This document shows positions 1 through 6,001 of a DNA stretch of 6,001 nucleotides, in pieces. Made by a program: the position numbers and the translations under genes. How positions within the stretch are numbered: the first letter of the stretch is position 1; every line of letters starts with the position of its first letter. The notes under the pieces were generated by a model that made no database searches, was not told the origin of the DNA, and saw only the letters and a list, made by a program, of their open reading frames with translations. Origin of the DNA: Spirochaetaceae bacterium (lineage in GTDB: Bacteria > Spirochaetota > Spirochaetia > SZUA-6 > RPPD01); assembly GCA_003818675.1 (NCBI GenBank), contig RPPD01000153.1:1-6001 (forward strand). Reading direction: 5' to 3'.

Positions 1-1502
1 CGCTCGCGGATCTTCATGATTTTATCAAGCATGTTCTTGCGTGCTTCACAGAGTATTGCGCGGGATGCGGCAATATCCCTGCCTGAGGACGGGTCCGTTA
101 CAAGGCGGTACTCGTCCGAGAGAAACTTGAGTTCACATGTACGATATGCCAGATCTATCTTGCGCATGAGGTAGTTGTAGTCTTCTGGAAACAGTTTTTT
201 TGCTTTTTTGAAAAGCCGCATGTCAAGGTATACCTTGCCATAATCATGCAGTAGCGCAGAGTATTCAAGCTCCTTGATGTCTGTTTCCGAGAAAGTGATT
301 TTTTCAAAAATACCGGTTTCATCCCTGTTGATTGCGTAAGCCATGCCCATGCACATTTCAGCAACGCGGAATGAATGACCGCTTGTGGCTTCGTCGCGGG
401 ATTCTATCGCGAAAACTGAAGCGCGGACGAATTCCTCGAACTGTTCCTCGATCTGGTTGATCATCCGGATATTTTCAACAGCTATGGCTGCCTGACCTGC
501 GACCGCTTCCAGGAGGCGCTCATAGCGGTGGTGAAAGGGGACCACCTTGTTCTCGAAGTCTTCGGGTGTTTTTAAAATTATGTCCTGATGATTTGAGGAC
601 GAGTCTTCTGATTCCTTCTCCTTGCTGTTTAAAAGCTGGATTACGCCAATAATCTCATCCACATGGTTTTTCATGGGAACAACGAGCATGCTTTTTGTAA
701 TGTAGTCATGCTCGCGGTCAAAGCGGGGATTGAAGGAGACCGGGTCTTTGGGCGTCAATTTGTAGGCATCAGGGATATTCAGGACTTTCCCGGTACATGC
801 TACATAACCCGAAATTGTAGACGTATTGTAAGGGAGGATGGCCTCCTCAAACTGGATCTGTCTTGAGTGGGTATGCGCGTATTTAACCCGGATCTGCTTC
901 TGTCCGTCCTGCGTTTCTTCCACAAGGTAAATTGTGCCCGCATCAGCGCCGGTGATTTTTTGTGAAAGGGAGAGAATCTTTCTGAAGAGCCTGTCCGGAT
1001 TTTTTTCAAGCGATAATGACCTGCCGATAGTGATGAGGTCCTGCTGGTCACGGTTTGTGTCCATGAGCCTGAACTGGTACTCCTCGTCAACTTTTTCCTG
1101 CAACAGGTGTGTTTCAAACTGGGTGCGCGAGTTTTTCACCAGGAACTGGAACTCGCGGGCGCTTACCTGCGATGAACGGTAGCTGATAATGCGCTGAAGT
1201 TCCTTTTTCCCGGGCATCGGGTCTGATGTATTTGTGGCAATCACCACGAGCTGATACAGGATCCTTGGTATGCTCATGCCTGACGTTGTGTTTCTGGGTT
1301 GACTGGAGAGCGAGGAACAGACCTGGGATACTTTTCCCCCGCCACAGAAAACCAGGAAGCAGCATTGTTCACCCTGATATCTGTGAAGGAGATCATTTGC
1401 CATGCCCGCAATATCCTCGGTTACAAAGAGCAGATGGTATTTTCCTTTTTTATGACTGACCAGGGTTGAAATGGATTTGTCTATGATAACCGCATGCGTC
1501 AT
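1..1502 (-). CDS. GAF domain plus HD-GYP-type phosphohydrolase (C-terminus beyond window)
   Basis: I read 500 uninterrupted codons from ATG at 1502-1500 to the window edge; the gene is incomplete at its 3' end. Residues 1-113 form a soluble N-terminal region I do not recognise. Residues 114-155 are polar and helical, probably a coiled-coil linker. Residues 155-345 look like a GAF ligand-sensing domain, ending in the usual QAAIAVENI helix. Residues 355-500 begin an HD-GYP module: a GHSFRV motif with H376, then LLHDYGK with H419, D420 and K423. HD-GYP enzymes typically hydrolyse c-di-GMP to pGpG or GMP in the cytoplasm, so a sensor-controlled phosphodiesterase is likely. The GYP signature and remaining metal ligands are not in view, so activity is unproven. 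No membrane segment is seen. It starts 12 bases after the stop of the HD gene at 1515-2396, behind a weak GGGG ribosome site, which indicates one operon. Confidence 0.88.
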   Translation of the reverse strand, partial: MTHAVIIDKSISTLVSHKKGKYHLLFVTEDIAGMANDLLHRYQGEQCCFLVFCGGGKVSQVCSSLSSQPRNTTSGMSIPRILYQLVVIATNTSDPMPGKKELQRIISYRSSQVSAREFQFLVKNSRTQFETHLLQEKVDEEYQFRLMDTNRDQQDLITIGRSLSLEKNPDRLFRKILSLSQKITGADAGTIYLVEETQDGQKQIRVKYAHTHSRQIQFEEAILPYNTSTISGYVACTGKVLNIPDAYKLTPKDPVSFNPRFDREHDYITKSMLVVPMKNHVDEIIGVIQLLNSKEKESEDSSSNHQDIILKTPEDFENKVVPFHHRYERLLEAVAGQAAIAVENIRMINQIEEQFEEFVRASVFAIESRDEATSGHSFRVAEMCMGMAYAINRDETGIFEKITFSETDIKELEYSALLHDYGKVYLDMRLFKKAKKLFPEDYNYLMRKIDLAYRTCELKFLSDEYRLVTDPSSGRDIAASRAILCEARKNMLDKIMKIRE

Positions 1503-1514
1503 GCGTTCCCCGCG

Positions 1515-2396
1515 TCAGAGTGAAATGCGATGGAGTTTCTGCCTGAAATTTGAAGTGGAATCATCAATGATTGTCCGGATGTAGTCCATGTTGCGTTTGA
1601 TGGCCTGGGTATAGAGGTTTTCGTCAATTGAATATCTTTGCCTGAAGTGATCCTGGGCCATATTGTGTACTCCAAGGAATTCCCCCTCGAACCTCTGCAG
1701 GGCGATTTCATAAAAGTCGTTCGTCTTTCTGATGATGTCGAACTCTGTTTCATACCCCGAGATTCCCGCCTCACGAAATTCATAATACAGGAACAAAAGT
1801 TTTTCAAGATAGGTGCGGTCAGCCATCTGGGCGATGAGGTCAGCGGCGCCCAGCAGAAAGGCCTGGATTTGCTCATCTTTGCTGTTGTATTCCATGGAAC
1901 TGGGGGATGGATTGACGCCAGTGGAGTCTATTGCCCTGGCGATGAAAATGATGTCATTACCCTCAAAACCAAGGACTCGTGCCTGTTCGCTGACAAACTC
2001 CTTGCTGCGTTCGACGTGTTCCCTGGTGTATTTTGCCCCGGTTCCCAGCGTGTCCCAGTCTTTCTGGATGTATCCGGTATCGTGGAGAAGGGCTGCCTGA
2101 AGTATGCGGACAGCATGGTACTGGGATACGGGTTGGCCTTTAATATTAAGTCCGTCAACAAGACGTGCGGCTGCGAGTAGGGTATCTGTTGTATGGAAAA
2201 AATCATGGTACTGGGTATTGCAGGCGCGGTATCCGGGGAACCTGCCTTCAAAAAGTTTTTTGACGATTTTAAAGGTTTTTTTAACCTGTTTCCAGGATGA
2301 AGCCGGGTAATGGTAACGGAGGATTCTGCAAACTTCACGCAGGACATGGCTGTGTTTTCTGGTATCACAAAGCATGGAGAGCTGAACCATTTCCAT
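1515..2396 (-). CDS. HD/PDEase-superfamily phosphohydrolase
   Basis: This 293-residue soluble protein carries a full set of candidate metal ligands for the HD/PDEase superfamily. It has QYHDFFHTTD (H64, H68), the core LLHDTGY (H105, D106), a later His in TREHVERS (H127) and a late Asp in GAADLIAQMADR (D186). The first motif resembles the YHNxxHxxD element of class I cyclic-nucleotide phosphodiesterases rather than a plain HD hydrolase. A cyclic-nucleotide or other phosphoester substrate is therefore likely, but the sequence does not fix which one. The flanks (residues 1-60 and 195-293) are helical and unassigned. The start is fixed by a GGAGG box six bases upstream; the second Met at codon 3 would be too far from it. 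It is the first gene of the minus-strand operon, followed after 12 bases by the GAF/HD-GYP gene, and has its own promoter in the divergent region. Confidence 0.9.
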   Translation of the reverse strand: MEMVQLSMLCDTRKHSHVLREVCRILRYHYPASSWKQVKKTFKIVKKLFEGRFPGYRACNTQYHDFFHTTDTLLAAARLVDGLNIKGQPVSQYHAVRILQAALLHDTGYIQKDWDTLGTGAKYTREHVERSKEFVSEQARVLGFEGNDIIFIARAIDSTGVNPSPSSMEYNSKDEQIQAFLLGAADLIAQMADRTYLEKLLFLYYEFREAGISGYETEFDIIRKTNDFYEIALQRFEGEFLGVHNMAQDHFRQRYSIDENLYTQAIKRNMDYIRTIIDDSTSNFRQKLHRISL

Positions 2397-2402
2397 GAGG
2401 CG

Positions 2403-2407
2403 CCTCC
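2403..2407 (-). promoter_or_regulatory. Ribosome binding site GGAGG of the HD phosphohydrolase gene
   Basis: On the minus strand GGAGG lies six bases before the ATG at 2396-2394. It selects this ATG over the Met two codons later. Confidence 0.8.
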
Positions 2408-2425
2408 GTATTGGGGGATGACTAT

Positions 2426-2454
2426 ATTATGACCCATGATAGGCTTGTTTTCAA
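2426..2454 (-). promoter_or_regulatory. Sigma-70-type promoter of the minus-strand operon
   Basis: On the minus strand a -35 box TTGAAA (2454-2449) is followed by a 17-base spacer and a -10 box CATAAT (2431-2426). Each hexamer matches the consensus at five of six positions. Transcription would start near 2419, giving a leader of roughly 20-25 bases with the GGAGG box inside it. This would express the HD phosphohydrolase and, by spacing, the GAF/HD-GYP gene behind it. Confidence 0.65.
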
Positions 2455-2467
2455 TGTGTTTTGGTTA

Positions 2468-2480
2468 TTTTTTAAAAAAA
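2468..2480. promoter_or_regulatory. A/T tract between the divergent promoters, possible UP-like element
   Basis: Six T followed by seven A form a rigid A/T tract. It ends four bases before the plus-strand -35 box and lies 13 bases upstream of the minus-strand -35 box, so it could bend the DNA or serve as an UP-like contact for RNA polymerase in either direction. The role is inferred from position and composition only. Confidence 0.35.
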
Positions 2481-2484
2481 TTCC

Positions 2485-2514
2485 TTGATTTTTACCTGAA
2501 AGACCTATTATAAT
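2485..2514 (+). promoter_or_regulatory. Sigma-70-type promoter of the plus-strand operon
   Basis: A -35 box TTGATT (2485-2490, four of six consensus positions) and a perfect -10 box TATAAT (2509-2514) are separated by 18 bases. Transcription would start near 2521, leaving about 22 untranslated bases that include the AGGAGG ribosome site. No other comparable promoter is seen ahead of the three plus-strand genes. Confidence 0.7.
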
Positions 2515-2530
2515 GACCATACAGGCTTCG

Positions 2531-2536
2531 AGGAGG
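2531..2536 (+). promoter_or_regulatory. Ribosome binding site AGGAGG of the small exported-protein gene
   Basis: A perfect AGGAGG sits six bases before ATG 2543. It rules out the in-frame ATG at 2513, which lies upstream of this site and inside the promoter's -10 box. Confidence 0.88.
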
Positions 2537-2542
2537 CAAAAA

Positions 2543-2956
2543 ATGAAAAAACTGCTTATATGCATGATTCTCCTTTCATTCTTCATCACTGTAGCTGTTT
2601 TCGCACAGGAATCCGGTGAGTCCAAGGACAGGCTATATGTAAAAAGCTTCCCGTGCGAACAGATTTTTCCAACCAGGTATGGATACATAATAGGTTACAA
2701 GCCTGCTTTAAAGGATTATGCCTACGCATACATTCCCATGGCATGGTTTAGAGCTGATAGCGGCAAGGCCAACATAGTCTATGGCTCAGGACCGGAGTTC
2801 CCTTATTTTGAGGTGACATGGAAAAATGGCGAGTTTGCCCACGTTACAATTTACGGTGTTGATGACATGCACAGCCTCTCATGGGGTGTCCTGCTGGGTG
2901 ATGATTCTCCATTTGAATCCAGATTCAACCAGGATACACTTTCACTCAAATACTGA
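2543..2956 (+). CDS. Small exported protein of unknown function
   Basis: This 137-residue protein starts at the ATG behind a perfect AGGAGG. Residues 1-21 form a classic Sec signal peptide: MKK, a hydrophobic core, then a probable cleavage site after AVFA and before QESG. No lipobox is seen at the cleavage site, so the mature protein of about 116 residues should be released into the periplasm or beyond. The mature part is rich in Tyr, Phe and Trp, has a single Cys (C38) and no further membrane segment. A short beta-rich fold is plausible. I recognise no family or catalytic motif. It is the first gene of the plus-strand operon. Its TGA overlaps the ATG of the M24 peptidase by one base, and a strong terminator hairpin lies 26 bases past its stop, so it may be made in excess over the two downstream genes. 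Confidence 0.85.
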   Translation: MKKLLICMILLSFFITVAVFAQESGESKDRLYVKSFPCEQIFPTRYGYIIGYKPALKDYAYAYIPMAWFRADSGKANIVYGSGPEFPYFEVTWKNGEFAHVTIYGVDDMHSLSWGVLLGDDSPFESRFNQDTLSLKY

Positions 2957-4131
2957 TGAAAGAACAGGAAAAGATAATTCAGGCCATCCAGGCGGAATCT
3001 TTCGCTGGATGGCTTTTTTATAATCTCCATCATCGCGATCCTGTTGCAGACCGTGTATGTGGAATATCTTCTGAAATCCCAAATACCAGGCCGTGGGTTT
3101 ATCTTTTGCGAAGTTCACAAGATCCGGTAAAAATTGTCCATACCATTGAAGCTGAAATACTGGACCACTTGCCGGGCAGAAAGGTCATATACAGCGGAAG
3201 GGAGTCCCTTGCCGCGTGCCTGAAGGAATTCGCTCCCGGATCTGGTCCATGGGCCGCTGACTTTTCTTTGTCATTTCCTGGAATATCGTTCATAGACCAT
3301 GGAACAGTGCTCTGGTTGTCTGACTTGGGATATAAAATTGTCTCTTCAGAAAAACTCATTCAGCAGGGCTTGAGTACGCTGACGGATGAGGAGATTGAAA
3401 GTCACGAGGAAGCTGGAAGGATTTTATACCAGACTGTCCATACTGTCTGGAAGCGCATCTGTTCCTGCTTTTCCGGCAAAAAAACACCTGTATATGAAGG
3501 GGAGGTGCTTGGCTGGATTCTGGAACACTTTGAGAAAAACGATATGCATACGCATCCTCCACTGATCGTGGGCGCGGGGATTCATTCAACCATGCCGCAC
3601 TATTATCCTGAAGGGAAGGGAAGCAGGCTTGCCGCAAACGATGTTCTCCAGATAGACATCTGGGGAAAGAAAAAGGCTGAAGGTGCAATTTACGCGGATA
3701 TATCCTGGGTGTGTTTCCTTGGGAAAAAGGTGCCCGGGGAAGTGGCAGCCGCGTTTGCCGTTATCCGTGACGCACGTGATATCGCGGTTGACTTCATCGG
3801 TTCCAGGTTCTCTGCGGGGGAGTCTGTAACAGGTGCGGATGTAGACCAACGGGTTGAGGAATTTATCCGGGGCGCGGGATATGCGCAGTACCTGCGCCAC
3901 AGGACAGGACACTCCATCGATACCGAGTGTCATGGCTATGGCGTGAATATAGATTCGCGTGAATACCCTGATTTAAGGCAGCTGGGTCCTGGCGCCTGTT
4001 TTTCAATTGAACCAGGTCTGTATCTTTCTGACTTTGGGGTCCGCACAGAGATTGACGTATACATCCGCGGCAACAAACCAGTCATTTCAGGCGGCAAGCC
4101 GCAGAATGAGGTACTCTGCTTTGACACATGA
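2956..4131 (+). CDS. M24-family metallopeptidase (Xaa-Pro peptidase-like)
   Basis: This 391-residue cytoplasmic protein has no signal peptide. Residues 1-140 form an N-terminal domain containing GWLFYNLHHRDPVADRV, and residues 145-391 form the pita-bread catalytic domain. All five expected metal ligands are visible: D234 (LQIDIWGK), D248 (AIYADIS), H319 (HRTGHSID), E352 (SIEPGLYL) and E365 (GVRTEIDVY). H215 (MPHYYP) and H326 (ECHGYG) fit the substrate-binding histidines. M24 enzymes are dinuclear-metal peptidases, often cleaving Xaa-Pro bonds. The DIWGK and ECHG variants suggest an uncharacterised subfamily rather than classical PepP or PepQ, so the substrate is open. The start overlaps the preceding stop as TGATG with no clear ribosome site, pointing to translational coupling. 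Codons 10-22 contain a terminator-like hairpin and T tract. The DHH gene overlaps its 3' end. Confidence 0.92.
   Translation: MKEQEKIIQAIQAESFAGWLFYNLHHRDPVADRVCGISSEIPNTRPWVYLLRSSQDPVKIVHTIEAEILDHLPGRKVIYSGRESLAACLKEFAPGSGPWAADFSLSFPGISFIDHGTVLWLSDLGYKIVSSEKLIQQGLSTLTDEEIESHEEAGRILYQTVHTVWKRICSCFSGKKTPVYEGEVLGWILEHFEKNDMHTHPPLIVGAGIHSTMPHYYPEGKGSRLAANDVLQIDIWGKKKAEGAIYADISWVCFLGKKVPGEVAAAFAVIRDARDIAVDFIGSRFSAGESVTGADVDQRVEEFIRGAGYAQYLRHRTGHSIDTECHGYGVNIDSREYPDLRQLGPGACFSIEPGLYLSDFGVRTEIDVYIRGNKPVISGGKPQNEVLCFDT
2983..3019 (+). terminator. Intrinsic terminator or attenuator inside the 5' end of the M24 gene
   Basis: A perfect 9-bp stem pairs GCCATCCAG (2983-2991) with CTGGATGGC (3005-3013). 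It can be extended inward past a bulged G by C-G, G-C and G-T pairs, and is followed immediately by six T (3014-3019). This is the standard shape of a rho-independent terminator on the plus strand. It lies 26 bases after the stop of the small exported-protein gene and within codons 10-22 of the M24 peptidase. It could terminate a monocistronic message for the small gene or act as an attenuator whose folding is blocked when ribosomes continue into the peptidase gene. Confidence 0.72.
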
Positions 4132-5137
4132 TTATTCACACGACAATCAGGATGGTAAAAATATTCTGCAAGAGGCTGTCCGTTTTATAACAGATCACGC
4201 GGTTTTTTACATTCTTGGCCATATGGAACCTGACGGGGACTGCATTGGTTCCCAGCTTGTGATGGCATCCATCCTGACCCGCATGGGGAAGAAGGCTGTT
4301 CCGCTCCAGAATGGTCCATTTGACAGGCCGGAATGTGAAAACTATGCAGGCGAGTTTGTCGCAGAAATTCCCGGCCTGAATAATTCAATTGAAGCCAAGG
4401 ATAACAATGGATATGCAGTCATTGTGGTGGATTGCTCTACGCCGGATCGTGTTGAAAAGTCCTATCACAAGCTCTTCAGCCTGCCTGTCCTGGTGATTGA
4501 TCACCACGCTTCTGGAGATCCGTTTGGAAGCGTCAGATTGGCGGATCCCGTAGCTGCTTCCACAACCATTCTTGTGTACAGGCTTGCCAGGGAGATGGGC
4601 ATTACTCTTGCAAGCAAGGAGGCGGAGCTGGTTTTCTTTGGCCTGGCCACAGATACAGGGTATTTTCGTCATTGCGAAGAAAACTCCAGTGAGGTGTTTG
4701 AAACCGCGGCAGACCTTGTAAGACAAGGAGTCTCACCGCGCAATATATACCAGGCCATGTATGGCAACCGCGAGTTTGGGAATCGCAGGTTTCTTGGCCT
4801 GCTTTTGTCACGGGCTGAAAGTCACTTTGATGGAAAGCTCATCTATACTTACCAGACGCTTGCGGATGCGCCTCTTGCAGCTGGAAGCACAAGGTCATCT
4901 GATGAAATGTACGGCCTCTTCCAGTCAATACGAGGGGTCCAGGCGATAGCCTTTGTACGTGAAGAATCGCCGGGTGTCTGCTCCGTAGGCCTTCGCTCCA
5001 AGGAGACCATGGATGTAGGCGCTCTCGCGCGGGCAAATGGCGGGGGAGGACACAAGCTTGCGGCGGGATTTAACGCAAATGCTGAAATGGAAGAGGTGCG
5101 CCGGCTTTTACTTGAAACCTTTGCACCCCTGTTTTAG
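4106..5137 (+). CDS. DHH/DHHA1 phosphoesterase, NrnA/nanoRNase-like
   Basis: This protein (343 residues from ATG 4106) has the full motif series of DHH subfamily 1. Motif I is GHMEPDGDCIGS (H39, D43, D45), motif II VVDCSTPDR (D109), motif III VIDHHAS (D132, H133, H134) and motif IV ATDTGYF (D183). The DHHA1 substrate loop is NGGGGHKLAAGF (H316). Length and order fit NrnA, a Mn-dependent cytoplasmic enzyme that cleaves short oligonucleotides and in some bacteria pAp, pApA or pGpG. Which of these it prefers cannot be read here. It is the last gene of the plus-strand operon and overlaps the M24 gene by 26 bases. ATG 4106 lacks a ribosome site; an in-frame TTG at 4121 has GAGGT eight bases upstream and is a serious alternative, giving 338 residues. 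The conserved domain is identical either way. Confidence 0.92.
   Translation: MRYSALTHDYSHDNQDGKNILQEAVRFITDHAVFYILGHMEPDGDCIGSQLVMASILTRMGKKAVPLQNGPFDRPECENYAGEFVAEIPGLNNSIEAKDNNGYAVIVVDCSTPDRVEKSYHKLFSLPVLVIDHHASGDPFGSVRLADPVAASTTILVYRLAREMGITLASKEAELVFFGLATDTGYFRHCEENSSEVFETAADLVRQGVSPRNIYQAMYGNREFGNRRFLGLLLSRAESHFDGKLIYTYQTLADAPLAAGSTRSSDEMYGLFQSIRGVQAIAFVREESPGVCSVGLRSKETMDVGALARANGGGGHKLAAGFNANAEMEEVRRLLLETFAPLF
4108..4112 (+). promoter_or_regulatory. Possible ribosome binding site for an alternative TTG start of the DHH gene
   Basis: GAGGT at 4108-4112 is followed after eight bases by an in-frame TTG at 4121. The ATG at 4106 overlaps this box and instead has a small GC hairpin (4091-4102) where its own ribosome site should be. 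Confidence 0.35.
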
Positions 5138-5139
5138 GT

Positions 5140-6000
5140 TCACACTGCGGCTGCAAGCCGCTGTTTCAGGCGAAAGAGCATGACATCAACAGTTCCCTTT
5201 GGCAAACCCAATGCATTCCCGATGGCCAGGTGCGAGGGTGAAAGCTGGACATGGGCAATGGTAGTCATCAGGTTTGACAAAGTCCGGTTTTTCCCGTGAA
5301 GCCGTTTGTAGAGCAAAGACCTGTTTTCCCTGTCATGCTCATTCAGCAATGCGTGCTCAATTCCCCTGACCTCCACAAAAAGCCTGTTCCGTCTGCCTGC
5401 GAGTCTTAAAAGACGCTCCTCCTGTCCTGAAAGACCTGACTTCAGGTCGTCAAGTTTTTCCCTGATCCAGGAAGCATCCATTCCTGCCATTTTGGAAATG
5501 ATGCAGATGTCCTGTTCACCATGGTCATAAGCGCGTTTGAAAGCATAGCAGAGAAATCTGTTTCTGGAAGTCCGGTCCTGGATTTTGCCAGTTTCATTGA
5601 TATCAAGAACCTGGTTTGCCAGAGGATTTTTCTTTGAAGCAATATGAAAGGATGTGTGCGGTTGATCTTCCACAAGACTCGGGGACATGGCGAGCTCATG
5701 AAGAAATGATTTTCTTTTCTGGATTCCAAGAAAGGTCTTTAACCTCCTTCTGACGAGATATTTCAGGTAGTTAGTAAAAGTGACACCTGAATGACGGAAC
5801 CGCGAAATCGCCCGCACGAGGGTGGGATGAAAATGGAGAAAAAAATCACTTTTTGTATCTTCATCTATGCGTCTGTACTTTTGGATAATGTCGTAAACAG
5901 CCAGGGCGCATTCCCCGTATACTTTGTCATATTCTTTTCCTGTTGACTGGTATTCAAGAACATTCCGGGTGAGTTTTTCCTGATTACATGTACTGTCCAT
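5140..6000 (-). CDS. Sigma-70-like protein, divergent
   Basis: From ATG at 6000-5998 this gives 286 residues. Only one base upstream is in the window, so the start cannot be checked and the gene may begin further out. Residues 24-95 resemble sigma-70 region 2, with the stretch FHPTLVRAISRFRHSGVTF followed by NYLKYLVRRRLKTF. Residues 254-283 resemble the region 4 helix-turn-helix of ECF sigma factors, with AIGNALGLPKGTVDVMLFRL. Between them lie about 160 residues, far longer than an ECF linker, including a second possible helix-turn-helix at 151-190 and charged helices at 191-245. It could be an alternative sigma factor or a DNA-binding regulator derived from one; its targets are unknown. It converges on the DHH gene with a two-base gap between stop codons, so it is not part of that operon. 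Confidence 0.8.
   Translation of the reverse strand: MDSTCNQEKLTRNVLEYQSTGKEYDKVYGECALAVYDIIQKYRRIDEDTKSDFFLHFHPTLVRAISRFRHSGVTFTNYLKYLVRRRLKTFLGIQKRKSFLHELAMSPSLVEDQPHTSFHIASKKNPLANQVLDINETGKIQDRTSRNRFLCYAFKRAYDHGEQDICIISKMAGMDASWIREKLDDLKSGLSGQEERLLRLAGRRNRLFVEVRGIEHALLNEHDRENRSLLYKRLHGKNRTLSNLMTTIAHVQLSPSHLAIGNALGLPKGTVDVMLFRLKQRLAAAV
5147..5166 (+). terminator. Weak terminator-like hairpin after the DHH gene
   Basis: GCGGCT (5147-5152) and AGCCGC (5156-5161) pair perfectly around a three-base loop. The stem begins nine bases after the DHH stop and is followed by TGTTTC. The stem is GC-rich but short and the T run is poor, so termination would be partial at best. The hairpin lies within the last codons of the convergent sigma-like gene. 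It has no T run on the minus strand. Confidence 0.3.
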
Positions 6001-6001
6001 A

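Follow-up and report, generated by a model that had tools for sequence, protein, structure and literature searches.

The window, meaning the whole stretch of 6,001 nucleotides analysed here, contains three co-directional forward-strand genes that overlap or almost overlap, a layout that fits the position of a terminator inside a proposed operon. Gene 1 (2543-2956) encodes a small exported protein of 137 aa with a signal-peptide-like start, a member of a spirochaete family; the protein has a precomputed PF27399 annotation and had no match among the Pfam profiles of a local copy. Before it lie a Shine-Dalgarno-like AGGAGG (2531-2536) and a promoter-like site (TTGATT, 18 nt, TATAAT; 2485-2514), the latter found in a consensus scan with 10 of 12 matches and so named on sequence likeness only. 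The next gene (2956-4131) encodes an M24 metallopeptidase of 391 aa (PF00557, E 6.4e-26) whose nearest protein among the matches listed is 56% identical and comes from a Spirochaetales MAG, and among plasmids only relatives below 60% identity turned up. A DHH/DHHA1 phosphoesterase gene (4106-5137; PF01368, PF02272), NrnA-like and with an uncertain exact start, ends the proposed operon; its match to the NrnA model is weak and under the model cut-off. The TGA of gene 1 (2954-2956) and the ATG of M24 (2956-2958) overlap as TGATG (2954-2958), as described in the first-pass annotation of this DNA. On the reverse strand, a gene convergent to DHH (5143-6000) has a sub-threshold match to an ECF-type sigma factor (29.9 bits, cut-off 42.9), and two genes are divergent from gene 1, one (1515-2396) whose product has a match to HD metalloproteins that stays below threshold and one (3-1502) for a GAF protein that matches an HD domain weakly.

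A hairpin (2982-3014, forward strand) lies within the first codons of M24. Its core is a 9-bp perfect stem of GCCATCCAG (2983-2991) with CTGGATGGC (3005-3013), which with the T run that follows occupies M24 codons 10-22, codon 10 beginning at 2983; the first-pass annotation had reported this stem and six T, and both are present. In the predicted fold the stem is lengthened on its inner side by a 4-bp helix (2993-2996 with 3001-3004) and on its outer side by one G-U pair (2982 with 3014). Directly 3' of the stem is TTTTTT (3014-3019), which would be the U-tract of a putative intrinsic terminator and coincides with a CTT/TTT codon bias. Folding energy of 2975-3024 was -22.3 kcal/mol, compared with a mean of -9.07 (sd 2.42) in 200 dinucleotide shuffles, none of which was as low, and the hairpin alone gave -21.1 kcal/mol, a stable G+C-containing hairpin of the intrinsic terminator type. 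When codons 8-22 of the window were recoded synonymously with the protein fixed, none of 200 versions folded as well. A d'Aubenton-type terminator score was 28.3 for this element; a standard terminator scan of the window, whose loop limit is 8, did not list the hairpin. By structure the hairpin and T run form an intrinsic (Rho-independent) terminator and by position an intra-operon one, as read from the sequence. Residues A10-I11-Q12 and A17-G18-W19-L20 correspond to the two arms and L20-F21-Y22 to the T run, in an N-terminal motif where, over 30 aligned homologues, W19, L20, and F21 are invariant and A10, E14, G18, and N23 are at least 90% conserved. This conservation agrees with the earlier view that moving the M24 start downstream is unattractive.

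Patterns of conservation were analysed in M24 orthologues. We located 112 loci and retained 101 distinct ones once identical starts were removed, of which 100, counting the window, came from spirochaete sets and one (L010) from Acidobacteria; G432, G499, G418, and G645, which were partial or weaker matches, were left out. As a null, codons 8-22 were randomly recoded with each gene's own codon usage. Mean folding energy was -17.5 kcal/mol observed versus -10.6 kcal/mol recoded (mean z -2.01), and the tail held 6.4 T versus 5.3. The fold alone was past 95% of recodings in 68 of the 101 orthologues, and fold and T count jointly in 86, by a joint test that is lenient in that some ordinary folds (e.g. 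L122, z -0.20) pass via the T run. Representatives at less than 60% identity, thinned from 100 loci with L010 left out, passed jointly in 27 of 31 cases, 23 of them at the 1% level (mean z -2.36), as did 18 of 20 at less than 55% identity. In a fold profile along the gene, available for 51 of the 101 loci, the hairpin site was the extreme among 110 windows (-1.66 versus a mean of -0.13), with -0.44 at the next non-overlapping window. Codon choice was similarly skewed: Leu20 was CTT in 81 of 86 (26 expected), Phe21 TTT in 90 of 101 (68), Ala10 GCC in 65 of 88 (37), Ile11 ATC in 58 of 78 (30), Asp17 GAC in 71 of 79 (38), and Gly18 GGA in 58 of 97 (25). Other nearby columns outside the stem are biased too, for example Leu30 (CTT in 55 of 84, 25.5 expected), so that not all codon deviations can be attributed to the stem. 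Selection of Ile11 as a residue by the stem was not significant within spirochaetes (70/86 versus 8/14, p 0.075). The same treatment of 68 non-spirochaete loci, L010 among them, found no signal, with a mean z of +0.24, 4 of 68 passing jointly, T counts of 4.78 both observed and recoded, and CTT in only 15 of 68 Leu20 codons; the protein motif alone is therefore insufficient to make the element. These comparisons show conservation of the predicted element beyond what protein and codon usage explain.

Comparison of orthologous loci had been proposed as a check in the first-pass annotation, and in it the stem proved to be retained through synonymous and compensatory change. In a gap-free alignment of 97 sequences, with L010 and identical segments left out, the ten stem pairs were paired in 80.9% of cases versus 78.5% in shuffles, and in 25-51% when partners were slid by 1-3 columns. 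Two-sided changes numbered 21 versus 10.6 and the covariation score was 0.192 versus 0.163, and none of 500 shuffles reached these three values, but because the sequences are related such fractions are not probabilities. The number of pairs with a two-sided change (5 versus 3.5) and of further pair types (17 versus 15.7) was unexceptional relative to shuffles, and slid structures had 14-41 two-sided changes, so the 21 of the stem are not by themselves above them. Some clades have a terminator of different make-up. In L091 and L186, TCCATC(C/T) pairs with GGATGGA and Ala-Leu is there replaced by Ser-Ile; L094 has an altered inner pair; and L020, L093, L096, L098, and L189 have a shifted stem with matching changes. 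In a clade with Ile20 the stem is weak or lost, and 5 of 9 members pass the joint test mainly via the T run. The d'Aubenton-type terminator scores were negative in these nine loci and in L091, and 18 of 92 embedded elements scored at or below 0. A cultured species can be linked to the element: the M24 protein of L113, where the hairpin has -15.9 kcal/mol, is identical over 388 of 388 residues to P0093 of Gracilinema caldarium. In L121, L130, L133, and L136 there are 60-200 extra bases with an inverted repeat between gene 1 and M24, and the embedded hairpin is retained.

The element is associated with gene 1. A member of the gene-1 family immediately preceded M24 in 98 of 101 loci; the exceptions were L010, L082 and L170 (little upstream sequence available). 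In the stretch running from the gene-1 stop into M24, the best terminator was inside M24 in 92 of 101 loci, in the gap in four, strong in L090 (-18.8) and L152 (-26.4) and weak in L081 and L187, and absent in five. Loci were classed as abutting when the gene-1 stop was at most 95 nt from W19 and as gapped when farther, and the element as present when the joint test was passed with an intact T run. Of the abutting loci 74 of 86 carried it, versus 5 of 12 of the gapped ones (p 0.0015 by Fisher's test, which takes no account of relatedness). The association has exceptions on both sides: 12 of 86 abutting loci failed these strict conditions and 5 of the 12 gapped ones passed, and among the 74 element-bearing abutting loci five (L122, L145, L148, L153, L178) have poor stems. 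The gapped loci L090 and L152 have their ordinary gap terminators in place of the embedded element. Gene 1 has a wider distribution than M24: it occurred in 143 of the 392 genomes of the phylum, and a strong orthologue of M24 in 19. Approximately 125 genomes carry gene 1 but lack a strong M24 orthologue; loci from 40 of them were sampled, and in the 39 scanned a terminator of -12 kcal/mol or lower within 150 nt past the gene-1 stop was found in 16, with 0.6 expected; of 16 further such loci, 4 had one within 220 nt (a raw count). Where visible, gene 1 is usually followed by the DHH gene with or without M24 between them (L190-L259 and the window). In L223 and L238, which lack a strong M24, a terminator-like hairpin follows gene 1 around the DHH gene start, perhaps the same solution made independently.

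One further locus, L196 (G217:C1), has apparently lost M24, but the first 24 codons of that gene, hairpin included, survive there in a short reading frame with a stop codon that overlaps the beginning of DHH. Among other members of this genus, M24 and the hairpin are both present in L280 and L281 and have been lost together from L282 and L283, so that L196 is suggestive and not decisive. L282 seemingly retains a shorter piece of the M24 start fused to the DHH frame, which L283 does not have.

Patterns detected are consistent with a partial intrinsic terminator of gene 1 embedded in M24 codons 10-22, and we consider this explanation probable, the support for it being all comparative. Polymerase moving past gene 1 would meet the hairpin and U-tract approximately 55-65 nt after the gene-1 stop, where a fraction of transcription would stop, producing a short mRNA of gene 1 alone, with the remainder reading through to M24 and DHH, which would be expressed less. 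Termination itself at the U-tract, and its efficiency, are what we infer from these patterns. The terminator would be written into M24 codons because the overlap of gene 1 and M24 leaves no intervening room. What stands of the first-pass annotation is a terminator-like element at the M24 start, right after the small exported-protein gene; its suggestion that the element sets expression of gene 1 relative to M24 and DHH is one that we retain as plausible, and its translation-dependent mechanism we think unlikely, as discussed below.

In that mechanism ribosomes finishing gene 1 would re-initiate at TGATG and cover the stem, polymerase would continue, and M24 and DHH would follow the state of translation. 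Spacing and Shine-Dalgarno analyses of 100 loci, L010 left out, bear on this. The overlap that such an attenuator calls for is common: stop/start offsets in the 90 loci with an assignable start were -1, the register of TGATG in the window, in 29, -4 in 11, and 0 in 9, i.e. 49 of 90. Shine-Dalgarno pairing was strong for gene 1 (median -9.3, 68% of 98 at -6 or better) versus weak for M24 (median -2.8, 6% of 90 at -6 or better), which makes re-initiation the likely route onto M24. Moreover control of this type is known for pyrBI, whose terminator is inside the leader-peptide gene, according to excerpts of Li et al. (PMC4824070). Against it, the element occurs without the overlap in five gapped loci, and L196 retains it without the peptidase. 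From the same excerpts of PMC4824070, translation lowered the efficiency of a terminator placed in E. coli 30 bp past the translated start of a second ORF by only about 10%, and terminators within the first 100 bp of coding regions were efficient. The natural locus has nearly the geometry of that 30-bp construct, so far as the excerpts describe it, and by analogy the E. coli data favour a weak effect of ribosomes on termination. The gene-1 stop is 25 nt from the stem in the window, and the median is 31 nt (range 21-64) in 83 abutting loci; by the same analogy this median is in the range of maximal termination in E. coli, which excerpts of PMC4824070 put at spacers longer than about 27-30 nt. 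We thus regard the attenuator as unlikely, and hold it equally doubtful that, through much of spirochaete evolution, selection has kept some 40 bases in two roles at once, as a peptidase motif and as a terminator whose readthrough depends on ribosomes that re-initiate after gene 1. If it were true, output of the peptidase and DHH enzyme would be a readout of the state of translation in the cell.

By analogy with the excerpted E. coli results, a partial terminator that acts for the most part constitutively and sets how much gene 1 is expressed relative to M24 and DHH is a better fit than a switch under ribosome control. The Shine-Dalgarno contrast and the spacing fit an abundant short gene-1 mRNA with limited readthrough to M24 and DHH. 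A cost of this design is that re-initiating ribosomes would be stranded on transcripts that stop inside an open frame, and the weak M24 start may also limit their number.

Alternatively the hairpin could have another job: it could form a processed or stabilising RNA end or the 3' end of an Hfq-type small RNA, or control translation of M24. The structure is clearly under selection, and a hairpin with a U-tract is also typical of small-RNA ends. In Borrelia burgdorferi, 59.1% of mapped 3' ends are ORF-internal and only 15.2% of those have a significant terminator score (PMC10319736, in part). Another job would not account for selection on the T run, which processing or translational control does not need, or for the ordinary terminators that loci without M24 often have after gene 1. 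A known RNA family was also rejected, the whole window having no Rfam match at the gathering score. We consider another job improbable. Least credible of all is an origin by chance, or from the protein motif and codon usage alone: arms and T run are encoded by conserved residues and a weak hairpin is thus expected, as in the null average of -10.6 kcal/mol, but such an origin is contradicted by the synonymous null, the representatives below 60% and 55% identity, and the 68 orthologues from other phyla.

Some further candidates at the site were discarded. A -10 box, TATAAT at 3019-3024, is replaced by TGTAAT, TGCAAC, and others in relatives, and a promoter scan listed no promoter using it. As for a frameshift at the T run, the -1 frame closes within 20 codons in 86 of 101 loci, and the +1 frame past it closes within 20 in 35 of 101 and has a median of 36 open codons versus 21 elsewhere in the gene, a length that may reflect composition. 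Nor does the element appear to be a genome-wide habit: when 400 kb of a related genome were searched for terminators with lenient settings and roughly called genes, the hits comprised 14 that were intergenic, 25 mid-gene, 33 antisense, and 4 near a gene start, the last including this locus and three that were unclear by eye.

There are partial parallels in known systems. By analogy the closest in spirochaetes is the termination reported for bmpB of Borrelia burgdorferi, where expression of bmpA-bmpB is modulated by two transcription termination events, according to the title of Ramamoorthy et al. 2005 (J. Bacteriol.) as cited in PMC10319736. There too an exported-protein gene precedes a gene with a reported ORF-internal 3' end; the genes are different, and the likeness is drawn from that title and from mentions in PMC10319736. 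A functional parallel, again by analogy, is provided by ABC importer operons of cellulolytic Clostridia, in which excerpts of PMC9045158 describe internal terminators with measured efficiencies of 20.7% to 96.1% and partial termination after an exported-protein gene that keeps its level above that of the following genes, although those terminators are intergenic and not inside the next gene's codons. The engineered W48 operon, as excerpted from PMC4824070, likewise has a working terminator behind the first gene, 30 bp past the translated start of the second ORF, but was built in the laboratory in E. coli and is neither natural nor conserved. Amino-acid and pyrBI leader attenuators, in the same excerpts of PMC4824070, have a terminator in or just past a short translated ORF, whereas the M24 locus has no leader peptide and the host ORF is a full enzyme gene. 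What sets the present element apart from these parallels is its location in the codons of the next gene and its conservation across spirochaete lineages. No report of it was found in the literature searched, which covered few subscription papers.

Terminators in coding regions are usually regarded as suppressed or as noise, and this is an apparent natural case in which many spirochaete lineages have kept one within codons, where the choice among synonymous codons follows the RNA structure, as do residues of the two arms in some clades. The locus would offer a clean system for studying how an enzyme gene is expressed when a terminator lies close to its start, and how cells deal with transcripts that stop inside an open frame. 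Odd codon bias near the start of a gene may, by extension, mark the 3' end of the gene that precedes it.
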